A stretch of 64,000 nt of DNA from Actinomadura rubteroloni (GTDB lineage Bacteria; Actinomycetota; Actinomycetes; Streptosporangiales; Streptosporangiaceae), in NCBI RefSeq assembly GCF_002911665.1, contig NZ_MTBP01000002.1:558001-622000 (forward strand). The letters are read 5' to 3'. Position numbers and translations under genes: made by a program. Below, one piece after another: positions 1-64,000 of the stretch. The notes beneath the pieces were generated by a model. That model saw nothing but the letters and a program-made list of their open reading frames with translations. It did not search any database and was not told the origin of the DNA. The first letter of the stretch is position 1, and each line of letters opens with the position of its first letter.

Positions 1-141
1 ATGGCCGGGCTGACGCCGCGCACCGCCAAGTTCGTCAAGAAGTTCGCCGACGTGGACGCGGTGCTCGGCGCCGCCGCCACCGAGTACGCGCGCGAGGTCG
101 TGGGCGGGACGTTCCCCGGCCCCGAGCACTCCTACCACTGA
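1..141 (+). CDS. panB: 3-methyl-2-oxobutanoate hydroxymethyltransferase, C-terminal fragment
   Basis: Last 46 codons of a gene that enters from the left edge; the ATG at base 1 is an internal methionine. The peptide [16 protein letters not shown] followed by a closing FPGPEHSYH matches the conserved carboxy end of actinobacterial PanB, the cytoplasmic enzyme that makes ketopantoate from 2-oxoisovalerate and methylene-tetrahydrofolate in pantothenate/CoA synthesis. The catalytic barrel lies outside the window, so identity rests on this tail only. It ends one base before the convergent unknown membrane protein gene. Confidence 0.8.
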
Positions 142-142
142 T

Positions 143-847
143 TCAGGGCGCGGGCGCGGGGAGCTGTCCGGCGGGCAGCTCCCCCTCCCGGGGCTCGGGG
201 ACCTCGGGCGTTCTCTTGATCTCCTCGGCCAGGGTCCGGACGGCGGCGCGCAGCACGTCCGGCCCGGCGATGTTCATCAGCAGCAGGCCGAGGTTCAGCG
301 CCTTCTGCCGGTCGGTCATGTCGCTGCCGGCCAGGGCGTCCACGGCCGTCCGCAGGGCCTGCTGGTCCTCGGCGGACACGTTCTGGAGCAGGCCGAGGCA
401 GTACGTCGGCAGCGCGAGCTGCGCCAGCGCGAACGAGACGCCCCGCATGATCTGCCCGGCGACCTCGGCGCGCGTGCTGGCCTGCATCCGGTCCACGCCC
501 CGGTCGGCGGCGGCCAGCAGCGACGTCAGCAGCGTGCTCGGGCCGACGGCGACGTCCTCGTCCCCGACCCGGACGGTGAACACCGCGCTGCGGAACACCA
601 TCATCGAGCCGAGGCTCGCGACGAGCACCTGCGTGGCGCCGACGACCGACGGCGAGTGGACGCCGAACTTCCAGCCGTAGGTGCGCATGAGCAGCAGCGA
701 CGCGGCCCCGGCGCCGCCGTTGATCAGGACGTAGACCCAGGTGCTCACGACGCGCAGCAGCGCGACGGGACGGTCCCGGTAGCGGCTGACCAGTTCGGCG
801 ACGCCGACCAGGCAGCTCAGCGAGATCGTGACGAGATAGCCGGTCAT
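143..847 (-). CDS. Uncharacterised integral membrane protein with cytosolic tail
   Basis: 234 residues starting at the ATG that overlaps the preceding stop (ATGA). Three or four hydrophobic segments in roughly the first 100 residues (beginning TGYLVTISLSCLVGVAEL, then a WVYVLINGGAGAASLLL segment) flank a conserved-looking SRYRDRP loop. The C-terminal half is soluble, helical and ends in a Pro/Glu-rich tail. The short segment VSRYRDRPVALLR recalls uncharacterised membrane proteins I have seen in actinobacteria and cyanobacteria, but I cannot name the family. Translational coupling to the winged-helix gene upstream implies the two products work together. Confidence 0.7.
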   Translation of the reverse strand: MTGYLVTISLSCLVGVAELVSRYRDRPVALLRVVSTWVYVLINGGAGAASLLLMRTYGWKFGVHSPSVVGATQVLVASLGSMMVFRSAVFTVRVGDEDVAVGPSTLLTSLLAAADRGVDRMQASTRAEVAGQIMRGVSFALAQLALPTYCLGLLQNVSAEDQQALRTAVDALAGSDMTDRQKALNLGLLLMNIAGPDVLRAAVRTLAEEIKRTPEVPEPREGELPAGQLPAPAP

Positions 848-1248
848 CCCGCGGCGCGGCCCCGCACGATCCGGACGACCTCGTCCGCGGTGGCCGGGCC
901 GCCCGCGTGCTCGACCGCCACCATGCCGTCGTCGCGCAGCCGCTCGACCGCGTCGGCGACGTCCAGCAGGCGCAGGCCGGTGCCCCGGCAGATCTCGGCG
1001 AAGGTCTGCGCGCCGTGGCCGGACGCGAGCTGGTCCAGCACCCGGCGGCGCGATTGTGCGGGGTCGGGGTCCTCCGGCCTCGGGCGCGAACCGCCCGACG
1101 CGTCGGACTCGCCGCCCTCGCCGCGCGGACCGCCCGGTTCGCCCGGCTCGGACCGCGAGACACCGGTGGCTCCCGACGCGAGCCCCTCGCCGCGCCGCCG
1201 CGGCGCGAGGAACGCGCTCCACGGATCCGCCGAATGGTTATGCCTCAT
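844..1248 (-). CDS. Small winged-helix-like protein coupled to the membrane protein
   Basis: 134 residues. The first ~65 are disordered and rich in Gly, Ser, Glu and Pro. The last ~65 (RRRVLDQLASGHGAQTFAEI, then VADAVERLRDDGMVAVEH) have the helix-turn-helix-wing pattern of a compact MarR/ArsR-like fold. The stop codon overlaps the start of the membrane protein gene, so the pair form a two-gene operon. A DNA-binding role is possible, but such wHTH folds also act as adaptor domains, and no operator is evident upstream. No strong ribosome-binding site precedes the ATG, so the start is uncertain by some codons. Confidence 0.6.
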   Translation of the reverse strand: MRHNHSADPWSAFLAPRRRGEGLASGATGVSRSEPGEPGGPRGEGGESDASGGSRPRPEDPDPAQSRRRVLDQLASGHGAQTFAEICRGTGLRLLDVADAVERLRDDGMVAVEHAGGPATADEVVRIVRGRAAG

Positions 1249-1534
1249 GGGTCACCTGTCCCCTGTCCCTGTCCGACCGGTCGATCGTAGGCCGCGACGG
1301 CGGCCGGTGGGCGGCGGAACACCGATGGGATCCCCGGATCCGCGACCGGGGCGGCGTCGCCGGACGCGGAGAACGCGTCCCTGTCCACACCACCACTCTG
1401 ACGCGTGGAAGTCCGCTGGCGCTCCCGTTACTTCCCCGTGACGCACGGACGGACTCCCCCTTCCTTCGCATGAACGAAAGGCGACAAACGCGGCAAACAC
1501 CAGTGAACCACGCCTGCGTCCGGTCGGCGCGGGA

Positions 1535-2227
1535 TCAGACGTCCGTCACGCGCAGTCCGGCGTGCGCCTTGTAGCGGCGGTTGATGGAGATGAGGTTGGC
1601 GGTGAACGCCTCCACCTGGTGAGCGTTGTGCAGCTTGCCCCCGTAGATCCCGCGCATCCCCGGAATGCGGCCCGCGAGCGCCTGAACAGTGTCGGTCGCG
1701 TCACGGTCGTCGCCGAGGACCAGGACGTCGAGGTCCATCGCGTCCACCTCGGGATCCAGCAGCAGCACGGCCGAGACGTGGTGGAACGCCGCGACGACCC
1801 GGCTGTCGGGCAGCAGCGCGGCGGCCTGCTGCGCGGCGCTGCCCTCCTCGACCGGCAGCGCGTACATGCCCTTGCCCTTCTCGAAGCCGAGCGGGTTCAC
1901 GCAGTCCACGACGATCTTCCCGGCCAGTTCGGCGCGCACCGACTCCAGCGTCGCGCGGTGCCCGTCCCACGGCACCGCGATGATCACGACGTCGGACTCG
2001 CGGGCCGCGACGGCGTTCTCCGCCCCGCTCACCGGCAGGTCCCCGCCGAGGTCGCCGGCGGCCTCCTGCGCCCGCTCGGGCCGGCGCGACCCGATGAGCA
2101 CCCGGTGCCCGGCGAGCGCGAACCGGCGGGCGAGCCCCTTGCCCTGGTCGCCGGTGCCGCCGAGGATGCCGATCGTCAGGCCGCTCACGTCGGGCAGGTC
2201 GTGGGGGGACTTGCGCTGCTCAGTCAT
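1535..2227 (-). CDS. npdG: NADPH-dependent F420 reductase
   Basis: 230 residues, the normal length for Fno/NpdG. The dinucleotide motif GILGGTGDQGKGLA at residues ~19-32 and the NADP 2'-phosphate site IGSRRPERA are diagnostic, and VVDCVNPLGFEKGKG and AFHHVSA follow in the expected order. The enzyme passes hydride from NADPH to coenzyme F420, supplying F420H2 for deazaflavin-dependent reductases. It stands alone, convergent with nothing upstream. It is the clearest sign of F420 metabolism in the window and fits an actinobacterial origin. Confidence 0.9.
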   Translation of the reverse strand: MTEQRKSPHDLPDVSGLTIGILGGTGDQGKGLARRFALAGHRVLIGSRRPERAQEAAGDLGGDLPVSGAENAVAARESDVVIIAVPWDGHRATLESVRAELAGKIVVDCVNPLGFEKGKGMYALPVEEGSAAQQAAALLPDSRVVAAFHHVSAVLLLDPEVDAMDLDVLVLGDDRDATDTVQALAGRIPGMRGIYGGKLHNAHQVEAFTANLISINRRYKAHAGLRVTDV

Positions 2228-2326
2228 GATCCCGAGTCTGCCAAACCGTCCTTACCGGCGGGACAGGCGGCCCCGCCGCCCGGGGTATCGCGAAACCACC
2301 CTGACGGCGCGTTCCGGTACGGCACG

Positions 2327-2926
2327 ATGGGGTCCGTGGACGGCGACCAGGTCATGATGTTGCGCGAGGTGCTGGCGGCCACCGGCTGGCTCGGCCGCGC
2401 CCGCGAGTTCGGCCGGGCGCTGCGCGGCAGCGCCCGCACGCCGGGCGGGCTGCTGCTGGTCGGCACGCCGGCGGGCGAACCCTGGCACCTGGCCGCCCAC
2501 CTGGACGACGAGAGCCGCCTGAGCGACCTGCCGGGCCTGTCCCCCACGCTCGTGCGCTGGTCGCCGCCGCCGGACGCGCCCGCCCACCTGCGCGTCGGGC
2601 TGGAGCGGCTGGCGGCGGCCCGGCGCGGCGAGACGCTGTTCGTCGTCGCCGCCGGGGAGGCGCCCGTCCCGCTGCTGGAACGGGTGGACGACGCGCGCCG
2701 CACCGGCGCCACGATCCTCGCCCTCGGCGAGGGCGACCGGGAACTCGGCGGGCTCGCGCACGAGGCGCTGACCGTCCCGGCCGACCAGCCGATGCTGACC
2801 TTCGACGGCGCCCAGCACCTCGTCAGCGCCGCCGCCGGGGAGGCCGCGCCGGCGCGGCGGCCCGGCCTGCGCGACCGCCTCGCGCGGCTGCTGGAGACCG
2901 TCAGCGGGCCGACGGTCGGCGACTAG
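2327..2926 (+). CDS. Actinobacterial conserved hypothetical protein
   Basis: 199 residues from ATG 2327; a second in-frame start could be the GTG three codons on. A soluble alpha/beta protein without signal peptide or membrane segment: REVLAATGWLGRAREFGRAL forms an amphipathic N-terminal helix, then LLLVGTPAGEPWHLAAHLDD and ETLFVVAAGEAPVPLLERV give strands of a Rossmann-like fold. I do not recognise a named family. Its stop codon lies in a CTAG shared with the stop of the small convergent gene, so the two genes overlap by four bases. Confidence 0.6.
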   Translation: MGSVDGDQVMMLREVLAATGWLGRAREFGRALRGSARTPGGLLLVGTPAGEPWHLAAHLDDESRLSDLPGLSPTLVRWSPPPDAPAHLRVGLERLAAARRGETLFVVAAGEAPVPLLERVDDARRTGATILALGEGDRELGGLAHEALTVPADQPMLTFDGAQHLVSAAAGEAAPARRPGLRDRLARLLETVSGPTVGD

Positions 2927-3111
2927 TCCTCGTCGGCCGCGTTCCACGACTCGTTGCGGCGGCGCGCCTGCTCCAGCGCGTCCGCGGCGGCCGCCTCGGT
3001 GGCGTAGGGGCCCATCCGGTCCTTGTCCGGGCACCCCGGCCCGTGCTCGACCTTCATGTGCCGCAGGCAGAACCACCAGTCGCCGTCCCCGGCTCCGCTC
3101 GGGTCGTTCAT
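2923..3111 (-). CDS. Small acidic conserved protein beside map
   Basis: 62 residues from the ATG at 3111. An aromatic core (WWFCLRHMKVEHGPGCPDKD) with two cysteines and two histidines that could bind a metal is followed by a helix rich in Ala and Glu, ending in Asp-Glu. It diverges from the methionine aminopeptidase gene across a 76-bp intergenic space. Small proteins of this look are commonly found next to map-like genes in actinobacteria, but I know of no assigned function. Confidence 0.65.
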   Translation of the reverse strand: MNDPSGAGDGDWWFCLRHMKVEHGPGCPDKDRMGPYATEAAAADALEQARRRNESWNAADED

Positions 3112-3187
3112 GGGCCCTCCGATCGCGCCGTTGCTCACGCGGACACAGCCATTCGTGCCCCGTCCATGCTGACTACACTCCAAGACC

Positions 3188-4039
3188 ATGACGACGCACC
3201 TTCTCCGGCCCGGCCGTGTCTCCCCCCTCCGGAAGGTGCCCGCGCACATCCCGCGGCCGGAGTACGTCGGGAAGAAGACTCCCAGAACCGGTGAGCCGGA
3301 CGTCAAGACCCCCGAGACGATCGAGCGGATGCGCGTCGCGGGCCGCATCGCGGCGCAGGCGCTCCAGGAGGTCGGTCGGCACGTCCGGCCCGGCGTCACG
3401 ACCGACGAGCTGGACGTCATCGGCCACGAGTTCCTGCTCGCCCGCGACGCCTACCCGTCCACGCTGGGCTACCGGGGCTACCCCAAGTCGCTGTGCACCT
3501 CGATCAACGAGGTCATCTGCCACGGCATCCCCGACGACACCGTGCTGCGCGACGGCGACATCGTCAACGTCGACATCACGGCGTTCGTGGACGGCGTCCA
3601 CGGCGACACCGACGCCACGTTCCTGTGCGGCGACGTGGACGAGGAGTCCCGGCTGCTGGTGGAGCGCACGCACGAGGCGATGATGCGCGGGATCCGGGCG
3701 GTCCGGCCGGGGCGGGCGCTGAACGTCATCGGGCGCGTCATCGAGTCCTACGCCAAGCGGTTCGGGTACGGGGTCGTCCGCGACTTCACCGGCCACGGCA
3801 TCGGCACCACGTTCCACTCCGGGCTCGTCGTCCCGCACTACGACGACCCGCGCGCCACGAAGCTCATCGAGCCGGGCATGACGTTCACGATCGAGCCGAT
3901 GCTGACGCTCGGCTCGTTCGACTACGACATGTGGGACGACGGCTGGACGGTCGTCACCAAGGACCGCCGCCGCACCGCGCAGTTCGAGCACACCCTGGTC
4001 GTGACCGACGACGGACACGAGATCCTCACGCTGCCCTGA
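3188..4039 (+). CDS. map: Methionine aminopeptidase, type I with N-terminal extension
   Basis: 283 residues; removes the initiator methionine from nascent proteins. The five metal ligands are all present: two Asp in [17 protein letters not shown], His in the GHGIGTTFH segment, Glu in FTIEPM and Glu in FEHT. About 40 extra N-terminal residues are rich in Pro ([14 protein letters not shown]), as in the MetAP-1c group typified by M. tuberculosis MapB, where the extension carries a PxxP motif. The start is the ATG nearest the intergenic region; no strong ribosome-binding site is evident. Confidence 0.93.
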
Positions 4040-4086
4040 CCGGCCACCCGCCCCGGCCACCCGCCCCGTCCGCCCGGGAGAGCATC

Positions 4087-4746
4087 GTGAACGTTCCGGA
4101 GCCCTACGAGCCGCGCGTCCCGTCCGACAGCATGTCCGAGGGACGGGCGGCGCTCAGCGTCACCTGGGCGGCGCTGCCGTTCCTGTCGCTCGGCTTCCTG
4201 ACGCCGTTCACGTTCGGGGCGGCGCTGCTGTGGCGGCGCACCGCGCACCTGCTGGTGTCCACGGCGGTGTACGGGACGGTGTTCGCGCTGATGGTCCTGA
4301 CGGGGACGCTGCTCGGCCCGTTCACGTTCCTGCTGTCGATCGTGGGCTGCGCGCACGCGTTCCTGATCCGCCGCCAGGTGTTCGACCCCGACGGGCTCGC
4401 CGGGGTCGGCAACGACGTGGTCGTGGAGCGCGTGCGGCGGCAGCGGGTCCTGCGCGACAAGGCGCGGGAGCTGGCGGCGTCCGACCCCCGGCTGGCGCGC
4501 GAGCTGCGCATCGGCCGGCCGGACCTGCCCCGGCAGTACAAGGACGGCGGGCTCATCGACGTCAACCACGCCCCGGCCGAGGTGCTGACGCTGCTGCCGG
4601 GCGTGACCGCCGAGCTGGCCGAGCGGATCGCCCGGGTCCGGGCCGAGACGGGCGGGTTCATGTCGGCGGAGGAGATGGCGGCCGTGGTCGCGCTGCCGCC
4701 CGCGATCACCGAGGACGTCGCCGAGTACGGCCTGTTCCTGCGGTGA
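4087..4746 (+). CDS. Membrane protein with C-terminal helix-hairpin-helix domain
   Basis: 219 residues from GTG 4087. Residues ~20-95 form two or three membrane helices (ALPFLSLGFLTPFTFGAALLW, then a segment ending GTLLGPFTFLLSIVGC). A basic linker follows, and residues ~155-219 are a ComEA-like helix-hairpin-helix unit: IDVNHAPAEVLTLLPGVTAE, then ERIARVRAETGGF. HhH pairs of this type bind DNA or act as protein-contact modules, and here the domain would face the cytosol. It lies 47 bp downstream of map on the same strand. Function unknown. Confidence 0.7.
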   Translation: MNVPEPYEPRVPSDSMSEGRAALSVTWAALPFLSLGFLTPFTFGAALLWRRTAHLLVSTAVYGTVFALMVLTGTLLGPFTFLLSIVGCAHAFLIRRQVFDPDGLAGVGNDVVVERVRRQRVLRDKARELAASDPRLARELRIGRPDLPRQYKDGGLIDVNHAPAEVLTLLPGVTAELAERIARVRAETGGFMSAEEMAAVVALPPAITEDVAEYGLFLR

Positions 4747-4768
4747 TCCGCCGGGTAGGACCCGGGCC

Positions 4769-5788
4769 GTGACGAAGAAGGCAGGCGACGACCGGCTCGC
4801 GGAGTACCGGCGCCGCCGGGACGCGGGCCGCACGCCCGAACCCGTCCCGGGCGAGGCGCCGCTCCCCCACGGCGACGACGACACGTTCGTGATCCAGGAG
4901 CACCACGCGCGCAGCCTGCACTGGGACCTGCGGCTGGAGCGCGGCGGGGTGCTCGTGTCGTGGGCGGTGCCGAAGGGCGTGCCGTCCGATCCCGGGGAGA
5001 ACCGGCTGGCCGTCCACACCGAGGACCATCCGCTGGAGTACGCGGCGTTCGAGGGCGAGATCCCGGCGGGCGAGTACGGCGCGGGCAAGTCCCTGCTGTG
5101 GGATCGCGGGACGTACGAGACCGAGAAGTGGACCGACCGCGAGGTGAAGGTCGTCTTCCACGGCACGCGCGTCCAGGGCCGCTACGTGCTGTTCCGGACG
5201 CGCGGCGACAACTGGATGATCCACCGGATGGACCCGCCCACCGACCCCGACGCCGAGCCGCCGCCCGAGGGCCTGCTCCCGATGCTCGCGCAGGAGCGCA
5301 AACGGCTGCCGAAGGACGAGGACGCCTGGGCGTACGAGTTCGCCTGGGGCGGGCGGCGGCTGCTCGCCCGGATCAGCGGCGGACGGACACGCTGCACCGA
5401 CGCGCGGGGCCGTCCGGCCGAGGCCCCGCCGGGGGTCGGGTCGGCGCTCGGCGGGGCGCTCGGCGTCCGGACGGCCCTGCTGGACGGCGAGGTCGCCCGC
5501 GTCGCCGGCGCCGAGCTGTACCTGATCTTCGACCTGCTGCACCTGGACGGCCGCCCGCTCCTGGACGTCCCGTACCGCGAGCGCCGGGCGCGGCTGGACG
5601 ATCTCGCCCTCGACGGCGCCCGGCACCGGACCGCGCCCCGGTTCCCCGGGGCGGACGACCCGGGCGCGGCGGTGCTGGACGCCGCGCGCCGGGAAGGGCT
5701 CGCCGCGATCGTGGCGAAACGGCTGGATTCCCCTTACCGTCCGGGGAAGGCGTCCGCCGACTGGCGGCTGCTGCCCGCCGGTCAGTAG
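4769..5788 (+). CDS. LigD-type 3'-phosphoesterase fused to a degenerate ATP-dependent ligase domain
   Basis: 339 residues from GTG 4769. Residues ~35-155 are a LigD phosphoesterase (3'-end healing) domain with the full active-site set: H45, H51, D53 and R55 in EHHARSLHWDLRLE, then R79, H87 and Y91 in RLAVHTEDHPLEY. Residues ~165-339 match the nucleotidyltransferase core of LigD ligases (ALLDGEVARV, LIFDLLHLDG and GLAAIVAKRLDSPYRPGK). The lysine-nucleotide motif, normally E-x-K-x-D-G-x-R, reads EFAWGGRR, so the lysine that forms ligase-AMP is A192 and the aspartate is G194. There is no OB domain. The phosphoesterase is likely active and the ligase half a structural remnant. The stop overlaps that of the convergent reductase. 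Confidence 0.85.
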   Translation: MTKKAGDDRLAEYRRRRDAGRTPEPVPGEAPLPHGDDDTFVIQEHHARSLHWDLRLERGGVLVSWAVPKGVPSDPGENRLAVHTEDHPLEYAAFEGEIPAGEYGAGKSLLWDRGTYETEKWTDREVKVVFHGTRVQGRYVLFRTRGDNWMIHRMDPPTDPDAEPPPEGLLPMLAQERKRLPKDEDAWAYEFAWGGRRLLARISGGRTRCTDARGRPAEAPPGVGSALGGALGVRTALLDGEVARVAGAELYLIFDLLHLDGRPLLDVPYRERRARLDDLALDGARHRTAPRFPGADDPGAAVLDAARREGLAAIVAKRLDSPYRPGKASADWRLLPAGQ

Positions 5789-6402
5789 GCGAACGTGATG
5801 CGCCCCCGGTGGGACTGGACGGTCTCCAGTTCGTCCACGAGCGCGAGCGCGAAGTCCTCGGCGCTGATGCGGCTGTTCCCGTCGGCGTCCACGATCAGCT
5901 CGTCGCCGCCGCGCCGGTAGTGGCCGGTGCGCTCGCCGGGCTCGATCTCGGCGGCGGGCGAGACGTAGGTCCAGTCCACGTCGGCGGCGTCGGCGCGGAT
6001 GAGGTCGAGGAGTTCGGCATGGGCGAGGGCTTCGGACTTGTAGACGTCCGGGAAGTCGGGGGTGTCCACGAGGCGCAGGCCCGGCGCGACCTCCAGGCTG
6101 CCCGCGCCGCCGACGACGACGAGCCGTCCGGCGCCCGCCGCGCGCACGCCGCCGAGCAGCGCGCGGCCCACGGCGAGCAGGTACGGGGCGGGCGGCGTCC
6201 CGTCGCGGGGCGGGGTGACCGCGACGACGACGGCGTCCTTGTCCTTGGCCAGGTCGGCGACGCGGGACTCGTCGGCGATGTCGAGGACCACGCCGTCGGT
6301 GCCGCGCCGTGTCGCGCCCGTGACCTCGTGGCCCCGGCTCCGCGCCTCGGCGGCGATGCGCGACCCGATCATTCCGGTGGACCCGATCAGCAGGATTTTC
6401 AT
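5782..6402 (-). CDS. NAD(P)H-binding short-chain reductase/epimerase-like protein
   Basis: 206 residues. The N-terminal ILLIGSTGMIGSRIAAEA is an atypical-SDR dinucleotide loop, followed by VTGATRRGTDG and VDWTYVSPAAEIEPGERTG, the signature of the NmrA/YwnB-like NAD(P)-binding group. Such proteins act as stress-linked oxidoreductases or redox sensors; the substrate cannot be read from sequence. It diverges from an HxlR regulator gene across an 89-bp space containing a clear inverted repeat, so it is the probable target of that regulator. Confidence 0.8.
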   Translation of the reverse strand: MKILLIGSTGMIGSRIAAEARSRGHEVTGATRRGTDGVVLDIADESRVADLAKDKDAVVVAVTPPRDGTPPAPYLLAVGRALLGGVRAAGAGRLVVVGGAGSLEVAPGLRLVDTPDFPDVYKSEALAHAELLDLIRADAADVDWTYVSPAAEIEPGERTGHYRRGGDELIVDADGNSRISAEDFALALVDELETVQSHRGRITFAY

Positions 6403-6438
6403 GGCCGTCTCCTTAGAAAGTTGCGCGTGAGCTTGACG

Positions 6439-6453
6439 GTATCCATCGGATAC
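6439..6453. promoter_or_regulatory. Candidate HxlR operator
   Basis: Perfect inverted repeat GTATCC-ATC-GGATAC midway between the divergent reductase and HxlR genes. GTATCC/GGATAC dyads of this spacing are typical in front of HxlR-family genes, where the dimer binds and silences the neighbour until an electrophile or aldehyde is sensed. Confidence 0.75.
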
Positions 6454-6491
6454 TGATTACCTCAACGTGCCGAGAGCACCTTGGAGAAACC

Positions 6492-6890
6492 ATGGACGTC
6501 AACGGACTGATGGGCGACGCCTTCGACCCCGACTGCCCGACCCGGTTGGTCCTGGACCGCATCGGGGACAAGTGGTCGGTCCTCGTCGTCCTCCTGCTGA
6601 ACGACGGGCCGCTGCGCTTCACCGCGCTGCGCGACCGTGTCGGCGGCGTGACCCCGAAGGTCCTCACCCAGACGCTGCGGGTGCTGGAGCGCGACGGGCT
6701 CGTCGCCCGGGAGGTCTTCGCCGAGATCCCGCCGCGCGTCGAGTACGCCCTGACGCCGCTCGGCCGCTCGCTCCAGGCGCCGATCCGGGCCGTCGCCGAC
6801 TGGGCCGAGGCCAACGTCGGCGCGGTGCTCGCCGCCCGCCGCCGGCACGACGACGCGGCCGGGAACCCGGGGGTCGCATCCCCCGTCTGA
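6492..6890 (+). CDS. HxlR-family transcriptional regulator
   Basis: 132 residues. Contains the family's winged-helix signature: CPTRLVLDRIGDKWSVLVVL, then PLRFTALRDRVGGVTPKVL and LERDGLVAREVFAEIPPRVE. A cysteine at position ~17 (DCPT) just ahead of the recognition core is at the place used for thiol sensing in many HxlR proteins. Divergent from the SDR gene with a shared operator, so probably autoregulated and controlling that gene. Confidence 0.92.
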   Translation: MDVNGLMGDAFDPDCPTRLVLDRIGDKWSVLVVLLLNDGPLRFTALRDRVGGVTPKVLTQTLRVLERDGLVAREVFAEIPPRVEYALTPLGRSLQAPIRAVADWAEANVGAVLAARRRHDDAAGNPGVASPV

Positions 6891-6989
6891 TCCGTGCGAT
6901 CCACCATCGGCGCGCCGCCCGTTGCGCAGCCTTTGCGCGGGCTAGAGTCCGGCGTGGCCGGATCGGGGCGAAAGCGGTGATCGACACAG

Positions 6990-7706
6990 ATGATGGGAAA
7001 GACCCACGCGCTCAGCGGCGCGCTCGCGTGGCTGGCCGCCGCGCCGGTGCTGGGGAGCGAGAAGCTGCTGGGAAGCCATGCGGTGGACCTGTCCGCCAAG
7101 CAGCTCCTCGCGGGAGCGGTGGTGTGCGCCGGGGCCGCGCTGCTGCCCGACATCGACCACCACAACGGGCGCATCGCCAACACGTTCGGCCCGATCACCA
7201 AGGTGTTCTGCAAGTACGTCGGCAAGGTGTCCGGCGGGCACCGGCAGGGCACCCACTCGATCCTGTTCGCCGTCCTCATGGGCTTCGCGATGACGTGGCT
7301 CGCCACCCACTTCGTCTACGGCTGGTGGGCGGCGCTGTTCGTCATCGTCGGGTTCGGGCTGCGCGGCATCGGGCTGGACTTCGAGGGCAAGGAGCCGCAG
7401 TCGGCCATCGCCGACTGCGTCCTCGCCGGGCTCGCCGTCTACCTCATGCACGACCTCGACATGGGCTTCGCGGGCTACGCCGTCGCGCTCGGCTGCCTGG
7501 CCCACCTCGCCGGGGACTGCCTGACGCCGCGCGGCTGCCCGCTGCTGTGGCCGATCCCGTGGCGGCTGGACGTCCCGCTCGTCCCGGTGACGGACGGCAA
7601 GGTGGAGCGCTGGGTCGTCGCGCCCGTGCTGACGCTCGGCGTCGCGGTCCTCGCGATGCGGTCGGTGCTCGGCGACATCGGGGCGCGCTGGCTGACCCGG
7701 GGCTGA
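6990..7706 (+). CDS. YdjM/LexA-regulated-type membrane-bound metal-dependent hydrolase family protein
   Basis: 238 residues, with about six predicted membrane helices. The family's metal-binding signatures are visible: GKTHALSGAL near the N-terminus, LLPDIDHHNGRIA at ~52 and GHRQGTHSIL at ~88, then HLAGDCLTPRGCPLLWP. These match the YdjM/YbcI (COG1988) group of integral membrane proteins predicted to be zinc-dependent hydrolases, whose substrate is unknown. The ATG at 6990 is followed by a second ATG. It ends one base before the convergent baeRF gene. Confidence 0.85.
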   Translation: MMGKTHALSGALAWLAAAPVLGSEKLLGSHAVDLSAKQLLAGAVVCAGAALLPDIDHHNGRIANTFGPITKVFCKYVGKVSGGHRQGTHSILFAVLMGFAMTWLATHFVYGWWAALFVIVGFGLRGIGLDFEGKEPQSAIADCVLAGLAVYLMHDLDMGFAGYAVALGCLAHLAGDCLTPRGCPLLWPIPWRLDVPLVPVTDGKVERWVVAPVLTLGVAVLAMRSVLGDIGARWLTRG

Positions 7707-7707
7707 C

Positions 7708-8778
7708 CTAGAACCGGACGACCGCCGCGATCCGGTCGTGGTCCACGAGGAAGCCGTCGGAGACGAACGTGACCTCGCCGCCGTACTCCAGCGTGGTCTC
7801 GATGAGGTCGTCGACCAGGTCGTCCACCACGTCCGCGCCGCGCAGGGCGCCGGGCGGGCCGTCGACCGGGACGACCTCGCCGTCCGTCCGCACCGCCGGG
7901 GCGTAGTAGCCGCGCTCCACGACCAGGTGCTCGGCGCGGCCCGCCTCGACCAGCCGCGCGACCTCCTGGAGCCCGGCGGCGTAGCGCTGGAGCCCGCGCG
8001 CCGCCTCCAGCTCGGCGAGGACGGCGACCTCCCGCAGGTCCTCGTAGGCGTGCAGGACGGGCTGCGCCAGCTCGGCGAGGACGGCGGCGGGCGTGCCCTC
8101 GTGCGCGCCGTCCACCCGGCCCGCGATCGTGATCTGCGGCCCGGCCAGCTCGTCGAACACCGCCTGGTGGCGGGTGACCCCGGCGACGAGCACCGGCCGG
8201 GCGTCGCGCGTCAGCACGGCCTCCAGCCGGTGGACGGCGTCCCGGACGACCTGCCGGTGCCGTTCCTCCGCCGCGCCGGGCCGCTGCTCGTCGGGCGCCT
8301 CGCCGTCGAGCGGGAACCCGTCGCCGGTGTGCTCGGCCAGGTCGCCGTCGCGGCCGTCCCACAGCCGGGCGCACCGGTCCGACAGGGACAGGATCCAGTA
8401 GCTCGGCCGCCGGGCGTCGGCGGCGAGCAGGTCGCGGGTCGCGAACGTGGTGTCCACGACGACCCGCTCGTCCACCGGCTGGTCGATCATGAACGCGTGG
8501 TGCTCGCCGTCCGGCGTCGCGAACAGCACCAGCCCGTCCTCGGCGTGCCGCAGGTCCGCCTCCCCGGCGGCGGCCTCCAGCCCGCGCACGACCTCGTCCA
8601 CCGCGCCGGGCGCGACGCGCGCGTCCGCCTGGAGACGGCGCCGGACCTCGGTGAGCAGGTTGCGGAGCCGGATCTGGTCCGCGCGGGCGCGGCGCGCCCC
8701 CCGGTGCGTGGGCATGAGCACCGAAACGGCCGGAAACGTGCGTGGTTTTCGCAGGTCGGACAGGGTTACGGCGTTCAT
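7708..8778 (-). CDS. Bacterial archaeo-eukaryotic release factor-like (baeRF) protein
   Basis: 356 residues. The pattern VSVLMPTHRGARRARADQIR near the N-terminus, YWILSLSDRCARLWDGRDG, PVLVAGVTRHQAVFDEL and the final EVTFVSDGFLVDHDRIAAVVRF fits the baeRF group, which keeps an eRF1-like middle domain with homology to L7Ae and Sm-like folds. These are proposed to act on ribosomes or RNA, often in hibernation or stress, but this has not been shown for this subgroup. A long upstream region (8779-8888) separates it from the response regulator gene. Confidence 0.75.
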   Translation of the reverse strand: MNAVTLSDLRKPRTFPAVSVLMPTHRGARRARADQIRLRNLLTEVRRRLQADARVAPGAVDEVVRGLEAAAGEADLRHAEDGLVLFATPDGEHHAFMIDQPVDERVVVDTTFATRDLLAADARRPSYWILSLSDRCARLWDGRDGDLAEHTGDGFPLDGEAPDEQRPGAAEERHRQVVRDAVHRLEAVLTRDARPVLVAGVTRHQAVFDELAGPQITIAGRVDGAHEGTPAAVLAELAQPVLHAYEDLREVAVLAELEAARGLQRYAAGLQEVARLVEAGRAEHLVVERGYYAPAVRTDGEVVPVDGPPGALRGADVVDDLVDDLIETTLEYGGEVTFVSDGFLVDHDRIAAVVRF

Positions 8779-8888
8779 GGTCCCCCGATCGAGTCGTCCC
8801 TCACTGCTGTCACCTTTGTAACGAGCCCGAGGTAAATGGTGCGTAAGAGCCGATCGAGGATCGCGGGCTGATCCGGCCGGGGGACGGT

Positions 8889-9536
8889 TCAGCGCGGGAC
8901 GACGAAGCCCGTCTCGTAGGCGAGGATCACGGCCTGCGTGCGGTCGCGGGCCTGGAGCTTGGCGAGGAGATTGCCGACGTGCGTCTTGACCGTCTGGGGG
9001 CTGACGAACAGTTCGGCGGCGATCTCGGCGTTGGACCGGCCGCGCGCCATGAGCCGCAGGACGTCGGCCTCGCGCTCGGTCAGGCGGGCGTGCCAGTCGG
9101 CGGCGTCGGCGCGGGGGGCGTGCGCGGCGGCCAGGGCGCGGATCGCGGCGGGGAACAGCAGCGTGTCGCCGCCCGCGACCATCCGGACAGCTTGCAGGAT
9201 CTCGTCCGGGCGGGCGCGTTTGAGCAGGAAGCCGTCCGCGCCGGCCTTGAGCGCGTCGTAGACGTACTCGTCGTTCTCGAACGTCGTCACCACGATGATC
9301 TTCGGCGGGTCCGGGACGGCCGCGAGGATCCGCCGGGTGGCCTCGATGCCGTCCAGCCGGGGCATCCGGACGTCCATCAGCACCACGTCGGGCCGCAGCC
9401 GCCGGACGGCGTCCAGGACCTCGGCGCCGTCGTCGGCCTCGCCCGCGACGGTCAGGTCGGGCTCGGCGCCGATGATGGCGGCGAGGCCCGCGCGGATGAG
9501 GCGTTCGTCGTCCACCAGCAGGACCGAGATCGTCAT
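8889..9536 (-). CDS. NarL/FixJ-family response regulator
   Basis: 215 residues. Receiver domain with acidic pair DDE at 8-10, phosphoacceptor Asp in DVVLMDVRMPRLDGIEATRR and Lys in GFLLKRARPDEIL; C-terminal LuxR-type HTH (LTEREADVLRLMARG then NAEIAAELFVSPQTVKTHVG). Start chosen at the ATG that overlaps the kinase stop (ATGA); the kinase gene lies immediately upstream, so the two are translationally coupled. The target genes are not evident; the nearest candidates are the copper genes upstream in the same orientation. Confidence 0.93.
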   Translation of the reverse strand: MTISVLLVDDERLIRAGLAAIIGAEPDLTVAGEADDGAEVLDAVRRLRPDVVLMDVRMPRLDGIEATRRILAAVPDPPKIIVVTTFENDEYVYDALKAGADGFLLKRARPDEILQAVRMVAGGDTLLFPAAIRALAAAHAPRADAADWHARLTEREADVLRLMARGRSNAEIAAELFVSPQTVKTHVGNLLAKLQARDRTQAVILAYETGFVVPR

Positions 9537-10762
9537 GCGTGCGAACCTACCGGCAGCGAGACGGCCACCTCGAAGCGTCCGCCGTCCGGGCCCGCCGCGA
9601 GCGTGCCGCGCAGGACGGTCACGCGTTCGCGGATCCCGGCGAGGCCCCGGCCCCCGGACGCGCCCGGACGGTGCCCGGGTTCGGCGAGCGGGTTGCCGAC
9701 CGCCAGCTCCAGCCGGTCCCCGCGCAGTTCCAGCCGGAACCGGACCGGCACCGGACCGGCGTGCTTGAGCGCGTTCGTCAGGCACTCCTGCGCGATGCGG
9801 TAGGTCTCGCGGGACACCGCCGCCGGGACGCGCGCGAGGTCAGGATCGACCCGGGCGTCCAGCGTCACGCCCGCGATGCGGGTCTGCTCCAGCAGCCGGG
9901 GCAGGTCGTCCAGCGTCTTCTGCGGCGCGGTCGCGGCGGGACGGCCGTCGTCGCGCAGCAGCCCGAGGACGTGGTCGAGATCCTCCAGGGCCGTCCGCGC
10001 GGACTCCTCGATCGCGCTCAGTGCCTCCTTGGCGAACGCCGGGTCGGCGGCGAGGACGCGGCCCGCCGCTGCCGCCTGGAGCGTCACGACGCTGAGCGCG
10101 TGCCCGACCGAGTCGTGCAGCTCGCGCGCCAGCCGGTTGCGCTCGGCGAGCCGGACCGCCGCCGCCTCCAGGTCGGCGAGCCGCTCGGCGGGCGACGGGC
10201 CGAGGAACCGGGGCGCGAACGCGGCCGTCAGCCGTCCGGCGACGACGATCACCGCCATGACGCCCGCCAGGCACCCCAGCCCGATCGGGACGAGCAGCGG
10301 TCGCAGGGGGCCGCCGCCGAACGGGCCGAGGTAGCTCCGCAGGTCCCAGTCGACGAACGCCGTGAGCAGCAGCGCACCCCCGAACGGCGGCACCGCGAGG
10401 CTGAGCCCGCTGACGACGAACCCGGTGAACAGGTGCAGCGTGAACCACGCGCCGGTGCGGACGCGGGTGCCCGTCGACCGCGCGGCGGACGGCGGCAGCG
10501 CGACGAGCGGCCCGCCGACCAGCTCCCGGACGGCCGTGCCCTCCAGCAGCCGCACGGCCGGGACGAGCCCGGTCACGAACGCCCCCGCCACCGGGCAGGC
10601 GAGCAGGATCAGCACCGTCTTCGGGGCCTCGGCCATCGGGATCGGGCCGAAGACCGTCATCGCGAGCATGAAGTAGGGCAGCAGCAGGGCCCCGCCGACG
10701 ACGAGGTAGGCCCACCGCCGCCACGTCTCCCGCGCCACGACGCTCCGGAAAACCCGACGCAT
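9533..10762 (-). CDS. Sensor histidine kinase of the HisKA_3 (NarX-like) class
   Basis: 409 residues. Four to five membrane helices occupy the first ~190 residues with short loops and no extracytoplasmic sensor domain, suggesting intramembrane sensing. The dimerisation/phosphoacceptor box RNRLARELHDSVGHALSVV is of the HisKA_3 type, followed by a shortened HATPase with ECLTNALKHAG (N box) and GGRGLAGIRERV (G box). ATGA overlap with the response regulator. Start taken at ATG 10762, where the hydrophobic N-terminus begins. Confidence 0.92.
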   Translation of the reverse strand: MRRVFRSVVARETWRRWAYLVVGGALLLPYFMLAMTVFGPIPMAEAPKTVLILLACPVAGAFVTGLVPAVRLLEGTAVRELVGGPLVALPPSAARSTGTRVRTGAWFTLHLFTGFVVSGLSLAVPPFGGALLLTAFVDWDLRSYLGPFGGGPLRPLLVPIGLGCLAGVMAVIVVAGRLTAAFAPRFLGPSPAERLADLEAAAVRLAERNRLARELHDSVGHALSVVTLQAAAAGRVLAADPAFAKEALSAIEESARTALEDLDHVLGLLRDDGRPAATAPQKTLDDLPRLLEQTRIAGVTLDARVDPDLARVPAAVSRETYRIAQECLTNALKHAGPVPVRFRLELRGDRLELAVGNPLAEPGHRPGASGGRGLAGIRERVTVLRGTLAAGPDGGRFEVAVSLPVGSHA

Positions 10763-10797
10763 GCCGCTATTTTCGCAGATCGGACGGCAGGGGCCCT

Positions 10798-10811
10798 CCC
10801 CCGCGCGGGGG
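10798..10811. terminator. GC palindrome between copper genes and kinase
   Basis: CCCCCGCGCGGGGG, a perfect 14-bp dyad just downstream of the CopD-CtaG stop and ahead of the kinase gene. It could fold as a short stem and end or attenuate the copper operon transcript. There is no T-run, so the assignment is tentative. Confidence 0.35.
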
Positions 10812-10812
10812 G

Positions 10813-12885
10813 TCAGCGCTCGCGGTCCTGCTCGGCGAGCCGGGCGAGCCGCGCGTTGTAGACGGCCAGCTCGTCGTCGGCGGGATCGCCCCCGGCCTCC
10901 TGCGCGCGGTCGGCCCTGCGGTCCTCCCGGCGGGCCCGGCGCTGGTCGTCGAAGAACCACTGGAACGCCAGGATGATCAGGACGATGAACGTCGGGACCT
11001 CCCCGAAGGCCCACGCGATCGCGCCCGCCGTGTGCTCGTCCTTGATGATCGACGTCCCCCACGCCGGATGCACCGCCGTGTACCAGCCGCGCGCGAGCGG
11101 TTCGCCGAGGTTCATGAGCGCGATGCCGAAGAACGCGTGGAACGGCATCGTGACGAACAGCAGCAGGATGCGTCCCGGGTAGGGCAGCTTGCGCGGCGCC
11201 GGGTCCACCCCGATCAGGACCCAGAAGAACAGCAGGCCCGTCAGCAGGAAGTGCGTCATCATCGCGATGTGCCCGAGGTGGCTGCGCATCAGCGTCTCGA
11301 ACAGCGACGTGAAGTACAGGACGAACGTGCTCGCCACGAACAGGATCGTCGCCACCGCCGGATGGGTGACCAGCGCGGTGAACCGGCTGTGCAGCGCGAT
11401 CGTCAGCCACTCGCGCGGCCCCCGGTCGCCGCGCACCCGCGCGGGCTTCAGGGCGCGCAGTGCCAGCGTGATCGGCGCGCCCGCCACCAGGAAGATCGGC
11501 GTCAGCATGTTGAGGACCATGTGCTGCGCCATGTGGACGCTGAACAGGATCGGCGCGTACCGTCCGACGCCCGTCTGCGTCACCGCGAGGATGCTGACCA
11601 GCCCGACCAGCCACGCCGCCGTGCGCGGGAGGGACCAGTGGTCGCCGCGCCGCCGCAGCCGCACGACGCCCGCGAGGTAGACGCCGCCGAGCACGAGGAC
11701 GAGCGCCGCGAAGTACAGGTCGAAGACGCCGAGCGTGACGAGCCGGGACGCCGTCACGTGCGGCGGCATCGCGTAGCCGAGCAGCGTCTCGACGCCCGAC
11801 TCCTCGGTCGTCGGCGCGGGCGGCGCGGACCGGGCGAGCGCGACGGCCAGCCCCGTCGTCGCCGCCATGATCGCGACCTCGGCGACGGCGAGCCGGGCGA
11901 ACGCGCGGGGCCGGCCGGCCTCGACCGCCGGGACGGTCCTCTCCCGGTGGTACCAGCCGACGGCGCCGAGCAGCGCGAACGCGACGATCTTGCCGAGGGC
12001 CAGCCGCCCGTAGCTGGTCGTGACGAGTTCGGCCGGGTCGGGCAGCCGGGCGATCACGTTGATCATGCCGCTGGCGCCGACGACGACGTAGCACCACAGC
12101 GCCATCCGGCTGAACCGCGCGGTCATGACGCCGAGCCCGTCCCGGCCGGTCAGGGCGTGGACGCCGACGATCGCGAGCCCGCCCACCCACGGCGCGATCG
12201 CCACGACGTGCAGCGCGACGCCGGTCGTGGCGACCTGGTGGTTGGCGGCCGACGCCGAGTGCCCGGTGAGCGGCGGCGGCAGTACCGCGACCACCGCGAG
12301 CGCGAGCAGCCCGGCCGCCGCGCCGGGGGTGGTGGTCGTCCAGGCGAGCAGCGCCACGACGACCGCGAGCAGGACGACGAGCATGAGCGCCCGACCCTGC
12401 GTCAGCGACCCGACGTAGCTGCTCAGCTCGTTGCCGGTGAGGACGTCCAGGGCCGGCTGCCCGAGCACGTCGGAGACCGTCAGGACGAGCGTGGCGCCCG
12501 CCGCCGCCGCCCAGGTCGCGGCGAACCAGGACGCGGCGCGCAGGTAGCCGATCGCGTCGGCCGTCAGCGGCGCGGCGCCCGGCTCGGCGCCCTTGCCGCG
12601 CTTCCCGGCGCGGCGGGCGTTCATCGGCAGCAGCACGACGGCCGCGAGCAGCGCCCCGACGGTCAGCGACGCGGCCAGGTTCATGACGAGCCGCGCGAAC
12701 GGCAGCCCCCACCGCGTCGCGGCGCCCGCGTCGCCGAGGCCGGGGATGACCTTCTCGGTGGCCGCGCCCCCCGCCACGAGCGCCACGACCAGGGTCGCGA
12801 TGGCGGCGGCGGACGCCAGCGCGGCGGCCCGGACGACCGCCGGGACTCCCTCGCGCGCCGCCGCCGGACGGCTAGTCGTCGCCAT
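10813..12885 (-). CDS. CopD-CtaG fusion: copper import / cytochrome c oxidase assembly membrane protein
   Basis: 690 residues with about 16 membrane helices. Residues ~1-340 are a CopD-like copper-resistance domain (PPPLTGHSASAANHQVATTG, then HVVAIAPWVGGLAIVG and YGRLALGKIVAFALLGAVG, with several intramembrane His). Residues ~350-640 are caa3_CtaG-like (SVHMAQHMVLNMLTPIFLV, SHLGHIAMMTHFLLTGLLFFW), a group linked to Cu(A) centre assembly of caa3 oxidases. The tail from ~645 is cytosolic and charged. The CopD-CtaG fusion is known in actinobacteria, for example M. tuberculosis Rv0102. The start overlaps the CopC-like gene end by 14 bases, so import and delivery of copper to the oxidase are likely coupled. 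Confidence 0.88.
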   Translation of the reverse strand: MATTSRPAAAREGVPAVVRAAALASAAAIATLVVALVAGGAATEKVIPGLGDAGAATRWGLPFARLVMNLAASLTVGALLAAVVLLPMNARRAGKRGKGAEPGAAPLTADAIGYLRAASWFAATWAAAAGATLVLTVSDVLGQPALDVLTGNELSSYVGSLTQGRALMLVVLLAVVVALLAWTTTTPGAAAGLLALAVVAVLPPPLTGHSASAANHQVATTGVALHVVAIAPWVGGLAIVGVHALTGRDGLGVMTARFSRMALWCYVVVGASGMINVIARLPDPAELVTTSYGRLALGKIVAFALLGAVGWYHRERTVPAVEAGRPRAFARLAVAEVAIMAATTGLAVALARSAPPAPTTEESGVETLLGYAMPPHVTASRLVTLGVFDLYFAALVLVLGGVYLAGVVRLRRRGDHWSLPRTAAWLVGLVSILAVTQTGVGRYAPILFSVHMAQHMVLNMLTPIFLVAGAPITLALRALKPARVRGDRGPREWLTIALHSRFTALVTHPAVATILFVASTFVLYFTSLFETLMRSHLGHIAMMTHFLLTGLLFFWVLIGVDPAPRKLPYPGRILLLFVTMPFHAFFGIALMNLGEPLARGWYTAVHPAWGTSIIKDEHTAGAIAWAFGEVPTFIVLIILAFQWFFDDQRRARREDRRADRAQEAGGDPADDELAVYNARLARLAEQDRER

Positions 12886-13465
12886 CGGCGCGGCCTCCCG
12901 CGTCCACCGGGTGGCGGCGCTTGGCCCGCACGACGATCCCGACGCCGATGAGGATGCCGAGCACGCCGCCGCCGATGATCCACGCCCAGCTCGGCCCGCC
13001 GGAGTCCTTCGCGGCGGGCTTGTCCGCTGCGGAGGGCTGCCCCGTGCTCTCCGCCGGGCTCAGGGCCGGCGGCGCGTCCCCGCCGGCGACCACGAAGCTC
13101 GGCGACTCGGCGGTGACCGGGTGCCCGTCCGCGCCGACGACCCGGTAGGCGACCGTGTAGGCGCCCGGCGGGACGGCGGCCTTGAGCTTCTGCGTGACCG
13201 TCGTGCCCGCGCGGGCGGCGGCGCCGTCCTGGACCTGCGCGCCGCCGGCGTCCTTCACCACGACCTGCGCGACCCGGATCTCGTCGCTGAACGTCAGCGT
13301 GACCTGCGCGGGGGCGGCCACGGACGCGCCGTCGGCGGGCGTGCTGGACACCAGCCGGGTGTGCGCGGACGCCGGGGCCGCGAACGCGACCCCGGCCCCC
13401 GAGAGCGCGGCGGCGGTGAGACCGAGCGCGGCCAGACGGCGCGGACGGGGCATGCGAGAGATCAT
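12872..13465 (-). CDS. CopC-domain periplasmic/exported copper-binding protein
   Basis: 197 residues. Signal peptide of about 33 residues ending APASAH, so that the histidine becomes residue 1 of the mature protein, as required for the Cu(II) site of CopC; VSSTPADGASVAAPAQVTLTF and VGADGHPVTAESPSFVV complete the domain. A Pro/Ser/Lys linker and a C-terminal membrane helix (WAWIIGGGVLGILIGVGIVV) anchor it. Internal ATG 13453 (MPRPRR) is an alternative start. It precedes and overlaps the CopD-CtaG gene and presumably hands copper to it. Confidence 0.9.
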   Translation of the reverse strand: MISRMPRPRRLAALGLTAAALSGAGVAFAAPASAHTRLVSSTPADGASVAAPAQVTLTFSDEIRVAQVVVKDAGGAQVQDGAAARAGTTVTQKLKAAVPPGAYTVAYRVVGADGHPVTAESPSFVVAGGDAPPALSPAESTGQPSAADKPAAKDSGGPSWAWIIGGGVLGILIGVGIVVRAKRRHPVDAGGRADGDD

Positions 13466-13522
13466 GGAAGGGCCGGATTTCTACGGTGGAACAGAGGCTC
13501 TCCCACCCTACTGAGCCCTTCC
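13466..13522 (-). promoter_or_regulatory. Structured leader/terminator ahead of the CopC gene
   Basis: Arms GGAAGGGC (13466-13473) and GCCCTTCC (13515-13522) are perfectly complementary, and GGTGG/CCACC can pair inside them. On the minus strand the structure lies between the HTH-TPR gene stop and the ATG of the CopC gene, immediately abutting the latter. It may end the upstream transcript or shape the CopC leader; no clear ribosome-binding site is seen. Confidence 0.35.
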
Positions 13523-13534
13523 CGATGGTCGGTT

Positions 13535-14833
13535 TCAGATCCCTGCCGAGGTCAGCGCGCGGCGGTAGGCGTCCAGGCGGGGCGTGTCGTCGGCGCCGGT
13601 CTCGGCGAGCAGTTCGGCGAGGTCGAACCACGTCCGCGCGGCCTCCCGGGACGACTCCAGCCGCTCCAGGTGCTCGGCCGCCCGCGTCAGGACCTCGACG
13701 GCCCGGTTGCGCCGTCCGAGCCGGACGCACGCCTCCCCGAGGACCGTCAGCGCCCACGCCGTCGCGCGGCGCGGCGTGTCCCCGAGCAGGTCCAGGGCCT
13801 CCTCGGCGAGCGCGACGGCCTCGTTCGGCCGGCCGAGCGCGGTCTCGGCGCGGGCCAGCTCGGTCAGGCACGTCGCGACCAGCACCTCCCCCGCCTCGCC
13901 GACGCCGATCTCCCCGCGCACCTTGGCGAGCAGGTCGCGGGCCTGCCCGGCCTCGGCCGGACGGGCCCGCAGCAGCAGCGACGCGTAGGTGATCCGGACG
14001 CGGGCGACGACGCGCGGGTCCTCCTCCTCGCCCGCGCTGAGCAGCGCCCGCTCGGCGAGCGCGACCCCGGCCTCGTAGTCCCCGCGGATCTCGGCGACGT
14101 GCGCGGCCTCCCGGTAGGCGGCGAGCCGGGCGCCCGGCCCGCCCACCCGCTCGGCGCGCTCCACGAGCTGGTCGGCGAGCTGCCCGGCCCGCACCAGGTC
14201 GCCGCGCTCCACGAACGCCGCGAGCAGCGCGGCGCCGAGCCGGACGGCCGCGTCGGTCGAGTCGGCCCCGGCGGCGATGAGGCGGCGCAGCGCGTCCTCG
14301 GCGACCCGGACGCCCTCGCCCAGCTCGCCGCGCTCGCGCAGGCACCGGCTCAGCGCGACGTGCAGCCGCGACCACTGCGCGAGGTCGCCGTCGACCGGCA
14401 GCTCGTCGGCGAGGGACCGCAGCTCCTCGACGGCCGCGTCCAGTTCCCCGGCCGCCTCCAGCGCCAGCGCGTGGCCCCACCGGGCCTGCCGCAGCATGTC
14501 CGGGAGCGCGACGGCGTCGCTGCTGGCCAGGACGTCGGAGAACCGGGCGCGGGCCTCCCCCGGAGCGCCGTTGCGCAGCGCGATCTCGGCGTAGTCGAGC
14601 GTGACGCGCAACTCGTCCACGACGTCCTCGCTGACCCCGCTGACGAGGTAGGTCGCCGAGCAGTTGAGCTTCCCGGCGAGGAGGTCGACGACGCTCGGCG
14701 CGGGGATCCGCTTGTCGCTCTCGATGAGCGAGATGTAGCTGTCGGACAGCTCGGGATAGGCGAGCTGAGCCTGGCTGATGCCCTGCCGGATCCGCAGCGC
14801 GCGGATGCGCTGCCCGAGGGTCTCCCGATCCAT
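13535..14833 (-). CDS. XRE-family HTH protein with TPR-like repeats
   Basis: 432 residues. N-terminal HTH (LGQRIRALRIRQGISQAQLA, then LSDSYISLIESDKRIPAPSV), then about 350 residues of alpha-hairpin repeats with the TPR rhythm, e.g. LGRPNEAVALAEEALDLLGD and LGRRNRAVEVLTRAAEHLER. This design is common in actinobacterial cytosolic regulators that read peptide or protein partners through the repeat array. No partner gene is adjacent other than CopC, 69 bp downstream on the same strand, so no ligand can be proposed. Confidence 0.85.
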   Translation of the reverse strand: MDRETLGQRIRALRIRQGISQAQLAYPELSDSYISLIESDKRIPAPSVVDLLAGKLNCSATYLVSGVSEDVVDELRVTLDYAEIALRNGAPGEARARFSDVLASSDAVALPDMLRQARWGHALALEAAGELDAAVEELRSLADELPVDGDLAQWSRLHVALSRCLRERGELGEGVRVAEDALRRLIAAGADSTDAAVRLGAALLAAFVERGDLVRAGQLADQLVERAERVGGPGARLAAYREAAHVAEIRGDYEAGVALAERALLSAGEEEDPRVVARVRITYASLLLRARPAEAGQARDLLAKVRGEIGVGEAGEVLVATCLTELARAETALGRPNEAVALAEEALDLLGDTPRRATAWALTVLGEACVRLGRRNRAVEVLTRAAEHLERLESSREAARTWFDLAELLAETGADDTPRLDAYRRALTSAGI

Positions 14834-14938
14834 CCGTGGCCCTTCCGTCGTCTCTCACATACGCACCACCGAAGGCTATAGCGGACGGGTCGCCGACGGC
14901 AGTCGGATCGGCACCCCGAGTGCTGCTGTACTGGCGCC

Positions 14939-15280
14939 ATGACCGTTTCCACGCACGTGCTCGACACCCGGAGCGGGCGGCCCGCCGCGGGCCTGCCGGT
15001 CCGGCTCGATCGTTACGACAATGACACCTGGGAGCCGGTGGCGGAGGGCGCGACCGCCGAGGACGGCCGGTGGAGCGCCGCCCCCCGCGATCCGGACGCC
15101 GGGACCCCGCCCGGCACCTACCGCCTCCGGTTCGGATCGGGGGCGTACTTCGCCGAGCTGGGCGAGCCGACCTTCTACCCCGAGATCGGGATCATCTTCA
15201 CGGCGGCCGACGGAGGCGAGGACCACCACGTCCCGCTGGCGCTCGGGGCCCACGGCTACTCGACGTACCGGGGCGGGTGA
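14939..15280 (+). CDS. uraH: 5-hydroxyisourate hydrolase
   Basis: 113 residues, transthyretin-like. STHVLDTRSGRPAAGLPVRL carries the N-terminal catalytic His, and the C-terminus HGYSTYRGG is the family's YRGS-type signature with Ser replaced by Gly. The enzyme opens 5-hydroxyisourate, the product of urate oxidation, on the way to allantoin. No ribosome-binding site is seen; TATAGC at 14876-14881 could serve as a -10 region for a short leader. Its neighbours are a purine-type permease and glycerate kinase, but urate oxidase and OHCU decarboxylase are not in the window. Confidence 0.9.
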   Translation: MTVSTHVLDTRSGRPAAGLPVRLDRYDNDTWEPVAEGATAEDGRWSAAPRDPDAGTPPGTYRLRFGSGAYFAELGEPTFYPEIGIIFTAADGGEDHHVPLALGAHGYSTYRGG

Positions 15281-15389
15281 ACCACCGGTTCCGGCCGGAC
15301 GGGAACGGGGACGCCGGTTCGGCCGGAACCCGGCACGGGAAGTTAGTGTGTGCCGGTTCTTTTCCCGACTCTGACCTGGAGCGCTCCCG

Positions 15390-16835
15390 ATGTCCCAGCC
15401 CAGCGCGGCCGAGCCGCCGCCCCTCGGCGGGCGCGGCCCCGTGGACCGCTTCTTCGAGCTGACGGCGCGCGGCACGACCGTGGCCCGCGAGGTCCGCGGC
15501 GGGATCACGACGTTCTTCGCGATGGCGTACATCATCCTGCTGAACCCGCTGATCCTCGGCGGGGCCAAGGACATCGACGGGCACGTCCTGTCGATCCCGC
15601 AGCTCACGACGATGACGGCCCTGTCGGCGGCGGTGGCCACGGTGATCATGGGCCTGGTCGGGAACGCGCCGATGGCGCTGGCCGCCGGGCTCGGCATCAA
15701 CGCGGTCGTCGCGTTCCAGGCCGCGCCGCACATGACGTGGCCGGAGGCGATGGGCCTGGTGGTCCTGGAGGGCCTGGTGATCGTCCTGCTGGCCGTCACC
15801 GGCGTCCGGGAACTGATCATGAACGCGATCCCGCTGGCGCTCAAGCACTCGATCGCGGTCGGCATCGGCGCGTTCATCGCGCTCGTCGGGATGGTGGACG
15901 GCGGGTTCACGACGTCCAGCGCGACCAGCCCGCCGCTCACGCTCGGGATCGGCGGACGCCTCGCCACCTGGCCGTCGGCGGTGTTCGTGCTGGCGCTGCT
16001 GCTGATGATCGTCCTGTACGTGCGGCGGGTGCCGGGCGCGATCCTCATCGGGATCGTCGTGGCCACGGTCGTGGCGGTGGTCGTCCAGAAGAACGCGCAC
16101 ATCCCCGCGAAGGGGCCGGGGTCCTGGGGCACGGTCACCCCCGACCTGCCCGACCGCTACTTCTCCGCGCCCGACTTCGGGCTGTTCGGCAAGGTGGACG
16201 TGTTCGGCGGCTTCGCCGAGGCGGGCGTCCTCACCGCGCTCGTCGTGCTGTTCACGCTCGTCCTGTCGGGGTTCTTCGACGCGATGGGCACGATCCTCGG
16301 CATCAGCGACGAGGCCGGGCTCGTGGACGAGCGCGGCCAGGTGCCCCGGCTCGGCCGGATCCTGTCGGTGGACGGCCTGTCGGCCGCGCTCGGCGGCGTG
16401 ACCAGCTCGTCGGCCAACACGGTGTTCGTGGAGTCGGCCGCCGGGGTCGGCGAGGGCGCGCGGACCGGACTGGCCAACCTCGCGACCGGCGCGCTGTTCG
16501 CGCTGACGCTGTTCCTGACGCCCCTGGCCGCCGTCGTCCCCGCCCAGGCCGCCGCGCCCGCGCTCGTCCTGGTCGGCGCGCTGATGATGACGCGGGTCGC
16601 CAAGGTGGACTGGTCCGACCTCGGGTTCGCGATCCCGGCGTTCCTGACGATCGTCGTGATGCCCTACACGTACTCGATCACCAACGGCATCGGCGCGGGC
16701 ATCGTCTCCTACACGCTCATCAAGATCGCCCGGGGCCGGCCGCGCGAGGCGGGCGTGCTGCTGTGGATCGTCTCGATCGTTTTCATCCTCTACTTCGGTT
16801 TGAACATCGTGGAGGAGGTCCTGGGTGTGGAATAG
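15390..16835 (+). CDS. NCS2-family (AzgA/PbuG-like) purine permease
   Basis: 481 residues, about 12-14 membrane helices. VRGGITTFFAMAYIILLNPL near residue 40 and GLGINAVVAF, where AzgA proteins carry GMGLNA, place it in the AzgA-like hypoxanthine/adenine/guanine branch of NCS2 proton symporters, not in the UapA/xanthine branch. GFFDAMGTILGISDEAGLVD and SSANTVFVESAAGVGEGART are the other two family blocks. A GGAG sequence precedes ATG 15390. With uraH upstream it supplies purine bases for salvage or breakdown. Confidence 0.9.
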   Translation: MSQPSAAEPPPLGGRGPVDRFFELTARGTTVAREVRGGITTFFAMAYIILLNPLILGGAKDIDGHVLSIPQLTTMTALSAAVATVIMGLVGNAPMALAAGLGINAVVAFQAAPHMTWPEAMGLVVLEGLVIVLLAVTGVRELIMNAIPLALKHSIAVGIGAFIALVGMVDGGFTTSSATSPPLTLGIGGRLATWPSAVFVLALLLMIVLYVRRVPGAILIGIVVATVVAVVVQKNAHIPAKGPGSWGTVTPDLPDRYFSAPDFGLFGKVDVFGGFAEAGVLTALVVLFTLVLSGFFDAMGTILGISDEAGLVDERGQVPRLGRILSVDGLSAALGGVTSSSANTVFVESAAGVGEGARTGLANLATGALFALTLFLTPLAAVVPAQAAAPALVLVGALMMTRVAKVDWSDLGFAIPAFLTIVVMPYTYSITNGIGAGIVSYTLIKIARGRPREAGVLLWIVSIVFILYFGLNIVEEVLGVE

Positions 16836-16890
16836 CACCGAGATGACATAAACGGAGGGAAGGCGTTCACGCCCGCCCTCCGCTCGGTGC
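16835..16890 (+). terminator. Long perfect hairpin between permease and glycerate kinase genes
   Basis: Reading 5' to 3': outer arm GCACCGAG pairs perfectly with CTCGGTGC at the end; inside it CGGAGGG pairs with CCCTCCG, and inside that GGCG pairs with CGCC around a TTCA tetraloop. A 10-nt bulge (16843-16852) lies on the 5' side only, and a 2x2 internal loop (AA/CG) separates the inner stems. It begins in the permease stop codon and ends just before the GAAAGG that serves the kinase gene. It may be a terminator without T-run, an attenuator or a cis-regulatory RNA. Confidence 0.75.
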
Positions 16891-16903
16891 GAAAGGCTGT
16901 GGT

Positions 16904-18067
16904 GTGGCGTCCGCGGACAACACTCCCGGACCCGGCGGCCGCGGACACGTCCTGCTGGCCTCCGACCGTTTCAAGGGCTCGCTGTCGGCCACCGCCGTGA
17001 CCCGGCACCTGGCCGCCGGGCTGCGCCGGGTCCGGCCGGACGTCCCGGTGGTCGAACTGCCCGTCCCGTCCGCGGGCGACGGCCTCGCCGAGGCGGCGCT
17101 CGCGGCGGGCTGGCGGCGGGTGGAGACCGAGGTCAGCGGGCCCGCCGGACGTCCCGTGCGCGCGGTGCTGGCCGTGGACCGTGACACGGCCGTCGTGGAC
17201 CTCGGCGAGGCGTGCGCGCCGCGCCTGCTCCCCGGCGGCCGGCCCCGGCCGCTCACCGCGACGAGCCTCGGCGCGGGCCAGCTCCTCGGGCACGCGCTGC
17301 GCGGGGGCGCGCGGCGGATCGTGCTGGCGCTCGGCGCCAGCGCCGCCGCCGACGGCGGCGCCGGGCTGGTGCAGGGCCTCGGCGGACGGCTGCTGGACGC
17401 CGCCGGACGCGAACTCCCGCCCGGCGGCGCGGCGCTGCGGTCCCTGCAGGCCGTCGACCTGCGCGGCCTGCCGGACCTGTCGCGCGTGGAACTCGTCCTC
17501 GCCGGGGACGTGTCCGGCGTGCTGCTCGGCCGGTCCGGGACGCCCGCGGCGGCGCGGGAGGCGGGCGCGGAGACCGACGCGGGCCGCGACGGCGTCCGGA
17601 CGCTGGACGCGGGCCTGCGGCGCTGGGCCGACGTCGCCGAGGCGGCCGTCCGCCGGTCGGCCCGGGACCGGCCCGGCGCGGGCGCGGGCGGCGGCGCCGG
17701 GTTCGCGGCGATGGCGCTGCTCGGAGCGACACCACGGCCCGGCTCGGGGTTCCTGCTCGACCTGCTCGGGTTCGCCGGACGGGCGCGCGGCGCGCGGCTG
17801 GTCGTGACCGGCGAGGGCGCGCTCGACACGCGGACGCTGCGCGGCCGGACCCCGGCGGGCGTGGCGCGGTCGGCGGCGCGGTCGGGGACGCCCGTCGTCG
17901 CGGTCACCGGACGGCGCGGCCTCACCGGGGAGCAACTGCGCCGCAGCCGGATCCAGGCCGTCTACGCGCTCGCCGACATCGAGCGGGACGTCGGCCGTTC
18001 CATGCGGCACGCCGGTCCCCTGCTGGAGCAGCTCACGGTCGCGATCGCCGACGAGTGGCTGCCCTGA
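16904..18067 (+). CDS. Glycerate kinase (GarK/GlxK family)
   Basis: 387 residues from GTG 16904. LLASDRFKGSLSATAVTRHL is the N-terminal signature of glycerate 2-kinases; SAGDGLAEAAL, GASAAADGGAGLVQGLGG and VVTGEGALDTRTLRGRTPAG follow in family order. It phosphorylates glycerate formed from glyoxylate, which links plausibly to allantoin breakdown downstream of UraH. Ribosome-binding site GAAAGG lies directly after the hairpin at 16835-16890, so folding of that RNA could affect its translation. Confidence 0.9.
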   Translation: MASADNTPGPGGRGHVLLASDRFKGSLSATAVTRHLAAGLRRVRPDVPVVELPVPSAGDGLAEAALAAGWRRVETEVSGPAGRPVRAVLAVDRDTAVVDLGEACAPRLLPGGRPRPLTATSLGAGQLLGHALRGGARRIVLALGASAAADGGAGLVQGLGGRLLDAAGRELPPGGAALRSLQAVDLRGLPDLSRVELVLAGDVSGVLLGRSGTPAAAREAGAETDAGRDGVRTLDAGLRRWADVAEAAVRRSARDRPGAGAGGGAGFAAMALLGATPRPGSGFLLDLLGFAGRARGARLVVTGEGALDTRTLRGRTPAGVARSAARSGTPVVAVTGRRGLTGEQLRRSRIQAVYALADIERDVGRSMRHAGPLLEQLTVAIADEWLP

Positions 18068-18116
18068 CTGCCCGCCGCCGTCGCGGGGCATAGTCCGGGA
18101 GACGGTTGGAGGGGCT

Positions 18117-19235
18117 ATGAAGATCGGCGTTCCGCGCGAGATCAAGAACCACGAGTACCGGGTGGCGATCGCCCCGGCGGGGGTCCACGAGCTGACGCGC
18201 CACGGGCACGAGGTGTTCGTGGAGGGCGGTGCGGGCGAAGGCTCGGCGGTCGCCGACGCCGAGTTCGCCGGCGCCGGGGCCAAGATCGTCGACGGGCCGG
18301 ACGCGGTGTGGGCCGAGGGCGACCTGATCCTCAAGGTCAAGGAACCGATCGCGCCCGAGTTCCACCGGATGCGGCCGGGCCAGACGCTGTTCACCTACCT
18401 GCACCTGGCGGCGTCGCGGGAGTGCACGGACGCGCTGCTGGCGGCGGGCGTCACGGCGATCGGGTACGAGACCGTCCAGTTCGCGGACGGCTCGCTGCCG
18501 CTGCTCGCCCCGATGTCGGAGGTCGCCGGACGGCTCGCCGCCCAGGTCGGGGCCTACAACCTGATGAAGTTCAACGGCGGCCGGGGCGTGCTGCCCGGCG
18601 GGGTGCCGGGGGTGGCGCCCGCGCGGGTCGCGGTGATCGGCGGCGGCGTGGCGGGGCTGAACGCGGCGCGGATCGCCGTCGGGATGGGCGCGTCGGTCAC
18701 GATCATGGACGTGAACGTCAACCGGCTGCGCGAGATCGACGCCGCCTACCAGGGGCGGCTCGGGACGCTCACGTCCACCGCCTACACGCTCGACCGGGAG
18801 GTCCGCGAGGCCGACCTCGTGATCGGCGCGGTGCTGATCCCGGGCGCCAAGGCCCCGAAGCTCGTGTCGAACGACCTCGTCGCGCACATGAAGTCCGGAT
18901 CGGTGCTCGTGGACATCGCGATCGACCAGGGCGGCTGCTTCGAGGACTCGCGTCCCACGACGCACGACGACCCGACGTACCGCGTCCACGACTCGGTGTT
19001 CTACTGCGTGGCGAACATGCCGGGCGCGGTGCCCAACACGTCCACCTACGCGCTCACGAACGTCACGCTGCCGTACGCGCTGCGGATCGCCGACCTCGGC
19101 TGGCGGGACGCGCTGCGCGCCGACCCCGCGCTCGCCCTCGGCCTGAACACGCACGCGGGACGGATCGTCTACGGTCCGGTCGCCGACGCGCACGGGCTGG
19201 AGCGCACACCGCTGGAGGTGGTGCTCGCGTCGTGA
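18117..19235 (+). CDS. ald: Alanine dehydrogenase
   Basis: 372 residues, normal length. MKIGVPREIKNHEYRVAIAP at the N-terminus, TYLHLAASRECTDALLAAG, the Rossmann loop VAVIGGGVAGLNAARIAVG and the SVLVDIAIDQGGCFE block are all canonical. It converts pyruvate and ammonium to L-alanine with NADH, or the reverse, and helps assimilate ammonia or recycle NADH under low oxygen. A good GGAGGGG ribosome-binding site precedes the ATG. Being 49 bp behind glycerate kinase, it may absorb nitrogen released by purine degradation, but that is inference. Confidence 0.95.
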   Translation: MKIGVPREIKNHEYRVAIAPAGVHELTRHGHEVFVEGGAGEGSAVADAEFAGAGAKIVDGPDAVWAEGDLILKVKEPIAPEFHRMRPGQTLFTYLHLAASRECTDALLAAGVTAIGYETVQFADGSLPLLAPMSEVAGRLAAQVGAYNLMKFNGGRGVLPGGVPGVAPARVAVIGGGVAGLNAARIAVGMGASVTIMDVNVNRLREIDAAYQGRLGTLTSTAYTLDREVREADLVIGAVLIPGAKAPKLVSNDLVAHMKSGSVLVDIAIDQGGCFEDSRPTTHDDPTYRVHDSVFYCVANMPGAVPNTSTYALTNVTLPYALRIADLGWRDALRADPALALGLNTHAGRIVYGPVADAHGLERTPLEVVLAS

Positions 19236-19259
19236 CCGCCGCGCCCTAGAGTGGCCTCC

Positions 19260-19850
19260 ATGGGCGAACTGATCCTCCTCCGGCACGGCGAGACCGCGTG
19301 GAGCCGGGACAGACGTCACACCGGGCGCACCGACGTCCCGCTCACCCAGCGCGGTGAGGAGCAGGCGCGGTCGCTGCGCAAGGCCGCCGGGCTGGACGCG
19401 GCCGTCCGCGTGATCGCCAGCCCGGCCGGACGCGCCCGCCGGACCGCCGAGCTGGCCGGGCTCACGGTGGACGCCGTCGACCCCGACCTGTGGGAATGGG
19501 ACTACGGCGGCTATGAGGGCATCACGACGGCGGAGATCCGCGAGACCCGTCCCGGCTGGTATCTCTGGGACGACGGCGTGATCCCCGGCGACGCCGACCA
19601 CCCCGGCGAGACCGTCGAGCGGGTCGGCGCGCGGGTGGACGCCGTCCTCGCGCGCTGCCGTCCGGTCCTGGCCGACGGGGACGTGGCGCTCGTCGCGCAC
19701 GGGCACGTCCTGCGGGTCCTCACGGCGCGCTGGCTCGGCCTGGATCCGGCGCTCGGCCGGCTGTTCGCCCTGGACACCGGCACGGTCTCCCGGCTCGGCG
19801 ACGAGCACGGCCGGCCGGTGATCGCGTCCTGGAACGTCCCGCCGGGCTGA
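19260..19850 (+). CDS. Histidine phosphatase (phosphoglycerate mutase-like) family protein
   Basis: 196 residues from ATG 19260; a GTG three codons upstream is an alternative start. GELILLRHGETAWS holds the phosphoacceptor RHG motif and ALVAHGHVLRVLTARWL the second catalytic His, with the acidic E/D in DLWEWDYGGYEG. This subgroup covers broad-specificity phosphatases and SixA/CobC-like enzymes; the physiological substrate is unknown. It follows ald by 24 bp in the same direction and may be cotranscribed. Confidence 0.85.
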   Translation: MGELILLRHGETAWSRDRRHTGRTDVPLTQRGEEQARSLRKAAGLDAAVRVIASPAGRARRTAELAGLTVDAVDPDLWEWDYGGYEGITTAEIRETRPGWYLWDDGVIPGDADHPGETVERVGARVDAVLARCRPVLADGDVALVAHGHVLRVLTARWLGLDPALGRLFALDTGTVSRLGDEHGRPVIASWNVPPG

Positions 19851-19968
19851 CCCCGGCGGGTCTTCGCGATCAGCGGGAAACCGGGCTTAGCCGCATAGGA
19901 TGGCGGCTGGTGGCGACCGGCGGCGACGGGGCGCGCACGGCCCGCCCGGCACGATTGCGAGGACGACG

Positions 19969-20268
19969 ATGACGACCGGCCAGACCCCGATCCGCGGCTA
20001 CACCGCCACCAAGGACCAGCTCCAGACGCGGCTGCGCCGGATCGAGGGCCAGGTGCGCGGCATCGACCGCATGGTCGAGGACGACCGGTACTGCATCGAC
20101 ATCCTCACGCAGATCTCGGCCGTCCAGGCGGCGCTGGACAAGGTGGCGCTCGGGCTGCTGGACGGGCACGTCCGGCACTGCGTCGCCGAGGGCGCCGAAG
20201 AGGGCAAGGGCGACGCGATGTCCACCGAGCTGATGGCGGCCGTCGGACGGCTCATGCGACGCGGCTGA
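19969..20268 (+). CDS. csoR: CsoR-family metal-sensing repressor
   Basis: 99 residues, all-helical DUF156 fold. QLQTRLRRIEGQVRGIDRMV is the family signature. The Cu(I) ligand triad of CsoR is present: Cys in DDRYCIDIL, then His and Cys four apart in GHVRHC. This favours a copper sensor over the formaldehyde (FrmR) or nickel (RcnR) versions. The likely targets are copper genes; the CopC/CopD-CtaG pair lies 7 kb away, but I did not find a convincing CsoR box in front of it. GAGG lies upstream of ATG 19969. Confidence 0.9.
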   Translation: MTTGQTPIRGYTATKDQLQTRLRRIEGQVRGIDRMVEDDRYCIDILTQISAVQAALDKVALGLLDGHVRHCVAEGAEEGKGDAMSTELMAAVGRLMRRG

Positions 20269-20287
20269 CCCCTCAGGCCGGGGGGTC
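20267..20287. terminator. Bidirectional hairpin between csoR and MarR genes
   Basis: GACCCC and GGGGTC flank a 9-nt loop, spanning the stops of two convergent genes only four bases apart. A short GC stem is suitable as a shared terminator but has no T-tract. Confidence 0.4.
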
Positions 20288-20809
20288 CAGCGGGCACGGC
20301 GGCGGGTCCGCGGGCGGCGTCTCGGCCAGCACTTCGTCCTGCGCCTCGGCGAGCAGCCGGAGCCCGCGCAGGAAGTGCTCGCGCTCGACCGGGGTCAGGG
20401 CGTCCATCGTGCGGCGCGCGGCGGTCAGCTTCGTCCGCGCGAACTCCTCGACGACCGGGCGCCAGGGCGCGGCGACGCTGATCACGGTGCGGCGGCGGTC
20501 CCGCTCGTCCGCCTCCTTGGTGACGAGCCCGGCGCGCTGGAGTTCGCCGACGAGCTGGCTGGTGGTGGCGGGTTCCAGGCCGATGCGCCCGGCCAGCTCC
20601 CCGACGGCGGCGGACCCGAACATCGCGAGCGTGACCATCACCGGGATGTGCCGGGGCGCGAGCCCCGCGTCCCGTGCGCGCTGGACGAGTTCGGGCGGCC
20701 CGCCGGGACCGCCGTGCTTCTTGGCCGCCTTCATGATGCGGCCGAGCAGCCGCATCAGCGTCACGACGTCCTCGTCCGGCGGCGGTGGGGAAGAGAACGG
20801 AGCGCTCAT
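20273..20809 (-). CDS. MarR-family repressor of the adjacent MFS exporter
   Basis: 178 residues. The winged helix reads VMVTLAMFGSAAVGELAGRI, then LEPATTSQLVGELQRAGLV and DERDRRRTVISVA (wing). Divergent from a DHA2 transporter, with two copies of the same 11-bp palindrome in the shared space, one directly in front of its own start codon. It therefore probably represses both genes until a drug or aromatic ligand binds. Confidence 0.92.
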   Translation of the reverse strand: MSAPFSSPPPPDEDVVTLMRLLGRIMKAAKKHGGPGGPPELVQRARDAGLAPRHIPVMVTLAMFGSAAVGELAGRIGLEPATTSQLVGELQRAGLVTKEADERDRRRTVISVAAPWRPVVEEFARTKLTAARRTMDALTPVEREHFLRGLRLLAEAQDEVLAETPPADPPPCPLDPPA

Positions 20810-20812
20810 GAC

Positions 20813-20823
20813 TTGAAGTTCAA
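20813..20823. promoter_or_regulatory. MarR operator, copy 1
   Basis: TTGAAGTTCAA, an 11-bp odd palindrome four bases upstream of the MarR start. It shares its full core with the copy at 20851-20861; the centres are 38 bp apart. Predicted autorepression site. Confidence 0.8.
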
Positions 20824-20848
20824 CATATTTCGTGGTGCACTGCCAATA

Positions 20849-20863
20849 CCTTGAAGTTCAAGG
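20849..20863. promoter_or_regulatory. MarR operator, copy 2
   Basis: CCTTGAAGTTCAAGG, a perfect 15-bp palindrome containing the 11-bp core TTGAAGTTCAA. It lies 48 bp upstream of the MFS start, a suitable place to block that promoter. Confidence 0.85.
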
Positions 20864-20911
20864 CTTCCCCCCACGCGGGGATCACGGGGCGCACCGAAAA
20901 GGGGGCTCACC

Positions 20912-22441
20912 ATGTCCGAAAGCCCACCCCCGCCGCAGGCCGGATCGGACCGGCTCGACCGCGGCGTTCTCGTCCTCGGCCTCGTCATCGTCGCCGGGAC
21001 GATCATGGCGATCCTCGACACCACGATCGTCAACGTGGCGCTCCAGACGCTCGGCAAAGACTTCGACACCGGCCTGTCCACGATCCAGTGGGTGGTCACC
21101 GGCTACATGCTCGCGCTCGGCACGGTCATCCCGCTGACCGGCTGGGCCATCGACCGGTTCGGCGGACGGCGGGTCTGGATGACCTCGATCGTCTTGTTCG
21201 TCGCCGGATCCGCGCTGTCGGGGGCGGCGTGGAACATCGAGTCGCTCATCGCGTTCCGCGTCCTGCAAGGGCTCGGCGGCGGGATGCTCATGCCGACCGG
21301 AATGGCGATCCTGTCCGTCGCGGCCGGGCCGCGCCGGATGGGACGGGTCATGAGCATCGTCGGCGTGCCGATGCTGCTCGGCCCGATCCTCGGCCCCGCG
21401 CTCGGCGGCTGGCTGGTCGACAACACCGACTGGCGCTGGATCTTCCTCGTCAACGTGCCGATCGGCGCGCTGGCGCTGGCGCTCGCCTGGTGGCGCGTCC
21501 CGGCCGGCTCCGGGGGCTCGGCCGGACGGACCAAGCTCGACCTGCGGGGCCTGCTCCTGCTCCCGCCCGCGTTCGCGCTGCTGATCTACGGGCTGTCCAA
21601 CGCGAGCAGCCACGGCGGGTTCGGGAACGCGGCCGTCCTCGGCTGGGCTGCGGCGGGCGCGGTGCTCATCGCGCTGTTCGTCGCGCACAGCCTGGCGCGG
21701 GGCGAGCGGGCGCTGATCGACGTCCGGCTGTTCGCCGACCGGACGTTCGCCAACGCCTCCCTCGCGGTGCTGCTCGTCGGCGTCGCGCTCATCGGCTCGC
21801 TGCTGCTCCTCCCGCTCTACTACCAGACGGCGCGCGGCGAGAGCGCGTTCGCGGCGGGCCTGCTGATCGCGCCGCAGGGCATCGGGGCGGCGCTGGCGAT
21901 GCCGTTCGCCGGGCAGCTCACCGACCGGATCGGGGCCGGACGCGTGGTCCCGGTCGGGATCGTGCTGCTCGTCCTCGGCACGGTCGGGCTCACGCAGGTG
22001 TCCGACCACACGTCCTACGCGCTGCTCGCGAGCATGCTGTTCGTGCGGGGCCTCGGCCTCGGCTCGACCATGATGCCGACGATGAGCTCGGCCATCGCGA
22101 CGCTCCCGCAGCGCTCGGTGGCCCGTGCGACCAGCTCGCTGAACATCCTCATGCAGCTCGGCGGGTCGTTCGGGTCGGCGCTGCTGGCGGTGCTGCTGTC
22201 GCGCGGGATCGCCGACCGCGTCCCGGGCGGCGGCGGTGACGGCTTCGGCGCGGTGCCGGACGCGGTCCGCGAGCGCATCGCGCCGCTGCTGGCCGAGGCG
22301 TTCCACGAGCCGTTCTGGGTGGCGCTCGGGCTGACGGCGGTGCTGATCGTCCCGGCGCTGCTGCTCCCCCGGCACGGCACCCGGCCCGTCCCCGACGGGC
22401 CGAAGGCCGAGACGTTCGCCGAGGTCACGGCCGACGTGTGA
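20912..22441 (+). CDS. DHA2-family (14-TMS, EmrB/QacA) multidrug exporter
   Basis: 509 residues. The opening IMAILDTTIVNVALQTLGKDF is the D1 motif of the 14-helix drug:H+ antiporters; LPLTG-like GWAIDRFGGRRVW (motif A) and GPILGPALGGWLVDNTDWRW (motif C) follow. A strong AAGGGGG ribosome-binding site precedes ATG 20912. Controlled by the divergent MarR through the TTGAAGTTCAA sites, so probably induced by its own substrate. It ends just before a 14-bp tandem repeat block. Confidence 0.92.
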   Translation: MSESPPPPQAGSDRLDRGVLVLGLVIVAGTIMAILDTTIVNVALQTLGKDFDTGLSTIQWVVTGYMLALGTVIPLTGWAIDRFGGRRVWMTSIVLFVAGSALSGAAWNIESLIAFRVLQGLGGGMLMPTGMAILSVAAGPRRMGRVMSIVGVPMLLGPILGPALGGWLVDNTDWRWIFLVNVPIGALALALAWWRVPAGSGGSAGRTKLDLRGLLLLPPAFALLIYGLSNASSHGGFGNAAVLGWAAAGAVLIALFVAHSLARGERALIDVRLFADRTFANASLAVLLVGVALIGSLLLLPLYYQTARGESAFAAGLLIAPQGIGAALAMPFAGQLTDRIGAGRVVPVGIVLLVLGTVGLTQVSDHTSYALLASMLFVRGLGLGSTMMPTMSSAIATLPQRSVARATSSLNILMQLGGSFGSALLAVLLSRGIADRVPGGGGDGFGAVPDAVRERIAPLLAEAFHEPFWVALGLTAVLIVPALLLPRHGTRPVPDGPKAETFAEVTADV

Positions 22442-22476
22442 TCCGCTCGGGCGGCGGGCGCAGGGGGCGCCCGCCG

Positions 22477-22546
22477 CCAGCCGGCGCGGACCAGCCAGCG
22501 CGGACCAGCCGGCGCGGACCAGCCGGCGCGGACCAGCCGGCGCGGA
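22477..22546. repeat. Five tandem copies of a 14-bp unit
   Basis: Unit CCAGCCGGCGCGGA repeated five times without gaps, the second copy with one change (CCAGCCAGCGCGGA); a decayed sixth copy may follow. It lies between the stops of two convergent genes (22441 and 22565). Head-to-tail arrangement without spacers makes it a minisatellite-like VNTR; each unit contains the GCCGGC palindrome. Confidence 0.9.
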
Positions 22547-22564
22547 TCAGGTCGCGGGCGCAGG

Positions 22565-23380
22565 TCAGCGGGCGCGGGTCAGGTCGCGGGCGCGCCGCGC
22601 GTCCGGCGAGTACCGGTAGCGCTCGGGGACGACCTGGGACGTCCGGTAGAGCCCCTTCAGCGCCAGCGTCGCGGCCAGGTCGGACGTGGGCAGCCCCGGC
22701 AGCCCGTACATCCGGCGCGCCCAGCGCGGGAGCGTCGAGACGACGAACGTCCCGAGCGGCGGGACCGCCAGCTTCAGCGGCAGCATCCGGCGCGGCACCG
22801 CCGGGTTGAACATCCGGCGCAGCCCCGCGCGGGCCTCGTCGCACGCGAAGATGTGGCCGCGCATCATCGCGTAGTAGTCGCGCATCTCGGCGACGCTCGC
22901 CGGGACGTCCGCCGGGTCGAGCCCGACGACGGCGGCGGCGCGGCGCTGCTCGTCCACGAATTGGTCGGCGTCGGCGGCGGTGAGCGGCACCCCGGCGCGG
23001 CGCGCGATGTCCAGGTAGGAGTCGACCTCGCCGAGGTGGACCCAGAGCAGGTTCTCCGGCTCGTCGATCCGGAACGTTGATCCGGTACGCGGGTCGACGC
23101 CGGTGAGGCGGGAGTGCAGGTTCCGGACGCGCCGCCCGATCCGGTCGACCTCGGCGGTCGTCCCGTAGGTGCGGACGCGGACGAACTCGACCGTCCGCGC
23201 CAGCCGCGACCACGCCGCGCTCGGGTTCATCAGCTCGGAGTTCTGCGCGGTGCCCCACATCGTCCGGGGGTGCAGCGCCTGGAGCAGCAGCGCGCGGATC
23301 CCGCCGACGATCAGCACCGGCTCGCCCATGACGTGCCAGGTCACCGATCCGGGACCGAACAGCCCGTAGTCTTCGTCCAC
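22565..23380 (-). CDS. Oxygenase MpaB-family protein (DUF2236)
   Basis: 271 residues. LFGPGSVTWHVMGEPVLIVG, LLLQALHPRTMWGTAQNS and a conserved His-containing segment (LLWVHLGEVDSYL) match the DUF2236/latex-clearing-protein-like group that binds haem b through histidine and cleaves or oxygenates hydrophobic substrates. No signal peptide, so probably cytosolic. The substrate is unknown. It stands alone, convergent to the MFS exporter across the 14-bp repeats. Confidence 0.85.
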   Translation of the reverse strand: MDEDYGLFGPGSVTWHVMGEPVLIVGGIRALLLQALHPRTMWGTAQNSELMNPSAAWSRLARTVEFVRVRTYGTTAEVDRIGRRVRNLHSRLTGVDPRTGSTFRIDEPENLLWVHLGEVDSYLDIARRAGVPLTAADADQFVDEQRRAAAVVGLDPADVPASVAEMRDYYAMMRGHIFACDEARAGLRRMFNPAVPRRMLPLKLAVPPLGTFVVSTLPRWARRMYGLPGLPTSDLAATLALKGLYRTSQVVPERYRYSPDARRARDLTRAR

Positions 23381-23419
23381 CCCTGCACGGTAACCGATGA
23401 CTTACTGCGGCACCACCGG

Positions 23420-23788
23420 TCATTCGGGGACGGGAACGGGCGTGCCCTCCTCGTCGTCGCCCGGCGCCTGCTCGGTCTGCTCGGCGATCCAGGCGAGGTA
23501 GTCCAGGCTGCCCGCCGAGATCGGCGTCGCGATGATCTCCGGGCTGTCGTAGGAGTGGACCTCGGTGATGAGGCTCGCCAGCTCGTCGAACCGGTCGGCG
23601 GTGGTCTTGAACAGCACCAGCCACTCCTCGGCGGACTCGATCGCCCCCTCCCACCAGTACGTGCTAGCGATCGGACCGACGAGCTGCGCGCACGCCGCGA
23701 GCCGCTCGGCCACCGCCGAGCGCGCCAGCTCCGCCGCCTCGCCCCGTGAGTCGGTCGTGGTCGTCACCTGAACGTACGCCCGTGCCAT
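23420..23788 (-). CDS. cutA: CutA1 divalent cation tolerance protein
   Basis: 122 residues from ATG 23788. ARAYVQVTTTTDSRGEAAEL, RLAACAQLVGPIASTYWWEG and TEVHSYDSPEIIATPI are the conserved blocks of trimeric CutA1, a PII-like fold associated with copper tolerance. The last ~20 residues are an acidic extension (DDEEGTPVPVPE) beyond the usual core. The frame stays open upstream, but sequence before this ATG does not resemble CutA. Confidence 0.93.
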   Translation of the reverse strand: MARAYVQVTTTTDSRGEAAELARSAVAERLAACAQLVGPIASTYWWEGAIESAEEWLVLFKTTADRFDELASLITEVHSYDSPEIIATPISAGSLDYLAWIAEQTEQAPGDDEEGTPVPVPE

Positions 23789-24177
23789 GCCCGGAGTCCT
23801 TCCCCTCCGCCACGACCCGAAGCCGCCCCAAAGGGCCCAGCCTCCGCCACCGCACCGGACGCGATCCTGCCCAGACACCGCCCCCGCCCAGTCACGACCG
23901 GCGTCCGACACCACGCCCGTAGGCCCTGGCCAGGTCGCGCCCCCGCCCGGACACGGTCGGCGTCCGTCACGACTCCCGGCGGACGGGCCCAGGCTCCGCC
24001 GCCCGCCCGGGCACAACCGCGCCCGGCGAAGCCTGCTTGAACGCGACCGGCGTCCGACACCGCGCCCGGCGGGCCTTGCCCGGACGGCGGCGCCCACCCG
24101 GGCACGACCCGGGCCGGCACCGCGCCCGGCGGATTCTGCTCAGGCGGCGCCGACCGCCCGGAGGCGGCCGGCGTCCG
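23789..24177. repeat. Non-coding GC-rich spacer with four degenerate copies of a ~17-bp motif
   Basis: 389 bp between cutA and ggt (same strand) with no convincing gene. Copies of CGACCGGCGTCCGACA occur at 23895-23910 and 24044-24059 (identical over 18 bases including the next two), with variants at 23954-23969 (CGGTCGGCGTCCGTCA) and 24165-24180 (CGGCCGGCGTCCGTCA). Between them GC-rich segments such as GCGCCCGGCGG also recur. It looks like a decayed repeat array; open frames through it translate to low-complexity Arg/Pro/Gly. Confidence 0.5.
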
Positions 24178-25995
24178 TCAGCGTGCTGGGTGGACTACCA
24201 GGGCGCTGCCGCCGCCGCGTCGGACCGGCTCGGCGACGGCCTGGACGAGACCGGGGCGCAGGAATTCGAGGCCGGTGGCGGCGCCGATCGTTCCGACGGG
24301 CGGGCTCTGGTAGAGCTGCACGTCGTGGCCCAGTGCGGCGAGTGCCTTGCCGTAGCGGTCGATGAACGCGGGCTCGGCGAACACCTGCGGGGTGTTGCGC
24401 TGTGTCGCGCGGGGCGCGGCCAGGGCCTCGGGGAGCGTCATGCCGAGGTCGAGCCGGTTCAGCAGGATCTGCAGGACGGTCGTGATGATCGTGGACCCGC
24501 CGGGCGTGCCGACGGCGAGCTTCGGCCGGCCGTGGTCCAGGACGATCGTCGGCGCCATGCTGCTGCGGGGCCGCTTGCCGGGGCCGGGCAGGTTCGGGTC
24601 GGGCGCGGCGCCGGGGGCGGGCGGCTGGAGGGTGAAGTCGGTCAGCTCGTTGTTCAGCAGGAACCCGCGTCCGGGGACGGTCAGCCCGCTGCCGCCGAAC
24701 TGCTCGATCGTCACGTTGTAGGCGACGACGTTCCCCCACCGGTCGGACACGACGAGGTGGGTCGTCTGCGGGCCTTCATAGGTGAGCGGGGCCTTGGCCG
24801 CGGCCGGTTTCGCGCAGCCGCCGTAGGAGCCGTCCGGTGTGCCGGGCGGGACGGGCGCGGTCGCGGCCTTCGCCGGGTCGATGAGGCAGGCGCGCTCCTT
24901 GGCGAAGCCCTTGGACAGCAGTTGCCTCAGCGGGACGTCCACCTGCGCCGGGTCGCCGACGTACCGACCCCGGTCGGCGAAGGCCAGCTTGGACGCCTCC
25001 AGGTACGCGTGCAGCGCGGCGACCGGGTCCTTCGGGCTCAGCTTGAAGTTCTCCAGGATGTTCAGCGCCTCGCCGACCGTCGAGCCGCCGGACGACGACG
25101 GCGCCATGCCGTAGACGTCCAGCCCCCGGTAGGTGACGTGCGTCGGGTCCTTCGCGAGCGCCCGGTAGGCGGCGAGGTCGGCCGTCGTCATCAAGCCGGG
25201 ACGGACCTTCCGCGTCGCCTTCGGGTCGACGGGCGGCGCGGCGGCCGTGGCGGCGATCTCGCGGCCCAGCTCCCCGCCGTACAGCCAGGACGGCCCGCGC
25301 CGCGCCAGCTCGCGGTAGGTCGCGGCCAGCTCGGGGTTCCGGAACGTTGTTCCGATTGCGGGCGGCTTGCCGTCCGGCAAAAACAGCTTGCGCGTCGGGA
25401 CGATGTCGGCGAACCGGGCCTGGTTGATCGCCGTCTGGTCGTGGAACTCCTGGTCCACGGTGAAGCCGTGCTCGGCGACGCGGATGGCGGGGCGCAGCAG
25501 CGTCCCGAGGCTGCGGCTGCCGTAGGCGTGCAGCGCGCGGTCCCACTGCGCGACCGTGCCGGGGACGCCGACGCTGAGCCCGCTCGTCACGGCCTCGTCG
25601 AACGGGAGGGCCTTGCCGGTCGCGGGGTCCACGAACGCGTCCTGCCGCATCGCGCGCGGCGCGGTCTCGCGGCCGTCGAACGTGTGGACGGTGCGGGTCC
25701 GCGCGTCGTAGTAGGTCAGGTAGCCGCCCCCGCCGATCGCGGCGACGTACGGCTCGGTGACGCCGAGCGTCGCGGCGGCGGCGACGGCCGCGTCCAGGGC
25801 GTTCCCGCCCTGGCGCAGGACCTCCAGCGCGCTGCGGCTGGCGTCGAGGTCGACGGTCGCGACGGCGCCGCCGTAGCCGGTCGCGACGGGCTGCTTGTCC
25901 GGCGCGCGGGCGGCCGACGGCGCGGCGAGCGCGGCGGCCAGGACGGTTCCGGCGGCGAGCGTGAGGGCCGGGAGTCGAAGCGTACGAAGGGACAC
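24178..25995 (-). CDS. ggt: Gamma-glutamyltransferase
   Basis: 605 residues from GTG 25995, chosen because AGGAGG lies 6 bp ahead of it; the open frame extends 31 codons further upstream without such a site. Signal peptide LPALTLAAGTVLAAALAAP. The autoprocessing threonine is T411 in GPQTTHLVVSDRWGN, which becomes the N-terminus of the small subunit, and GGSTIITTVLQILLNRLDLG is the usual C-terminal block. The exported enzyme hydrolyses or transfers the gamma-glutamyl group of glutathione-like substrates. Last six codons are reached by the fourth copy of the neighbouring repeat motif. Confidence 0.93.
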   Translation of the reverse strand: MSLRTLRLPALTLAAGTVLAAALAAPSAARAPDKQPVATGYGGAVATVDLDASRSALEVLRQGGNALDAAVAAAATLGVTEPYVAAIGGGGYLTYYDARTRTVHTFDGRETAPRAMRQDAFVDPATGKALPFDEAVTSGLSVGVPGTVAQWDRALHAYGSRSLGTLLRPAIRVAEHGFTVDQEFHDQTAINQARFADIVPTRKLFLPDGKPPAIGTTFRNPELAATYRELARRGPSWLYGGELGREIAATAAAPPVDPKATRKVRPGLMTTADLAAYRALAKDPTHVTYRGLDVYGMAPSSSGGSTVGEALNILENFKLSPKDPVAALHAYLEASKLAFADRGRYVGDPAQVDVPLRQLLSKGFAKERACLIDPAKAATAPVPPGTPDGSYGGCAKPAAAKAPLTYEGPQTTHLVVSDRWGNVVAYNVTIEQFGGSGLTVPGRGFLLNNELTDFTLQPPAPGAAPDPNLPGPGKRPRSSMAPTIVLDHGRPKLAVGTPGGSTIITTVLQILLNRLDLGMTLPEALAAPRATQRNTPQVFAEPAFIDRYGKALAALGHDVQLYQSPPVGTIGAATGLEFLRPGLVQAVAEPVRRGGGSALVVHPAR

Positions 25996-26115
25996 GCGGT
26001 TCCTCCTGGAAAGTACGGCCTGCGGCGTCTCCACCGTGTCATTGATCTTGTTCCGCCGCCAGCGGGGACCGGGCTGGACATCCGTCACATCCGGCCGCTA
26101 TGTTGTTCTCAGATC

Positions 26116-26126
26116 GAGTTAGACTC
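26116..26126. promoter_or_regulatory. Candidate operator of the Nudix/NrtR-like regulator
   Basis: GAGT-TAG-ACTC inverted repeat, 14 bp upstream of the Nudix gene start and just before its AAGGAG ribosome-binding site. Its position suits autorepression of the four-gene operon by the downstream winged-helix domain. Only one copy is seen. Confidence 0.45.
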
Positions 26127-26140
26127 AAGGAGAGAACGAC

Positions 26141-26935
26141 ATGGACGACGCGGACTTCCTCGCGTCCTACGACCCGCGCGCCTACGACCCCGTCGCGGTG
26201 ACCGTGGACGTCGTCGCGCTGACGATCCGCGACGGCGCGCTCGCCGTGCTGCTCGTCCGGCGCGGCCACCCGCCGTTCGCCGGGCAGTGGGCGCTGCCGG
26301 GCGGGTTCGTCGTCGCCGACGGCGAGGACCTGCCCGACGCCGCCGTCCGCGAACTCGGCGAGGAGACCGGCCTCGCCGCGGGCGACGGCGCCCTCGCCCG
26401 CGTCCACCTCGAACAGCTCGGCACCTACGGCGCTCCGGGCCGCGACCCCCGGATGCGGATCGTCTCCGTCGCCTACCTCGCGTTCGCGCCCGAGCTGCCC
26501 GACCCGGCGGCGGGCGGGGACGCCGCCGACGCCGCTTGGACGCCCGTCGCCGACCTACGCCTCACCGAGACCGGCGCGCAGCCGCCCGGCACGACGCGCA
26601 AGCTCGCGTTCGACCACGCGCGGATCCTCGCCGACGGCCTGGAGCGCGCCCGCGCCAAGCTGGAGTACACGCCGCTCGCCACCGCGTTCTGCGCCGCCGA
26701 GTTCACGATCCCCGACCTGCGCGCCGTCTACGAGGCGGTGTGGGGCGAGGAGCTGCACGCGGGCAACTTCCACCGGAAGGTCCTGTCCGTCCCGGGGTTC
26801 GTGGCGGGCACCGGCGGCACCTCCGACGCCCCCGGACGGCGCGGCGGCCCCCGTCCGCGCCTCTACCGGGCGGGCGACGCGCGGCTGCTGCACCCCGCGC
26901 TGCTGCGGCCGGGCCGGGAGGACGAGGTCCGATGA
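26141..26935 (+). CDS. NrtR-like Nudix protein with C-terminal winged helix
   Basis: 264 residues. Residues ~20-160 are a Nudix fold whose box reads GGFVVADGEDLPDAAVREL then GEETGL; it keeps the E-x7-REUxEExGU core but has one extra residue between the first Gly and Glu. Residues ~170-264 (LEYTPLATAFCAAEFTIPDL, then YEAVWGEELHAGNFHRKVL) are the wHTH typical of NrtR, which senses ADP-ribose-like ligands and represses NAD-related genes. It heads a translationally coupled four-gene operon (ATGA overlap with the next gene) with no NAD-synthesis gene, so its effector is probably a nucleotide linked to the PurA-like product. Confidence 0.85.
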   Translation: MDDADFLASYDPRAYDPVAVTVDVVALTIRDGALAVLLVRRGHPPFAGQWALPGGFVVADGEDLPDAAVRELGEETGLAAGDGALARVHLEQLGTYGAPGRDPRMRIVSVAYLAFAPELPDPAAGGDAADAAWTPVADLRLTETGAQPPGTTRKLAFDHARILADGLERARAKLEYTPLATAFCAAEFTIPDLRAVYEAVWGEELHAGNFHRKVLSVPGFVAGTGGTSDAPGRRGGPRPRLYRAGDARLLHPALLRPGREDEVR

Positions 26936-27894
26936 CCGTCCCCGAGGCCCTGCGGCTGCTCGACCGCGCGCGCGATCCGCGCGCGGTGTTCGGCGCGGAC
27001 GAGGCCGAGGCGGCGCGCGTCTACCGGCGGCTGGCCCGCGTCCTGCACCCGGACGCGCCCGGCGGCGGCGACCGGCACGGCTTCGTCCGGCTCGGCGACC
27101 TGTGGCGGAGCTACCACGGCGAAGTCCTGACGACGCCGAAGCGCACCTACCGGCTCGGCCCGCTCGCCGCGCGCGGCGATCTCTGCGCGCTGTACGAGGC
27201 GGGCGACGTCCTGCTGAAGATGCCGCGCGACCCGTCCGACTCCGACCTGCTGGAACGGGAGGCCGCCGCGCTGCGCCGGCTCGCGCGCGGTGAGCGTAAA
27301 TACCGCGCGTACGTGCCGCGCCTGGTCGAATCGTTCCGGCACCGCGACGCCGCGACCGGTGCGGACCGCCGCGTCAACGCGCTCGCCCGGCTGGACGGGT
27401 TCGTCACGCTCGCCGACGTCCGCGCCGCGTATCCAGGCGGCCTGGACGCCCGCGACGTCGCGTGGATGTGGCGGCGGCTGCTCGTCGGGCTCGGGTTCGC
27501 GCACCGGACGGGCGTCGTGCACGGCGCGGTGCTGCCCGAGCACGTCCTGATCCACCCGGCCGACCACGGCGTCGTGCTCGTGGACTGGTGCTACAGCACC
27601 ACCGACGGCGGCCGTATCCCGGCGCTGGTCGCCCGCTACGCCGATCGGTACCCGCCGGAAGTCACCGGGAAGCGGCCCGCCACTCCGGCCACCGACATCT
27701 ACCTCGCCACCCATTGCATGACCGAACTGATGGGCGACGCGGCGCCGGACGCGCTCGTCCGGTTCGCGCGCGGCTGCGCATTGCCCGCGCCCACGGCCCG
27801 TCCGGACGACGCCTGGCGCCTGCTCGGCGAACTGGACGAAATCCTCGAACGGCTCTACGGCCCCCGCCGGTTCCGCCCGTTCACGATGCCCTGA
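26932..27894 (+). CDS. J-domain-like plus pseudokinase protein
   Basis: 320 residues. Residues ~20-65 carry a J-domain-like helix pair with the HPD tripeptide at 39-41 (ARVYRRLARVLHPDAPGGG). From ~72 a protein-kinase-like fold begins: K96 in VLLKMPRD and E110 in LLEREAAAL give the K-E pair, but the catalytic loop reads VVHGAVLPEHVLI (H197) with no HRD aspartate or Asn, and DFG is replaced by VDW (D218). It is therefore likely a binding-competent pseudokinase. Its start overlaps the Nudix stop. A J-domain should recruit DnaK; the kinase-like half may bind nucleotide or a partner in the operon. Confidence 0.8.
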   Translation: MTVPEALRLLDRARDPRAVFGADEAEAARVYRRLARVLHPDAPGGGDRHGFVRLGDLWRSYHGEVLTTPKRTYRLGPLAARGDLCALYEAGDVLLKMPRDPSDSDLLEREAAALRRLARGERKYRAYVPRLVESFRHRDAATGADRRVNALARLDGFVTLADVRAAYPGGLDARDVAWMWRRLLVGLGFAHRTGVVHGAVLPEHVLIHPADHGVVLVDWCYSTTDGGRIPALVARYADRYPPEVTGKRPATPATDIYLATHCMTELMGDAAPDALVRFARGCALPAPTARPDDAWRLLGELDEILERLYGPRRFRPFTMP

Positions 27895-27909
27895 CAGAAG
27901 GAGACCCCC

Positions 27910-28884
27910 ATGGGAAGCGGACACTGGTCCACCGACGTCTACACCGCCGCCGAGAACTACCGCCGGTCCACCGGCGCGAGCGCGTTCGCCTACAGCGACT
28001 CGGGCGCGGCCCGCACCCACCCGTCGCTCGACCCGAAGGGCGTCGTCCTGCGGGAGAGCCGCGACTCCGACGACCACCCCGACTCGCTCGCGATCGGCGT
28101 CCTGTTCGACGTGACGGGCTCGATGGGCGCCGTCCCGCGCGCCCTTCAGCAGAAGCTCCCGGGGCTGCTCGGCCTGCTGCTGCGCAAGGGCTACGTCACG
28201 GACCCGCACATCCTGTTCGGAGCGGTCGGCGACGCGACCTGCGACCGCGCGCCGCTCCAGATCGGCCAGTTCGAGGCCGACAACCGCATGGACGACGACC
28301 TCGGCCGCATCCTGTTGGAGGGCGGGGGCGGCGGCCAGATGCGCGAGTCGTACGAGCTGGCCCTGCACTTCATGGCCCGGCACACCGCGCTGGACTGTTT
28401 CGAGAAGCGCGGGAAGCGCGGCTACCTGTTCCTCATCGGGGACGAGCTGGCGTATCCGCAGGTCAAGGCGCGCGAGGTGTCGAAGGTGATCGGGACCCGC
28501 CTCGGCGCGGACGTCCCGATCGAGGAGACGATCCGCGAGGTGCAGCGCCTCTACGACCTGTACTTCATCATCCCCGAGGGCGCGTTCCACACCAATGACC
28601 GGCGGCTGCGCGACTTCTGGCAGGACCTGCTCGGCCAGAACGTCCTCTACCTGGACGATCCGGAGGCCGTCTGCGAGACGATCGCGCTGACCGTCGGGCT
28701 CGGCGAGGACGCCATCGACCTCGCGGCTGGCCTCGACCACCTCGCCGAGCAGGGGTCGGCGGCGGGCCCGGCCGTGTCGCGGGCGCTGGCGCGGCTGGAC
28801 GCGTCGCGGGGGGCGGTCGTCCGGTCGTCCGCGCCCGCCGGACTCGACCCCGGCGCCGGCCCCGCCGCCACGACCCGGCTGTGA
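27910..28884 (+). CDS. von Willebrand factor A domain protein with MIDAS
   Basis: 324 residues, no signal peptide, so cytosolic. IGVLFDVTGSMGAVPRALQQ holds the metal-ion-dependent adhesion site (D67-x-T69-x-S71, the first Ser of DxSxS being Thr); LFGAVGDATCD, LLEGGGGGQMRESYELAL and YLFLIGDELAYP supply the other MIDAS loops. After ~240 residues a poorly conserved Ala-rich tail follows. vWA proteins usually assemble or chaperone complexes. AGAAGGAGA precedes the ATG, 15 bp after the pseudokinase stop, and its stop overlaps the next start (GTGA). Confidence 0.85.
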   Translation: MGSGHWSTDVYTAAENYRRSTGASAFAYSDSGAARTHPSLDPKGVVLRESRDSDDHPDSLAIGVLFDVTGSMGAVPRALQQKLPGLLGLLLRKGYVTDPHILFGAVGDATCDRAPLQIGQFEADNRMDDDLGRILLEGGGGGQMRESYELALHFMARHTALDCFEKRGKRGYLFLIGDELAYPQVKAREVSKVIGTRLGADVPIEETIREVQRLYDLYFIIPEGAFHTNDRRLRDFWQDLLGQNVLYLDDPEAVCETIALTVGLGEDAIDLAAGLDHLAEQGSAAGPAVSRALARLDASRGAVVRSSAPAGLDPGAGPAATTRL

Positions 28885-30137
28885 CGCCGCACGTCATCGT
28901 CGTCGACCTCGGGTTCGGCGACGCCGGGAAGGGCACCGTCGTCGACCGGCTCTGCGCGACGGAGCCGGTCGCGGCGGTGGTCCGGTTCAACGGCGGCGCG
29001 CAGGCCGCGCACAACGTCGTGACGCCGGACGGACGCCACCACACGTTCGCGCAGTTCGGCTCGGGCACGTTCACGCCCGGCGTGCGGACGCACCTGTCGC
29101 GGTTCATGCTGGTCGATCCGCTGGCCCTCGCCGCCGAGGCCGCGCATCTGGCGTCCGTGGGCGTCCCGGACGCGCTCGACCGGCTGACCGTCGACGCCGC
29201 CGCCCTGCTCACCACGCCGTACCACCGGGCGCTGAACCGGGCGCGCGAGACGGCGCGCGGCGCGGGACGCCACGGCTCCTGCGGCATGGGCGTCGGCGAG
29301 ACCGCCGCCTACGCCCTGGCCCGCCCGGACGACGCGCCGCGCGCCGCCGACTGCCGCTCCCCCGCCCGGCTGCGCCGTCTCCTGGCCCTGCTGCGCGACC
29401 GGTACTACGCCGAGTTCCCCGGCGGCGCGCCCGTCCCGCCGGTCGAGGACTGCGCGGCGGCGTTCCTGGCCTTCGGCACGCGCGTGCGGCAGGTGGACTC
29501 CTCGTTCCTGCCCGAGCTGCTGCGCTCGGGTCCGGTGGTGTTCGAGGGCGCGCAGGGCGTCCTCTTGGACGAGAACCACGGCTTCGACCCCTACACGACC
29601 TGGTCCACGACAACGTTCGCCAACGCCGAGACCCTTCTCTCCGAAGCGGGCGCGGACGCCGTCCGCCTGGGCGTCCTGCGCGCCTACGCGACACGCCACG
29701 GCCCGGGCCCGTTCGTCACCGAGGACCCGGCGCTGACCGCCGCCCTCCCCGACCCGCACAACGGCACGGGCCCCTGGCAGGGCGTCTTCCGCGTCGGCCA
29801 CCTGGACGAGGTGGCGCTCCGCTACGCGATCGACGCCTGCGGCGGCATGGACGCCCTTGCCGTCACCCACCTCGACGTCGCCGCCCGCCGCCCCGACCTC
29901 CTGCGCTGCACCGCCTACACCTGGCCCGCGCCAAGCGGCCCCGAACACGTCACACGGCTCCCCGCCCTCCCCGCGCGGGAACTGACAGCACGGCTGCTGC
30001 GGGCCCGTCCGGTCTACGCGGCGCTCGGCGACGCAGCCGAGGCGGCGGCCGAGATCGCCGGCGCACCGGTCGCCCTGCGCTCGCACGGGCCGACATGGCA
30101 GGACAAACAGGTCGCGGCGCCACTCCCGCACGGCTGA
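28881..30137 (+). CDS. Divergent adenylosuccinate synthetase (PurA)-like enzyme
   Basis: 418 residues from GTG 28881. The PurA P-loop is present but altered: FGDAGKGTVVD where housekeeping PurA has WGDEGKGKxVD; the catalytic Asp (D14) and Lys (K17) remain, as does the catalytic His (H44 in NGGAQAAHNVV). VVFEGAQGVLLDENHGFDPY matches the FEGAQG block. The aspartate-binding loop, normally TTGRPRR, is not recognisable: the segment reads NGTGPWQGVFRVGHLDEVAL, with one Arg left. It probably condenses an amino acid or amine with a purine nucleotide other than the IMP/Asp pair. Last gene of the operon; a decayed copy of its 3' end follows. Confidence 0.85.
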   Translation: MTPHVIVVDLGFGDAGKGTVVDRLCATEPVAAVVRFNGGAQAAHNVVTPDGRHHTFAQFGSGTFTPGVRTHLSRFMLVDPLALAAEAAHLASVGVPDALDRLTVDAAALLTTPYHRALNRARETARGAGRHGSCGMGVGETAAYALARPDDAPRAADCRSPARLRRLLALLRDRYYAEFPGGAPVPPVEDCAAAFLAFGTRVRQVDSSFLPELLRSGPVVFEGAQGVLLDENHGFDPYTTWSTTTFANAETLLSEAGADAVRLGVLRAYATRHGPGPFVTEDPALTAALPDPHNGTGPWQGVFRVGHLDEVALRYAIDACGGMDALAVTHLDVAARRPDLLRCTAYTWPAPSGPEHVTRLPALPARELTARLLRARPVYAALGDAAEAAAEIAGAPVALRSHGPTWQDKQVAAPLPHG

Positions 30138-30154
30138 GCCCGGCGGCACACGGG

Positions 30155-30300
30155 CTGACGGCGCGGCTGCTGGGACCTGGCCGATCCGCTCGGCAACGCG
30201 GCGGTGGCGGCCCACAGGTGCCGATGCGCCCGGCGCGTGCGGGCGACACGACGGCATGAACGGGTCGCAGCGCCACTCCCGCACGGCTGAGCCCGGCGGC
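30155..30300. repeat. Decayed tandem duplicate of the 3' end of the PurA-like gene
   Basis: Bases 30263-30300 repeat 30110-30147 over 38 bp with one mismatch, a segment that includes the PurA-like stop codon. Upstream, CTGACGGCGCGGCTGCTG (30155-30172) matches CTGACAGCACGGCTGCTG (29982-29999) with two changes. Between these anchors the copies are alignable but diverged, with a net loss of 20 bp. The block is thus an old tandem duplication of about 165 bp, now non-coding. Confidence 0.8.
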
Positions 30301-30303
30301 GCG

Positions 30304-30317
30304 ACGCAACGTTGCGT
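30304..30317. promoter_or_regulatory. TetR autoregulatory operator
   Basis: ACGCAACGTTGCGT, a perfect 14-bp palindrome 23 bp upstream of the TetR start. The half site ACGCAACG occurs again inside the first codons of the gene (30349-30356). Typical geometry for TetR autorepression. Confidence 0.75.
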
Positions 30318-30340
30318 GGCGTTCTCGCTAGGCTGCGGCC

Positions 30341-30883
30341 ATGCCGCCACGCAACGCCTCGGCGATCTTCGACGCCGTCCTCGCCCTGCTCGCCGAGCGG
30401 GGGTACGCGGGCCTGACGATCGAGGGCGCCGCCGCGCGCTCGGGCGTCAACAAGACGACGATCTACCGCTGGTGGCCGTCCAAGGCGGCGCTGGTCGGCG
30501 CAGCGCTGGACCGCGAGATGCCGCTGGACCTGCGCGTCGCCGACGCGGGCTCGCTCGCCGCCGACCTCGCCGCGCTGGCGCGCGCCTTCCTGGACCTGCT
30601 CACGACGCCGCCCGCCGCCGACGCGGCGCTCGCGATCCTCGGCGCGGCGGCCGAGCACCCCGAACTGGCGTTCCACGTCCGCGCGTTCTTCGCGACGCGC
30701 CTCGGCCCCGAGCACCCCGTCTTCGCCCGCGCGGTGGCGCGGAACGAACTGCCGCCCGCCGCCGACCCGCTCCTGCTGGCCGACGCGGTGATCGGGACGA
30801 TCTGGTCCCGCGTCGTCTTCCGCGGCCTCCGCCCCGACCCCGACTTCCCCGCCCACCTGACCAGCCTGCTCCTGCCCGCCTGA
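30341..30883 (+). CDS. TetR/AcrR-family regulator
   Basis: 180 residues. HTH: ASAIFDAVLALLAERGYAGL, then TIEGAAARSGVNKTTIYRWW and PSKAALVGAAL. The C-terminal ligand domain resembles the TetR_C_11-like set but gives no clue to ligand. No ribosome-binding site is visible, so it may be translated from a short or leaderless transcript starting near the palindrome. No obvious exporter or enzyme is adjacent; it may control only itself or the preceding PurA-like operon. Confidence 0.9.
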   Translation: MPPRNASAIFDAVLALLAERGYAGLTIEGAAARSGVNKTTIYRWWPSKAALVGAALDREMPLDLRVADAGSLAADLAALARAFLDLLTTPPAADAALAILGAAAEHPELAFHVRAFFATRLGPEHPVFARAVARNELPPAADPLLLADAVIGTIWSRVVFRGLRPDPDFPAHLTSLLLPA

Positions 30884-30928
30884 CGCAGGCCGGACGCCCC
30901 GACCGACCGGCCTCCCGCCCGAGGCGGG

Positions 30929-31225
30929 TCAGGAGTCGGCGAGGTGGCGTTCGATCGTGGCGACCTTCGCGTCGAGCGCGCCCGTCGTCCCGGGCCGAAG
31001 GTCGGCCTTCACCACGAGACTGACGCGGGGCGCGCGGGCGGCGACCGCGTCGGTGGCGGCCTTCACGACGGCCATCACCTCGTCCCACTCGCCCTCGATC
31101 GTCGTGAACATCGCGTCGGTGCGGTTGGGCAGGCCGCTCGCGCGGACCACCCGCACCGCCTCCGCGACCAGTTCGCCGACGTCCTCGCCGGTGCCGAGCG
31201 GGGTCACCGAGAACGCGACCAGCAT
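30929..31225 (-). CDS. MTH1187/YkoF-type thiamine-binding family protein (DUF77)
   Basis: 98 residues from ATG 31225, preceded by [49 protein letters not shown] and [11 protein letters not shown] are the conserved strands of the DUF77 ferredoxin-like fold, which forms tetramers and in some members binds thiamine. Role in actinobacteria is unclear. It lies 50 bp downstream of the small Cys-rich gene on the same strand and may be cotranscribed. Confidence 0.88.
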
Positions 31226-31275
31226 CCGCCCGCCTCCTTCCGTTCCGGAACAATGTTCCGCACTGTACGGGACGG

Positions 31276-31662
31276 TCAGGGACGGGCGACCTGGCGCACC
31301 ACGATCTCGTCCAGCCTCCGTTCCACGATCGCCCCCACCGGCCAGTCGCGGACGAGCGCCCGCAGCCCGGCCGCCTCGTGCTCGGCGTTGGACGCGTCGT
31401 ACCCCTGCTGTTCGAGGCTGCTGCGCACCGCCTCCGTATAGTCCTCCTCGGCGAACCCCGGCACCTCCCGGACCATCGCGGTCGTCGTCGCGCGATGGGA
31501 GTTGAGCCCCGCGAACGCGCGCCCGCACCCGCAGCCGCCGTCCGGATCCCCCTCGTCCCGCGCGCACACGACCCCGATGTGCACGAGTTCCCCTTCGACG
31601 CACCAGTCGAAGTCGTTCTGCCGGTACCCCTGTGTGATCTTGGTAGCGGTGAGCAGTTTCAA
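31276..31662 (-). CDS. Small conserved actinobacterial protein with CGCGR motif
   Basis: 128 residues from a TTG at 31662 ([20 protein letters not shown]), chosen because conserved-looking sequence begins there and GGGGAAGGGGG lies just upstream; the frame is open further. [20 protein letters not shown] holds closely spaced cysteines, with others in DWCVEGE and VVCARDE, suggesting a metal site. I recognise it as an uncharacterised actinobacterial family, possibly DUF7715, without known function. Soluble, no signal peptide. Confidence 0.7.
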
Positions 31663-31891
31663 GGCCGGCCCCCTTCCCCTGAACCCGCCTACCACGGTAC
31701 GACGCGGGTCCGACAGTTTTTCCGTCCTCTGGTGCGCAATAGCCGGGGATCCACCGGATGGCGCCGTCAGGTTCCGGTCTCCTAGACTCGGCAAGAGCCC
31801 TCGGGGTTCGGAATACTCTGCTCGCTGACCCATGTGCTCCGGCGCGACGGGGGTCCGTCGTACTGTCCACGCAGGTCAGGGAACAGTTGCT

Positions 31892-31965
31892 GGGGCGGTA
31901 GCTCAGCCGGTCAGAGCAGCGGACTCATAATCCGCCCGTCGTGGGTTCAAGTCCCACCCGCCCTA
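31892..31965 (+). tRNA. tRNA with CAU anticodon (elongator Met or Ile2)
   Basis: 74 nt, folds fully: acceptor GGGGCGG/CCGCCCT (first pair G-U), D stem GCTC/GAGC, anticodon stem GCGGA/TCCGC with loop CTCATAA, five-base variable loop, T stem GTGGG/CCCAC with loop TTCAAGT, discriminator A. CCA is not encoded. The paired first acceptor position and lack of three G-C pairs at the base of the anticodon stem argue against the initiator. Whether it is elongator Met or the Ile2 form modified by TilS cannot be settled by eye. Confidence 0.93.
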
Positions 31966-32093
31966 CGTCGCGGAGCGGTGGGCCACCCGGCCCGCCGCCC
32001 CTGACGAGCCGCCGGGGTAGCCCTTGAGGATGACCCCGCATCGTCCTTCACGCGGAGTGACGCGGGACACGACCGGCCGGTAAGGTCCCGGCC

Positions 32094-32798
32094 ATGTCGA
32101 GACTCCGAAGCCGCTTCACCGGCGCCGCCGCACTGCTGATCTCCCTGGTCACGGTCACGTCCTGCTCCGGCGGCGGCGACGGCGGGAACGGCACCGCGAA
32201 CGAGCCGGACGGTTCCGGGACGCTGCGGCAGGCGGCGCAGACGATGTCCGGGCTGTCCAGCATCGGGTTCAAGCTGACCACCGACGGCGAGCCGCAGGTG
32301 ATCGTGCGGGGCGGCGAGATGAAGCTGCTGAAGAGCGGCGACGCGGACGGCACGCTCCAGATCGCCCAGTCCAGCCAGGTCGTCGAGATGCGGATCGTGT
32401 CCGTCGGCCAGAGCTTCTACCTCAAGGCCGTCACGGGCGGCTGGCGGACGGTCCCGAAGACGATGGCCGCGACGCTGTACGACCCGTCCGCCGTCCTCGA
32501 CCCGAACCGCGGGCTGGCCAAGCTGCTCACCTCCGTCGCCGGGCCGAAGGTGGAGGGCACCGAGAAGGTGAACGGCGAGCAGGCGCACCGGGTGCGCGGG
32601 ACGCTGCCCAAGGGCGTCCTCGCGGGCCTCATCCCGGGCATCGACAAGGACGTGACCGGGAAGGTCTGGATCGGCGACGGCACCCACCGCCTCCTGCGCG
32701 TCACGGGCGACCTGCCCGGCGCCAAGGGCGGCACCGGCAAGCTCACGATCGACTTCACCGAGTTCGACAAGCCGTACAAGTTCTCGGCGCCCAAGTGA
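32094..32798 (+). CDS. lprG: LprG/LppX-type lipoprotein
   Basis: 234 residues. Signal peptide with lipobox VTSC at ~21-24, then LRQAAQTMSGLSSIGFKLTT and a beta-rich half-barrel ending GKLTIDFTEFDKPYKFSAP, the LolA/LppX_LprAFG pattern with a hydrophobic cavity for acylated lipids. Its stop overlaps the start of an MFS transporter gene. This mirrors the mycobacterial LprG-Rv1410c (P55) pair, in which the lipoprotein and transporter cooperate to move triacylated lipids outward. Confidence 0.88.
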   Translation: MSRLRSRFTGAAALLISLVTVTSCSGGGDGGNGTANEPDGSGTLRQAAQTMSGLSSIGFKLTTDGEPQVIVRGGEMKLLKSGDADGTLQIAQSSQVVEMRIVSVGQSFYLKAVTGGWRTVPKTMAATLYDPSAVLDPNRGLAKLLTSVAGPKVEGTEKVNGEQAHRVRGTLPKGVLAGLIPGIDKDVTGKVWIGDGTHRLLRVTGDLPGAKGGTGKLTIDFTEFDKPYKFSAPK

Positions 32799-34330
32799 TG
32801 GAGCGGCGGCGGCTGGCGATCGGCGTCGGCGGCGCGGTGGTCCTCGTCGCCGCGCTGGACGCCTACGTCGTCACGACCATCCTCGTCACCGTCCTGCGCG
32901 AGCTGAAGCTCCCGGTCGACCACCTGGAGCGGATCACGCCGGTCGTGACCGGGTTCCTGCTCGGCTACGTCGCCGCGATGCCGCTGCTCGGCCGCCTGTC
33001 GGACCGGCTCGGCCGGCGTGGCGTCATCGAGGCGTGCCTGGTGGTGTTCGCGGCGGGCTCGGTGGTGACCGCGCTGGCCGCGGCGCCGCACGGCGTGCTC
33101 GTCATGACGATCGGACGCGCCGTCCAGGGCATGGCGGGCGGCGCGCTGCTGCCGGTGACGATGGCGCTCGCGGGCGATCTGTGGGAGGAGAAGCGCCGTC
33201 CGGTCGTGCTCGGCGCGATCGGGTCCGCGCAGGAGCTCGGCAGCGCGCTCGGCCCGCTGTACGGGGCGGCGCTGGCGAGCGCGGCGAGCTGGCGGCTGAT
33301 CTTCTGGATCAACGTGCCGGTGGTCGTGCTGGCGCTGGTCGCCGTCCACTTCACGGTCCCGAACGGACGGCCCGAGCCCGCCGACCGGCCCGGCATCGAC
33401 GTCGTCGGCGGCGTGCTGCTCGCGGCCGGGCTCGGCCTGCTGGTCGTCGGCGTCTACAACCCGGCGCCGGACGAGTCCGCGCTGCCGTCCTGGGGCGTCC
33501 CGACGCTGGTCGCGGGCGCCGTCGTGCTCGCGCTGTTCGTCCTGTGGGAGATCCGCGCCCGGACGCGGCTGCTCGACCTCGCCGGCACCCGGCGCGGCCC
33601 GCTGTTCGCGACGCTCGGCGTGAGCTTCCTGTCCGGCGCGGCGCTGATCGTCACGCTGGTGGACGTGCAGCTCGTCGCGCAGACGCTGCTGAACGAGGAC
33701 GCGCTCGGCGGCGCGCTGCGGCTGGCGTGGTTCCTCGGCGCCCTTCTGGTGGCGGCCGTGCTCGGCGGCCTGGTGACCGCACGGATCGGCGAGCGCACGC
33801 CGCTCGTCGTCGGCATGGCCGTCGCGGCGGGCGGGTACGCGCTCATCGCGAACTGGCCCGCCGACATGACGGCCGCGTCCTACGGCCCGCTCCCCCGCAT
33901 GGCCGTCGATCTCGTCGTGACCGGACTCGGCCTCGGCCTGGTGATCGCGCCGGTGTCCTCGGCCGTGCTGCGGACCGTTCCGGCCGCCCAGTTCGGGATC
34001 GCCTCGGCGGCCGTGGTGGTCGCGCGGATGATGGGGATGCTGCTCGGCATTTCCGCGCTGACGGCCTGGGGCCTGCGCCGGTTCCACACGCTGACGGCGC
34101 ATCTCCAGCCGCCTCTGCCGTTCTTCTTGTCCAAGAGCGAGTACAACGCCGCGCTCGCCACGTACACGCAGAAGCTCCAGGACGCGCTGCGGACCGAGTA
34201 CCAGGAGATCTTCTGGATCTCGGCGGCGCTGTGCGCGCTCGGCGCGGTGGTCGCGCTGGCCGCACCCGGCCGCCGCGCGGAGGTCCCGGCGTCCCGGCCG
34301 TCCGGCGATCAGCTCTTGACAGGCTCGTGA
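32798..34330 (+). CDS. P55-like MFS transporter partnered with the LprG-like lipoprotein
   Basis: 510 residues from ATG 32798 (TGATG overlap); the in-frame GTG at 32795 is an alternative. 14 predicted membrane helices: ALDAYVVTTILVTVLRELKL (motif D1), GRLSDRLGRRGVIEACLVVF (motif A), GSALGPLYGAALASAASWRL (motif C). A cytosolic/periplasmic insertion near the C-terminus (FHTLTAHLQPPLPFFLSKSE) sits where P55 proteins have an extended hairpin. By analogy with M. tuberculosis P55 it exports lipids or drugs together with the lipoprotein encoded just upstream. Confidence 0.88.
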   Translation: MERRRLAIGVGGAVVLVAALDAYVVTTILVTVLRELKLPVDHLERITPVVTGFLLGYVAAMPLLGRLSDRLGRRGVIEACLVVFAAGSVVTALAAAPHGVLVMTIGRAVQGMAGGALLPVTMALAGDLWEEKRRPVVLGAIGSAQELGSALGPLYGAALASAASWRLIFWINVPVVVLALVAVHFTVPNGRPEPADRPGIDVVGGVLLAAGLGLLVVGVYNPAPDESALPSWGVPTLVAGAVVLALFVLWEIRARTRLLDLAGTRRGPLFATLGVSFLSGAALIVTLVDVQLVAQTLLNEDALGGALRLAWFLGALLVAAVLGGLVTARIGERTPLVVGMAVAAGGYALIANWPADMTAASYGPLPRMAVDLVVTGLGLGLVIAPVSSAVLRTVPAAQFGIASAAVVVARMMGMLLGISALTAWGLRRFHTLTAHLQPPLPFFLSKSEYNAALATYTQKLQDALRTEYQEIFWISAALCALGAVVALAAPGRRAEVPASRPSGDQLLTGS

Positions 34331-34355
34331 CAGCGGGTTCAGGCTTGCGATCCGG

Positions 34356-34371
34356 CTGACCGAGGGGTCAG
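34356..34371 (+). terminator. Short hairpin after the MFS gene
   Basis: CTGACC-GAGG-GGTCAG, a 6-bp perfect stem 26 bp past the transporter stop, followed by GGCCCG. Weak candidate for a terminator separating the esterase gene. Confidence 0.35.
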
Positions 34372-34400
34372 GGCCCGTCCGCTCACGGGGGAGAACGCCG

Positions 34401-35402
34401 ATGGATCCGCTCGTGGAACACAGGCCGGGGACGACCGTCCGCGCCCGGCTCACCGCTCGCGGGCTGAAGCTCACGGCCGCCCCCGTCCTCGCGCTGTGGC
34501 CGCTCGGGCAGCGTGCGCTGCGCCCGGCGTTCGCGCTGGACCTCGCCGCCCCGGTCGCGCTGCCGACGCCGCGCTGGGCGCGGGTGGAACGTATCAAGGC
34601 CGGGGACGTCCGGGCCGAGTGGGTGCGGGCGCCGCGCGCCGCCGACGACCGGGTCGTCCTGTACTTCCACGGCGGCGGCTTCTTCTGCTGCGGGCTGCGC
34701 ACGCACCGGCGGATGGTCGCGCGGATCTCGGCGGCGGCGGGCGCGTCCGTGCTGTCGGTCGCCTACCGGCAGCTCCCGGCGGCGCCGCTCGCGGTGTCGG
34801 TGCGGGACTGCGTGGACGCCTACCGCTGGCTGCTGGAGCAGGGCCACGACCCGGCGCGGATCGTCGTCGCGGGCGACTCGGCGGGCGGGTTCCTCGCGTT
34901 CGCGGCGACACTGCGGGCGATGGAAGAGGGGCTGCCCCGTCCGGCCGCGATCGTCGCGATGGCCCCGCTGACCGACCTGGACCACACCGCCAAGGCCGCG
35001 CACCCGAACGCGCGGACCGACGCCTACCTGCCCGCGCGCCGGGTGCGGCGGCTCGCCGAGCTGCTCACCGAGGGCGTCGTGCCGCTGGACCCGGCGCTCT
35101 CGCCGGTGAACGCCGACCTGTCCGGGCTGCCGCCGGTGCTGATCCAGGTCGGGTCGACCGAGATGCTGCTGCCCGACGCCGAGCTGATGGCCGCGAAGCT
35201 GTCCGCCGCGGGCGTGCCGTGCCGCCTCCAGGTGTGGGAGGGGCAGGTCCACGTCTTCCAGGTGTTCGCCGATCTCGTCCCCGAGGGGCTGGCGGCGCTG
35301 CACGAGGTGGGCGCGTTCGTGCGGGAGCACACCGTCCCGGTGGCCGTCCCCGCGCCGAGACTGCGGCGCCGCCGCCGCATCCGCCGCACCGCCGCCGCCT
35401 GA
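34401..35402 (+). CDS. Alpha/beta hydrolase, hormone-sensitive lipase family
   Basis: 333 residues. YFHGGGFFCCG gives the HGGG oxyanion motif, VVAGDSAGGFLAFAATLRAM the nucleophile Ser in GDSAG, and the acid/His pair are in STEMLLPDAELMA and EGQVHVFQVF. This is the family IV (HSL) carboxylesterase/lipase layout. The first ~65 residues form a cap region. A very basic Arg-rich tail (RLRRRRRIRRT) closes the protein. No signal peptide; the substrate is unknown. Confidence 0.9.
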   Translation: MDPLVEHRPGTTVRARLTARGLKLTAAPVLALWPLGQRALRPAFALDLAAPVALPTPRWARVERIKAGDVRAEWVRAPRAADDRVVLYFHGGGFFCCGLRTHRRMVARISAAAGASVLSVAYRQLPAAPLAVSVRDCVDAYRWLLEQGHDPARIVVAGDSAGGFLAFAATLRAMEEGLPRPAAIVAMAPLTDLDHTAKAAHPNARTDAYLPARRVRRLAELLTEGVVPLDPALSPVNADLSGLPPVLIQVGSTEMLLPDAELMAAKLSAAGVPCRLQVWEGQVHVFQVFADLVPEGLAALHEVGAFVREHTVPVAVPAPRLRRRRRIRRTAAA

Positions 35403-35535
35403 CCCGCGCCGGTGCGCGCCGCCCAGGGCACGGTCCCCGGTCCGCCGGGCCTGTTCGTTCGACGTCGTTCGGAATACTCTGGGAGAAGTAGGCAACATGC
35501 CTCTTACCGGGAGAGCCCCCGGGGAGGTGAGGGCG

Positions 35536-36177
35536 ATGCGTTTTTCCGGTGACGGTCCGGAGCGGCGCCGCGCGCGGCGGGCGCTGCGGCGGGTCCGGCG
35601 CGGACGGTTCCGCCGCGCGCTCGGGTTCACCCGCAGTCCCCTGCTCCGCCACATCGACCGCGTCCAGCAGTACTGCGCCGCCGCGCTGCTGCTGTTCGCC
35701 CTGGTGATCGTCCCGGCGACGGCCCTCTGGCTCGGCGGCTGGGCCTACGTCGCGGGCCGCGACGCCGAACGGGCCGAGCGCGCGGGCCGCACGCGGGTCC
35801 CGGTGACGGTCACCGCGACGGGCGGGCTCGGCACGACGGGCGACCGGTACGTCCACGAGACCGTGCAGGGCGTCTGGACGGGCCCGGACGGGCAGCGCCG
35901 CACCGGCACGCTCCCCGCCTGGAAGGACGCCGAGGTCGGCGAGCGCCGTCTGGTCTGGATGGACCGGGACGGCATGCCGACCGTCCGGCCGCGTCCGCAC
36001 AGCCGCACGGTGACCGACGCCGCGTACGCGGGGGTGGTCGGCGGGCTCGGCGCGGTGGTGCCGTTCGGGCTGGTGTACTGGACGCTGCGGACGCGCTGCG
36101 ACCGCGTCCGGTACCGGCTGTGGGAGGCCGACTGGGCGCGCATGGACACCGACGCGGGCAACAGCCGTCCGTCCTGA
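35536..36177 (+). CDS. Rv1733c-like membrane protein
   Basis: 213 residues from ATG 35536, preceded by GGGGAGG; an in-frame ATG at 35497 would add 13 residues. A strongly basic N-terminus (RRRARRALRRVRRGRFRRAL) is followed by GFTRSPLLRHIDRVQQYCAA, two membrane helices (~60-85 and ~165-185) and an outer domain of about 80 residues between them. This matches the actinobacterial family of M. tuberculosis Rv1733c, a dormancy-regulon membrane protein of unknown function. Confidence 0.8.
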   Translation: MRFSGDGPERRRARRALRRVRRGRFRRALGFTRSPLLRHIDRVQQYCAAALLLFALVIVPATALWLGGWAYVAGRDAERAERAGRTRVPVTVTATGGLGTTGDRYVHETVQGVWTGPDGQRRTGTLPAWKDAEVGERRLVWMDRDGMPTVRPRPHSRTVTDAAYAGVVGGLGAVVPFGLVYWTLRTRCDRVRYRLWEADWARMDTDAGNSRPS

Positions 36178-36184
36178 CGCGCGG

Positions 36185-36619
36185 TCAGTCCTCCCCGACG
36201 AGCCGTGCGGCGATGCGGTCGAGCGCGGCCAGGTCCTCGGGCGGCAGGGCGCGCAGCACGGGCGGCGGGGTGCCGAGGATCTCCTCGGCGCGGGCCGCGA
36301 CCGCCCGGCCGGCCTCCGTCACGGTGACGATCTTGGACCGGCGGTCGGCCGGATTGGGCTCCCGCTCGACCAGGCCGCGTTCGGCGAGGTCGTCCACGAG
36401 CAGCGTCGTGTAGGGCCGGTCGGTCGCGAGTTCGACGGCGAGGTCGCGCAGCGTGCGGGGTTCGCGGGCGATCCGGCGCAGCGCCTTGATCCGGAAGAAG
36501 CTCATGCCGAGTTCCTCGGTCACCTCGCGGCGCATGTCGTTGCGCTCCTGGAAGAGGACGCGCAGGTTCCGCCACGCGCGCGTCGCGGGGTCGAGTTCGT
36601 CGGGCTGCGGAGCGGTCAC
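36185..36619 (-). CDS. MarR-family regulator coupled to an MFS exporter
   Basis: 144 residues from GTG 36619, which overlaps the transporter stop (GTGA). Winged helix: FFRIKALRRIAREPRTLRDL, then YTTLLVDDLAERGLVEREPN and RRSKIVTVTEAG. Being the second gene of the transcript, it is made only when the exporter is, a feedback arrangement. Two dyads in front of the exporter gene are the likely binding sites. Confidence 0.9.
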   Translation of the reverse strand: MTAPQPDELDPATRAWRNLRVLFQERNDMRREVTEELGMSFFRIKALRRIAREPRTLRDLAVELATDRPYTTLLVDDLAERGLVEREPNPADRRSKIVTVTEAGRAVAARAEEILGTPPPVLRALPPEDLAALDRIAARLVGED

Positions 36620-38058
36620 GTGGCCTTCACCGGGGTCGGGGACGGTTCGAACAGCGCGGCGGTGCGGACGGCGGTGCGCTCGGCACGGCGTCCCGTGGTG
36701 ACGGTGCCGAGGACGAGGACCGCGGTCGCGCAGCCGGCGAGCACCCAGTATGCCGGGCGGGCGGCGGCGGAGAAGTCGGCGGACACGCCGCCCGCGACCG
36801 TCCCGGCGGTGACGACCGCGCCGACGACGGCGACGCCGAGCGCCTGGCCGACCTGGCGGCTGGTGGACGCGACGGCCGCCGCGACCCCGGCCTGCGAGCG
36901 CGGCATGCCCGCGACGGCGGTGTTGGTGATCGGCGCGTTGAGCATCCCGAAGCCGATCCCGAACAGGACGTTCGCCGTCAGGAGGAGCCCGGTCGTCGCG
37001 GCGGCGTCGAACAGGGCGAACAGCAGGCCGGACGCGAGCAGGGCCGCGCCCGCGATCTGGAGCGAGAGCCGGGGGCCGCGCGTTCCGACGAGCCGTCCGG
37101 ACAGCGGGGCGAGCAGCGCGCTCAGCGCGGCCATCGGCAGCAGGTAGACCCCGGCGTGCAGCGCGGACATGCCCCGGACGCCCTGGAGGTACAGGTTGCT
37201 GAGGAACATGAACCCGGCGAATCCGGCGAACCCGAAGACGGCGATGAGCGTGGCGCCGCTGAACGGGAGGCTGCGGAAGAAGCGCGGGTCGATGAGCGGT
37301 TCGGGCGCGCGGTGGGAGTGGACGACGAATCCGGCGAGCGCGGCGAGCGCCGCGACGGCGGCCCCGAGCACGCGCGGATCGGTCCAGCCGAGGCCCGGCC
37401 CCTCGATGATCGCGTAGGACAGGCCGCCGAGCAGGACGATCGCGCCCGCCTGGCCGAGCGGGTCGGGGCGGCGCGGCCGCGCGGCGCGGGACTCGGGGAC
37501 GAACCGTCCGGTCAGGACGAACGCGGCGATCCCGATCGGCAGGTTGAGCCAGAAGATCGCGCGCCAGCCGACGCCGTCCACCAGCAGCCCGCCGACGATC
37601 GGCCCGGCGGCCATGCTGACGCCGACGACCGCGCCCCACACGCCGATGGCGCGGGCGCGTTCGCGCGGTTCGGCGAAGACGTTGGTGATGATCGACATCG
37701 CGACGGGGTTGAGCATCGACCCGCCGACGGCCTGGACGACGCGCGCCGCGACGAGCCAGCCGAGGCCCGGCGCGAGGCTGCACAGCAGCGACCCGATCGT
37801 GAACAGGACGAGCCCGGTCCGGAAGACGCGGCGGCGGCCGACGCGGTCGGCGGTGGCGCCCGACAGCAGGAGCAGGGACGCGAGGACGATCAGGTAGGCG
37901 TCGATCGTCCACTGGAGCCCGGAGATCGAGGCGTCGAAGTCGCGGCGCAGCGCGGGCAGCGCGGCGTTGAGGATCGTGTTGTCGAGGCTGACGATCAGGA
38001 GGCTGGAGCAGCAGAGGGCGAGGACGAGCAGGCGACGGCGCGGACTGAGATCGGGCAT
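36616..38058 (-). CDS. DHA2-family MFS exporter, next to a ferric-siderophore importer
   Basis: 480 residues, 14 predicted helices. IVSLDNTILNAALPALRRDF (motif D1), GATADRVGRRRVFRTGLVLF (motif A) and GPIVGGLLVDGVGWRAIFWL (motif C). It lies 48 bp downstream of the siderophore ABC ATPase gene on the same strand, then the coupled MarR gene. Drug export is the default prediction; siderophore export is plausible from context, but no siderophore synthesis genes are present. Confidence 0.88.
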   Translation of the reverse strand: MPDLSPRRRLLVLALCCSSLLIVSLDNTILNAALPALRRDFDASISGLQWTIDAYLIVLASLLLLSGATADRVGRRRVFRTGLVLFTIGSLLCSLAPGLGWLVAARVVQAVGGSMLNPVAMSIITNVFAEPRERARAIGVWGAVVGVSMAAGPIVGGLLVDGVGWRAIFWLNLPIGIAAFVLTGRFVPESRAARPRRPDPLGQAGAIVLLGGLSYAIIEGPGLGWTDPRVLGAAVAALAALAGFVVHSHRAPEPLIDPRFFRSLPFSGATLIAVFGFAGFAGFMFLSNLYLQGVRGMSALHAGVYLLPMAALSALLAPLSGRLVGTRGPRLSLQIAGAALLASGLLFALFDAAATTGLLLTANVLFGIGFGMLNAPITNTAVAGMPRSQAGVAAAVASTSRQVGQALGVAVVGAVVTAGTVAGGVSADFSAAARPAYWVLAGCATAVLVLGTVTTGRRAERTAVRTAALFEPSPTPVKAT

Positions 38059-38071
38059 CGGCGCTCCCTAA

Positions 38072-38093
38072 ATGGTTTTGCTCACCTAACCAT
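38072..38093. promoter_or_regulatory. Candidate MarR operator 1 ahead of the exporter
   Basis: ATGGTT and AACCAT separated by 10 bp, a perfect 6-10-6 dyad 13 bp upstream of the exporter start, positioned to overlap a promoter or the leader. Confidence 0.5.
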
Positions 38094-38094
38094 C

Positions 38095-38104
38095 GTAGTA
38101 CTAC
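38095..38104. promoter_or_regulatory. Candidate MarR operator 2 ahead of the exporter
   Basis: GTAGTACTAC, a perfect 10-bp palindrome between the ABC ATPase stop and the exporter, adjacent to the ATGGTT-N10-AACCAT dyad. AT-rich for this genome. Confidence 0.5.
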
Positions 38105-38106
38105 AA

Positions 38107-38910
38107 CTATTTCGCCGGGGCCGCCGTCCGCCGCCGCGCCGCCGGGACGACCAGCGGCGTCCCCGTCTCCGGATCGTCGATCACCTGGCACGGCAGTCCG
38201 AACACGTCCTCGACCAGCGCGGACGTGACGATCTCGGCGGGCGGCCCCGCCGCGACGACCCGGCCGGACGCCATCGCTATGAGATGCGTCGCATACCGGG
38301 CGGCGTGGTTCAGGTCGTGCAGGACGGCGACGACCGTCCGTCCCTGTTCGTGCAGGTCGGCGCAGAGATCGAGGATGTCGATCTGGTGGGCGATGTCGAG
38401 GAACGTCGTGGGCTCGTCCAGCAGCAGGATCGGGGTGCGCTGCGCGAGCGCCATCGCGATCCAGGCGCGCTGGCGCTGGCCGCCCGACAGCTCGTCCACC
38501 GACCGGTCGGCGAGCGCGGCGACGCCGGTCGCCGTCATCGACTCGGCGACGACCGTCTCGTCCTCGCGCGACCACTGCCGCAGCAGGCCCTGGTGCGGGT
38601 ACCGGCCGCGCGCGACGAGGTCGGCGACGGTGATGCCCTCGGGCGCGATCGGCGACTGCGGCAGCAGGCCGAGCGTCCGGGCCAGCTCGCGCGCGGGCCA
38701 GTCGGCGACCGCCCGCCCGTCGAGCAGGACGGCGCCCGCCGCCGGCTTCAGCACGCGGGCGAGAGCGCGCAGCAGCGTCGACTTGCCGCACGCGTTCGGG
38801 CCGACGATCACGGTGAACGAGCCGTCCGGGACGGCGACGTCGAGGTTCTCGGCGATCGTCCGCCGGTCGTAGGCGAGGGTCAGCGCCTCGCCGCGCAGCC
38901 GCGCGTTCAT
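38107..38910 (-). CDS. Ferric-siderophore ABC transporter, ATP-binding subunit
   Basis: 267 residues, FepC/FhuC type. Walker A IVGPNACGKSTLLRALA, Q-loop LGLLPQSPIAPEG, signature VDELSGGQRQRAWIAMALAQ, Walker B ILLLDEPTTFLDIAHQID and switch His in TVVAVLHDLNHAARYA. It follows the second permease gene with one base between them, completing a BtuCD-like importer. Confidence 0.95.
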   Translation of the reverse strand: MNARLRGEALTLAYDRRTIAENLDVAVPDGSFTVIVGPNACGKSTLLRALARVLKPAAGAVLLDGRAVADWPARELARTLGLLPQSPIAPEGITVADLVARGRYPHQGLLRQWSREDETVVAESMTATGVAALADRSVDELSGGQRQRAWIAMALAQRTPILLLDEPTTFLDIAHQIDILDLCADLHEQGRTVVAVLHDLNHAARYATHLIAMASGRVVAAGPPAEIVTSALVEDVFGLPCQVIDDPETGTPLVVPAARRRTAAPAK

Positions 38911-38911
38911 G

Positions 38912-39940
38912 TCAGATCCTTCCGGACTTGCGTTGGATGACCAGCAGCCAGACGAGGTACCCGCCGCCGAGCAGGCCCGTCACGACCCCGACCGGCACCT
39001 GGTGGCCGGGGACGAGGCGCTGCCCGGCCAGGTCGCTCGCCACCAGCAGCAGCGCGCCCATCGCCAGCGACGCGACGAGGTTCGGCCCGGCCGCGCGGGT
39101 GAGGCGGCGGGCCAGGGGCGGCGCGGTGAGCGCGACGAACGCGACCGGCCCGGCCGCCGCGGCGGCGAACGCGACGAGCAGCACCGCCGCCGCCAGCGCC
39201 CCGCCCCGGACGGCCCGGACCCGCACGCCGAGCCCGCGCGCCGCGTCGTCGCCCATCTCCAGCATCCGCAGCGGACGCGCGCCGAACGCCAGCACGAGCG
39301 GGACAAGAACCGCGAGGGCGACGAGCAGCGGCCCGGCGTCACCGAGGTCCCGGCCGTCCAGGCTGCCGGTGAGCCACAGCGCGGCCCGCGCGGCGTCGAT
39401 GATCTGCGCGCGGGTGATGAGGTAGCCGTTGATGCCGGTGAGGATCCCGGCGACGCCGATGCCGACGAGGACGAGCCGCTGGCCGTGCAGTCCGCCGCGT
39501 CCGGCCAGCAGCGCGATCGCGATCCCGGCGAGCGCGCCGCCCGCCGCCGCGCCGCCCGCGACCGCGAGCCCGCCCGCGCCGGTCAGCACGATCGTCGCGA
39601 GGACGCCGGTGGCCGCGCCCTGCCCGAAGCCGAGGATGTCCGGGCTGCCGAGCGGGTTGCGGACGAGCGACTGGAACACCGCCCCGGCGAGGCCGAGCGC
39701 GGCGCCGACGGCGAGCGCGGTGACGGCGCGCGGCAGCCGCAGTTCGCGAACGATGAACGCGTCCGCCGGGTCGCCGTGCCCGGCCAGCACGCGCACGACC
39801 GCGCCGAACCCGATCGGGTAGTCGCCGCTGCCGATCATGACGATCGCGAGGACGGCCGCGCCCGCGAGGCAGAGCAGCGTCACCGCCAGGGCACGCGGAC
39901 GGAACCGGACCGCGACGTTTCCAGAGCGCACGACGGTCAT
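38912..39940 (-). CDS. Ferric-siderophore ABC transporter, FecCD permease subunit 2
   Basis: 342 residues, about 10 helices. LRLPRAVTALAVGAALGLAG is the FecCD entry motif and NPLGSPDILGFGQGAATGVL the conserved loop; MGDDAARGLGVRVRAVRGGA contacts the ATPase. Its start overlaps the first permease stop (ATGA), so the two permeases form a heterodimer made in equal amounts. Confidence 0.95.
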   Translation of the reverse strand: MTVVRSGNVAVRFRPRALAVTLLCLAGAAVLAIVMIGSGDYPIGFGAVVRVLAGHGDPADAFIVRELRLPRAVTALAVGAALGLAGAVFQSLVRNPLGSPDILGFGQGAATGVLATIVLTGAGGLAVAGGAAAGGALAGIAIALLAGRGGLHGQRLVLVGIGVAGILTGINGYLITRAQIIDAARAALWLTGSLDGRDLGDAGPLLVALAVLVPLVLAFGARPLRMLEMGDDAARGLGVRVRAVRGGALAAAVLLVAFAAAAAGPVAFVALTAPPLARRLTRAAGPNLVASLAMGALLLVASDLAGQRLVPGHQVPVGVVTGLLGGGYLVWLLVIQRKSGRI

Positions 39941-40929
39941 GTGCGCCGCCGGACGAAGTAGAGGAAGAACGGCCCGCCGACGACGAGCGTGACGACGCCG
40001 ACCTGGAGTTCGGACGGCCGGGCGACGACGCGTCCGATGACGTCCGCGCCGAGCAGCACTGCGGGCGCCAGGACCGCGCAGTACGGGAAGAGGCGGCGCA
40101 GGTCCGGCCCGGTCAGCGCGCCGACCAGATGCGGGACCATCAGGCCCGCGAACACGATCGGCCCGCACGCGGCCGTCGCGGACCCGCACAGCAGCGTGAT
40201 CGCGACGATCGCGGCGAGCCGGGCGCGGCGCGGGTCGGCGCCGAGGCCGCGCGCGGTGTCGTCGCCGAGCGCGAGCGCGTTGAGCGGCCGGGCGAGCGCC
40301 AGCGCCAAGACCGTCCCCACCAGCACGAACGGCAGCACCCGCCAGATCGTGGAGCCCTGCGCGGCGGCGAGGGAGCCGACCGTCCAGAACCGCATCTTGT
40401 CGAGCGAGGCGGTGTCGAGCAGTTCGACGGCGTTCACGTACGAGTACAGCGCGGCGTTGAGCGCGGCCCCGGCGAGCGCGAGCCGGGCGGGCGTCGCGCC
40501 GCGTCCGCCGCCGACCGCGTAGAGCAGGACCGCGACGATCCCGGCCCCCGCGAACGCGAACCACACGTACCCGAGGAAGGACGTCACGCCGAGCAGCGAG
40601 ATCGCGCTCACGACGGCGGCGGACGCGCCCGCGTTGATCCCGAGCAGTCCCGGGTCGGCGATGGGGTTGCGGGTGAGCGCCTGCATGACCGCGCCGCCGA
40701 GGCCGAGGGCCGTCCCGGCGAGCAGGCCGAGCAGCGTGCGCGACAGCCGCATGTCGTGGACGACGGTGTAGGCGGGCGACGCCGGATCGGTGAGGCCGGC
40801 CCACACGTCGGCGGGCGCGAGCGGGCGCGCGCCGACCGCGAGGCTCAGCGCGACGACGGCGGCGAGCACCGCCAGCGCGGCGGCGGGTCCGGCGGCGGGG
40901 GCGCGCACGGACGGGACGAGGGACGACAT
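39937..40929 (-). CDS. Ferric-siderophore ABC transporter, FecCD permease subunit 1
   Basis: 330 residues, about 9-10 helices. LSRTLLGLLAGTALGLGGAV, NPIADPGLLGINAGASAAVV and LGDDTARGLGADPRRARLAA are the family motifs. First gene of the leftward importer operon; its start is 34 bp from the iron box, so it should be repressed by DmdR/IdeR when iron is plentiful. Confidence 0.95.
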   Translation of the reverse strand: MSSLVPSVRAPAAGPAAALAVLAAVVALSLAVGARPLAPADVWAGLTDPASPAYTVVHDMRLSRTLLGLLAGTALGLGGAVMQALTRNPIADPGLLGINAGASAAVVSAISLLGVTSFLGYVWFAFAGAGIVAVLLYAVGGGRGATPARLALAGAALNAALYSYVNAVELLDTASLDKMRFWTVGSLAAAQGSTIWRVLPFVLVGTVLALALARPLNALALGDDTARGLGADPRRARLAAIVAITLLCGSATAACGPIVFAGLMVPHLVGALTGPDLRRLFPYCAVLAPAVLLGADVIGRVVARPSELQVGVVTLVVGGPFFLYFVRRRT

Positions 40930-40963
40930 GGTGCTCCGAGGGGGCTGCCCGTGGTGATCAGTT

Positions 40964-40982
40964 TTAGCTTAGGCTAACCTAA
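40964..40982. promoter_or_regulatory. DmdR/IdeR iron box
   Basis: TTAGCTTAGGCTAACCTAA, 18 of 19 matches to the consensus TTAGGTTAGGCTAACCTAA by eye (position 5 is C). Placed between divergent importer-permease and receptor genes, so one Fe(II)-loaded repressor site likely controls both. Confidence 0.92.
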
Positions 40983-41038
40983 CTCGCCATCCGGGGTCCG
41001 TACCGGGTCCCGGGATCGGCACGAGATTGGAACGCACC

Positions 41039-42043
41039 ATGCCCGCACACCTCACCCGCCGCGGCCTGCTGTCCGCCGGCGGCGGCCTGACCCTCGCCGC
41101 CCTCCTCGCCGCCTGCGGCGACGGCGGCTCCGGCGCCTCCGGCGGCGCGGGCTGGACGTTCACCGACGACCGGGGGACGAAGATCTCGCTCAAGGCGCGG
41201 CCCAAGCGCGTCGTCGCCTACGTCGGGGCCGCCGCCGCGCTGCACGACTTCGGCGTCGTCGACCAGATCGTCGGGGTCTACGGCCCGGCCAAGCGCAAGG
41301 ACGGCAGCCGCGACCCGCAGGTCGGCGAGGTCGACGTGAACAAGGTCACGATCATCGGCAACGCCTACGGCGAGTTCAACATCGAGAAGTACGCCGCGCT
41401 GCGCCCCGAGCTGCTGGTCGACCACGTGTTCGTCCAGCCCGACCTGTTCTACGTCCCGCACGAGAGCAAGGACAAGATCTACAAGCTGGCGCCGTCCGCC
41501 GGGATCGCGACCGGCGCGGTGCCGCTGCCGACTCCGATCGAGCACTACGCGGCGCTGGCCCGCGCGCTCGGCGCCGACACGCGGTCTCCGGCGGTGACGG
41601 CCGCCAAGGCGCGGTTCGACAAGGCCGTCCAGGCGGTGCGGGACGCGGTGCGCGCCAACCCCGGCATCACGGTGCTCGCGGCGGCGGCGAACGCCAACCT
41701 GTTCTACGCGTCCAGCCCCGGCAAGAACAGCGACCTCATCTACTTCAAGCAGCTCGGCGTGGGGATGATCCAGCCCGACAACGTCGACAAGGACGGTTAC
41801 TTCGAGCACCTGAGCTGGGAGAACGCCGACAAGTACAAGGCCGACGTCATCCTGCTCGACGCCCGCACCCAGTCCCTCCAGCCCAAGGACCTCGAATCCA
41901 AGGCCACGTGGAAGCGGCTGCCCGCCGTGCGCGCCGGCCAGGTCCACCCGTGGGACGCCGAGCCACGCTTCTCCTACGCGGGCGCCGCTCCGCTGCTGGA
42001 ACGCCTGGCCACGGCCGTCCGCACCGCGAAGAAGGTGGCATGA
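41039..42043 (+). CDS. Tat-exported lipoprotein, ferric-siderophore receptor
   Basis: 334 residues from ATG 41039. The N-terminus joins a twin-arginine motif (LTRRGLLS) to a lipobox (LLAAC), so the receptor is exported folded and lipid-anchored. TDDRGTKISLKARPKRVVAY and the closing PRFSYAGAAPLLERLATAVR are typical of FepB/FhuD class III binding proteins. Divergent from the permease operon and coupled by ATGA to the flavoprotein gene. Confidence 0.92.
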   Translation: MPAHLTRRGLLSAGGGLTLAALLAACGDGGSGASGGAGWTFTDDRGTKISLKARPKRVVAYVGAAAALHDFGVVDQIVGVYGPAKRKDGSRDPQVGEVDVNKVTIIGNAYGEFNIEKYAALRPELLVDHVFVQPDLFYVPHESKDKIYKLAPSAGIATGAVPLPTPIEHYAALARALGADTRSPAVTAAKARFDKAVQAVRDAVRANPGITVLAAAANANLFYASSPGKNSDLIYFKQLGVGMIQPDNVDKDGYFEHLSWENADKYKADVILLDARTQSLQPKDLESKATWKRLPAVRAGQVHPWDAEPRFSYAGAAPLLERLATAVRTAKKVA

Positions 42044-42855
42044 CGTACGGGTTCTTCGATCTGCGGGTCCTGCGGACCTTCCGGCTCGGGCCGACGATGC
42101 GGCGCGTCACGTTCGGCGGCGCCGGGGTGGACGGCCTCGCGTCCGGCGGCCGGGACCAGCGGATCAAACTGTTCCTGCCGCACCGGCACCAGGCCGCCCC
42201 GGTCGTCCCGGTCGCCGACGAGGACTGGTTCGCGGCGTGGCGCGGCCTCGACCCCGGCGAGCGGGCGGTCATGCGGACCTACACCGTCCGCGCGCAGCGG
42301 CCCGGCGAACTCGACGTGGACTTCGCGCTGCACGGCGACACCGGCCCCGCGTCGCGGTGGGCGTGCCTGGCGCAGCCCGGCGACCGCGTGACCGTCCTCG
42401 GGCCGACCGAGCCCGACAACGCGGGCGTGGACTTCCGTCCGCCGCCGGGCGCCGCGCGGATCCTGCTCGCGGGCGACGAGACCGCGCTGCCCGCGATCGG
42501 CGGGATCCTGGAGCACCTCGCCGCCGGGACGGCCGCCGACGTGTGGATCGAGGTCCGCCACTCCGACGACCGCCAGGAGCTTGCGACGCGCGCGGACGCC
42601 GACGTCCGGTGGCTCGTGCGCGGCGCGACGGACGCGCTGGTCGAGGCCGTCCCCGCCGCCGCGTTCGCGACGCCCGACTACGCGTGGATCGCGGGCGAGT
42701 CCGGGACCGTCCGCGCGCTGCGCCGCCATCTCGTCGGGGAGCGCGGGCTGGACCGGCGGACGGTGACGTTCACCGGCTACTGGCGCAAGGGCGACTCCGA
42801 GGAGGATCTGCTCGCCGAGGTCGCCGCCGGGAGGTCGCCGCACACCGAGGAATAA
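42040..42855 (+). CDS. Siderophore-interacting flavoprotein (ferric-siderophore reductase)
   Basis: 271 residues, ViuB/SIP family. MRTYTVRAQRPGELDVDFAL is the FAD-binding RxYT block, LLAGDETALPAIGGILEHL the NAD(P)H site, and TGYWRKGDSEEDLL the C-terminal signature ending in the GYWRKG motif. It reduces Fe(III)-siderophore in the cytosol so iron is released. ATGA overlap with the receptor gene shows coordinated synthesis. Confidence 0.93.
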   Translation: MTYGFFDLRVLRTFRLGPTMRRVTFGGAGVDGLASGGRDQRIKLFLPHRHQAAPVVPVADEDWFAAWRGLDPGERAVMRTYTVRAQRPGELDVDFALHGDTGPASRWACLAQPGDRVTVLGPTEPDNAGVDFRPPPGAARILLAGDETALPAIGGILEHLAAGTAADVWIEVRHSDDRQELATRADADVRWLVRGATDALVEAVPAAAFATPDYAWIAGESGTVRALRRHLVGERGLDRRTVTFTGYWRKGDSEEDLLAEVAAGRSPHTEE

Positions 42856-42864
42856 TCGGGCGCG

Positions 42865-44316
42865 ATGGACGTCTTCCTCGGCGTGGACGTCGGGACGCAG
42901 GGCGTCCGGGCGGTCGCCGTCACCGCCTCGGGCGCGCTCGCCGGGCACGGCGCGCGACCGCTGAGCGGAGTGCGCGACGGTCCGCGCCATGAGCAGGACC
43001 CTGCCGCGTGGTGGACTGCGGCTGCCGAGGCGTGCCGTCTCGCTCTGCGTTCGGTGCCCGCCGGTTCGGTGCGTGCCGTGGCCGTGGACGGGACGTCCGG
43101 GACGATCCTGCTGACCGACCGGCACGGCCGTCCGTTGACGCCCGCCCTGATGTACGACGACACGCGCGCGACCGCGTACGTCGGGCGGGTCAACGACGTG
43201 GGCCGTGCGGTGTGGGACGCGCTCGGGTACCGGCGGATGCACGCCGCGTGGGCGCTGCCGAAACTGCTGTGGCTCCTGGACCGGCATCCGTCCGGAGTCG
43301 CGGCGCATCCGGCGGACGTCGTGAACCGCGGTCTCGTGGGGCACGCGGTGCCGTCCGACGTCAACGGCGCGCTGAAGACCGGCGCGCACACGCGGGACGT
43401 CCGCTGGCCGCACGAGGTTCTCGACGCTCTCGGGGTGCCCGCTCAAGCGCTGCCGGAACTGGTGCGTCCCGGGACCGTGATCGGCGCGGTCGGCGCGGCG
43501 GGGTCCTTGGACACCGGCCTGCCGGTCGGGGTTCCGGTCGTCGCCGGGACGACGGACGGCTGCGCGGCGCTGCTCGCGTCCGGACGGGTCGGCGCGGGCT
43601 CGTGGAACTCCGCGCTCGGGACGACGCTCGTGCTCAAGGGCGTGGCGGCGGCTCCGGTGCAGGACCCGTCCGGGGTCGTCTACTCCCATCGCGGGCCGGA
43701 CGGCGGCTGGCTGCCCGGCGGGGCGTCCGGCGCAGGTGGCGGCGTCCTCGCCCGCGACTTCCCCGGCCGCGACCTCGCCGCGCTGGACCGGCGCGCGGCG
43801 CGGCACGAGCCCGCGCGGGCGCTCGCCTATCCGCTGGCCTCGGCCGGGGAGCGGTTCCCGTTCGCGGCCCCGTCCGCGCGCGGGTTCGTGCTCGGCGACG
43901 TCGGGCCGGACGACCGGTACGCGTCCCTGCTCCAGGGCGTCGGATACATCGAGCGGCTGTGCCTCGACTATCTCGACCTGCTCGGCGCGCCGGTGGACGG
44001 GGACCTGACGTTCACCGGCGGCGCCACGGCCAGCGCGTACTGGTGCTCGCTGCGGGCGTCGATCCTCGGGCGTCCGGTGACGCTGCCGGAACGGCCCGAA
44101 CCGGCGCTCGGCGCGGCCGTCCTCGCGGCCTGGGCGCTGTCGCCCGGCCGCCGGCTCGCCGACGTCGCCGCCGCGATGGTGCGCGTGCGGGCGACGATCG
44201 ACCCGCACGCGCCGGGCCGGTTCGACGCGGCCTACCTGCGGCTGGTGGACGAGCTCTCCGCGCGCGGCTGGCTGCCCGCCGCGCTCGCCGCCCACGCGCG
44301 GTCGCGGGCCGGTTAG
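42865..44316 (+). CDS. FGGY-family carbohydrate kinase, ribulokinase/xylulokinase-like
   Basis: 483 residues. FLGVDVGTQGVRAVAVTASG is the phosphate-1 loop and AVDGTSGTILLTDRHGRPLT with LMYDDTRATAY resembles the D-ribulokinase-type branch (TSGTxL) rather than glycerol kinase. GTTDGCAALLASGRVGAGSW, SALGTTLVLKG and FTGGATASAYWCSLRASILG complete the two FGGY lobes. It starts 9 bp after the flavoprotein stop; a tie to iron uptake is not obvious. The stop shares four bases with the convergent gene. Confidence 0.88.
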   Translation: MDVFLGVDVGTQGVRAVAVTASGALAGHGARPLSGVRDGPRHEQDPAAWWTAAAEACRLALRSVPAGSVRAVAVDGTSGTILLTDRHGRPLTPALMYDDTRATAYVGRVNDVGRAVWDALGYRRMHAAWALPKLLWLLDRHPSGVAAHPADVVNRGLVGHAVPSDVNGALKTGAHTRDVRWPHEVLDALGVPAQALPELVRPGTVIGAVGAAGSLDTGLPVGVPVVAGTTDGCAALLASGRVGAGSWNSALGTTLVLKGVAAAPVQDPSGVVYSHRGPDGGWLPGGASGAGGGVLARDFPGRDLAALDRRAARHEPARALAYPLASAGERFPFAAPSARGFVLGDVGPDDRYASLLQGVGYIERLCLDYLDLLGAPVDGDLTFTGGATASAYWCSLRASILGRPVTLPERPEPALGAAVLAAWALSPGRRLADVAAAMVRVRATIDPHAPGRFDAAYLRLVDELSARGWLPAALAAHARSRAG

Positions 44317-45305
44317 ACGCCGTTGATCAGCGTCTTGTCGCACGGGACCTGGTCCTGGCCCTGCTCGGTGTAGCCGGTCGGGACCCATGCCTCGACGTAG
44401 TTGGCGTACCAGATGTAATGGCCGTTGACGCGGGTGCCGTAGTTCAACCGGACGCGTCCGCGCACGCGCCGGTATTCGACGCCGACCGTCCGGACGGCCT
44501 TGTAGCCGGGCTTCACGATGATCGTCTCGCCGTTGCTGACGGTGACGGTCTTCGTCCATGTCTCGGTGAGGGACTCGCTGTTCTCAAATCCCGCGCTGAT
44601 GTCCAGGCTCAGCGTTTCCCCGAGGACGGGCTTGTCGCTCTTCAGCGTCACCGAGCCGGTGAACCCGACCGACGTCCCGACCGTCTCGCTGTGCGCGGTG
44701 CTGCGGCCCTCGCCGTCGGTCGTGGTGCTCTTGATGTCGGCGGTCGCGCCGGGCGTGCAGTTGTTCACCGGCACGCCGGAGACGCTCCACTTCATGAACG
44801 TGCCGAGGTCGCCGTCCGGCTCGAACGTGCACGAGTCGAGGTCGCCGACCTTTCCGGTGCCGTTCTGCTTCGCCCATTCCTTGTTCTTCTTGTCCTCCTT
44901 CTTCTGGTCGGGATTCCGGTCGCCCGGCGGCGTGAGGCCCTGGCAGTCGGCGAGCAGCTTGGAATCGAGGATGTCCTCGTTCCCCTTCTCCGTGCTGTCG
45001 GTGTCACTGATCTTCGGGCCCCAGTCGACGGGTTCGAGGCAGGGGATCTGGCGGGTTCCGTCGACCAGGCACTCGCTGAAGTCCGTCCCCTTCCGGTGCG
45101 TCGGCAATGCGGAGGGGTTCGCCGCCACCGCAGTGACGTGGCGGGGCGGGGTGCTCGTGCAGTTGAAGAGCACGCAGAGGGCTCGTCCCGTTGGTTCCTC
45201 CACCTTGTCCGGGATCGTCCCCGTCCCGACGACCCCCGCGATACCGGCCGCCACCAGCAGGAGCGCCGCGTACTGGACGCCCGTCGCGCCGCGATCTGGA
45301 CGCAT
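44313..45305 (-). CDS. Secreted Cys-rich protein with pilin-like N-terminus and aerolysin/ETX-like C-terminus, paralogue A
   Basis: 330 residues from ATG 45305, with GGAGG 5 bp ahead. Residues ~4-28 (DRGATGVQYAALLLVAAGIA) resemble the Flp/TadE-type prepilin segment. A cysteine pair (ALCVLFNC), a conserved core (KISDTDSTEKGNEDILDSKL) and DSCTFEPDGDLGTF follow. From ~185 there are alternating Ser/Thr-rich strands (SESLTETWTKTVTVSNGETI, then VKPGYKAV), as in ETX/MTX2-aerolysin pore-forming toxins, ending with VNGHYIWYANYVEAWVPTG. Fourteen bases after its paralogue in one operon. Toxin function is inferred from pattern only. Confidence 0.75.
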   Translation of the reverse strand: MRPDRGATGVQYAALLLVAAGIAGVVGTGTIPDKVEEPTGRALCVLFNCTSTPPRHVTAVAANPSALPTHRKGTDFSECLVDGTRQIPCLEPVDWGPKISDTDSTEKGNEDILDSKLLADCQGLTPPGDRNPDQKKEDKKNKEWAKQNGTGKVGDLDSCTFEPDGDLGTFMKWSVSGVPVNNCTPGATADIKSTTTDGEGRSTAHSETVGTSVGFTGSVTLKSDKPVLGETLSLDISAGFENSESLTETWTKTVTVSNGETIIVKPGYKAVRTVGVEYRRVRGRVRLNYGTRVNGHYIWYANYVEAWVPTGYTEQGQDQVPCDKTLINGV

Positions 45306-45319
45306 TGTCGCCTCCGCTC

Positions 45320-46267
45320 TCAGCGCCCGTTCATGAATTTCTGGTCGCAGGTCAGGTCTTCCATGCCCACCTGCGTCCGCCCGGTCGGTACGGCCAGCTC
45401 GACGTAGTTCGCGTACCAGATGTAATGGCCGTTGACGCGGGTGTCGTAGTTGAGCCGGAAGCGTCCGCGCACCCGGCGGTATTCGACGCCGCCGGTGAGC
45501 GCCACTTTCCGGCCCGGCGGGACGTCCACCGACAGCGACGTGCTCGTCGTCGCGGTGTTGGTATGGCTGTCGGTCGTCGTCTTGGTGTCGCCGAAACTGA
45601 GCGGGCCGACGGAGATGCTCCAGCCGGTCGTCTTCTCGTGGGAGATCTCGGTGCTGTAGGTCTGGTTCCAGGAGAGGATCCCGGTGGTGTTGGTCGTCGG
45701 GTGGAAATCGCCGTGCGGGCAGTTGGTCACCGGCTGGCCGATGTCGTCCCAGCGCCAGAAGGTGCCGAGGTCGCCGTCCGGCTCGAACGTGCAGGCGTCC
45801 AGGTGCTTGGTCTTACCGGTGCCGTTCTTCTCGGCGTTCGCCTTCGCCTTCGCCTTTTCCTCTTCGGTACGGGTGTCGTCGTCATTGGTGACGGCTCCGC
45901 AGTCGGCGAGCAGCTTGGAATCGAGGATGTCCTCGTTGCCCTTCTCCGTGCTGTCGGTGTCGCTGATCTTCTCGCCCCAGTCGATCGGCTGGAGGCACGG
46001 ATCCTGCCGTCCGCCGTCGACCCGGCAGTCCGTTCCGCCGGTCGTCGTCGCCTTGTTCACCGTGAAGGTCGCGGGCACGTGCGTCTTCGGCTTCGCGCCG
46101 CCGCAGCCGGAGTCCGTTCGGAACATCGCGCACAGGGCCCGTCCGGCGTGCGTCTCCACGGTCGCCGGGACGTCGGTCGCGGCGAGCGCGCCGACCAGTC
46201 CCCCGGCCACCACGAGGAGCGCCGCGTACTGGACGACGCCCGCTCCCCGATCCGAACAGGTCCTCAC
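45320..46267 (-). CDS. Secreted Cys-rich protein with pilin-like N-terminus and aerolysin/ETX-like C-terminus, paralogue B
   Basis: 315 residues from GTG 46267, aligned with the start of paralogue A; the frame is open for 23 more codons. It shares the layout of A: SDRGAGVVQYAALLVVAGGL, Cys motif ALCAMF, the identical ISDTDSTEKGNEDILDSKLL stretch, ACTFEPDGDLGTF, and a C-terminal VDVPPGRKVALTGGVEYRRV then NGHYIWYANYVE. The central Ser/Thr strands (TTTDSHTNTATTSTSLSV) diverge most from A, as expected for a membrane-inserting region or a specificity segment. First gene of the two-gene operon, divergent from the helicase gene. Confidence 0.75.
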   Translation of the reverse strand: MRTCSDRGAGVVQYAALLVVAGGLVGALAATDVPATVETHAGRALCAMFRTDSGCGGAKPKTHVPATFTVNKATTTGGTDCRVDGGRQDPCLQPIDWGEKISDTDSTEKGNEDILDSKLLADCGAVTNDDDTRTEEEKAKAKANAEKNGTGKTKHLDACTFEPDGDLGTFWRWDDIGQPVTNCPHGDFHPTTNTTGILSWNQTYSTEISHEKTTGWSISVGPLSFGDTKTTTDSHTNTATTSTSLSVDVPPGRKVALTGGVEYRRVRGRFRLNYDTRVNGHYIWYANYVELAVPTGRTQVGMEDLTCDQKFMNGR

Positions 46268-46539
46268 ATCGCCCACGTCCTCACGTCCGGTGGTGCGGGA
46301 GGTCCGCGCGTCCGGCGCCGCCGGAGGGTGAACCACGCCGGACCCTTCGGCGACGATGCTAGGAACGCGGCCACCGGGCGCCCAGGGTCCAGCGCCTCAT
46401 CCCGCCGAGACGACCCGAGCCCGCCGTCCCGGGTCCGACGCTGGGCCCTCGGGCCCATCGCCCGCTGTGTCCAAGACCGATGAGAACCGTCAGGAAGCGG
46501 AGTAAATTCGGTCTCCGACCACGAGCGGAGGAGGCCGGG

Positions 46540-49527
46540 TTGGCGGACGAACGGCTCCCGTTTCCCGTCAAGGACCTGCTGCGGGCGGTACGGGCCGAGA
46601 TCGAGGCCGTTCTCGCCGATGAGGCGCCGGCGGCGACCAGGGTGCTCCTGCGGGACGGCCGGATCGACGGTCGAGACGGCGACCGGCGCGGCTACCTCTT
46701 CTCCTGCCGGAACTGGAACACCGACTTCACGGGCAAGGACTTGCTCGTCCGGGAAAAGGCCGCCGGCCGGCGCTGGGCGCGGGCCGAGGCCACGAAGCTG
46801 CCCGGCGACGCGGTCAGCGTGCGCACCGAGGGTGACCTCGGCGCGCGACCGGGCGCCGCCGAGCTGATCGAGGACGAGACCGGCGGCCTGGAGACCCTCG
46901 CCGAGCGTCTCGAACGGGCGGGCGACGGCTCGCTGAACCTCACGGCCGCCGGATGGATCATCGGGCGGGGACGTCCGGCCACCGCCCGGTGCGCCACCCC
47001 CGACCGGTTCGTCCGCGGCTATCCGGGGCGGCTCAACGCGCGGCAGCGCGCCGCCGTCGAGCAGGCCCTCGCGAGCGAGGCGACCTTCGTCTGGGGGCCG
47101 CCGGGCACCGGGAAGACCGACGTCGTGAGCCGCATCGTGGAGGGCTCGCACCGGCAGGGGCTCAAGGTCCTGTTCCTCGCGCCCACGCACGTGGCCGTCG
47201 ACCAGGCCCTGGAGCGCGTCTGCAAGCTGCTGGAGGACGAGGACGGATTCGACGCCGGGCTCGTGCAGCGGGCCGGCGACATCGCGGTCCCGTCCCTGGC
47301 CGCCGCGTACGGGGAGTGGATCGTCCCGGAGCGGATCGCCGAACGTCTCGGCGCGGACCTGGACCGGCGGATCGCGGCGGAGACCGAGCGGCTGACGACG
47401 ATGCGGGCGGACCTCGCGCGGCACGACGAGGCCGAAGGGCTCGCGATCACCGTCCGCGACCTGCGGGAACGGCTCGACGAGCACGCAGGCTGGAGCGCTG
47501 TCGTGCGACGCGAGGCGGACGCCGCCGAGCACGCCGCCGCTGACGTGGCCCGGCGGATCGCCGCCGAGGGCGTGCCGAGCGGACTGTTCGCGCGCCGCAA
47601 GGAGGAACGGCTCGCCGCGCTGCGCGCCCGGCTCGCCGAACACCGGCGCGCGGCCGAGGAACTGCGCGGCGAGCTCGTCCGGCACATGGCGGCCCGGCAG
47701 CCGCTGGCGGCCGAGCACGCGGCGGCGCAGCGGGCGTACGCCGCCCTCGCCGAGCGGCTGCGCGGCGTCCCGGGCGCGGCGCGGCTGCGCGACGCCGTCA
47801 CCCGCGCGAACGAGCGGTTGGAGGGCCTGCGACGCGACCGGCAGAAGATCGCCGAGGCGGTCCGGGGGCGGTGCCGCGTCCTCGGCACGACGGTCGCGAA
47901 GGCCGTGCAGTCGCGCCGGCTGCTGGACGCCGACGTCGTCGTGCTGGACGAGGCGGGCATGGTGGACCTTCCGTCCGCGTGGTTCGCGGCGGGTCTGGCG
48001 GCCAAGCGCGTCGTGATCGCCGGCGACTTCCGGCAGCTTCCCGCCGTGACGCGCGGCTCGTCCGCGCGGACAGCGCCCGCGGCGGACCGGGAGCACTCGC
48101 GGACCTGGATGGACCGCGACGCCTTCCACGCGGCCGGGCTCGTCGGCGCGGACGGCCGCGTCCGGCCCGACGCGCGCCTCGTCGCGCTGAACGAGCAGTA
48201 CCGGATGCGGCGGGCGATCTGCGCGGTCGTCAACGCGGTGGCCTACCCCGACGCGCCGCTCGCCACGGGCCGCAGGGAGGCGAGCGGCCTGCCGCCGTCG
48301 CTGGTGGAGAGTCCGCTCGTGCTCGTCGACACGTCCGACCGCCGGATCGGCGACCCCGGCGTCCGCGGCGCCCACCGCGCCAACGCGGTGCACGAGGCCG
48401 CGATCCACGAGCTGGTCCGGGGCCTCCAGTATGACGCCGTGCTGCCCGCCCGACGGCACCGCGACGGGCCGCCGCCCACCGACTTCCTCGCCGTGATCGT
48501 CCCCTACAACGACCAGAAGCGTCACCTCGGCAGGAGCCTGACCTACCGGTTCGGGGCCGAGTACGACGGGCTGGTCGACACCGTCCACCGCTTCCAGGGC
48601 AGCCAGCGGCCCCTCGTCGTGATCGACACGGTGGCCGGCGCCGGGCGGCAGCTCGGGTACTTCTACGAGGGCACCGGACTGGCGTCGCACACGTCGCGCC
48701 TGCTGAACGTGGCGCTGAGCCGGGCACAGGACCACCTGGTCGTGGTCGCGAACACGGCGTTCCTGCGCCGGAACCTGCCCCCGGGCGGCGAGGCGGCGCT
48801 CATGCTGCGCCACCTGGAGGCGCACGCGCAGCGGATCCCGGTGGACGACCTCGTACCCGTCCGGTCGGCGGCCGACCTCGGCGGCCTGGACGAGGACGAG
48901 CTGCGGCGCCCCGCGTTCTTCCCCGCCGACGAGGTCCCGCGCGCCGTCGCCTGGGACATCGCGCGGGCCCGCTCCGGCATCGACGTGTACTGCGCGTTCC
49001 TCGCGGCCGAGGCCGTCCGCCGCTGGCTGCCGAGGCTCGCGGCCCGGACGGCCGAGGGCGTGCGCGTGACCGTCCACACCCGCGACCCCGCGCCGCGCGA
49101 CGAACCGCTCGTGGCACGCCTCCGCGCGGCCGGCTGCGAGGTGCGGACGCGCGAGCGGATGCACGAGAAGGTCCTGATCCTCGACGACGCCGTCCTGTGG
49201 CACGGCTCGCTGAACCTGCTGGCGCACACCGGCTCGACCGACCTGATGATGCGCCTCACCGACCCGGCGGCCTGCGAACGCGTCCGACGCATCGTGGACC
49301 GGGCCCGCATGGACCGCCCCGCCCGCACCCCGCCCCCGCGCACCGCCGACGGCGTCCGCCCCGGCGACGTCCGCGACGGACGCCGCTACCTCGACGTCCC
49401 CTACGCCGAGAAGGACGACGTTAAGCGCCTCGTCGGCGCGAAATGGGAGCCGAGCCTCAAACTCTGGCACGTGGACGCCGCCCTGGCCCGCGAAAAACTC
49501 ACCCGCTGGCTCCCCACCGAACCCTGA
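46540..49527 (+). CDS. Upf1-like superfamily 1 helicase with C-terminal PLD nuclease and DUF5710 domains
   Basis: 995 residues from TTG 46540, picked because GGAGGAGG lies 5 bp ahead; an in-frame ATG at 46480 lacks such a site. Helicase motifs: GPPGTGKT (186-193), DEAG (470-473), GDFRQLP, NEQYRM (~551-556), TVHRFQGSQ and NVALSRAQDH. A charged coiled-coil-like insert fills ~280-450. Around 795-905 a phospholipase-D fold has one HxK-x4-D motif (HEKVLILD at 875) plus GSLN. The last 45 residues (VPYAEKDDVKRLVGAKW) are a DUF5710-type nucleic-acid module. Helicase plus PLD nuclease is a common design in phage defence or DNA/RNA processing. Confidence 0.85.
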   Translation: MADERLPFPVKDLLRAVRAEIEAVLADEAPAATRVLLRDGRIDGRDGDRRGYLFSCRNWNTDFTGKDLLVREKAAGRRWARAEATKLPGDAVSVRTEGDLGARPGAAELIEDETGGLETLAERLERAGDGSLNLTAAGWIIGRGRPATARCATPDRFVRGYPGRLNARQRAAVEQALASEATFVWGPPGTGKTDVVSRIVEGSHRQGLKVLFLAPTHVAVDQALERVCKLLEDEDGFDAGLVQRAGDIAVPSLAAAYGEWIVPERIAERLGADLDRRIAAETERLTTMRADLARHDEAEGLAITVRDLRERLDEHAGWSAVVRREADAAEHAAADVARRIAAEGVPSGLFARRKEERLAALRARLAEHRRAAEELRGELVRHMAARQPLAAEHAAAQRAYAALAERLRGVPGAARLRDAVTRANERLEGLRRDRQKIAEAVRGRCRVLGTTVAKAVQSRRLLDADVVVLDEAGMVDLPSAWFAAGLAAKRVVIAGDFRQLPAVTRGSSARTAPAADREHSRTWMDRDAFHAAGLVGADGRVRPDARLVALNEQYRMRRAICAVVNAVAYPDAPLATGRREASGLPPSLVESPLVLVDTSDRRIGDPGVRGAHRANAVHEAAIHELVRGLQYDAVLPARRHRDGPPPTDFLAVIVPYNDQKRHLGRSLTYRFGAEYDGLVDTVHRFQGSQRPLVVIDTVAGAGRQLGYFYEGTGLASHTSRLLNVALSRAQDHLVVVANTAFLRRNLPPGGEAALMLRHLEAHAQRIPVDDLVPVRSAADLGGLDEDELRRPAFFPADEVPRAVAWDIARARSGIDVYCAFLAAEAVRRWLPRLAARTAEGVRVTVHTRDPAPRDEPLVARLRAAGCEVRTRERMHEKVLILDDAVLWHGSLNLLAHTGSTDLMMRLTDPAACERVRRIVDRARMDRPARTPPPRTADGVRPGDVRDGRRYLDVPYAEKDDVKRLVGAKWEPSLKLWHVDAALAREKLTRWLPTEP

Positions 49528-49549
49528 CCGGGAGTCGCCGGACAGGATG

Positions 49550-49843
49550 TCAGGGGGTGTTGCCCGTCCAGATGGTTCGGGCGGTGAAGGCGCCGCGTTC
49601 GGCGGTCTTGGCGGTGCGAAGTTCTTCTAGGCGGGCCGGGGTGAGGCCGTGGGCGGCGGCGAGCGCGTGGACGACCTCCAGGACGTCCGCGAGTTCGCCG
49701 GGCAGGTCCGCATCGTCGGCCTCCTCGCGCAGCTTGTCGCGCAGCCTCCGCTCGTGTTCCGCCGCATCCGTGACGGGCTCGGCGCCGGATGCTCGGATGA
49801 TCTCCGGGACGCGGTCGCGGACCAGTTCGCCGTCCGCCGTCAG
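49550..49843 (-). CDS. MazG-like / phosphoribosyl-ATP pyrophosphohydrolase-like small protein
   Basis: About 97 residues. GELVRDRVPEIIRASGAEPV at the N-terminus and LREEADDADLPGELADVLEV (the EExx...ExxD metal-binding helices) are typical of the short all-alpha NTP-PPase group that removes aberrant nucleotides. The start is unclear: no ATG or GTG fits, so I use CTG 49843, which overlaps the stop of the preceding gene; TTG 49882 would add 13 residues. Its overlap with the gene upstream suggests translational coupling. Confidence 0.7.
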   Translation of the reverse strand: MTADGELVRDRVPEIIRASGAEPVTDAAEHERRLRDKLREEADDADLPGELADVLEVVHALAAAHGLTPARLEELRTAKTAERGAFTARTIWTGNTP

Positions 49844-50292
49844 GACGCGCGGGTGTAGCGGACGTCGAAGTCCTTGGTCCAAGACGTGCCGTCGGGCGAG
49901 CCCTCCCAGGCGCCCGAGATCGTGCGGCCGTCCGCGTCGAACACGGCGGAGAAGCGCTGGTTGAAGCCGGCGGCGTCCCGGCTCATGGTCCAGACGCCGT
50001 CGCGCACGTCGAACCGGTAGACGCGGAACACGTCGCGCGCGTCGGCGTAGAGCATCGTGAACGCGTCGGCCGTGTCGTCCAGGCCGATCAGGGACGTCAC
50101 CGGCAGCGGCGAGCGCGCCGCCCAGTCCGGGTCGAACGCCTCGGCTTCCTCGGTGTGCTGGCGCAGGAACGCGCCGTCCTCGGTCCACGCGAAGTGCGTG
50201 CGGGCGACGCCCATCGACCGGCCACCGACGACGGCCTCCATCCGCCACTCGCCCAGCAGAATCTCCAGGCGCCCGAACGCGGGGTGTCCCAT
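49840..50292 (-). CDS. DUF1579-like conserved hypothetical protein
   Basis: 150 residues from ATG 50292, with AAGGAG 5 bp ahead. FGRLEILLGEWRMEAVVGGR opens a beta-rich, lipocalin-like domain; MGVARTHFAWTEDGAFLRQH and FSAVFDADGRTISGAWEGSP are the recurring strands. Cytosolic. Proteins of this kind are widespread in actinobacteria without known function. It is divergent from the STAND ATPase gene and overlaps the MazG-like gene. Confidence 0.75.
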   Translation of the reverse strand: MGHPAFGRLEILLGEWRMEAVVGGRSMGVARTHFAWTEDGAFLRQHTEEAEAFDPDWAARSPLPVTSLIGLDDTADAFTMLYADARDVFRVYRFDVRDGVWTMSRDAAGFNQRFSAVFDADGRTISGAWEGSPDGTSWTKDFDVRYTRAS

Positions 50293-50383
50293 GACGGCTC
50301 CTTTCGTCCGACAAGATCGTGGCACGGCGTCCGGCCCCGGCCAATCGGCCGCCCCGGACGCGCGGTGTTCCTAGGGTCTGGGC

Positions 50384-52765
50384 ATGGAAGGCAACACGTT
50401 CGACGGCGTCGCGATCGGGCCCGTCGTCCAGGCGCGGGACGTCACGCTGCGGCTGCCGCCGACCGTCCCGGCGGGGCTCGGCGGCGTGCGGGCGCGCGGC
50501 GCGGAGTTCGTCGGACGCGCGGCCGTCCTCACCGAGGTGCTGGACCTGATCGACCCCCGGGGCGGCGGCGCGGGCGTCGTGCGCGTGTCCGCGGTCGCCG
50601 GGATGGGCGGGGTCGGCAAGACCGAGCTGGCGGTGCAGGCCGCGCACGCGGCGACCGAGCGCGGCTGGTTCCCCGGCGGCGTCCTGATGATCGACCTGCA
50701 CGGCTACGACCCGCGGCAGCGGCTGGACGAGGCGCGGGCGCTGGCGAGCCTGCTGCGCGCCCTCGGCGTCCCCGACGAGCACATCCCGCCGGGCGACGAC
50801 GACAAGGAGCGGCTGTACCGGACGGTCCTCGGCGCGTACGCCGAGCGCGGCCGGCCCGTCCTCGTCGTCCTGGACAACGCCGCGCCCGCCACGCCGGTCG
50901 ACCGGCTGCTGCCCGGCCGGGGCCCGGTGCTGGTGACGTCCCGGCACGCGCTGGCCGAACTGCCCGGACGGCTGCTGGACCTGGACGTCCTCGGCGACGA
51001 CGACGGCGTCGAACTGCTCCGCCGTCTCGTCGCGCTGCGGCGCGGCCCCGCCGACACGCGCGTCGCCGACCACCCGGACGACGCGCGGCGGATCGCGGGC
51101 CGGTGCGGCGGGCTGCCGCTCGCGCTGGAGATCGTGGCGGCGCTGCTGGCGGCGCGTCCGGCCAAGCCGCTCGCCGAGATGGCCGCGCAGTTGGAGGCCG
51201 AGCACACGCGGCTCAACGAGCTGGAGTACCGGCGGCGGGCCGTGCGCGCGGCGTTCGACCTGTCCTACCGGGCCCTGCCTGACGGTCAGCGGCGCCTGTT
51301 CCGCCTGCTCGCGGTGAACCGGGGGCCGCGCGTGTCCACGGCGGCGGCGGCCGTGCTCGCCGGGACGGACGAGCGCTCCGCCCGCCGCGACCTGGAGGAA
51401 CTCGCCGAGGCGCACCTGATCGAGCCGTGGACGGCGCCCGGCTGGTGGCGGATGCACGACCTCGTCCGGCTCTACGCCGCCGAGACGGCCGGACCGCACC
51501 GCGCCGAGGACGGCGCGGCCGGCGCCTGGGACCGCCTCCTCGACCACTACCTCGCGACCACCGAGAAGGCGCTCGCCCACGTCAACCCGCTCGCCGCCGA
51601 CGACCCGGGCGCGCGGGGCTTCGCGTCCCGGGCGGAGGCGTTCGCGTGGCTGGACGCCGAGCTGCCGAACCTGTCGGCCGCCGCGTTCGCCGCGTCCGCG
51701 CGCAAGCCGTCCTTCACGCTGCTGCTGTCGCTGAACCTGGCCCGCTACCTGGAGCGGCGCAGGCTCCTCGCCGAGTGGGAGACGCTGGCGGTGCTGGCGC
51801 GCGACACGGCCGAGCGGGTCGGCGACCGGCACCACGAGACGGTGGCGGCCAACAGCGTCGGGCTCGTCCTGGACGCGACCGGACGGTCCGGCGAGGCCGT
51901 CGCCGCGTTCCGCCGCTCGGCCGACCTCGCCCGGACGCGCGGCGACGACCTCGGCGTGCGGACGGCGCTCAGCAACCTCGGCGGCGCCCTGCTGCGGCTC
52001 GAACGCGTGGACGAGGCCATCGCCGTGTGCCGCGAGACCGTCCGGCTGTGCCGCGCCGCCGGCGACCGGCAGGGCCACGCGCTCGCGCTCGGCAACCTCG
52101 GGGCCGCGCTGGACCGGACGGGACGGCCGGACGAAGCGGTCGCCGTCCACCGCAAGGCCGCCGCGCTGCACCGGCGGATCGGCGACCGGCACGGCGCGGG
52201 CGCGGCGCTGTCCAACCTCGGCGTCGCGCTCGGCAGGATCGAGCGGCACGCCGAGGCGATCCGCGCGTCCCAAGAGGCGGTCGCGGCGTACCGGGAGACC
52301 GGCGACCGGTACAGCGAGGGCGTCGCGCTGTCCAACCTGGCGCTCGCGCAGCGCGGGCGCGGCGACGAACCGGGCGCCGCGCTCTCCTACGCCGCCGCCG
52401 TCGAGGCCCTGCGCGACTCCGGGGACCGCGCCGCCGAGAGCACCGCCACCTACGAGTGGGGGCGGGCGCTGTTCGCCGCCGGGGCCAAAGACGAGGCGCT
52501 GACCGTCCTGGACCGGGCCGCCGCGCTGCACCGGGACGCCGGCGACCGGCACGGCGAGGCGTCCGCGCTGCACGCCGCCGGCCTGTGCCTGGCCGACGTG
52601 GGACGCCTGCCGGACGCGTGCGCGGCGCTCGCCCGGGCCGTCGACGGGTTCACCGGCCTGGACGACGAACTCCGCGAGCACGCCGCGAAGTCGCTGGACA
52701 TCATCCGGCAGTTGCTCGCGCTGGAGGACGACCCCGGACGTTTGGACGGCGGCGCCGCCGGTTAG
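50384..52765 (+). CDS. STAND (NB-ARC/NLR-like) ATPase with TPR array and RHIM-like N-terminal motif
   Basis: 793 residues. The first ~18 residues, EGNTFDGVAIGPVVQARDV, match the N-x-F-x-G-x3-G-x-V-V-Q-A pattern of RHIM-like amyloid signalling motifs reported on actinobacterial NLRs. P-loop SAVAGMGGVGKTELAVQA (73-80), Walker B VLVVLDNA, VLVTSRHA sensor and GLPLALEI (GxP motif) define the NB-ARC core; WWRMHDLVRLYAAE is the MHD-like switch. From ~450, seven or eight TPRs (e.g. LERVDEAIAVCRETVRLCRA). No transcription-factor domain as in AfsR. Probably a ligand-gated immune-type or regulatory oligomer. Confidence 0.88.
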   Translation: MEGNTFDGVAIGPVVQARDVTLRLPPTVPAGLGGVRARGAEFVGRAAVLTEVLDLIDPRGGGAGVVRVSAVAGMGGVGKTELAVQAAHAATERGWFPGGVLMIDLHGYDPRQRLDEARALASLLRALGVPDEHIPPGDDDKERLYRTVLGAYAERGRPVLVVLDNAAPATPVDRLLPGRGPVLVTSRHALAELPGRLLDLDVLGDDDGVELLRRLVALRRGPADTRVADHPDDARRIAGRCGGLPLALEIVAALLAARPAKPLAEMAAQLEAEHTRLNELEYRRRAVRAAFDLSYRALPDGQRRLFRLLAVNRGPRVSTAAAAVLAGTDERSARRDLEELAEAHLIEPWTAPGWWRMHDLVRLYAAETAGPHRAEDGAAGAWDRLLDHYLATTEKALAHVNPLAADDPGARGFASRAEAFAWLDAELPNLSAAAFAASARKPSFTLLLSLNLARYLERRRLLAEWETLAVLARDTAERVGDRHHETVAANSVGLVLDATGRSGEAVAAFRRSADLARTRGDDLGVRTALSNLGGALLRLERVDEAIAVCRETVRLCRAAGDRQGHALALGNLGAALDRTGRPDEAVAVHRKAAALHRRIGDRHGAGAALSNLGVALGRIERHAEAIRASQEAVAAYRETGDRYSEGVALSNLALAQRGRGDEPGAALSYAAAVEALRDSGDRAAESTATYEWGRALFAAGAKDEALTVLDRAAALHRDAGDRHGEASALHAAGLCLADVGRLPDACAALARAVDGFTGLDDELREHAAKSLDIIRQLLALEDDPGRLDGGAAG

Positions 52766-52774
52766 GCGACGTCC

Positions 52775-53791
52775 GTGAACGACGCGACGCGGGCCGCCGT
52801 GCTCGGCGCGGGGTCGTGGGGGACGGCGTTCTCCCTGCTCCTCGCCGAGGCGGGCTGCGCGGTGACCCTGTGCGGGCGGCGCGCGGAGATCGTCACGGCG
52901 ATCAACGAGCGACGCGAGAACCCCGTGTACCTGCCGGGCGTCGCGCTGCCGGACGGGATCACCGCGACGACCGACCCGGCGCGGGCGCTGGACGGGGCCG
53001 CGCTCGTCGCGCTGGCCGTCCCGGCGCAGACACTGCGCGGCAACCTCGCCGACTGGGCGCCGCTGCTGCCTGCGGACGCCGTGCTGATCAGCCTGATGAA
53101 GGGCATCGAGCGCGGCACCGGACGGCGCATGTCCGAGGTGATCGGCGAGGTGACGGGCGCGCCGCCGGGACGGATCGCCGTCGTGTCCGGCCCGAACCTC
53201 GCCCCCGAGGTCGCGCGCGGGGAGCCGGGCGCGGCCGTCGCGGCGTGCGCGGACGCGGCGACGGCGCGGCGCGTGCAGGAGGCGTGCATGACGACGTCGT
53301 TCCGCGTCTACACGGTCGACGACGTCGTCGGCTGCGAGCTGGGCGGCGCGGTCAAGAACGTCATCGCGCTGTGCGTGGGCGCGACCGTCGGCCTCGGCCT
53401 CGGACACAACACCCAGGCGATGCTGATGACGCGCGGCCTCGCCGAGATGGCGCGGCTCGGCGCGGCGCTCGGGGCGGCCGAGCACACGTTCGCGGGCCTC
53501 GCGGGCCTCGGGGACCTGGTCGCGTCGTGCGTGTCGCCGCTCGGCCGCAACCGCACGTTCGGCGAGAACCTCGGGCGCGGGATGAGCGTGGACGAGGTCG
53601 TCGCGGTGACCCGGCAGACCGCCGAGGGCGTGACGTCGGCGGGCTCGGTCCTGGCGCTGGCGCGCGAGCACGACGTGGAGATGCCGATCACCGAGACGGT
53701 CGCGGCGGTGGTGAACGAGGACCTGGACGTGCGCGAAGCAGCGGCGGCCCTGATGTCCCGCTCCCCCAAACCCGAGCGGTACGGCGTCTGA
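52775..53791 (+). CDS. gpsA: NAD(P)-dependent glycerol-3-phosphate dehydrogenase
   Basis: 338 residues from GTG 52775. AVLGAGSWGTAFSLLLAEAG is the dinucleotide loop, VSGPNLAPEVARGEPGAAV the substrate block, and ELGGAVKNVIALCVGATVGL holds the catalytic Lys. The enzyme makes sn-glycerol-3-phosphate for phospholipids. It follows the STAND ATPase by 9 bp; second gpsA copies are frequent in actinobacteria, so it need not be the sole one. It ends two bases before the convergent glucoamylase. Confidence 0.95.
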   Translation: MNDATRAAVLGAGSWGTAFSLLLAEAGCAVTLCGRRAEIVTAINERRENPVYLPGVALPDGITATTDPARALDGAALVALAVPAQTLRGNLADWAPLLPADAVLISLMKGIERGTGRRMSEVIGEVTGAPPGRIAVVSGPNLAPEVARGEPGAAVAACADAATARRVQEACMTTSFRVYTVDDVVGCELGGAVKNVIALCVGATVGLGLGHNTQAMLMTRGLAEMARLGAALGAAEHTFAGLAGLGDLVASCVSPLGRNRTFGENLGRGMSVDEVVAVTRQTAEGVTSAGSVLALAREHDVEMPITETVAAVVNEDLDVREAAAALMSRSPKPERYGV

Positions 53792-53793
53792 CC

Positions 53794-55623
53794 TCACTCC
53801 GCATCCTTCGCCCAGGTGTGAAGGGCTTCGGCGCCGTCCGTTGCGTCGAGGTTCAGGGCCGCCTCGATCAGCGCCAGGTGCGTGAACGCCTGCGGGTAGT
53901 TGCCGAGCATCGTTCCGTCCCCCGTCATCTCCTCGGCGAACAGCCCGAGCGGACCGCCGCGCGGGCACAGGGCGGCGAAGCGGCGGCGCGCGTCGTCCGT
54001 CCGGCCCGCGAGGACGAGCGCCGACACCATGTCGAACGAGCAGAGCAGGAACGCGCCCTCCGGGCCGTCGAGGCCGTCGCCGGTGGCGCCCGGGTCGTAG
54101 CGGTGGATCAGCCGGCCGCCGCCCGCGAGGGGTTCGCCGAGGCGTTCGTCGATCCGGTCGAGGGTGGCGCGGACGCGCGGGTCGCGGCCGTCGAGGAACC
54201 CCAGCAGCGGCAGCCGCAGCAGGGACGCGTCCAGCTCCGGTTCGCCGTAGACCTGCGTGAACGCGCCGACGCCGGGGTGGTAGCCGTGGGTGAGCAGGCT
54301 CTCGCGGACGGCGTCGCGCTCGCTGCGCCACCGGTCCAGCGGCGGGCGTTCGTCGCCGAGCGCGGCGGCGAGCCGGACGCCCCGGTCCAGGCACACCCAC
54401 GCGTACAGCTTCGAACTCGTCCAGTGCCGGAGCCGGGTCCGCACCTCCCAGATGCCGTGGTCGGGCTCGCGCCACCGGGCGCACGCGGCGTCCACGACGG
54501 CGAACAGCCCGGCGGCCTCGTCCGGGGTGAGGTCCCCGGCAACCTGCTGGTAGACGAGCGCCGCGTCCAGCACCTGCCCGTAGACGTCGAGCTGGACCTG
54601 ATCGAACGCCTCGTTCCCGATCCGCACCGGACGGGACCCGGCGTACCCCTCCAGATGGTCGAGCGTCTCCTCGGCGACGCGCATCCCGCCGTCCAGCGTC
54701 AGCATGGGCCGCAGGTGGCCGTGCTCGGACGACCAGTTGCGCAGCAGGAACCGCAAGTACCGGCCCGCCTCCTCGGGATGGCCGAGCCGCAGGAGGACGA
54801 GCACGACGAGCGCCGCGTCCCGGTGCCAGACGTACCGGTAGTCCCAGTTGCGCTCCCCGCCGGGCCATTCGGGCAGCGACGCGGTGGGCGCCGCGAGCAG
54901 CGCCCCGCTCTCGCTGTCGAGCAGGCCGCGCAGGACGACCGCGCTGCGCCGAACGTGCTCGGCGCCGACGCCGTCGTACCCGGACCGGGACGACCACGCC
55001 TCCCAGGCGCCGAGCGTGGCGTCCAGCAGCGGCCCGGCGGGGGCGCGGGCGAGCGCGGGATCGCCGTAGGCCAGCCGCAGTTCGGCGACGTCGCCCTCGT
55101 CCAGCACGACGTCCAGGCACGGTTCGCCGCGCAGGACCGGCGCGGGGTCACCGCCGAGCACCAGCCCCGACGCGCTCTCGGCCAGCGCGCCGTCCACGGC
55201 GGTCCAGCGCGGCGGCGTGCGCGCGTGGTCGGGCGTCGCGCACACTCGCGCCCGGATCCGCGCCGTGCCCTGCTCGCACGTCACCCGCCGGACGAGCACG
55301 CCGACCGGGACGATGCCGCGACCGTCCCCGGCCTCCGGAGCGCGGACGGCGAGGAAGTCGCGCGCGACGACCGTCCCGGACGGGCCCTCCCACCGGCTCT
55401 CCAGCACCAGCGACGTGCCGACGTACCGCCGCGACGGCTCCCCCGCGCCCTCGACCAGCAGCTCGAACGCCCCGCCGATCCGCCGGTCGAGGATCCGGTT
55501 GAACACCGCCGGGGCGTCGAACCGGGGCGCGCACCACCACTCGACGGCGCCGTCCGGGCCGAGCAGCGCGGCCGTGCGGCAGTCGGACAGGAACGCGTAG
55601 GCGCCGAGGGGCGGGGGGCTCAT
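53794..55623 (-). CDS. Glycoside hydrolase family 15 protein (glucoamylase/trehalase-like)
   Basis: 609 residues from ATG 55623, which overlaps the flavoprotein stop (ATGA). The N-terminal beta-sandwich begins PLGAYAFLSDCRTAALLGPD then VEWWCAPRFDAP, typical of bacterial GH15. The (alpha/alpha)6 catalytic domain contains RNWDYRYVWHRDAALVVLVL and a C-terminal GLFAEEMTGDGTMLGNYPQA carrying the general acid/base glutamates. No signal peptide, so intracellular; in actinobacteria such enzymes often hydrolyse trehalose rather than starch. Confidence 0.92.
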   Translation of the reverse strand: MSPPPLGAYAFLSDCRTAALLGPDGAVEWWCAPRFDAPAVFNRILDRRIGGAFELLVEGAGEPSRRYVGTSLVLESRWEGPSGTVVARDFLAVRAPEAGDGRGIVPVGVLVRRVTCEQGTARIRARVCATPDHARTPPRWTAVDGALAESASGLVLGGDPAPVLRGEPCLDVVLDEGDVAELRLAYGDPALARAPAGPLLDATLGAWEAWSSRSGYDGVGAEHVRRSAVVLRGLLDSESGALLAAPTASLPEWPGGERNWDYRYVWHRDAALVVLVLLRLGHPEEAGRYLRFLLRNWSSEHGHLRPMLTLDGGMRVAEETLDHLEGYAGSRPVRIGNEAFDQVQLDVYGQVLDAALVYQQVAGDLTPDEAAGLFAVVDAACARWREPDHGIWEVRTRLRHWTSSKLYAWVCLDRGVRLAAALGDERPPLDRWRSERDAVRESLLTHGYHPGVGAFTQVYGEPELDASLLRLPLLGFLDGRDPRVRATLDRIDERLGEPLAGGGRLIHRYDPGATGDGLDGPEGAFLLCSFDMVSALVLAGRTDDARRRFAALCPRGGPLGLFAEEMTGDGTMLGNYPQAFTHLALIEAALNLDATDGAEALHTWAKDAE

Positions 55624-56579
55624 GACGCCAGCTCCGGCAGGACCCGCTCCCCGAACGCGTCGATGAACGCGCGCTGATCTCGTCCGACCTGGTGGATCAT
55701 CACCTGGTCGAACCCGTGCGCGGCCTGCGCCGCGAGCCACGCCGCGTGGGCCGCGAGGTCCGCCGAGACGTGCACGTGCGGCCGCAGTTGCTCCGGGTCG
55801 ATGAACTGCGCCGCCTCGGCGAACTGCTCGGGCAGCGGGATGTCCCAGCCGACCGTGCTCCCGAAGATCGCCTCGCGCCACTGGTCGTGCGCGTTGGCGA
55901 GGGCGGCGTCCTCGGCGTCGGCCCAGCTCACGTGCGCCTGGAGGGTCGCGGGGCCGCGCCCGCCCGCGTCCCGGTAGGCGCGCAGCGCGTCGGCGTGGGC
56001 GTCGCCGGGCTGGTTGACGGTGATGAACCCGTCCGCCCAGGACGCCGTCCACGCGGCCGTGCGGGGCGTGACCGCCGCGCCGACCAGGGCGGGCGGCGTC
56101 TCCGGCAGCGTCCACAGGCGCGCCCGGTCCACCCGGACGAGCCCGTGGTGCGAGACGGTCTCGCCGTCGAACAGGGCCCGGACGATCGCGACGCACTCGG
56201 CCAGCCGCCGTTCCCGCACGTCCTTCGCGGGCCACGGGTCCCCGGTGATGTGCTCGTTGAGCGCCTGCCCGGTGCCGAGCGCGACCCACAGCCGTCCCGG
56301 GTACATCTCGGCGAGCGTCGCGGCGGCCTGCGCGAACACGGCCGGGTGGTAGCGCTGGCCGGGGGCGGCGACCACGCCCATCGGGAACCGCGTCAGGGCG
56401 AGCGCCGACCCGAGCCACGCCCAGGCGTGCCCGGAATGTCCCTGCCGGGCGCTCCACGGCGCGAAGTGGTCCGAGCACATCGCGGCCGTGAAGCCCGCCT
56501 GCTCGGCGGCGCGCACGGCGTCGAGCAGCTCCCCCGGGCCGAACTGCTCGTGCGAGGCGTGGAACCCGTAGCCGGTCAC
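55620..56579 (-). CDS. LLM-class flavin-dependent oxidoreductase (TIGR03885-like)
   Basis: 319 residues from GTG 56579. Luciferase-like barrel: YGFHASHEQFGPGELLDAVR, FTAAMCSDHFAPWSARQGHS, GRLWVALGTGQALNEHITG. This matches the non-F420 flavin oxidoreductase group I know as TIGR03885, which repeatedly neighbours GH15 genes. The substrate is unknown; coupling to the glucoamylase suggests a shared, possibly trehalose-related, role. Confidence 0.85.
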   Translation of the reverse strand: MTGYGFHASHEQFGPGELLDAVRAAEQAGFTAAMCSDHFAPWSARQGHSGHAWAWLGSALALTRFPMGVVAAPGQRYHPAVFAQAAATLAEMYPGRLWVALGTGQALNEHITGDPWPAKDVRERRLAECVAIVRALFDGETVSHHGLVRVDRARLWTLPETPPALVGAAVTPRTAAWTASWADGFITVNQPGDAHADALRAYRDAGGRGPATLQAHVSWADAEDAALANAHDQWREAIFGSTVGWDIPLPEQFAEAAQFIDPEQLRPHVHVSADLAAHAAWLAAQAAHGFDQVMIHQVGRDQRAFIDAFGERVLPELAS

Positions 56580-56623
56580 GGCGGCACCCCCGTCGCTCGA
56601 AGTGATCTTTCAGTCACTCCAAG

Positions 56624-57313
56624 CTACCGGCCGCCTCCGACATTCTCGTCGGCCGCCCCGAGGACCCGGTAGCCGACGCCCGGCGTCGTCCTGACCACCG
56701 GGGGCTCGCCGAGCTTGCGGCGCAGGCGGCCGACGGTCACCGTGACCGTGTTGGTGAACGGGTCGGCGTTCTCGTCCCAGACCTGTTCGAGCAGGTCCTC
56801 GGTGCTGAGGAAGGCCGGGCTCGCGCGCAGCAGGGCCTCCAGGACCGCGAACTCCTTGACCGAAAGATCGAGGTGCCGCCCGTCGCGGGTCGCGAGGCGC
56901 CGCAGCGGGTCCAGCTCGATCCCGGCCGCGCGCAGCGTGCGGGACCGCGCGGACGGCTGGCGCCGCGCCAGCGACCGGACGCGCAGCACCAGCTCCGGGA
57001 AGTGGAACGGCTTGGTGAGGTAGTCGTCGGCTCCGAGGCCGAGCCCGCTCACCCGGTCTCCCGGCGACGCCGCCGCCGTCAGCATCAGCACCATGACGCG
57101 CTCATGTCGTTCGGTGATGATCCGGCAGAGGGCGTCGCCGTGGATACCGGGCAGGTCCCGGTCCAGGACGACGACGTCGTAGGCGTTGACGTCCAGTTTC
57201 ACGGCGGCGTCCAACCCGTCGTGCGCGACGTCCACGGCCATGCCCTGGTCGCGCAGGCCCTCGGCCACGACGTCGGCGAGCGTCCGCGCGTCCTCGACCA
57301 CGAGCACCCTCAC
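56624..57313 (-). CDS. OmpR/PhoB-family response regulator
   Basis: 229 residues from GTG 57313, overlapping the kinase stop (GTGA). Receiver: acidic pair in VVEDARTLADVV, phosphoacceptor Asp in DVVVLDRDLPGIHGDALCR and Lys in ADDYLTKPFHFPELVLRV. The C-terminal winged helix (LDLSVKEFAVLEALLRASPA, then NTVTVTVGRLRRKLGEPPVV) is of PhoB type. Divergent from the three-gene ABC exporter it probably controls. Confidence 0.93.
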   Translation of the reverse strand: MRVLVVEDARTLADVVAEGLRDQGMAVDVAHDGLDAAVKLDVNAYDVVVLDRDLPGIHGDALCRIITERHERVMVLMLTAAASPGDRVSGLGLGADDYLTKPFHFPELVLRVRSLARRQPSARSRTLRAAGIELDPLRRLATRDGRHLDLSVKEFAVLEALLRASPAFLSTEDLLEQVWDENADPFTNTVTVTVGRLRRKLGEPPVVRTTPGVGYRVLGAADENVGGGR

Positions 57314-58443
57314 GCCGGCGTCCCGGCGGGCAGCGCGACCTCGGCCCGGAGCCCGCCGCCGGGCCGGGCGCGCAGCTCCAGCGCGCCGCCGTGCGCGGCG
57401 GCGACGGCGCGGACGATCGACAGCCCGAGCCCGCTGCCCGCCCCGATCCGGTCCCCGCCGAGGCGGCGGAAGGGACGGCCCAGCTCGGCGACCCGCGCGG
57501 GGTCCAGCTCCCGTCCGCCAGTCTCCACCACAAGGACGGCCTTCGTTGCGTCGCCGCTCACAGCGACCCGCATCCAACCGCCCGGGTCGTTGTGCCGGAT
57601 GCCGTTGTCGATGAGGTTGTCGGCCATGCGCAGCAGGAGCGTGCGGTTGCCCCGGACGCGCACGTCGTCGCCCGTGGCCTGAACGTCCAACCCTCGTGCC
57701 GCGATTTCGTCCGCGCGGGCATCGAGGGCGCTGGACACGACCCGCCCCAGTACGACGGCCGTCCGTTCCGGCAGGTCGCCGTTCTGCGCGCGGGCCAGCA
57801 TGAGCAGCCCTTCGAGCAGCCGGTCCATCTGGTCGAGTTCGGTGCGCAGCCGGTCGGCGAGGGCGACGGTCTGGGGAACCCGGCCCGGCTTCGCGGCGGC
57901 GACGTCCAGCGAGGCCCGCATCGTCGCCAGCGGGGTCCGCAGCTCGTGGGACGCGTTGGCGACGAACCGGCGCTCGGCCGCGAACGCCCCCTCCAGCCGG
58001 TGCAGCAGCGCGTCGATCGTGTCGGCGAGGCCCTTCACCTCGTCGTCGGGACCGCGCACGGCGAGCCGTTCGTGCAGGTTGTCGGCCGAGATGCGGCGGG
58101 TCGCGGCCGTCATCGCGCGCAGCGGGCGCAGGACGCGGCCCGCGACGAACCGGCCGAGCACGAGCGACGCCAGCGCCATCACGGCCAGCGCGACCACCGA
58201 TCCGACGACGAGCCGCCGGGCGGTGTCGGCCTCCTGCGCGTTGAGCTGGGCCTGCAACGTGGCGATCCGCGCCTGCGCCTCGGCGAGCCGGACGGTCGGC
58301 ACGGACGCTGAACCGTCCGGCGCCGTCCGTACGGCGGCGGATCGGTTCGACGCCACCACGTTCGCTATCAGCAGCAGCACCGCCGCCGAGCCGAGGAACA
58401 CGGCGCTGTAGAGCGCGGTGAAACGCTGCCTGACCGTACGCAT
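57310..58443 (-). CDS. Sensor histidine kinase with HAMP domain
   Basis: 377 residues. TM1 (~8-30), a short extracytoplasmic region of ~60 residues, TM2 (~88-108) then HAMP (LRPLRAMTAATRRISADNLH). H-box RRFVANASHELRTPLATMRA, N-box MADNLIDNGIRHNDPGGWM and the G-box GLGLSIVRAVAAAHGGAL are complete. The minimal sensor loop is typical of kinases that sense cell-envelope antibiotics through an adjacent ABC transporter. Confidence 0.93.
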   Translation of the reverse strand: MRTVRQRFTALYSAVFLGSAAVLLLIANVVASNRSAAVRTAPDGSASVPTVRLAEAQARIATLQAQLNAQEADTARRLVVGSVVALAVMALASLVLGRFVAGRVLRPLRAMTAATRRISADNLHERLAVRGPDDEVKGLADTIDALLHRLEGAFAAERRFVANASHELRTPLATMRASLDVAAAKPGRVPQTVALADRLRTELDQMDRLLEGLLMLARAQNGDLPERTAVVLGRVVSSALDARADEIAARGLDVQATGDDVRVRGNRTLLLRMADNLIDNGIRHNDPGGWMRVAVSGDATKAVLVVETGGRELDPARVAELGRPFRRLGGDRIGAGSGLGLSIVRAVAAAHGGALELRARPGGGLRAEVALPAGTPA

Positions 58444-58530
58444 GCCGTCCAGAATGCACCGATGCGCCTAACAGCGGTGTGACGGCCGTCGTTCGGCCCG
58501 CGTTACGACCACGGCGCGAACCTCTCCGGC

Positions 58531-59448
58531 ATGAACGACGCGACCATCGAGGTCACCGATCTGCGCAAGCGCTACGGGCGCACCCTCGCGCTGGACGGCA
58601 TGACCTTCGCCGTGACCCCCGGACGGGTCACCGGCTTCGTCGGCCCGAACGGGGCCGGGAAATCCACGACACTGCGCGCGATCCTCGGACTGGACACCGT
58701 GGACGCCGGGACGGCCCTGATCGGTGGGCGGCCGTACCGAAGCCTGCCGCGTCCGCTGACGCACGTCGGTGCGCTGCTGGACGCCGGGGCCCTCCAGCCG
58801 GGCCGCCGCGCCCGCGACCACCTGCTGTGGCTCGCGCACTCGCAGGGCCTCGGCGCCCGCCGGGTGGACGAGGTCCTGGCGCTCGCCGGGTTGACCGAGG
58901 CGGCGCGGCGCCGGGCGGGCGGCTACTCGCTCGGCATGCGCCAGCGCCTCGGGATCGCCGCCGCGCTGCTCGGCGATCCGCGCGCCGTCCTGCTGGACGA
59001 GCCCTTCAACGGCCTGGACCCCGAAGGCTTCGTCTGGATCCGGGGACTGCTCGAGACGCTGGCCGCCGAGGGCCGCGCGGTGCTGGTGTCCACGCACCTC
59101 ATGGGCGAGTTGCAGGGGATCGCCCGGCATGTGGTGGTCGTCGGGCGCGGCCGGGTCCTCGCCGACGCGGACGTCGCGGACCTTCTCGCGACCGCCGGCG
59201 GCGGACGGGTCCTCGTGCGCACCACGGCGCCGGCGGACGCGGCGCACGCGCTGGAGCGCGCGGGGGCCGCCGTGACCGTCCGGGACGACGCGCTGTCGGC
59301 GGCGGGCCTCGCGGCGGAACGCGTCGTGGCGGTGCTCGGCGCGGAGCGCGTCCCGTTCTCCGAGGTCGCCGAGCACCGCGCGACGCTCGAAGAGGCGTAC
59401 ATGGCCCTCACCCGCGACGCCGTCGAGTACCGGGGGGCCGCGCTGTGA
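58531..59448 (+). CDS. ABC exporter ATP-binding subunit (drug/bacitracin type)
   Basis: 305 residues. Walker A GFVGPNGAGKSTTLRAILGL, signature YSLGMRQRLGIAAALLGDPR, Walker B AVLLDEPFNGLDPEGFVWIR and H-loop VLVSTHLMGE; the signature reads SLGMR in place of LSGGQ, as is usual in the BcrA/NatA-like ABC-2 group. Divergent from the two-component genes across 87 bp and coupled to the permease gene by GTGA. Confidence 0.94.
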   Translation: MNDATIEVTDLRKRYGRTLALDGMTFAVTPGRVTGFVGPNGAGKSTTLRAILGLDTVDAGTALIGGRPYRSLPRPLTHVGALLDAGALQPGRRARDHLLWLAHSQGLGARRVDEVLALAGLTEAARRRAGGYSLGMRQRLGIAAALLGDPRAVLLDEPFNGLDPEGFVWIRGLLETLAAEGRAVLVSTHLMGELQGIARHVVVVGRGRVLADADVADLLATAGGGRVLVRTTAPADAAHALERAGAAVTVRDDALSAAGLAAERVVAVLGAERVPFSEVAEHRATLEEAYMALTRDAVEYRGAAL

Positions 59449-60905
59449 CGGTCTTCGCCCGGCTCCTGCACGCGGAGTGGACGAAGTTCCGGACCGTCCG
59501 GGGCTGGGTCGCCGCCGTCCTGATCGCCTTCTTCGCGACCGTCCTGGTCGGGCTGCTCGGCACGGGCGGCACCAAACTGCCGCACGGCCCGGTGCCGCCG
59601 CTGCCGACCGGGCCGGGCGGGGAGGCGGTGAGCGACGCGTTCTTCTTCGTCCACCGGACGCTCAGTGGTGATGGAAGCCTCACCGTGCGTCTCGCCTCTC
59701 TCACCGGGGCGGACGGCGCGGGCGCCATGCCGTGGGCGAAAGGCGGCATCCTCGTGAAGGCGGGGACGCGGCCGGGGTCGTCCTACGCCGCCGTCCTGCT
59801 CACCGGCGCGCACGGGACGCGGATGCAGCACGACTTCACCCACGACCGGGCCGGTCGGCCCGGCTCCGGGCCGCGCTGGCTTCGGCTCGTCCGGACGGGC
59901 GCGCTCGTCACCGGGTCCGAGTCCGCCGACGGCGTGCGCTGGACGACGATCGGTACCGCGCGGGTTCGTTCGGGCGTCGTCGAAACGGGGATGTTCGCGA
60001 CGTCCCCGGCGTCCTTCCGCACGAGCGGGCGTTCGGTGACCGAGAACCCGGCCGTCGCCACCGCCGTCTTCGACCATGTGGACGCGCGCGGGGCGTTCGG
60101 CGGCGCGTGGCGGGACGAGCAGCTCGGCGGCGACCCCTACGGCCCGGGGATGCGGGCCGAGATGCGGCCGGGGCTCCGGACGGCGGGCGGGACGTTCACC
60201 CTGACCGGCGCCGGGGACATCGCCCCGCTCGTGGGCGGCCCGGCGCTCGGCAACGCCTTCCCGGTCGAGGCGTTCCTCGTCGGCGCGTTCGCCGGGCTGA
60301 TCGCGCTCGCCGTCCTCGGGGCGACGGCCATGACCGCCGAGTACCGGCGCGGCATGATCCGCACGACGCTCGCCGCGAGCCCGCATCCCGGCCGGGTGCT
60401 CGCGGCGAAGGCCGTCGTGCTCGGGGCGGTCGCGTTCACGGTCGGGACGGCCGCCGCGCTCGTCGCGGTCCGGGTCGGGGAGCACCGCGTCCGGGCCGAC
60501 GGCTACGCGATCTTCACCGTGCCCGCGCTCACCGAGGTCCGGGCCGTCGCGGGCACCGGGCTGCTGCTGGCCGCCGCCGCGATCCTGGCGCTCGGCGCCG
60601 GGACGGTGCTGCGGCGCGGCGCGGTCGCGGTGACGGGCATCGTCGTCCTGATCGTCATCCCGTACATCCTCGCGATGAGCGCCGTGCTGCCGTCCGGGGC
60701 CGCGAACTGGGTTTTGCGGGTCAGCCCCGCTGCGGGGTTCGCGGTGCAGCAGACGCTTCCTCGCTACGGGCACGTGTGGAGCAACTACACACCCGCCGCC
60801 GGTTATTACCCGCTCGCCCCGTGGGTGGGGTTCGCGGTGCTCTGCGGGTGGGCGGCATTGGCGTTCGGGTCGGCGGTCATTCTGCTGCGCCGGAGGGACG
60901 CGTGA
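59445..60905 (+). CDS. ABC-2 permease with inserted extracytoplasmic jelly-roll-like domain
   Basis: 486 residues from GTG 59445. TM1 lies at ~22-42, then about 200 residues outside the membrane before the remaining five helices (~270-480). The insert contains SLTVRLASLTGADGAGAMPW, AKGGILVKAGTRPGSSYAAV, PRWLRLVRTGALVTGSESAD and GVVETGMFATSPASF, a pattern I associate with DUF1349/LamG-like concanavalin folds, normally on glycan-binding secreted proteins. The TM domain has MTAEYRRGMIRTTLAASPHP, the ABC-2 coupling motif. The extra domain may bind the exported compound or cell-wall glycan. Confidence 0.85.
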   Translation: MTVFARLLHAEWTKFRTVRGWVAAVLIAFFATVLVGLLGTGGTKLPHGPVPPLPTGPGGEAVSDAFFFVHRTLSGDGSLTVRLASLTGADGAGAMPWAKGGILVKAGTRPGSSYAAVLLTGAHGTRMQHDFTHDRAGRPGSGPRWLRLVRTGALVTGSESADGVRWTTIGTARVRSGVVETGMFATSPASFRTSGRSVTENPAVATAVFDHVDARGAFGGAWRDEQLGGDPYGPGMRAEMRPGLRTAGGTFTLTGAGDIAPLVGGPALGNAFPVEAFLVGAFAGLIALAVLGATAMTAEYRRGMIRTTLAASPHPGRVLAAKAVVLGAVAFTVGTAAALVAVRVGEHRVRADGYAIFTVPALTEVRAVAGTGLLLAAAAILALGAGTVLRRGAVAVTGIVVLIVIPYILAMSAVLPSGAANWVLRVSPAAGFAVQQTLPRYGHVWSNYTPAAGYYPLAPWVGFAVLCGWAALAFGSAVILLRRRDA

Positions 60906-61624
60906 GGCGGGCCGTGCACGCGGAATGGACGAAACTCCGCACCGGCGGCGGGGTCCTGCTCGCCCCGGTCGTGCTGGTCGTCGTGATCGTCGGCCTCGGC
61001 GCGGTCGCCGCCGGGGCGGCGAAGGCGGGCGCCGACCCGGGCCGGACGGCCCTCGCCGGCCTCGACCTCGGACCGGCCGTCATCGCGGTCCTCGCGGCCC
61101 TGCCGGTCGGCGCCGAGTACGCGACCGGCATGATCCGCACGACGTTCGCCGCGACGCCGCGCCGGGGCGCCGTGCTCGCCGCCAAGGCCGTCGTGCTCGG
61201 CGGGCCGGTCGCTTTGGCCGGGACCGTCGCGGCGGCGGGCGCCCTGCTGGCCGGACGGTGGCTCGGCCTCGACCTCGCCCTCTCCGGCGCGGTGCTGCGC
61301 GCGGCGGCCGGCTCGGTGCTCTTTCTCGTGCTGGTCGCGCTGCTCGCGCTCGGGGTCGCGTGCGCGGTCCGGGACGCGGCGGCGTCGTCGGGGCTCGTGC
61401 TCGGGCTGTTCTATCTGTCGCCGGTGCTCGTCCCGCTCGTCCGGGACCCGGCCTGGCGGCGGCATCTGGAACAGATCACGCCGATGAACGCGGGGCTCGC
61501 CGTACGGTCGCTGCACGTGGACGGCCTGGCGATCGGGCCGTGGAAGGGGCTCGCCGTCCTCGCCGCGTGGGCCGCCGCCGCGCTCGCCGTGGGGACCGTC
61601 GCGCTGCTCCGCCGGGACGCCTGA
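60902..61624 (+). CDS. ABC-2 permease, second subunit
   Basis: 240 residues from GTG 60902, overlapping the first permease stop (GTGA). Six helices; VGAEYATGMIRTTFAATPRR corresponds to the coupling motif of the larger permease (AEYRRGMIRTTLAASPHP), so the two permeases are related and presumably form a heterodimer, this one lacking the inserted outer domain. Followed by a strong hairpin. Confidence 0.9.
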   Translation: MRRAVHAEWTKLRTGGGVLLAPVVLVVVIVGLGAVAAGAAKAGADPGRTALAGLDLGPAVIAVLAALPVGAEYATGMIRTTFAATPRRGAVLAAKAVVLGGPVALAGTVAAAGALLAGRWLGLDLALSGAVLRAAAGSVLFLVLVALLALGVACAVRDAAASSGLVLGLFYLSPVLVPLVRDPAWRRHLEQITPMNAGLAVRSLHVDGLAIGPWKGLAVLAAWAAAALAVGTVALLRRDA

Positions 61625-61627
61625 CGC

Positions 61628-61658
61628 CCGGCGGGCCGTCCCGGGGGCGGCCCGCCGG
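61628..61658 (+). terminator. Strong hairpin terminator of the ABC exporter operon
   Basis: CCGGCGGGCCG pairs perfectly with CGGCCCGCCGG (11 bp, all G-C) around a 9-nt loop, 3 bp beyond the last permease stop. Without a T-run, it is of the GC-only type common in actinobacteria. Confidence 0.8.
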
Positions 61659-61813
61659 ACCGGCGATCGTCGTCGGCCGCGTTGTCGAGTTCGGCGCGCG
61701 GCAACGCCGCCGGGGAGCCGTCCCGGCGCCGGCGACAAAGGCGCGCGTGATCTCCGGGCCGGTGGCGCATAAGCGTGACCAGCGAATTCACCGACCGGTA
61801 CTTCAACGCCGGC

Positions 61814-61849
61814 CGGTGATCGCGCCATGCGCACACGGCTCGATCACCG
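61814..61849. repeat. Inverted repeat in the exporter-lsr2 spacer
   Basis: CGGTGATCG and CGATCACCG, perfectly complementary 9-bp arms 18 bp apart, in the 293-bp non-coding space between the exporter operon and lsr2 (convergent). A second stem ACCGGCC-N7-GGCCGGT lies at 61877-61897 and may terminate lsr2. No gene is evident here. Confidence 0.6.
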
Positions 61850-61917
61850 CCGGGCGGCAGCGTCCAATTCGGCGCGACCGGCCACGGGACGGCCGGTGGC
61901 CAATCTACCGGCCGACC

Positions 61918-62247
61918 CTAATGGGCGTTTTCGTACTGCTCGATCACGGTCGCCGGGATACGGCCGCGGTCGTTGACCTGGAGGCCGCGCGACCTGGCCC
62001 ACTCCCGGATCTCGGCGGACCGGTCACGGTTCGACTGCGTCCGCGCAGGCCGCACACCCTGGGCGTTCTTCGGACGCGCCCGGCGCGCGTGCCGGACGAA
62101 CGGCTCCAGGATGTCGCGGAGTTCGGTGGCGTGCTTGTCGCTCAGGTCAATTTCGTACAACGCGCCGTCCAGCCCGAAGCCGACGGTCTCGTCCGCCTCG
62201 CCTCCGTCGATGTCGTCAAGGAGGAGGACTTTGACCTTCTGTGCCAT
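61918..62247 (-). CDS. lsr2: Lsr2-family nucleoid-associated xenogeneic silencer
   Basis: 109 residues from ATG 62247 with AAGGA ahead. AQKVKVLLLDDIDGGEADET and FGLDGALYEIDLSDKHATEL form the dimerisation domain. The DNA-binding half has the segment NRDRSAEIREWARSRGLQVN then DRGRIPATVIEQYENAH, including the RGR hook that inserts into the minor groove of AT-rich DNA. Lsr2 silences horizontally acquired genes; actinomycetes often have two copies, so this could be the Lsr2-like paralogue. Confidence 0.95.
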   Translation of the reverse strand: MAQKVKVLLLDDIDGGEADETVGFGLDGALYEIDLSDKHATELRDILEPFVRHARRARPKNAQGVRPARTQSNRDRSAEIREWARSRGLQVNDRGRIPATVIEQYENAH

Positions 62248-62999
62248 GCGGAAATCCTTCCAAGCGGGGTTTGATCGCAGCATAGACGGTACGCGCCGCG
62301 ATGGCGACACATTCATTCACCTGGGGCTGTCACGAAAATCTCACCCCTGCAAGAGGCAAGTCCTCCCTTACGCGGCCCCGGCGACCGGAAAGGTTCGTGG
62401 ACAACTCACCGGACCAATGAAAGCGTTCACACGGACGCCCGATTGAGCACGACCGAAGAGAACCGAAGCACCGGCATCGCACCACGGACCCCGCCCATGC
62501 CGCGCATGAGCTTCTCCGGGCGTTGCCGGGGCTACCCGCGCTCCCGGCCCGGCGGCAGGGCCGTACGCGGAATCCGCGGGCATCGGCCGCAGGTGAGCAC
62601 GAGTGCACCGCCCCGGACCCGGCGTCTCGGGTCGCCGCTGCTTTCCTCCAGTTCCCCGGCGCGCAGGAAAATGGGCAGCGCCGCCGCGAAATCGTCGGCG
62701 TCGAGATAGACGCGGGCGGCGAATTCCGCTGCGGTCGCCTCGTCCTTCACCCGGCCGATCGCCCGCGCGGCTCCAGACGTTCGCGCAGAATGGCGTACGC
62801 AGGCACCGGCCGGATGACGCCGCCGACCTCTACTCGGACGACAGGTCAGGCCGCTCGTGGACGGTCGGGGCAGTCCGCTGCGCGAGCCCGGACGGACAGC
62901 GACCGCGCCCGGCGCCGCGCTGCTCGACCCGGCTGGCCGACCCTCGGCGCACTCCCACCCCGAGGCCCCCAGGTCGCGGTCATATGTCAAGCTATTGAC
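62248..62999. other. Spacer between lsr2 and the MarR gene, mostly non-coding
   Basis: 752 bp that hold the lsr2 promoter side (62248-62450 is distinctly less GC-rich than the rest of the window), one doubtful minus-strand small ORF, and no other convincing gene. Codon bias is weak in all frames and several frames are interrupted, as expected for decaying or foreign DNA beside an Lsr2 gene. Confidence 0.5.
62532..62750 (-). CDS. Doubtful small ORF, possibly a gene remnant
   Basis: 72 codons from GTG 62750: KDEATAAEFAARVYLDADDF, AALPIFLRAGELEESSGD, then an Arg-rich segment with VLTCGRCP. The first 40 residues have amphipathic helical character and read as real protein; the rest looks degraded. 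A second reading frame ending RERLEPRGRSAG stops with TGA in the GTGA that holds this start, a hint of an older two-gene arrangement. Could be spurious. Confidence 0.3.
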   Translation of the reverse strand: MKDEATAAEFAARVYLDADDFAAALPIFLRAGELEESSGDPRRRVRGGALVLTCGRCPRIPRTALPPGRERG

Positions 63000-63000
63000 A
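62985..63000. promoter_or_regulatory. MarR operator 1, overlapping the MarR start codon
   Basis: TGTCAA-GCTA-TTGACA, perfect 6-4-6 dyad whose last base is the A of the ATG at 63000. Bound repressor would directly block translation start or a leaderless transcript. The same sequence recurs at 63444-63459. Confidence 0.8.
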
Positions 63001-63443
63001 TGGACAACGCGAGCGGATCCCGGCCGCTTGAGCAGCGGCCCGGCTATGTGCTGAAGATGGTCGACGCCGTGCTGCGCACGGCGCTCACCACGGCGCTGGC
63101 GCCCCACGACCTGACGGTGGCCCAGTACGCGTGCCTGGAGGTGGCGCTCCGCCACCCGGGCGCCTCGGCGGCCGAACTGGCTAGGCGCGCGTTCGTCAGC
63201 CGCCAGGCGATGCACCAGATCCTCACCGATCTGCGCAGCCGCGACCTGGTGCACGTCGCCGAGGTCCCCCACCGGGCACGGCCCGTCACGCTCACCGACG
63301 CCGGACGGCAGGCCGTACAAGCGGCGGCCGGCGACGTCCTGGCAGTCGAGGAACGGATGGTCGCGACCCTGACGGCCGGCCAACGCGCCCACCTCCTGAG
63401 CGCCCTCTACACCTGCGCCGAGTCCCTGACCGACGAGACTTGA
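63000..63443 (+). CDS. MarR-family regulator of the adjacent ABM protein
   Basis: 147 residues. PHDLTVAQYACLEVALRHPG, ASAAELARRAFVSRQAMHQI and RARPVTLTDAGRQAVQAAAG give the winged helix. No ribosome-binding site precedes the ATG; the operator sits there instead, so the mRNA may be leaderless. One operator copy covers its start and another follows its stop ahead of the monooxygenase-like gene, implying control of both. Confidence 0.92.
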   Translation: MDNASGSRPLEQRPGYVLKMVDAVLRTALTTALAPHDLTVAQYACLEVALRHPGASAAELARRAFVSRQAMHQILTDLRSRDLVHVAEVPHRARPVTLTDAGRQAVQAAAGDVLAVEERMVATLTAGQRAHLLSALYTCAESLTDET

Positions 63444-63459
63444 TGTCAAGGTCTTGACG
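63444..63459. promoter_or_regulatory. MarR operator 2, ahead of the ABM gene
   Basis: TGTCAA-GGTC-TTGACG: same dyad as at 62985-63000 with one changed base in the right arm and a different spacer. It starts one base after the MarR stop and lies 102 bp before the next start. Confidence 0.75.
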
Positions 63460-63560
63460 TATCATCGTCCACGGGGCAATGTGTCGGGAGACACGCCGAT
63501 CCCCGGCCGTCCCGCATCCACGACGGGCTGAGCAGGGGCTCCCCGAAGGAGGACGTCATC

Positions 63561-63887
63561 ATGACCACCATCCAGAAGGACTCCGGACTCACCACGATGA
63601 TCAACGTGTTCACCACGACCCCGGACAAGCAGCAGGCCCTGCTCGACGTCCTCCTGCGGGCCACCGAGGACCACATCGCCAAGATGCCCGGCTTCCACTC
63701 GGCCAACTTCCACGCCAGCGCCGACGGCCTGCGCGTCGTCAACTACGCCCAGTGGACGACTCCCGACGCCTGGAAGGCGATGCTGACCGACCCGCAGTGC
63801 CGCGTCCACATCGAGAAGGCCCGCGAACTGGCCGAACACGACGACCACCTCTACGAAGTCGTCGCCGTCCACGAAGCGGCGCGCTGA
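63561..63887 (+). CDS. Antibiotic biosynthesis monooxygenase (ABM) domain protein
   Basis: 108 residues with AAGGAGG 8 bp ahead of the ATG. TMINVFTTTPDKQQALLDVL, then HIAKMPGFHSANFHASADGL and RVVNYAQWTTPDAWKAML are the ferredoxin-like ABM fold, present in cofactor-free oxygenases and quinone/aldehyde-related enzymes. The likely role is oxidation or detoxification of an aromatic compound sensed by the MarR protein. Confidence 0.9.
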   Translation: MTTIQKDSGLTTMINVFTTTPDKQQALLDVLLRATEDHIAKMPGFHSANFHASADGLRVVNYAQWTTPDAWKAMLTDPQCRVHIEKARELAEHDDHLYEVVAVHEAAR

Positions 63888-63968
63888 CCCCGGACCCCTG
63901 CGGACGCCACGCCGGGCATGGACGCGGGCTGAACGAGGCCCGGGCGAACGGTCGCGCCGTGGGCCGGG

Positions 63969-64000
63969 TCAGTCGGTGCGCATTGCCGTTGCCAGGCGGG
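63969..64000 (-). CDS. Possible C-terminal end of a gene continuing past the right edge
   Basis: The minus strand reads RLATAMRTD then TGA, a natural-looking protein terminus with codon bias like the rest. Only nine codons are inside the window, so neither frame nor identity can be confirmed. Confidence 0.3.
   Translation of the reverse strand, partial: RLATAMRTD

Follow-up and report, generated by a model that had tools for sequence, protein, structure and literature searches.

Within the stretch of DNA analysed here (64 kb, referred to as the window), four genes occupy positions 26141-30137, all on the plus strand, and the question raised by this locus is what their products, namely an NrtR-type Nudix regulator, a J-domain protein with a pseudokinase part, a vWA protein and a divergent paralogue of adenylosuccinate synthetase (PurA), accomplish together. 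Coordinates and junctions were recomputed from the sequence, and those given in an earlier sequence-only reading were reproduced: the regulator gene (26141..26935; 264 aa) and the J-domain/pseudokinase gene (26932..27894; 320 aa) are joined by an ATGA overlap, 15 bp separate the latter from the vWA gene (27910..28884; 324 aa), and a GTGA overlap joins the vWA gene to the gene of the PurA-like enzyme (28881..30137; 418 aa). The span assigned at that time holds for the four genes and had missed an operator-like array just upstream (26108..26134).

The same arrangement was retrieved from other genomes and from viral contigs, and both sets of loci favour close relatives, the 80 genome loci being the top scorers among at least 564 and the 80 viral loci the top scorers among the 276 vWA relatives that a profile scan returned from 2.9 million viral contigs. 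All four genes are present in 77 of these 80 actinobacterial loci and, under a stricter filter, stand in the same order and on the same strand in 76; within the fetched stretches, a PurA-like match is missing from two of the genome loci and from one of the viral loci, and a J/pseudokinase match from one genome locus. Tight packing is general across the relatives of the cluster: with start codons picked by script, regulator and J/pseudokinase genes overlap by 4 bp in 55 of the 79 measurable pairs from the 80 genome loci, and vWA and PurA-like genes do so in 31 of 77. Distance correlations among the genome loci amounted to 0.85-0.92, in part owing to shared ancestry, and no fusions turned up in the loci scanned, where each matched reading frame answered to a single one of the four core profiles. 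The module is near-universal in the genus (33 of 36 genomes), and a phylum-wide sample yielded the vWA gene in 1 of 198, the genome of the window itself. Clustering of neighbouring genes for a wider conserved operon in actinobacteria, which was blurred by spurious high-GC frames, gave mainly flanks common to near relatives, and the idea was dropped.

Beyond chromosomes, the vWA gene was detected in 21 plasmid records, and the trio of J/pseudokinase, vWA and PurA-like genes is complete in all six fetched plasmid loci, which belong to actinobacteria, alphaproteobacteria and betaproteobacteria; in five of the six it is accompanied by a whole or partial Nudix/NrtR gene. Among the 80 best-scoring viral loci, vWA and PurA-like genes come together in 79 and the J/pseudokinase gene in 60, the other 20 having no clear copy, and an NrtR-like match appears in only 3. 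The vWA-PurA pair is found in phages of Mycobacterium, Rhizobium and Vibrio as well as in large uncultured phages.

The vWA and J-domain assignments rest on the HPD motif, the MIDAS aspartates and a vWA-fold model; Pfam (E 0.01) gives neither a vWA domain in the window vWA protein nor a DnaJ domain in the J/pseudokinase protein, where a Pkinase match is likewise sub-threshold only; the DnaJ match in the homologue from phage Gizmo (E 0.0013) is also below cut-off. In the vWA protein, MIDAS motif 1 (DVTGS; 28108..28122, plus strand) retains D67 in 54/54, T69 in 53/54 and S71 in 53/54 relatives, and motif 3 (GDE; 28438..28446, plus strand) retains D178 in 54/54. A DxT/SxS motif, a downstream Asp and a confident predicted vWA fold are all present, with the MIDAS aspartates invariant in the 54 relatives. 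When the vWA alignment was used as a profile against solved structures, nothing real came up (E 0.36). The HPD motif of the J domain (27046..27054, plus strand) has its His, Pro and Asp conserved in 55, 53 and 55 of 58 family members, and profile comparison recognises a protein-kinase fold in the same protein. The catalytic Asp of the HRD motif is present in just two of the 58 relatives, and an active Ser/Thr kinase was rejected because this residue is lost in the other 56.

NrtR proteins regulate genes of NAD metabolism and bind ADP-ribose. The window regulator combines a Nudix domain with an NrtR winged helix (NUDIX 70.5 bits and NrtR_WHD 37.4 bits, both above the Pfam cut-off), and directly before its start lies the array CTCAGATCGAG-N5-CTCAAGGAGAG (26108..26134, plus strand), a putative operator consisting of two CTCN5GAG sites 16 bp apart. 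This site was found in 81 of 81 upstream regions, so that the predicted palindrome expected ahead of an NrtR target operon is present in each of these; the paired form occurs in 73 of the 81, against 0 after letter shuffling of the regions. Allowing up to one mismatch, the paired site is the sole match in the window, and the 6.47-Mb genome has a single exact copy, at this operon. In the six plasmid loci and Gizmo, the 250 bp preceding the J/pseudokinase gene contain no CTCN5GAG; other palindromes were seen there by eye. Of 86 relatives, 9 have a degenerate Nudix box; in the window protein the box, starting at residue 54, is complete, so that this protein may also act as a hydrolase. A second NrtR gene exists in the same genome and has no obvious NAD gene adjoining it among the frames listed.

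The regulator is like the NrtR of NAD metabolism in its two domains and its upstream palindrome, and unlike it in that the exact paired site stands, in its own genome, only at its own operon, which carries no NAD gene. Phage relatives do lie near such a gene: among nine phage NrtR loci NAMPT, a gene of NAD salvage, is present in seven and the whole module in three, which compares with 276 vWA relatives in all of the 2.9 million viral contigs, and vWA and PurA-like genes lie within about 4 kb of NAMPT in six distinct phage contigs. Two counts speak against a link to NAD, since no more than 3 of the 80 best-scoring viral loci (out of 276) have NAMPT close to the module, and no more than 5 of 80 phage NAMPT loci carry the module. 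A Pfam scan of nine window proteins revealed no NAD gene. Overall, regulator and phage context suggest a relation to NAD/ADP-ribose metabolism.

The last enzyme of the operon is recognised by Pfam as Adenylsucc_synt (PF00709; 202.5 bits, above cut-off) and shares with PurA the whole fold, the GTP P-loop, catalytic Asp13 and His41, Gln224 and Thr239. In 64 aligned members, numbered after E. coli PurA, D13, K16, H41 and Q224 are kept in 64/64 and T239 and D333 in 63/64, the P-loop GDAGKG with its catalytic Asp and Lys lying at 28917..28934 (plus strand). It differs from PurA in that the aspartate loop and most IMP-phosphate residues are replaced. Thr300, Thr301, Arg303 and Arg305 are taken by us to be the aspartate-binding positions of PurA; the window protein has W, Q, a gap and F there, within the segment WQGVFR (29775..29792, plus strand), and across the family the first is W, F or Y in 57 of 64 members, the second Gln in 62 and Ala in 2, the third a gap in all 64 and the fourth mostly F, L or W, with the adjacent R306 kept in 63. 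A His replaces Val273 in all 64 (29697..29699, plus strand), and the IMP-phosphate residues N38 and T129 survive in only 2 and 4 of 64. R143 and R303 are named in titles of solved PurA mutant structures.

With regard to descent, the PurA-like proteins form a clade separate from canonical PurA, a branch of 2.41 with support 100/100 dividing 37 PurA-like rows (of the 64) from 11 canonical ones. In all 28 vWA-positive genomes the divergent copy sits beside the vWA gene and a canonical PurA is encoded elsewhere (597-615 bits, versus 163-215 for the 26 unsplit divergent matches), and no divergent-type PurA was found in 40 vWA-negative genomes; the housekeeping role thus belongs to the normal PurA and not to the PurA-like protein. 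Nor is it PurZ. The 2-aminoadenylosuccinate synthases of Z-genome phages, PurZ and PurZ0, carry Ser (phage PurZ) or Gly instead of Asp13 (PMC12884076), whereas the present family keeps Asp13 in 64/64, and a PurZ identity was rejected because of this; against the PurZ model NF038379 the window protein scores 36.5 bits versus a cut-off of 300.

Part of the first interpretation of this locus is corroborated by these results: the four genes do recur together in other genomes, a housekeeping purA does exist elsewhere so that the PurA-like protein is not the sole copy, the aspartate-binding loop is indeed lost, being rewritten throughout, and the role of the Nudix protein as a sensor is favoured by its winged helix, the conserved upstream site and the degenerate Nudix boxes of some relatives. 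The recurring core, however, comprises three genes and not four, the NrtR-like gene being scarce in viral loci, and the unit is not confined to actinobacteria, as the trio is carried by proteobacterial plasmids and large phages too. Further proposals of that interpretation, namely a nucleotide conjugate as product, its use as a signal and its degradation by the Nudix protein, are conjectural.

The reading we favour, with a probability of roughly one half, is that of a ligand-switched module linked to NAD/ADP-ribose, in which the divergent PurA would be a GTP-dependent ligase using an amine other than aspartate, and the vWA and J/pseudokinase proteins would form an arm handling its partners. 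It draws on the co-occurrence of the genes, their joint presence and absence, the kept and the rewritten residues, the separate clade, the upstream site and the NAD-salvage neighbours, and is weakened by the rarity of NAMPT near the module, the viral loci without a clear J/pseudokinase gene and the absence of the site from the plasmids and Gizmo. Judged from sequence, the enzyme likely attaches such an amine to an oxopurine nucleotide, partner roles of the vWA and J/pseudokinase proteins in this handling are likely as well, and the cluster probably encodes a pathway that can be switched, is linked to NAD and is predicted to yield a purine compound.

Several other explanations compete with it. 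The PurA-like protein might still be an adenylosuccinate synthetase, or one acting on dIMP, with a reshaped aspartate site, the operon then being a regulated second copy with chaperone-like helpers; a canonical PurA already present in every module-bearing genome tested, the complete loss of T301 and R303 together with an aromatic residue for T300 and a mostly hydrophobic one for R305, the near-complete loss of N38 and T129, and scores far below the curated purA cut-offs (161.8 versus 402 and 127.1 versus 395.55) make this quite unlikely, and an ordinary second purA is not favoured. Proteins with a vWA domain commonly have an AAA+ ATPase as partner, and the PurA-like protein could have replaced it as a GTP-driven switch or motor, with no metabolite made. 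That proposal appears improbable to the same degree, given that 63-64 of 64 members retain the purine-chemistry residues H41, Q224 and T239, and that the new pocket residues, His at 273 and Gln at 301, show little or no variation. Chance neighbourhood or actinobacterial synteny without a common function could appeal to the flanking genes that close relatives also share, and deserves hardly any credence: phages, plasmids of proteobacteria and differently flanked actinobacteria all keep the core order, and the joint presence of vWA and divergent PurA in 28 genomes and joint absence in 40 stand strongly against it.

Phage-host conflict has a better, if still minor, chance of being the explanation, bacteria using the module as a defence triggered by NAD/ADP-ribose and phages carrying the core as counter-defence. 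The spread of the vWA-PurA pair over phages of such different hosts and large uncultured phages would fit, the kinase-like part weakly matches the defence kinases MAD6 (4.6e-9) and MkoA (4e-10), and phage pathways of NAD reconstitution are known (PMC12774641). A Nudix regulator with a vWA chaperone is moreover a theme of predicted, ARG-centred anti-ADP-ribosylation systems (PMC9503650, section 3.8), and the present neighbourhood resembles them in this pair. It departs from those systems in having a PurA-like enzyme and a J-domain/pseudokinase protein and, among its four genes, no ADP-ribosylglycohydrolase, phosphatase or nuclease; an ADP-ribosylglycohydrolase was absent from all nine window proteins scanned. 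Against conflict stand the near-universality of the module in the genus, unlike most defence genes, the lack of a nuclease, NADase or other killing effector among the four genes, and PADLOC, which has no match for the vWA or PurA-like protein. With phage NAD salvage and NARP pathways (NAMPT-NMNAT; Adps-Namat) the module has in common that NAMPT shares its locus in the six phage contigs. It encodes neither of the enzymes itself, and for most of the fetched copies there is none in the vicinity, NAMPT and NMNAT, as NARP2-type salvage would have them, being absent from the nine window proteins scanned. No description of the four-gene set was found in the literature searched, and papers on conflict systems beyond that scope could hold one.

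Under the NAD-linked ligase reading, breakdown of NAD+ would raise ADP-ribose, NrtR would leave its operator and the cluster would be switched on. With GTP, the PurA-like enzyme would then phosphorylate an IMP-like purine nucleotide on its 6-oxygen, and the phosphate would be displaced by some nucleophile, though not by aspartate. The J domain may bring in host Hsp70 (DnaK), with the metal-binding vWA protein holding target or enzyme during assembly or presentation, and the same core may serve large phages in controlling purine or NAD nucleotides while they infect. A bolder form of the idea, which we regard as speculative and rather doubtful, would add to the PurA superfamily a third branch, which aminates or ligates purines in one step and bypasses aspartate and PurB: aromatic, Gln and His residues would fill the old aspartate pocket, the vWA/J-pseudokinase/Hsp70 arm would offer ammonia, nicotinamide or a protein lysine as the nucleophile, NrtR would switch the genes on when NAD+ is destroyed, and giant phages would carry them, at times beside NAMPT-NMNAT, as one element in a contest for NAD+ and adenine nucleotides.

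A deep and conserved branch of PurA, a textbook enzyme, in which the nucleophile pocket has been rewritten would imply a purine reaction so far undescribed; across bacteria, plasmids and large phages this branch is tied to a vWA protein and a J-domain pseudokinase. With an NrtR regulator and with NAMPT and NADAR as neighbours, the question of the substrate becomes open to direct test and is joined to the biology of NAD+ and to phage conflict.

Some minor observations concern the phages. About 190 mycobacteriophage records contain a match, and the vWA protein is merely a 'hypothetical protein' among the matches listed. A Pfam tally of viral neighbours, made on 139 proteins of about 120 aa or longer that were hand-picked out of 230 candidates, with some near-duplicates dropped, gave NADAR 4, DNA ligase 3, R2K_2 3, R2K_3 3, NAPRTase 2 and NAMPT_N 2, counts too few for statistics, and the R2K_2 and R2K_3 entries are perhaps the same proteins. 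R2K ATP-grasp genes near the PurA-like gene in 11 viral loci were set aside as a candidate part of the module, these being mostly phages that share other neighbours too. In phage DrPhinkDaddy, the vWA protein carries an intein-like insert three residues ahead of its IGDE motif.

The four forward-strand reading frames, namely an NrtR-like Nudix regulator (26141-26935), a J-domain/pseudokinase protein (26932-27894), a vWA protein (27910-28884) and a PurA-like protein (28881-30137), were re-read, and the two stop-start overlaps and 15-bp gap described in the sequence-only reading were borne out. Pfam assigned NUDIX and NrtR winged-helix domains to the first protein and an Adenylsucc_synt domain to the PurA-like protein, whereas neither a vWA nor a DnaJ domain was detected in the two middle proteins; the aspartates of MIDAS, the metal-binding motif set, were common to the first nine vWA sequences aligned (window, five plasmid, three phage). 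The kinase-like half of 26932-27894 was weakly similar to the defence-system kinases MAD6, MkoA and PD-T4-6. Since all four proteins matched phage protein families (PHROG 1198, 74 bits; 3043, 152; 2971, 223; 1211, 252), the comparison was extended outside the window.

The vWA gene was present in 33 of 36 genomes of the genus, 0 of 23 other genomes drawn as relatives, 28 of 296 genomes (15 of 115 genera) drawn evenly across the class, and 1 of 198 genomes of a phylum sample, namely its own. Short flanks of ~1.5 kb around the gene, which limit the neighbour counts, held the PurA-like gene in all 28 vWA-positive genomes, the J/pseudokinase in 26 and the NrtR gene in 20. Among species-representative genomes there were at least 564 vWA relatives, and the four-gene co-occurrence raised by the sequence-only reading was recovered in 77 of the best 80 loci; within the fetched stretches, a PurA-like match was missing in two and a J/pseudokinase match in one. 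One genome of the genus carried a vWA match spanning two frames with an internal TGA (G026:C1:522709-523646), which reflects either decay of the gene or faulty assembly.

We consider the cluster, at roughly even odds, to be a ligand-switched, NAD-linked ligase module, weighed against the rival explanations that the PurA-like protein is an adenylosuccinate synthase or a GTP switch, or that the whole is a conflict system. With regard to the synthase, a housekeeping purA was sought elsewhere and indeed found: each of the 28 vWA-positive genomes held one canonical PurA (597-615 bits) besides one divergent PurA adjoining vWA, the latter scoring 163-215 bits in 26 genomes and split into two matches in the other two. 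A single PurA was found in 39 of 40 vWA-negative genomes chosen from the genus/relatives, class and phylum listings; divergent PurA and vWA occur or are missing together in the tested genomes. The remaining genome had a second PurA of 421 bits (G160:C135:14997-16226), which is less divergent, not of the divergent class, and another kind of additional PurA. A 437-aa protein recorded under Mycobacterium tuberculosis (P0137) shares 74% identity with the PurA-like protein of the window; its record seems to be of Actinomadura type and mislabelled. Each of the known kinds tested, namely PurA, PurZ, ARG-centred systems and NARP2, has a defining feature that the cluster lacks. The ARG systems, in the available part of their description (PMC9503650), are the nearest published idea, sharing the theme of a Nudix regulator with vWA, and no description of the four-gene set was found in the literature searched.

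Upstream of the NrtR gene, CTCN5GAG occurred in 81 of 81 regions (80 loci and the window) and as a pair with 16 bp spacing in 73; after letter shuffling, the mean was 3.6 of 81 regions for the single site and 0 for the pair. The window's pair (26108-26134) was the sole match in the window allowing up to one mismatch, and the exact pair occurred nowhere else in the 6.47-Mb genome (no match for the reversed control), from which the regulator looks dedicated to the module operon. The site was found neither in the six fetched plasmid loci nor in Gizmo, a phage with a J/pseudokinase homologue. Of 86 relatives, 62 had a complete Nudix box (the window's protein among them), 15 a partial one and 9 a degenerate one, a spread which, at sequence level, argues that hydrolysis cannot be a function common to them all. 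A second NrtR-type regulator of the same genome (L258 around 4136-4309, G000:C1:365636-365809) had no obvious NAD gene beside it.

The vWA gene was also present in 21 plasmid records, and all six fetched plasmid loci contained J/pseudokinase, vWA and PurA-like genes together, five of them with a whole or partial Nudix/NrtR gene (divergently oriented in two). On Allorhizobium plasmid pAtS4e, AAA ATPase, DUF5682, DUF4132 and VWA genes directly follow this trio (L028 9479-16984), which thus adjoins another vWA-containing cluster.

By tblastn against 50,697 phage records, the PurA-like protein was matched in 225, a count that may include other PurA kinds, and vWA in 207, most of them Mycobacterium phages (189 and 188, respectively). 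Both mycobacteriophage records inspected were Bixzunavirus, each with the order kinase-like, vWA, 88-aa gene, PurA-like; in Vibrio phage Va1 and Rhizobium phage RHph_TM61, vWA was followed by PurA-like without a clear J/pseudokinase. Of 276 viral vWA relatives in IMG/VR, the best 80 were taken as loci, where vWA and PurA-like occurred together in 79, J/pseudokinase in 60 and an NrtR-like match in 3. Pairwise distances of the three core proteins (J/pseudokinase, vWA and PurA-like) correlated at 0.85-0.92 over 57 viral loci (permutations ≤0.16), to which shared ancestry contributes.

NAMPT lay near the module in 3 and NADAR in 4 of these best 80 viral loci, and NADAR also in the isolate phage Va1. 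Searching in the opposite direction, from phage NAMPT, yielded 80 loci, of which five also held the vWA and PurA-like genes (two of these on contigs already seen). From phage NrtR, nine loci were obtained, with the whole module in three and NAMPT in seven. Overall, NAMPT, vWA and PurA-like shared six distinct contigs (a raw count): NrtR-NMNAT-NAMPT-two small genes-J/pseudokinase-vWA-PurA (L158), NrtR-vWA-NMNAT-NAMPT-PurA-J/pseudokinase (L129), NrtR-NAMPT-vWA-PurA-J/pseudokinase (L293), vWA-PurA-NADAR-NAMPT (L171), vWA-PurA-NAMPT (L333), and NAMPT with vWA-PurA ~4 kb further on (L264). Together with the bacterial NrtR regulator, these contigs tie the module to NAD/ADP-ribose metabolism, the manner of the link being inferred.

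The vWA gene of Mycobacterium phage DrPhinkDaddy (L033:5001-6782, phage 152275-154056) is split by an intein-like insert of ~250 aa, three residues ahead of the IGDE MIDAS motif. In the available part of the Pinkcreek report (PMC9476963), gene 241, between the kinase (240) and PurA-like (243) genes, is labelled HNH endonuclease, a label that may possibly refer to such an insert and not to the host protein. A gene for an ATP-grasp protein of the R2K clade, which could provide a second ligation step, is located 2-8 kb from vWA in 11 viral loci (L144, L146, L148-L150, L157, L159, L161, L165, L168, L190), most of them apparently related phages.
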